A stretch of 12,923 bases of DNA from contig JACPQZ010000019.1 in assembly GCA_016190205.1 (NCBI GenBank), positions 1 through 12,923 on the forward strand, read 5' to 3'. Below, one piece after another: positions 1-12,923 of this stretch. The notes below the pieces were generated by a model. The model saw only the letters and a program-made list of their open reading frames with translations, made no database searches and was not told where the DNA came from. Numbering within the stretch: position 1 is the first letter of the stretch; each line of letters begins with the position of its first letter. The stretch is from Candidatus Omnitrophota bacterium. Its GTDB lineage: Bacteria; Omnitrophota; JACPQZ01. The position numbers were made by a program, and so were the translations under genes.

Positions 1-399
1 CGCGCTCGAATCGGGCCTCAAACAGCAGCCGTTCTCTTTCCCTCGCCGTCTGCGGAGAACACCTAAAACAGCCGAAGCGGCCTTCAGGGTCCAAGCCGGG
101 CATCTGTCTGGCAACGTCAGACCGACCCAAAGAGCAAACGGGCCGATCGCAGCCGGGGTCGGCGCCCTTCGGAGCGAACCTCATTTTTTGCGCAGCAAGG
201 TCCGCTGGCATGCCCCCAGGTGAGCGGTGCGCAAAAAATGCAGAGTGAGCGCCTCGCTGGGGCGCGAACGTTTCGCGAAGAAGGGTGCCGGCCCCGGGTG
301 CGGTATCCCGGATGCTTGAGATCGGCCCGCGCGGGGCTCGAGGGGCCGAGCCGGGCATTTGCCCCATAACTCAGGCCATGCATGGGCGCGAAATGTTGA
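1..399. other. Gene-poor region downstream of exbD
   Basis: I see no credible gene in this stretch. A minus-strand reading frame at 117-383 and two plus-strand frames open from the left edge (to about 223 and 248) have Arg/Pro/Ser-rich, low-information translations and lie across the palindromic element at 139-329, so I treat them as chance frames. Small hairpins are visible at 31-60 (GTTCTC/GAGAAC), 71-81 (GCCG/CGGC) and 335-352 (GGCTCG/CGAGCC). A near-identical 12-bp direct repeat, GCCGGGCATCTG at 95-106 and GCCGGGCATTTG at 350-361, brackets the structured element. The tail of a gene lying further left cannot be excluded. Confidence 0.6.
139..329. repeat. Nested multi-stem inverted-repeat element
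   Basis: Three stems nest inside one another. The outer stem is 139-148/320-329, a perfect 10 bp (CGGGCCGATC and its complement). The middle stem is 153-170/280-297, where 16 of 18 positions are complementary and both exceptions become G-U pairs in RNA. The inner stem is 182-194/228-240, a perfect 13 bp (CATTTTTTGCGCA). Two small hairpins, 248-258 (AGCG/CGCT) and 263-277 (CGCGAA/TTCGCG), sit between the middle and inner stems. The T-run comes before the inner stem and the A-run after it on both strands, which is the wrong order for an intrinsic terminator. It may be a structured RNA, a palindromic dispersed repeat or a non-autonomous mobile element; I do not recognise the family. Confidence 0.75.
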
Positions 400-843
400 T
401 TACGGTGTGTTATCTACGGGCTGGGCGCGGAGGGTGACGGCCGAGATCTTTTTGAGGCCTGCCTGCTTGGCCACGTCCAGGATCTCGATCACGAGCCCAT
501 ACCGGACCGCTTGATCGGCCCTCAAAACCAGGGTTTTATCAGGATCGCCGGCGGCCCCTTCGACGAGCCGCGCGGCCAGATCCCCGCGCTCGACAGGCTC
601 GTCATTCAGATAGACCTTCTCATCCCGGTCTATGCTCAAGGTCCAGGGTTTGGTCTGCGCGACCTCCGCGGACAACGACTTGGGCAGATCGAGCTGAATG
701 CGCGACTGCTCATCAAAGGTCGACGTGATCACAAAGAAAATGATGAGCATGAACATAACATCAATGAGCGAAGTGATGTTGATCGTAACTTTGCGCGCAG
801 TCCTGCGCCGGAGGGAAAAGGATGATCCCGCTTCTAAAATCAT
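400..843 (-). CDS. exbD: ExbD/TolR-family biopolymer transport protein
   Basis: This is the small subunit of a proton-driven inner-membrane motor (ExbB-ExbD or TolQ-TolR), which energises TonB- or TolA-type proteins that reach the outer membrane. The 147-residue length is normal for the family. A short basic cytoplasmic N-terminus (RRR at 12-14) precedes one membrane helix at about 20-42. That helix carries the conserved acidic residue Asp28 in the run SLIDVMF, the expected proton-carrying residue. The rest (about 44-147) is the periplasmic domain. The ATG overlaps the exbB stop by ATGA (840-843), so translation is probably coupled. It is the last gene of the run; a large palindromic element follows. 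ExbD and TolR cannot be separated by sequence alone, but the TonB-like gene just upstream of exbB favours an Exb role. Confidence 0.93.
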   Translation of the reverse strand: MILEAGSSFSLRRRTARKVTINITSLIDVMFMLIIFFVITSTFDEQSRIQLDLPKSLSAEVAQTKPWTLSIDRDEKVYLNDEPVERGDLAARLVEGAAGDPDKTLVLRADQAVRYGLVIEILDVAKQAGLKKISAVTLRAQPVDNTP

Positions 844-1475
844 GAGGTGACCTGCGGCAGGGAATCTGGGGCAGCGGATCCGTAGATCTTATGCAGCATA
901 ACCGTAATCTGGCGTTCCAACTCGATCACCAGGTCGTCTACCCGCTTGGCAAAGAAATTATAGGCGGCCAAGGCGGGGATGCCGATAAAGAGACCCGCTA
1001 TGGTGGTAATGAGTGCTTGGGAGATGCCTTTGGAAAGGACCTGCGCCTGACCCATGCCCATCTGCGTAATCACGTCAAAAATGTTGACCATCCCCAAGAC
1101 GGTGCCGAGGAGGCCGAGGAGCGGCGCGATCCCAGCCACCAGCTCAAGCATGAGAAGTCCGCGCTCCAGATCATGCGTCTCCCTGCGCCCCACGTTATAA
1201 AGAATCTGAACGCAGTCCTCACGCGGCCTTTTCCGGTTCATGACCCCTTGCGCCAACATACGGGATAGGGGGCTCGCATATTGCTGGCACGTCCTCAACA
1301 GGGTGTCCACCCGCTCCGATCCCTCCATGCGCAGGAGGGCCTCCGTGACGGCCGGGGGAAGCACGCGAGGGGTACGAAGGGCCCAGAAACGCTCGAGAAT
1401 CACCCCCAGCGCCAGCACCGATGAGAGGAGGAGCGGAATCATGACGGGACCACCGCGTATCAAATAGTCAATCAT
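840..1475 (-). CDS. exbB: ExbB/TolQ/MotA-family proton channel protein
   Basis: This is the large subunit of the proton channel that works with ExbD to power a TonB-type protein. The 211 residues fit the family. Membrane segments are expected at about 10-30, 105-132 and 155-178. The second and third hold the family hallmarks GLLGTVLGM and ALITTIAGLFIGIPALAAYN, with the polar Thr residues that line the channel. The cytoplasmic region between helices 1 and 2 (about 35-100) is charged. An AGGA ribosome site lies 6 nt before the ATG. A 122-nt spacer with a heptad-repeat hairpin separates it from the upstream TonB-like gene. The gene ends in an ATGA overlap with exbD. Confidence 0.94.
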   Translation of the reverse strand: MIDYLIRGGPVMIPLLLSSVLALGVILERFWALRTPRVLPPAVTEALLRMEGSERVDTLLRTCQQYASPLSRMLAQGVMNRKRPREDCVQILYNVGRRETHDLERGLLMLELVAGIAPLLGLLGTVLGMVNIFDVITQMGMGQAQVLSKGISQALITTIAGLFIGIPALAAYNFFAKRVDDLVIELERQITVMLHKIYGSAAPDSLPQVTS

Positions 1476-1500
1476 ATCGTTTCCTGGAGAGCAGCGTTAG

Positions 1501-1563
1501 TCGTGTGTGTTGAGTGGTGAGTGATGAGCCTGTGTCTCACCACACATCACACTCCACTCACGA
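1501..1563. repeat. Heptad-built imperfect hairpin between tonB-like gene and exbB
   Basis: The left arm reads TGAGTGG TGAGTGA TGAGCCT (1511-1531). The right arm reads CTCACCA CACATCA, then CACTCCA CTCACGA (1536-1563). Both arms are in 7-nt steps. They pair with each other: 1511-1517 with 1554-1560 (7 bp perfect) and 1521-1526 with 1545-1550 (6 bp perfect). The loop is too large and there is no U-tract, so it is not a standard terminator. It sits inside the probable operon, where it could alter expression of exbB-exbD relative to the upstream genes. Confidence 0.75.
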
Positions 1564-1597
1564 CAGGCGCAGTTTCTTAACCGGGATATGCAACATG

Positions 1598-2488
1598 CTA
1601 ATAATAATAGAAGGTAAAGAGGATGTCGAGCGTCTCTTCCCCATCAACGGTCTCAAAGCCCTCCGGCAGGGCGGCGAAGGGAGCGGCCTGCGAGATGGCA
1701 GCCAGTCCCAGGATCTTCAAGTACTCATCCCCGCGGTGCTCTAAGGCCTTGAGGTCGGAGATATGGCCATCGGGATGGACCTTAAAAGATACGACAGTCT
1801 TGCTGCTTGCGGCGAGGCGATTGTACTTAAATTCAACCAGGGGATACCACTCCTGCCAGATGCGCTTCTTGAGCTCACGGATGTAGGGCCCCAGATCATG
1901 CTCACGCGCGTCAAACGACCGTTCGCCCAATGCGCGGGCCCCGGCCTCACGGCGGGATACGGCCCTTTGGGCCATCTCCCCCTGTGGACCCGCTTCCTGC
2001 TGGGGTAAGGCGATCACTTCTGGCGTAGAAAACTGCTCCGGCATTTGGGTACTCATGGCCACACGGGCCAGGCTCACTGCCTCGGATTTTACTTCGGGTT
2101 CCTCTTGAAAAATCTGCCCAGCCTCACCGGCTTGCCCAGGCGGGGTGACCGGATTCGCCGGCAGATCCTCTTTACCGCCCCCAGACCCCGGTAACTCCGG
2201 GAGACTGCGCCAGTCTTCGTCCTCATAAGGCTCCTGGCTGGGCTCGTCCACCCGGCCCTCACCCTCTTCCTTATCGCTTGCCCTCTGGTTTTTGTCCGAT
2301 ATGAGATCCGTGGGTTTAAGAGGCGTTTGTTCTTCACCCGGCGATTCTATAAACTCAAATTCAAGCGCCGGCTCCGGCCGAGGGGGCGCGACCACAAAGG
2401 AACGCGCGAGACCCAGCTCCAGCGTAGAGACAAAGGCTACGTGTGCGAATAAGGAGGCGAGCATGGCAAGCCGAAGCGAGGGTTTCAT
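1598..2488 (-). CDS. TonB-family energy transducer
   Basis: Likely the periplasm-spanning partner of the ExbB-ExbD motor encoded just downstream. A short basic start is followed by one membrane helix at about 8-26. A long, low-complexity linker (about 30-195) is rich in Glu, Asp, Pro and Gly. The C-terminal domain (about 200-296) is TonB/TolA-like: YIRELKKRIWQEWYP at 202-216, then a VVSFKVHPDGHISDLKALE strand region, AAPFAALP at 268-275, and a final aromatic run FTFYYY. The linker is notably acidic rather than the Pro-Lys/Pro-Glu rod of classical TonB. The ATG overlaps the mdh stop by ATGA (2485-2488), implying coupling with mdh. TolA-like function is the alternative; the family call is firm, the exact partner in the outer membrane is unknown. 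Confidence 0.82.
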   Translation of the reverse strand: MKPSLRLAMLASLFAHVAFVSTLELGLARSFVVAPPRPEPALEFEFIESPGEEQTPLKPTDLISDKNQRASDKEEGEGRVDEPSQEPYEDEDWRSLPELPGSGGGKEDLPANPVTPPGQAGEAGQIFQEEPEVKSEAVSLARVAMSTQMPEQFSTPEVIALPQQEAGPQGEMAQRAVSRREAGARALGERSFDAREHDLGPYIRELKKRIWQEWYPLVEFKYNRLAASSKTVVSFKVHPDGHISDLKALEHRGDEYLKILGLAAISQAAPFAALPEGFETVDGEETLDILFTFYYY

Positions 2489-3411
2489 TTAAGCTGGAGC
2501 ATCCCCTTTCGAACAGACTCCGCAGATTTGTGCAGGGCCGCGAGCTCTTCCTGGGTGAGGTCCAGCTCCACAATGCGCTCGACCCCTTCGCGCCCGAGGA
2601 TGACCGGGACTCCGCAAAAGACATCCTTAAGACCATACTCCCCGTTCACCCGGACACAGCACGGGAGAAGCTGTTTTTCATCCTTGAGGATACTCTCCAC
2701 CATAATCGCAACCGAAGCGGCGGGCGCATAAAACGCGCTCCCTTGCTTGAGGAGCTTGACGACCTCCGCCCCGCCGTCACGGGTACGCTCTATCAAGGGC
2801 GCGATCTCTTTGGGGGAAAGGAACGAGTGGATGGGGATGCCGGAGACCGTCGCAAAGCGCTCGAGGGGCACCATGAGATCGCCGTGCCCCCCCAGAACCA
2901 TCGCGCTTACCTCTTTCACCGAAACACCCAGCTTCTGCGCAATAAAAAAGCGGAAGCGCGCGGAATCCAGGACGCCCGCCATCCCCATCACCCGTCGGTC
3001 ATCCCGGCTCGTCTCACGCCAAACGATGCTGGTCATGATATCGAGCGGATTGGAGACGACGATGACGATTGACCGGGGCGCGACCTGCTTGATTTTTTGG
3101 GCGACGCCTCGTACAATCTGGTTGTTCTTGGCTGCAAGGTCTTCGCGGCTCATCCCTGGAGTCCTCGCAAGGCCTGCCGTGATGACCACGATGTCACACC
3201 CCTCCATCCGCGCAAAATCATTGGATCCCTCCACACGTACATCAGCCCCCTCCAGCGGGGTCGATTGCGAAAGGTCCAAGGCCTTTCCCTGCGGCATTCC
3301 TTCAATGATGTCTATCATGACGCAGTCGGCAAGGCCCTTCTGAACGATGAGCTGGGCGGTCGTCGCGCCCACGTTCCCAGATCCAATGACCGCGACTTTA
3401 CGGCGAGACAT
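2485..3411 (-). CDS. mdh: Malate dehydrogenase, LDH-like type
   Basis: Interconverts malate and oxaloacetate with NAD in the TCA cycle. The 308 residues match the lactate-dehydrogenase-like MDH group. The nucleotide site GSGNVG is at 10-15. Asp34 ends the second strand (MID), which favours NAD over NADP. The mobile loop ARTPGMSR gives Arg83 and Arg89; an Arg at the first of these, in place of Gln, marks malate rather than lactate specificity. Asn121, Asp149, Arg152 and the catalytic His176 (in MVLGGHGD) are all in place. The gene lies 2 nt after icd and overlaps the TonB-like gene by 4 nt. An AGG 5 nt before the ATG serves as ribosome site. Confidence 0.96.
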   Translation of the reverse strand: MSRRKVAVIGSGNVGATTAQLIVQKGLADCVMIDIIEGMPQGKALDLSQSTPLEGADVRVEGSNDFARMEGCDIVVITAGLARTPGMSREDLAAKNNQIVRGVAQKIKQVAPRSIVIVVSNPLDIMTSIVWRETSRDDRRVMGMAGVLDSARFRFFIAQKLGVSVKEVSAMVLGGHGDLMVPLERFATVSGIPIHSFLSPKEIAPLIERTRDGGAEVVKLLKQGSAFYAPAASVAIMVESILKDEKQLLPCCVRVNGEYGLKDVFCGVPVILGREGVERIVELDLTQEELAALHKSAESVRKGMLQLK

Positions 3412-3413
3412 AA

Positions 3414-4517
3414 CTACCTGGCCCTTCTGACGGGCTGTCTCATGCGCCGCACGATGGCTTCCCCCATCTCACGGGTCCCCACGGCCGTTGGGTCGTTCCG
3501 GTCCGCCTTCATGTCATAGGTCACATCCTTGCCTTCCCGGATAACATCCGCGACCGCGCGCTCAAGCCGGTCCGCCGCCTCTTTTTCCCCGATATGCCGC
3601 AGCATCAAGACCCCCGAGAGGATGAGGGCCGTGGGATTTACCTTATTGAGACCCTTATACTTGGGGGCGCTGCCGTGGGTGGCCTCAAAAAGGGCCACAC
3701 CCCCCGCGCCTATATTGGCACCCGGCGCCACGCCAAGCCCCCCCACGAGTCCCGCGCACAGATCGGACAAGATATCTCCATACAAATTGGGAAGCACCAG
3801 GACGTCATAGAGCTCCGGCTTCTGTACGAGCTGCATGCACATGTTATCTACTATCCGGTCTTCGAACTCGATATCCGTATAACCCCTGGCCACTTGGCGG
3901 GCGACTTCCAGAAAGAGTCCGTCCGTATATTTCATGATGTTGGCCTTATGCACGGCCGTCACCTTCTTGCGCTTGTATTCGCGCGCATAATCAAACGCAA
4001 AACGCACGATCCGTTCTGTCCCCGTCACGGAAATAGGCTTGATGCTTATCCCCGAATCGCGCCGGATCACTGAACCCGAGAGCTTCTTGATCTCATCCAA
4101 GAGACTCAAGGTTTCCTTCTTCCCCTTCTCAAATTCAATACCCGCGTAGAGATCCTCGGTATTCTCCCTAACGATCACAAGATCAATGTTCTCATATCTC
4201 GACCGGACACCTTCGTACGACTTGCAGGGCCTCAAACAGGCGTAGAGATCGAGCTCTTTTCTTAAAGCCACGTTCACGCTTCGAAAGCCAGTGCCCACGG
4301 GAGTGGTGATGGGGGCCTTGATGGCCACCTTATTCCGGCGGACGGACTCAACCACTTCTTTGGGAAGCGGTGTCCCTTTCTCTTCCATAATGTCCACGCC
4401 TGCGTCCTGTATCTCCCAGTCGATAGAAACCCCGGTGGCATCCAGACATTCTCGCGTAGTCTCTGCCAGGCTTGGACCCGTGCCGTCACCTCGTATCAAA
4501 GTTATCTTGTAAGACAT
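3414..4517 (-). CDS. icd: Isocitrate dehydrogenase (isocitrate/isopropylmalate dehydrogenase family)
   Basis: Oxidative decarboxylation of isocitrate to 2-oxoglutarate. Ser80, Asn82, Arg86 and Arg96 in the [16 protein letters not shown] region form the isocitrate-binding pattern; isopropylmalate dehydrogenases lack this Ser-x-Asn. Arg117, Tyr124 (VRENTEDLY), Lys191 (HKANIMK), Asp224, Asp248 and Asp252 complete the catalytic and metal site. The cofactor loop reads [13 protein letters not shown], with Lys286, Tyr287 and Val293 in the places used by NADP enzymes such as E. coli Icd; Tyr334 also fits, but the position of E. coli Arg395 is Ala338. The 367-residue length is that of the shorter, NAD-IDH/IPMDH-like enzymes. 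A strong AAGGAGG is 14 nt before the ATG, longer than usual, but the N-terminus is canonical. Homoisocitrate dehydrogenase is a less likely alternative. Confidence 0.9.
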
Positions 4518-4546
4518 GTTGGTTTACGTTCCCTCCTTTGTTTCGG

Positions 4547-5068
4547 TTACGAACGGTTAGTAACTGATTCCAAATTGAGTAACTTTTTTTTCCACCGCCG
4601 GCCGGCCGAGTACCCGCCCAGCCCGCCGTCACCCCGGACGACACGGTGGCACGGAATCACCAGGGGAAGAGGGTTGCGGCTCAACGCGGAACCCACGGCG
4701 CGGGCCGCCCCCCGATATCCCGCGCGGCGCGCCAGCTCCCCGTAACTTATGACACGTCCATACGGGACGCGGGCCAGGGTCTTGAGGATCTTGCGGTCGA
4801 AGCGGCCTAACCCGCTCCAATCGATCGGACACCGGAACAACACCCGCTGGCCTTCAAAGTATCTCCTCAAATCATGTTCGAACCGCCGACGGGATGGTTG
4901 AGCAGGCTGGGATCCCGGAAAGCTTTTCCGAATACGGGCCACCGCGCTTTTCTCCGTACCCCGGGGCAAAAAGAGAGAGGCGAGCCGACTCCCATATTGA
5001 ACAAGACCCGCACAGCCGAAGCGCGTTTGAACGAGTCGATAGTAAACTTTATTCAGCGCCTTGTTCAT
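4547..5068 (-). CDS. ogt: Methylated-DNA--protein-cysteine methyltransferase
   Basis: Repairs O6-alkylguanine by moving the alkyl group irreversibly to its own cysteine. The 173 residues have a divergent N-terminal domain (about 1-85) and the conserved DNA-binding domain (about 88-165). In the latter, VPYGRVISYGELARRAG (101-117) is the helix-turn-helix region with Tyr109, Arg123 matches the arginine finger (AARAVG), Asn132 precedes the active-site motif, and Cys140 is the acceptor in IPCHRVV. GGYSAG (151-156) is the usual substrate-pocket loop. The chosen ATG lies inside the end of the upstream coiled-coil gene (20-nt overlap). The gene is 29 nt upstream of icd. No regulatory Ada-type N-terminal zinc domain is present, so it is the stand-alone Ogt/AGT type. 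Confidence 0.95.
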   Translation of the reverse strand: MNKALNKVYYRLVQTRFGCAGLVQYGSRLASLFLPRGTEKSAVARIRKSFPGSQPAQPSRRRFEHDLRRYFEGQRVLFRCPIDWSGLGRFDRKILKTLARVPYGRVISYGELARRAGYRGAARAVGSALSRNPLPLVIPCHRVVRGDGGLGGYSAGRRWKKKLLNLESVTNRS

Positions 5069-5411
5069 CCAGACCCGAACGGGTATCCCGCGGCGGAGAC
5101 TTTTTTCTGAATAGCTCCTCCAGCATCACGATCTGCCGGTCTTCTTCGGTTTCCTTCTCGATGCGCTTCAAGAGCTTCTTGAGCTGCTTGCTCGTCATAC
5201 CCAAATGTTCCACACAAATGTAGGTGAGGACGCGGGTGTTGATGTTGATCTGCACCTCCGCATCCTGCATACGCTCCATTAATTCCGTCACCTTTTCCCA
5301 GAGCTTGTCCCGGTGCTTTTTCTGATAGTCCAATTCGGACTTTAAAATCTCAAGCTGGCCCTCTATCTCCTTCAGCCGCTCCGCGGGCTCGCTGGCCGCC
5401 TTTGCCTTCAT
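5049..5411 (-). CDS. Small coiled-coil protein of unknown function
   Basis: I do not recognise a family. The 120-residue product is highly charged and has no signal peptide or membrane helix. Residues about 8-52 read as a long amphipathic coiled coil (ERLKEIEGQLEILKSELDYQ onward). A short hydrophobic patch, NTRVLTYICVEHLGMT, follows at about 58-73. A second charged helix (KQLKKLLKRIEKETEEDRQ, about 76-94) comes next, and the tail is Lys/Arg-rich and polar. It begins 3 nt after ald and overlaps the ogt start by 20 nt, so it is clearly part of the operon. Its helix-patch-helix build would suit an oligomerising or scaffold protein; that is only inference. Confidence 0.8.
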   Translation of the reverse strand: MKAKAASEPAERLKEIEGQLEILKSELDYQKKHRDKLWEKVTELMERMQDAEVQININTRVLTYICVEHLGMTSKQLKKLLKRIEKETEEDRQIVMLEELFRKKSPPRDTRSGLDEQGAE

Positions 5412-5414
5412 CTC

Positions 5415-6536
5415 TTATGCCCCCTTAAGAGCCGCCTCAATGGGAACAGCCCGGGTCTTCACGATCTCCGCCAGGGCCGGATAGGTCACCCGGCCGCCCG
5501 CCGCGTTGATCCCCATGGCAATGGGGCGGTGATTGACGGCGGCCTCCTTGATCCCCTCTTCCGCAATGCGCCGCACGTAGGGAAACGTGGCGTTCGTAAG
5601 CGCATAGGTAGATGTCCCCGCCACCGCGCCGGGCATGTTCGTTACGCCATAGTACACGACCCCGTTCAGACAAAAGGTCGGGTGACCGTGGGTGGTAGGG
5701 CGGGATCCTTCCGTGCACCCCCCCTGATCGATGGCGACATCCACGACCACGCTCCCTTTTCTCATTTTTTTAAGCATCCTGTGCGTGACAAGTATGGGGG
5801 CCCGCGCCCCGTGCCGGAGCGCGGCTCCAATGACAAGGTCCGCTTGAGCCACCGCCGATTCCACCGCCAGCCAATCGCTCATTTCGGTAGAGACGTTCGC
5901 GGGCATGACGTCGGCTAGATACCGAAGCCGGTCGAGGTTGATGTCCATAATGACCACCCGCGCTCCGAGGCCGGCCGCCACGCGGGCGGCGTTCGAGCCC
6001 ACCACCCCTCCCCCCAGCACCACGACCCGCGCGGGGCTCACGCCCGGCACTCCCCCCAGCAAAATCCCCCTGCCCTCCATGGGGCGCTCCAGGCACTTGG
6101 CTCCCTCCTGCACCGCCATACGGCCTGCTACCTCGCTCATGGGCGTGAGGAGCGGGAGACGCCCTTCAAAATCCTCCACAGTTTCATAGGCGATCGAAGT
6201 AACCTTGAGCTTGAGCATGGCCTTGAGCAAGGGGGGATTAGCCGCGAAGTGGAAAAAACAGAAGACGCCCTGCCCCGAGCGCAAATAACGCCATTGGGAC
6301 TCGGGGGGCTCCTTCACCCTGGCGACCAGCTCGGCCCGCCGATAGACATCGGCCGCCCTTTGGACTATCTCTCCCCCCACGCGGGTGTACGCGCCGTCCG
6401 GGATGTTACTGCCGAGCCCCGCCCCTTTTTCGATCAGCACGCGGTGGCCGTCCTCGACCAACTGCTTGACCCCGGCCGGAACAAGACCCACCCGGTACTC
6501 GTATTCCATAATTTCCTTAGGTACGCCGATCACCAT
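5415..6536 (-). CDS. ald: Alanine dehydrogenase
   Basis: NAD-dependent interconversion of L-alanine with pyruvate and ammonia. The 373 residues are full length. The substrate and catalytic residues of the family are all in their usual places: Arg15 (YRVG), Lys75 (VKEP), His96 (FHFAAN) and Asp270 (VDVAIDQGG). The nucleotide-binding glycine motif GGGVVG is at 175-180, and NMPGAV at 300-305 is typical. The motif normally read as PRTST is AGTST here, a modest deviation. It is the first gene of the ald-to-tonB run and has an extended -10 promoter-like site 79-87 nt upstream. The ribosome site is ambiguous: GGAGG lies 13 nt before the ATG, or AGGA suits the adjacent GTG (codon 2). Confidence 0.96.
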   Translation of the reverse strand: MVIGVPKEIMEYEYRVGLVPAGVKQLVEDGHRVLIEKGAGLGSNIPDGAYTRVGGEIVQRAADVYRRAELVARVKEPPESQWRYLRSGQGVFCFFHFAANPPLLKAMLKLKVTSIAYETVEDFEGRLPLLTPMSEVAGRMAVQEGAKCLERPMEGRGILLGGVPGVSPARVVVLGGGVVGSNAARVAAGLGARVVIMDINLDRLRYLADVMPANVSTEMSDWLAVESAVAQADLVIGAALRHGARAPILVTHRMLKKMRKGSVVVDVAIDQGGCTEGSRPTTHGHPTFCLNGVVYYGVTNMPGAVAGTSTYALTNATFPYVRRIAEEGIKEAAVNHRPIAMGINAAGGRVTYPALAEIVKTRAVPIEAALKGA

Positions 6537-6557
6537 GTCCTAGCGAGCCCTCCACGT

Positions 6558-6585
6558 GCATCGTGCATCGTGCTTCGTGCTTCGT
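6558..6585. repeat. Heptad array GCATCGT/GCTTCGT, left arm of inverted pair
   Basis: Four tandem 7-bp units: GCATCGT twice, then GCTTCGT twice. Together with the array at 6698-6725 it forms an inverted repeat: 6573-6585 is perfectly complementary to 6702-6714, and the match continues with only two mismatches to 6561/6726. The array lies in the leader of ald, between the promoter-like site and the start codon. Confidence 0.85.
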
Positions 6586-6614
6586 AAAAAATCAAAAAAC
6601 CCGCCCTTATATAA

Positions 6615-6623
6615 ATTATACCA
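6615..6623 (-). promoter_or_regulatory. Extended -10 promoter-like site for the ald operon
   Basis: On the minus strand the site reads TGGTATAAT, a consensus -10 hexamer with the TGN extension. It is the best promoter match in the gap before ald. No good -35 hexamer is seen at 16-18 nt upstream, which an extended -10 can tolerate. Transcription would start near 6608 and produce a leader of about 70 nt carrying two T-runs and the GCTTCGT-type heptads. Confidence 0.5.
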
Positions 6624-6650
6624 TTCACAACACAACTCCCTACGACCCAT

Positions 6651-6694
6651 GCGTCGCGAAAGGGCCGGCAGCAAAGCCAAATGATTTGCGACGC
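6651..6694. repeat. Short inverted repeat GCGTCGC/GCGACGC
   Basis: Perfect 7-bp arms at 6651-6657 and 6688-6694, between the two heptad arrays. An alternative inner pairing GCAAA/TTTGC (6671-6675/6685-6689) is also possible. It lies just upstream of the promoter-like site and could be an operator or part of a larger fold. No regulator is assigned. Confidence 0.5.
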
Positions 6695-6697
6695 GCG

Positions 6698-6725
6698 AAG
6701 CACGAAGCACGAAGAACGAAGCACG
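6698..6725. repeat. Heptad array AAGCACG, right arm of inverted pair
   Basis: Four tandem 7-bp units: AAGCACG, AAGCACG, AAGAACG, AAGCACG. This is the reverse complement of the GCTTCGT-type array at 6558-6585. It begins 18 nt beyond the stop of the TMTC/TPR gene, so the pair could form a long stem enclosing about 115 nt. Confidence 0.85.
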
Positions 6726-6743
6726 ACAGAAGCTTTTTTCCAG

Positions 6744-8480
6744 TCACTGGAGCTGGGAAAGGCGCTTCTCAATCTCGGCACGATCCGGGTCCTTGCGCAG
6801 GGCCTCGCCCCACGCCAGGCGCGCCTTTTCGCGGTTTCCCATGGCAAGGTAAACATCTCCCAAAAAACGGTGCGCATACTGCTGGTAGGGATTGGCCCGT
6901 ATCGCCTTTTCGTAAAAGCCCGCAGACTGGTCCAACCGGTTCGTCACCTGGTTTAACCTGCCCAGGTTAAAAAGGGGGGATGAAAAATCCGGTTTGACCT
7001 CGATGGCTTTTAAATAGGCCCACTCGGCGCGCTTAAGATCGCCCTTGCCCATACAGAGATTGCCCAAATTGTTGAACGCGATAAAACTCGTGGGATCCAG
7101 CTGAGCCGCCTTTTCACTGAAGGTGATCCCCTCGTCCCAGCGCCTTTCCTTCTCGCAGATCCAGGCTACATTGTTATAGGGCTTCACGTGCAGGGGGTTG
7201 AGCTCAATGGATCTCCGAAACTCCGCCTCTGCTTCCCTAAACTGGTTTTTACGCGCATACGCCGTCCCGAGATCATTTCGAAAGTAATATTCCATATTCT
7301 TGCTGGTTCGGATGGCCTGGCTGTAAAGTAACCTCTCGTCCCCCCACATAGCGCTGTACTTGAGCGTAGAGACCGCCAAAAGCACCATCATGACGGCGGC
7401 TGCCCCGGCCTCCGCAGTGCGAAGCCGGCCCCGCGTCTTAGTCCAGAGCCGTGCCGATAAGGCTGCCACAGAAAGGCAGAGCCCAACGGAAGGGAGATAG
7501 AGGTAGCGATCGGCATGGATACTGGCCGCCACGAAAGGCCAGTTGAGCATGGGCGATAATGTGACGGCCGTCCACAAGATCCCCATCGCCTCCCACTGTT
7601 TCTTTCTGGCCATCCATATAGACCCAGCCAGCACTGCCGCAAAAAAGAAGGCCGGCAGGAGATTGGCAGGCCACGCGCCGCTGAAATCGTGCTGGATGGA
7701 TAAATCAAACCAGGGCCAAAAGAAAGAGCAAAAGTAGCGCCACAAGACGCTCGGCAGAACAACCAACGGATAATTGTGATCGAAAGGCACTGCCCCTTGG
7801 CTGGCCGTTTCCGAGATGCGGTTAGCAATCAGGCCGCGAATGTGAAACAGCCACAGCGCCGCCCCCACGCAGTGCGGCATCACCCGCCGGACCGCAACCC
7901 GGATGGGAACGCCTTTAAACCAAACGAGCGCCGCGAACAAAACAACAGGAAGCGTGACAGCCACCGGCTTGGCCATAAGCGCCAAGAGATAACACACGAC
8001 GGAGACAATGGCTTGTCCGTCCATCATGCCCTTGGACCGGACGCCGGCGTTCAAAGACAAAAGGAAGAGCAGTGTGTACAGGAGCTCCGGATACCCGGAA
8101 ATCCAGGCGACGGGCTCGGCATGCACAGGATGCACGGCAAACAAGAGGGCCGTCCCGAAAGAGATGAACCGCGATCCCGTCAAGACGGCAAAGAGCACAT
8201 AGACCACGGCCGTCACGCCTGCATGCAGAAGCACATTGGTGAAATGATAACCGCGGGCGTTATCGCCCCAGGCAGTGTAATTTAAGCTCTGCCAGACGGC
8301 GCTGAAGGGGTAGGGCGTATGACCTGTAAAAAAGTCCGGGATGTTGGAGATATATTTGCCTTTTGAGTCAAGGGTCACCAGCCAGTCGTCCCAGACAAAA
8401 CCGTTTTTAAAACTCGATGCATAGAGTCCCACCGAGATCAAAACCGGAATCAGGACCGGCCACCAGCGTTTTTGCGTCAT
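6744..8480 (-). CDS. TMTC-like polytopic membrane protein with C-terminal TPRs
   Basis: Resembles the TMTC/DUF1736 group of GT-C-type membrane proteins, which in eukaryotes are O-mannosyltransferases. Of the 578 residues, about 1-375 form a multi-pass membrane domain. Family-like motifs are FVWDDWLVTLD with an acidic pair at 31-32, PYPFSAVWQSLNY (57-69), FAVHPVHAEPVAWISGYPEL (114-133) and HADRYLYLPSVG (322-333). The C-terminus holds five consecutive 34-residue TPRs at 398-431, 432-465, 466-499, 500-533 and 534-567. I chose the ATG at 8480, in an ATGA overlap with the methyltransferase stop and preceded by AAGGA, over an in-frame ATG 48 nt earlier that lies inside that gene. A role in protein or glycan mannosylation is plausible but not shown. 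Confidence 0.85.
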   Translation of the reverse strand: MTQKRWWPVLIPVLISVGLYASSFKNGFVWDDWLVTLDSKGKYISNIPDFFTGHTPYPFSAVWQSLNYTAWGDNARGYHFTNVLLHAGVTAVVYVLFAVLTGSRFISFGTALLFAVHPVHAEPVAWISGYPELLYTLLFLLSLNAGVRSKGMMDGQAIVSVVCYLLALMAKPVAVTLPVVLFAALVWFKGVPIRVAVRRVMPHCVGAALWLFHIRGLIANRISETASQGAVPFDHNYPLVVLPSVLWRYFCSFFWPWFDLSIQHDFSGAWPANLLPAFFFAAVLAGSIWMARKKQWEAMGILWTAVTLSPMLNWPFVAASIHADRYLYLPSVGLCLSVAALSARLWTKTRGRLRTAEAGAAAVMMVLLAVSTLKYSAMWGDERLLYSQAIRTSKNMEYYFRNDLGTAYARKNQFREAEAEFRRSIELNPLHVKPYNNVAWICEKERRWDEGITFSEKAAQLDPTSFIAFNNLGNLCMGKGDLKRAEWAYLKAIEVKPDFSSPLFNLGRLNQVTNRLDQSAGFYEKAIRANPYQQYAHRFLGDVYLAMGNREKARLAWGEALRKDPDRAEIEKRLSQLQ

Positions 8481-9091
8481 TTTTTCCTTGCCTGGATGAC
8501 AAACTGAAACGCAAAGAGTTCCGGCCACAAGCGCCCGAGCAGCTTGATTCTTAAATTGCGGGGCGCGACCGAATCAATACCGTAGCCCGAGTATTCAATC
8601 ATATCCCGCATTTGCCCCAGTGTAAAGTAATGAAGATGGCCCCAGTGTGTTAGGGGATGCTCGTAGTCCCATATCCCGGCAAGAAGGTTGAGACGGATCT
8701 GCCAGTTCGCTACATTGGGAAGGGAACACAAGAGACGCCCGCCTTCCTTCAATAAACCGCGGTAAGACTTAAGAAGAGAGGCGGGATCCAGCATGTGTTC
8801 CAGGATATCACTGAAAATGATGCAGTCAAAACTTCCATTGGGCATGCGACCCGAGTTAAGATCCAGCTCGTAAACATCGTCCAGAAAATTCTTGGCCCTG
8901 CGCGCGAGTTCGTGGTCCCCTTCGACCCCCACGACCTTGCACTCCTTCTCTTGTTTCAATGTTTGCCCAAGCTTCCCCGATGAGCAGCCGACGTCCAGCA
9001 CACTGGACCCGCGAGGGACGCGTTCAATAATCATCTCATTCGGCGGCGGCTCGTCGTAATCAAAGGTCTTGGGGGGGAATTTCATTGTCAT
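8477..9091 (-). CDS. Class I SAM-dependent methyltransferase
   Basis: The 204-residue product has a Rossmann methyltransferase core. Motif I is VLDVGCSSGK (31-40). Glu57 in VGVEGD should bind the ribose of SAM. FDCIIFSDILEHMLDP (88-103) is the usual motif II/III region, followed by LKEGGRLLCSLPNVANW (114-130). The run LNLLAGIWDYEHPLTHWGHL (134-153) then HYFT resembles methyltransferases found in glycan and lipid gene clusters. The substrate is unknown. A GGAG ribosome site 8 nt before the ATG overlaps the vanZ stop. The stop overlaps the start of the TMTC/TPR gene, so the two may act in the same pathway, for example methylating a sugar or lipid. Confidence 0.88.
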   Translation of the reverse strand: MTMKFPPKTFDYDEPPPNEMIIERVPRGSSVLDVGCSSGKLGQTLKQEKECKVVGVEGDHELARRAKNFLDDVYELDLNSGRMPNGSFDCIIFSDILEHMLDPASLLKSYRGLLKEGGRLLCSLPNVANWQIRLNLLAGIWDYEHPLTHWGHLHYFTLGQMRDMIEYSGYGIDSVAPRNLRIKLLGRLWPELFAFQFVIQARKK

Positions 9092-9096
9092 GGCAC

Positions 9097-9477
9097 TTAC
9101 TCCCTTTTCCTTCCAAACGGTAAACCCACCCCCCCGATGAGCGCCCCTAGCGCATTCGCAACAGCATCCCAGGTTTCGGCTGAGCGGTAAGGAAGCATCG
9201 CCTGCAGACCTTCCATTCCTAAACCATAGAGCGCGGCAGCAACTGCCGAGAGGGCTCCTGCGGCGCTCGGGGAATGCTTCAAGTGCGCATTTTGCTTCAT
9301 GGCGCGATGGATGAGAAAAGCGAAAACGGCGTAAAGCACGAAGTGGGCAAGCTTATCAAATCCCAAGGGGGGGCCTGGGACAACGTCGGGCGTAGGGATG
9401 AGAGAGACTATCAAAAGAAAAACCCCCATCCCGACTACTGTCCGCGACGGCGGGATCCGGCCGAGTGCGCGCAACAA
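9097..9477 (-). CDS. VanZ-like membrane protein
   Basis: The 126-residue protein has four likely membrane helices (about 15-27, 41-58, 74-90, 105-120). It carries the family motifs DKLAHFVLYAVFAF (41-54) and GMEGLQAMLPYRSAETWDAVANALGALIGG (read here as 87-116), equivalent to the E-Q...R...D..N..G pattern of VanZ-like proteins. VanZ itself gives low-level teicoplanin resistance, but most family members have unknown envelope roles. The start is TTG one nucleotide after the dnaJ stop; a second TTG follows at once and gives better spacing to GGGAAAG. An ATG at residue 17 would cut into the first helix and is less likely. Confidence 0.85.
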   Translation of the reverse strand: MLRALGRIPPSRTVVGMGVFLLIVSLIPTPDVVPGPPLGFDKLAHFVLYAVFAFLIHRAMKQNAHLKHSPSAAGALSAVAAALYGLGMEGLQAMLPYRSAETWDAVANALGALIGGVGLPFGRKRE

Positions 9478-9478
9478 G

Positions 9479-10552
9479 CTACTTTCCCTTTGCCAGCATT
9501 TTATCGAACTGCTCCAAAAGCGACCGCTCTTCTCTCGTCAGGTGGGTGGGTACCTCCACCACAACACGCACAAGTTCGTCTCCCCTCCCCGAGCCGGCCA
9601 GCCTGGGGATGCCCCGCCCCTTTAACCGAAAGACCTTGCCCGGCTGTGTCCCGGGGGGAACATGCATGCGCACCTCTCCATCCAAGGTAGGCACTTTGAC
9701 TTCATCTCCCAGCACAGTCTGCGCAAACCGGATGCGGACTTCGCACAAGACGTCATCCCCTTCCCGGGAAAAAACCTCGTGATGACGAACCGCGACAGCC
9801 ACATAGAGATCCCCTCGAGGGCCTCCATTGAAGCCCGCCTCCCCCTCGCCCGTGATGCGTAATTGTGATCCCGTCTGAACACCTGCCGGGACCTTGACCT
9901 CAATCTTGCGTTCGCCTCGCTGCCGGCCCCGGCCTCGGCACGCCCTGCAGGGCTCTTTGATTATTTCACCCTCACCCTGGCAACGCGGGCACGTCCGTGC
10001 GAGGCTGAAGAAGCCCTGCGACATGCGCACTTGGCCCTCACCCCGGCACTCCGGACACTCGGTCTTGCCTACGCCCGGACGGGAACCGGAACCCCCGCAT
10101 TCCGCGCAAGTCTCCTCTCGCGTGAGGGATAGCGGCACCCTTTTTCCGAACGCGGCTTCTTCAAAGTTAAGTTCGAGGTGATACTCGAGGTCGCTCCCGC
10201 GCCGGGTCCGCCGCCCGCGGGTTGCGGCGCGCCCTCCGCCAAAAATGCCGCCAAAGAGATCGCCGAAGATATCCTCAAACCCGGCAAAAGAAGAGCTGTC
10301 GAATCCGCCGAAGCCTGACCCGGCACCCACGCCGGCATGCCCGAACTCGTCATAAGCTGACCGCTTCTTGGGATTGACCAGGCAGTCGTAGGCCTCGGTG
10401 GCCTCTTTAAATTTCTCCTCGGCTTCTTTGTTTCCAGGGTTCCGGTCAGGATGATACTTTAAGGCGAGTTTCCTGTAGGCCTTCTTGATCTCGGTCTCGT
10501 TCGCGCCCCGCGATACGCCCAGGACATCGTAGTAATCGCGTTTGGTAGCCAC
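9479..10552 (-). CDS. dnaJ: Chaperone protein DnaJ
   Basis: Type I Hsp40 co-chaperone that delivers substrates to DnaK and stimulates its ATPase. The 357 residues include the J domain (about 5-70) with HPD at 35-37, a Gly/Phe-rich linker (about 72-108), and four zinc-binding repeats at 149-156 (CAECGGSG), 166-173 (CPECRGEG), 188-195 (CPRCQGEG) and 202-209 (CRACRGRG). C-terminal substrate-binding domains follow. The start is GTG; the N-terminus [10 protein letters not shown] is canonical so the position is secure. I see no Shine-Dalgarno: the leader is CTCAAAATTAA directly next to the heptad repeats. It is separated from dnaK by a 282-nt repeat-filled spacer, which is unusual for this pair. 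Confidence 0.97.
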
Positions 10553-10563
10553 TTAATTTTGAG

Positions 10564-10615
10564 AAACCAGAAACCAGAAACCAGTTACCAGAAAATAACA
10601 GAAACCAGATACCAG
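10564..10615. repeat. Heptad array AAACCAG-type, outer left arm of dnaK-dnaJ spacer
   Basis: Units are AAACCAG three times (10564-10584), TTACCAG (10585-10591), an irregular 10-nt unit, AAACCAG (10602-10608) and ATACCAG (10609-10615). It is the inverse of the CTGGTNN array at 10793-10837. Together they would form the base of a hairpin spanning the whole spacer. Confidence 0.9.
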
Positions 10616-10626
10616 AAGTGAAAATC

Positions 10627-10679
10627 CGAATGTCGAAATTCGAAGCACGAACAAATTCGAATGACCGAAATCCGAGTCA
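10627..10679. repeat. Heptad array CGAANNN, inner left arm
   Basis: Successive units are CGAATGT, CGAAATT, CGAAGCA and CGAACAA, then after 3 nt CGAATGA, and after 1 nt CGAAATC and CGAGTCA. The first four letters are held while the last three vary. It is partly complementary to the TTCG-containing units on the right side of the spacer. Confidence 0.8.
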
Positions 10680-10699
10680 CTAAACGCCGGTTTTTGAAT

Positions 10700-10792
10700 T
10701 TCCGATTTCGCATTTCGATATTGTTCGGATTTTCCGCCCGAGGCGGATCCGCCGCGCTTTGTGGCAGACGATATTCGAATTTCGGATTTCAT
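10700..10792. repeat. Inner right arm: TTCNNAT heptads, GC hairpin, TTCGGA heptads
   Basis: Units TTCCGAT, TTCGCAT and TTCGATA are at 10700-10720. A GC-rich hairpin follows at 10733-10747 (TCCGCC-CGA-GGCGGA), overlapping a perfect 12-bp palindrome GGCGGATCCGCC at 10742-10753. A second run, ATTCGAA, TTTCGGA, TTTCATC (10773-10793), continues in the same 7-nt phase straight into TGGTATC and TGGTCTC. No U-tract follows the hairpin on the minus strand, so it is not a clear terminator. Confidence 0.75.
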
Positions 10793-10837
10793 CTGGTATC
10801 TGGTCTCTTCTGGTTTCTGGCAACTGGTATCTGGTTA
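10793..10837. repeat. Heptad array CTGGTNN, outer right arm, reaching into dnaK stop
   Basis: Units are CTGGTAT (10793-10799), CTGGTCT (10800-10806), 3 nt, then CTGGTTT, CTGGCAA, CTGGTAT and CTGGTTA (10810-10837). The last unit includes the dnaK stop codon (10835-10837). It is the inverse of the AAACCAG-type array at 10564-10615. Confidence 0.88.
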
Positions 10838-12748
10838 CTTCTTTTCTTTGTCGTCTTCAGCAGTGTACTCCGCATCCACCACATTCTCGCGCTTCTCGTC
10901 CCCGGGCGCGCCGCCGGTCGAAGCATGCTGCCCAGCACCCTGCTTCGCGCCGGCCTCTTTGTATACCTCTTCGGCAAGTTTGTGGGAGGCGCGGGCAAGC
11001 TCCTCCGTTGTCTTCTTAAGCTCCTCCGCGTCGCTCGAATCAAGCTTGGACTTGGCCTGCTTCAAGGCCTCCTCTATTTTTTCCTTATCGGACTTCGACA
11101 CCTTGTCGCCGTAGTCCTTAAGAGACTTCTCGACCGAGTAGATCATGGTATCGAGCTGGTTATGCGCCTCGACGCGCTCCCGCTTGCCTTTGTCCTCGGA
11201 GGCATGTTCCTCCGCCTCTTTGACCATCTTTTTAATGTCGTTTTCCGAAAGGCCGCTAGAGCTTTCGATGCGGATCTTCTGTTCTTTGCCCGTGGCCTTG
11301 TCTTTGGCGGAGACGTGCACGATCCCGTTTGCGTCGATATCAAAGGTCACCTCTATCTGGGGAATCCCGCGCGGGGCAGGAGGGATGCCCACGAGATCGA
11401 AACGACCCAGGGTGCGATTGTCTGACGCCATCTCGCGCTCCCCCTGCAGCACATGAATGGACACCGCCGTCTGGCTGTCCGCGGCGGTGGAGAAGATCTG
11501 GCTTTTTTTGGTGGGTATGGTGCTGTTTCGCTCGATGAGTTTCGTCATGACACCGCCCAGGGTCTCAATCCCCAGCGAAAGAGGCGTCACATCCAAAAGG
11601 AGCACGTCCTTCACCTCGCCCGACAGCACCGCGCCCTGAATGGCGGCCCCCACCGCCACGACCTCGTCCGGGTTTACCCCCTTGTGGGGCTCCTTCCCAA
11701 AGAATTTCTTGACCGTGGCCTGGACGGCCGGCATCCGCGTCTGACCGCCCACCAGGATCACCTCGTCAATCTGCTCGCTCTTAAGCCCCGCATCTTCCAG
11801 GGCCTTCCGGCATGGACCGACGGTGCGCTTGACGAGGTCCTCCGTCAGCTGTTCCAGCTTGGACCGCGTCATGGTCATGGTGAGGTGCTTGGGTCCCGAC
11901 GCATCCGCCGTGATAAAGGGGAGATTGATCTCCGTCTGGGCTACAGTGGAAAGCTCGCACTTCGCTTTTTCCGCAGCCTCTTTGAGGCGCTGGAGGGCCA
12001 TGCGGTCCTGGCGCAGATCGATGCCGTGCTCTTTTTTGAACTCCTCCGCGAGCCAGTCGATGACCTTCTGGTCGAAGTCGTCACCTCCCAGGTGTGTGTC
12101 CCCATTCGTCGACTTGACTTCAAACACGCCGTCTCCGATCTCCAGGATCGAGATGTCGAAGGTCCCTCCGCCCAGGTCGTATACCGCGATTTTTTCATCC
12201 TTTTTCTTGTCCAGCCCGTACGCGAGGGAGGCGGCCGTAGGCTCGTTGATGATGCGGAGCACATTGAGCCCCGCGATGCGGCCGGCGTCTTTCGTGGCCT
12301 GCCTCTGGCTGTCGTTAAAATACGCGGGCACGGTGACGACGGCGTCCTTGACTTCATGCCCCAGGTAGCTCTCCGCCGTTTCCTTCATCTTCTGCAGGAT
12401 GATGGCGCTGATCTCAGGCGGGGTCCAATCCTTGGCGCCCGCCTTGACCACGCAATTCCCCTTGGCGTCTTCCGTCACCTTGTACGGGACGAGCTTCTCT
12501 TCCTGCTGAACCTCCTCATGCCGGCGGCCCATAAAACGTTTGATCGAGAAGACGGTGTTCTCCGGATTCGTCACCGCCTGGCGCTTGGCCGCCTGACCCA
12601 CCAGACGGTCCCCGCTCTTGGCAAACCCCACCACGCTGGGGGTGGTGCGCGCCCCTTCAGAGTTGGCGATGACCACGGGGTCCTTCCCCTCCATGATCGC
12701 CACGCACGAGTTCGTGGTTCCTAAATCGATTCCGATTACCTTACCCAT
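10835..12748 (-). CDS. dnaK: Chaperone protein DnaK (Hsp70)
   Basis: ATP-driven chaperone of the cytoplasm that works with DnaJ and GrpE. The 637 residues are full length. The ATPase domain (about 1-380) shows [12 protein letters not shown] (6-17), [18 protein letters not shown] (144-161), [10 protein letters not shown] (191-200) with Thr196 at the autophosphorylation site, and [10 protein letters not shown] (331-340). The interdomain linker [13 protein letters not shown] is at 381-393. The substrate-binding domain and helical lid follow, with a Gly/Gln-rich stretch (600-616) and the tail NVVDAEY. A good ribosome site (AAGGAGAG) is 7 nt before the ATG. hrcA and grpE are not in the window; they may lie beyond the right edge. 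No CIRCE element is seen in the 175 nt available upstream. Confidence 0.98.
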
Positions 12749-12779
12749 GTAAGTCTCTCCTTCAGTTATGATGACGAGT

Positions 12780-12807
12780 TTCGTTCTTCGTGCTTCGTTC
12801 GTCGTTC
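12780..12807. repeat. Heptad array TTCGTTC-type in dnaK leader
   Basis: Four 7-bp units: TTCGTTC, TTCGTGC, TTCGTTC and GTCGTTC. It begins 32 nt upstream of the dnaK start and is related in sequence to the GCTTCGT array at 6558-6585. No complementary arm is seen before the window ends. Confidence 0.8.
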
Positions 12808-12810
12808 GTC

Positions 12811-12838
12811 GCTTCCCGCTTCCCGCTTCCCGCTTCCC
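12811..12838. repeat. Perfect tandem GCTTCCC x4
   Basis: Four identical copies of GCTTCCC in tandem. Exact identity suggests recent expansion. A polypurine run results on the minus (coding) strand: GGGAAGC repeats lie upstream of dnaK. Confidence 0.93.
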
Positions 12839-12849
12839 GATCCGCGCCC

Positions 12850-12891
12850 GTCGCTAGTCGCTGGTCGCTGGTCGCTGGTCGCTAGCCGCAG
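12850..12891. repeat. Tandem heptads GTCGCTR x5 plus GCCGCAG
   Basis: Units are GTCGCTA, GTCGCTG three times, GTCGCTA and the diverged GCCGCAG. They follow the GCTTCCC array after an 11-nt spacer. I see no convincing promoter between this array and dnaK, so the promoter may lie beyond the window edge. Confidence 0.92.
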
Positions 12892-12923
12892 GCTTCTCGC
12901 CAGATTTTGCGATCCCCGAACCC

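Follow-up and report, generated by a model that had tools for sequence, protein, structure and literature searches.

Which kind of process would build spacer after spacer of one bacterial contig on a unit of seven nucleotides while the words themselves change from site to site? The window analysed here, 12,923 nucleotides in length, is the entire contig C8 of a draft genome of 1.65 Mb in 76 contigs, with a GC content of 56.5% in the sampled part of the genome, and the closest named relative of its DnaJ, 58% identical, comes from a draft genome of Omnitrophota, the phylum to which the host probably belongs. Read from their translations alone, the genes of the window, all of them pointing leftward, would encode in order ExbD, ExbB, a TonB-like protein, malate dehydrogenase, isocitrate dehydrogenase, a methylguanine methyltransferase-like protein, alanine dehydrogenase, a TPR protein, a methyltransferase, a VanZ-like protein, DnaJ and DnaK. 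Gaps of more than 100 nt are found at 1-399, 1476-1597, 6537-6743, 10553-10834 and 12749-12923. The first-pass annotation had described the last four as made largely of tandem heptanucleotides, and this is borne out by the period-7 arrays that Tandem Repeats Finder (TRF) reports and by lag-7 identities of 0.41, 0.46, 0.49 and 0.61, respectively, with z scores of 3.6, 6.2, 8.5 and 8.2 against first-order Markov shuffles. All four gaps have an excess at a single common spacing, 7 nt with its multiples, and one of them has a further excess at lag 24. The gap at 1-399 has a lag-7 identity of 0.28 (z 0.3), and in the genes of the window z at lag 7 never exceeds 2.5.

The same period runs through the rest of the genome. 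Autocorrelation of the parent genome had been set beforehand as the test, and across 559 kb the spacers have peaks at lags 7, 14 and 21 only, while the genes have none. In this sample, for which gene calls and array detection were made by our own scripts and are approximate, intergenic arrays of period 7 number 101, compared with 0-1 for each of the other periods from 4 to 12. Exact tandem doublets in the spacers of 877 kb number 1076 for a unit of 7 nt, compared with 27, 15 and 3 for units of 6, 8 and 10 nt, and fall into 66 heptamer classes. A single unit length shared by many unrelated words is thus a genome-wide feature located in the spacers, and an excess of tandem heptamers between genes is also what defines the heptameric long simple sequence repeats (LSSR7). 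The main units are ACAGCGT, AAGCACG, ACGCAGT, AATCGTG and AAACCAG, all of them without GGG on either strand. That nearly every long gap would be filled in this way holds for the window but not for the genome, where z at lag 7 exceeds 3 in 34% of gaps of at least 80 bp (0-1% at lags 4-6 and 8-12) and where gaps of more than 400 bp carry little signal. The restriction to intergenic DNA likewise stands for most arrays and for the genes of the window, but 32 of 133 arrays lie inside predicted ORFs, some of them at ORF 3' ends. ORFs that hold arrays internally or at the 3' end include L034:10674-12626 and others at L042, L047, L050 and further loci, which would suit an entry of elements into genes or a displacement of stop codons by them.

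The first-pass annotation overlooked how these arrays are organised, namely their copy number, inverted pairing, nesting, fixed and variable positions and dispersed composites. In the spacers, chains of identical 4-mers at spacing 7 comprise three copies in 115 cases, four in 147, five in 27 and six in 5, compared with 3.3 triplets and nothing longer in shuffled spacers, and spacings of 6 and 8 stay at shuffle level. Chains are thus most often of four units, with a sharp drop beyond five, and array length has its mode at 30-31 nt. Within four-unit arrays the identity between units is 0.87, 0.85 and 0.86 at distances of 1, 2 and 3 units, even though detection favours neighbours. About five positions per unit are fixed and two are variable; the variable positions are few and set per word, as in CCAG-WW-A, where AA, AT, TA and TT are all common, or in CGTAC-W-G, where the variable position is T in 38 cases, A in 30 and G in 1. 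An inverted partner lies within 300 bp of 49% of 217 arrays, compared with 16% in control flanks taken from other arrays, and additional direct copies accompany 19% of arrays, compared with 15% in controls; many of these statistics count related arrays as independent. The inverted-repeat score exceeds all 20 shuffles in 60% of gaps with arrays and in 25% of gaps without them, and facing arrays can, according to predicted folds, form imperfect hairpins. Where inverted pairs of different families meet, 8 are nested, 1 is side by side and 1 is crossed, a count of ten pairs under a rough family definition.

Several of these arrangements can be seen within the window, where TRF places period-7 tracts at 1499-1528, 6555-6585, 6696-6726, 10562-10617, 10791-10835, 12781-12811, 12810-12839 and 12850-12883, most of them with 4.3-4.9 copies. 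The weakest case is the gap at 1476-1597 (TRF score 32), in which a weak inverted pair (1499..1565, 4.3 copies, DNA fold z -2.2), with TGAGTGN on the plus strand and its reverse complement at about 1535-1561, sits between the ExbB/TolQ-like and TonB-like genes. In the gap at 6537-6743, TRF and array detection both recover a left array of CGTGCWT (6555..6585, plus strand, 31 nt, 4.4 copies) and a right array of GAAGCAC/GAAGAAC (6688..6726, minus strand), which is its inverted partner over 30 aligned columns, and the DNA fold of the gap has a z of -4.9. The gap at 10553-10834 holds a CCAG element, with an outer left arm of AG-WW-ACCAG units (10562..10620, plus strand; TRF and array detection) and an outer right arm of CTGGTWW units that abuts the dnaK stop (10791..10834, minus strand; TRF and fold). 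Nested within these arms lie inner CGAA heptad arms with a core containing GGCGGATCCGCC (10626..10790), delimited by sequence, fold and alignment to locus L220, which the window element resembles over 303 bp at 82%. In the predicted fold of this gap inner arms pair with each other and so do outer arms (z -10.3). A core with GGCGGATCCGCC / CCCGAGGCGGATCCGCCG is common to several CCAG/CGAA elements, among them window 10626-10790, L220 and L031. Upstream of dnaK follow three plus-strand arrays reported by TRF, namely TCGTTCG (12781..12811, 4.4 copies), CGCTTCC (12810..12839, 4.3 perfect copies, with an identical 28-mer at 6 genome loci) and GTCGCTN (12850..12889, 4.9 copies). Only 34 nt of the contig follow the last of these, and any inverted partner would lie outside its 12,923 bases.

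Dispersal is clearest in the CCAG family, which comprises 34 gaps linked by alignments of at least 50 bp. Its arms begin with AG-WW-ACCAG, continue through four units and A(T)AGA and end with about three further units. L045 and L050 share, at 93% identity, a composite of about 255 bp in which a CGTG shell surrounds a CCAG hairpin; its two copies lie in inverted orientation between different, unrelated genes, and the similarity ends at the arms. L220 has the CGTG shell and CCAG arms of L045/L050 with another core, which it has in common with the window element at 10553-10834, so shells and cores combine. In addition, 28-mers with an identical order of variant units recur at 3-7 loci. The earlier suggestion that a mechanism rather than descent unites the repeats is therefore only partly right: one length across unrelated words speaks for it, but within word families the composite and the recurring 28-mers make descent and dispersal clear. 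Homology of whole elements is beyond doubt for the CCAG family only, and many other arrays are single. Of 88 facing CCAG units, 81 are mismatched at one position or more (about 75% expected), almost always by A-A or T-T. Fully paired units number 5 where 10.2 would be expected from swapped same-orientation arms (P 0.01, 14 elements), which, in a small sample, hints at an avoidance of perfect palindromes.

Starting from what is observed directly, namely the period of 7, the preference for four units, the facing and nested arrays, variation limited to certain positions and copies dispersed over several loci, the reading we prefer, while granting that it could equally turn out wrong, is that the spacers are populated by short, non-autonomous hairpin elements which have arms made of heptads and which disperse and come to lie nested. 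Each arm would consist of some four 7-nt units in a row, with five fixed and two variable positions, and a second, inverted array would complete the imperfect hairpin. Elements may sit concentrically, one within another, and blocks would spread into spacers, mostly between co-directional genes. Dispersal would probably proceed by transposition-like or template-directed copying rather than by recombination between arms, and the heptad would reflect a structural need of the copying process or of a hairpin-binding factor. Alternatively, recombination between CCAG arms could shuffle cores within the family. As in MITEs, the CCAG elements have terminal inverted repeats and begin with AG-WW-ACCAG at both ends; inspection of 24 elements by eye revealed no target-site duplication. 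A copying of one arm from the other within a hairpin is unsupported, as the arms of a CCAG element match each other worse than they match those of other elements in the family, a contrast that comes partly from mixed orientation and is smaller, though still present, after the elements are oriented. In the other families, own arms are less alike than comparable arms in 23 of 32 cases, a figure to which we give no weight as its control is biased by the score threshold.

Heptanucleotide simple-sequence repeats made and kept by polymerase slippage with a step of about 7 nt, the inverted pairs being secondary, would suit dozens of unrelated words that are alike only in length, as well as the few arrays that are perfect across 4-5 units. 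Heptamers are also cited as outnumbering all other long-unit repeats in many bacteria, with polymerase contact length proposed as the cause. We nevertheless consider this origin rather unlikely, and slippage as the chief generator, as first supposed, accounts poorly for the data: copy number has its maximum at four where a decay would be expected, the flat identity within four-unit arrays means that adjacent units are no more alike than distant ones, facing pairs are frequent and extra direct copies are not, and the same variant order recurs at many loci. A length distribution and a neighbour similarity of the slippage type are both lacking, and in G002, a genome from another family of the phylum, the commonest class of array has a step of 8 nt. 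An artefact of assembly or binning is far more remote still. The draft is fragmented, contigs C1 and C11 meet in one array and the window ends just past another, but imperfect, family-structured arrays lie in contig interiors and in separate genomes of other families, and the reversed pattern finds almost no matches in genomes that carry the forward one. The repeats are not lost in independent assemblies either, as those of relatives carry the same kind of arrays.

RNA or DNA hairpins under selection, or arrays for a heptad-reading protein, might act on transcript ends, stability or translation, as would suit the co-directional setting of 123 of 138 classified gaps (37% of co-directional gaps have a lag-7 z above 3), the median array start 11 nt past the stop codon, the strongly fixed positions with A/T-only degeneracy elsewhere and the mismatched facing units of the CCAG arms. 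Arms that are less complementary to each other than to exchanged arms of the same family are the opposite of what selection for pairing would produce, however, and G-U pairs, at 181 compared with 146 A-C in the sense orientation (P 0.06), form a weak trend without a clear excess. A search of Rfam gave no match, and the arrays in the window adjoin genes of unrelated functions. Such selection as the main explanation therefore seems unlikely, although a protein with 7-nt spacing, as the first-pass annotation had proposed, may take part.

Several known systems offer themselves for comparison. An excess of heptamers in bacterial spacers, as long simple sequence repeats, and a cause of the 7 nt in slippage or polymerase footprint have both been published (Mrazek 2007, as cited in PMC4679880 and PMC4692102). 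The present arrays resemble those repeats in the excess itself and differ from freely slipping tracts, so far as these citing papers describe them, in their narrow copy number, mirror pairs and blocks. Closer are the heptameric repeats GGGAATC / GGGGA(C/T)T of Xanthomonas and Nostoc, which have been attributed to quadruplexes; the GGGANTN repeats of Xanthomonas come in four units, with positions 1-4 and 6 conserved, and form facing pairs (Rehm et al. 2015, PMC4692102). Common to both systems are the 7-nt unit, two variable positions, the preference for four units, facing inverted pairs and an intergenic location mostly between aligned ORFs, whereas the present genome, from a different phylum, has dozens of word classes, nesting and dispersed 255-bp composites, and nearly all of its units are without a G-tract. 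A quadruplex cannot be the general reason for four units because the present units are mostly not G-rich. The TAACTGA direct repeats of Beggiatoaceae, Cyanobacteria and Bacteroidetes (MacGregor 2015, PMC4679880) are likewise intergenic heptamers, in 2-6 copies and occasionally with related units between them, but they consist of one word, lie toward start codons and include one inverted case in 170 sets, whereas here words are many and inverted pairs frequent. Taken together, the heptad arrays of this genome are real, genome-wide and known in kind, and they are new in variety and organisation.

Heptameric STRRs were reportedly described from filamentous cyanobacteria by Mazel in 1990, and small dispersed repeats (SDRs) from the same group, reportedly, by Elhai in 2008. 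The SDRs of cyanobacteria are reported to lie inside heptamer arrays and also to be nested in themselves. By description only, the present arrays are like both in forming heptameric spacer arrays and in nesting, in a host that is probably of a different phylum. REP/REPIN sequences with their RAYT (Y1) transposases are similar as small, dispersed, non-autonomous intergenic palindromes, but the arms here are heptads and no tagged REP core was seen. Four matches to Y1 (REP-type) transposases were found in this genome, among them L056:10230-10553 and L058:1303-1638. Two of the Y1 genes were examined and have no arrays within 2.8 kb, nor do any lie in six short loci around such genes, and a REP/RAYT interpretation was set aside. 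The Y1 gene of L056 is flanked by inverted GGTCAGGTCTTGCATTATCACA ends, which mark a separate small element family. A search with the PF00078 profile for a reverse transcriptase domain (retron, DGR or group II intron) found none in this genome.

Beyond this genome, the AAACCAG word occurs in scattered families of the phylum. Of 193 genomes, 10 contain GAAACCAGAAACCAG, and of 285, 16 contain ACCAGWW arrays of four units, with almost no matches to the reversed pattern in those genomes. The CCAG hairpins of genome G056 have a different make-up. In G002, the commonest class consists of 8-nt NTAAAYKG arrays in facing pairs (loci L250, L253, L256 and L188), in which positions 1, 6 and 7 vary freely and the others hardly at all, and 7-nt arrays are also present. 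A unit that is always 7 nt was thus correct for the window and its genome but fails in this genome of another family, and the clade is not physically bound to a step of 7. In a set of 80 loci drawn from many phyla, arrays of period 7 are occasional. Why heptamers dominate the long-unit repeats of bacteria has been a question since 2007, with polymerase slippage as one proposal and G-quadruplexes as another for the four-unit bias. Words that are not G-rich and yet keep four units, mirror pairing and two free positions exclude quadruplexes as the general cause and disfavour plain slippage. The genome offers a testable anatomy of arms, shells and cores, and the 8-nt genome a place to seek the factor that sets the step. 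Perhaps, as a speculation we hold doubtful, these are a new class of non-autonomous bacterial element with hairpin arms of four heptads, made by a putative machinery that works along DNA or RNA seven nucleotides at a time (eight in the genome of the other family), whose nesting spread would explain the old excess of heptamers in bacteria.

The gap at 1-399 of the window holds a dispersed repeat of another kind, about 300-500 bp long and not heptameric, which is 80-92% identical to spacers in L034, L054, L219 (two), L220, L222, L024 and L046, and several of its copies lie at contig ends.
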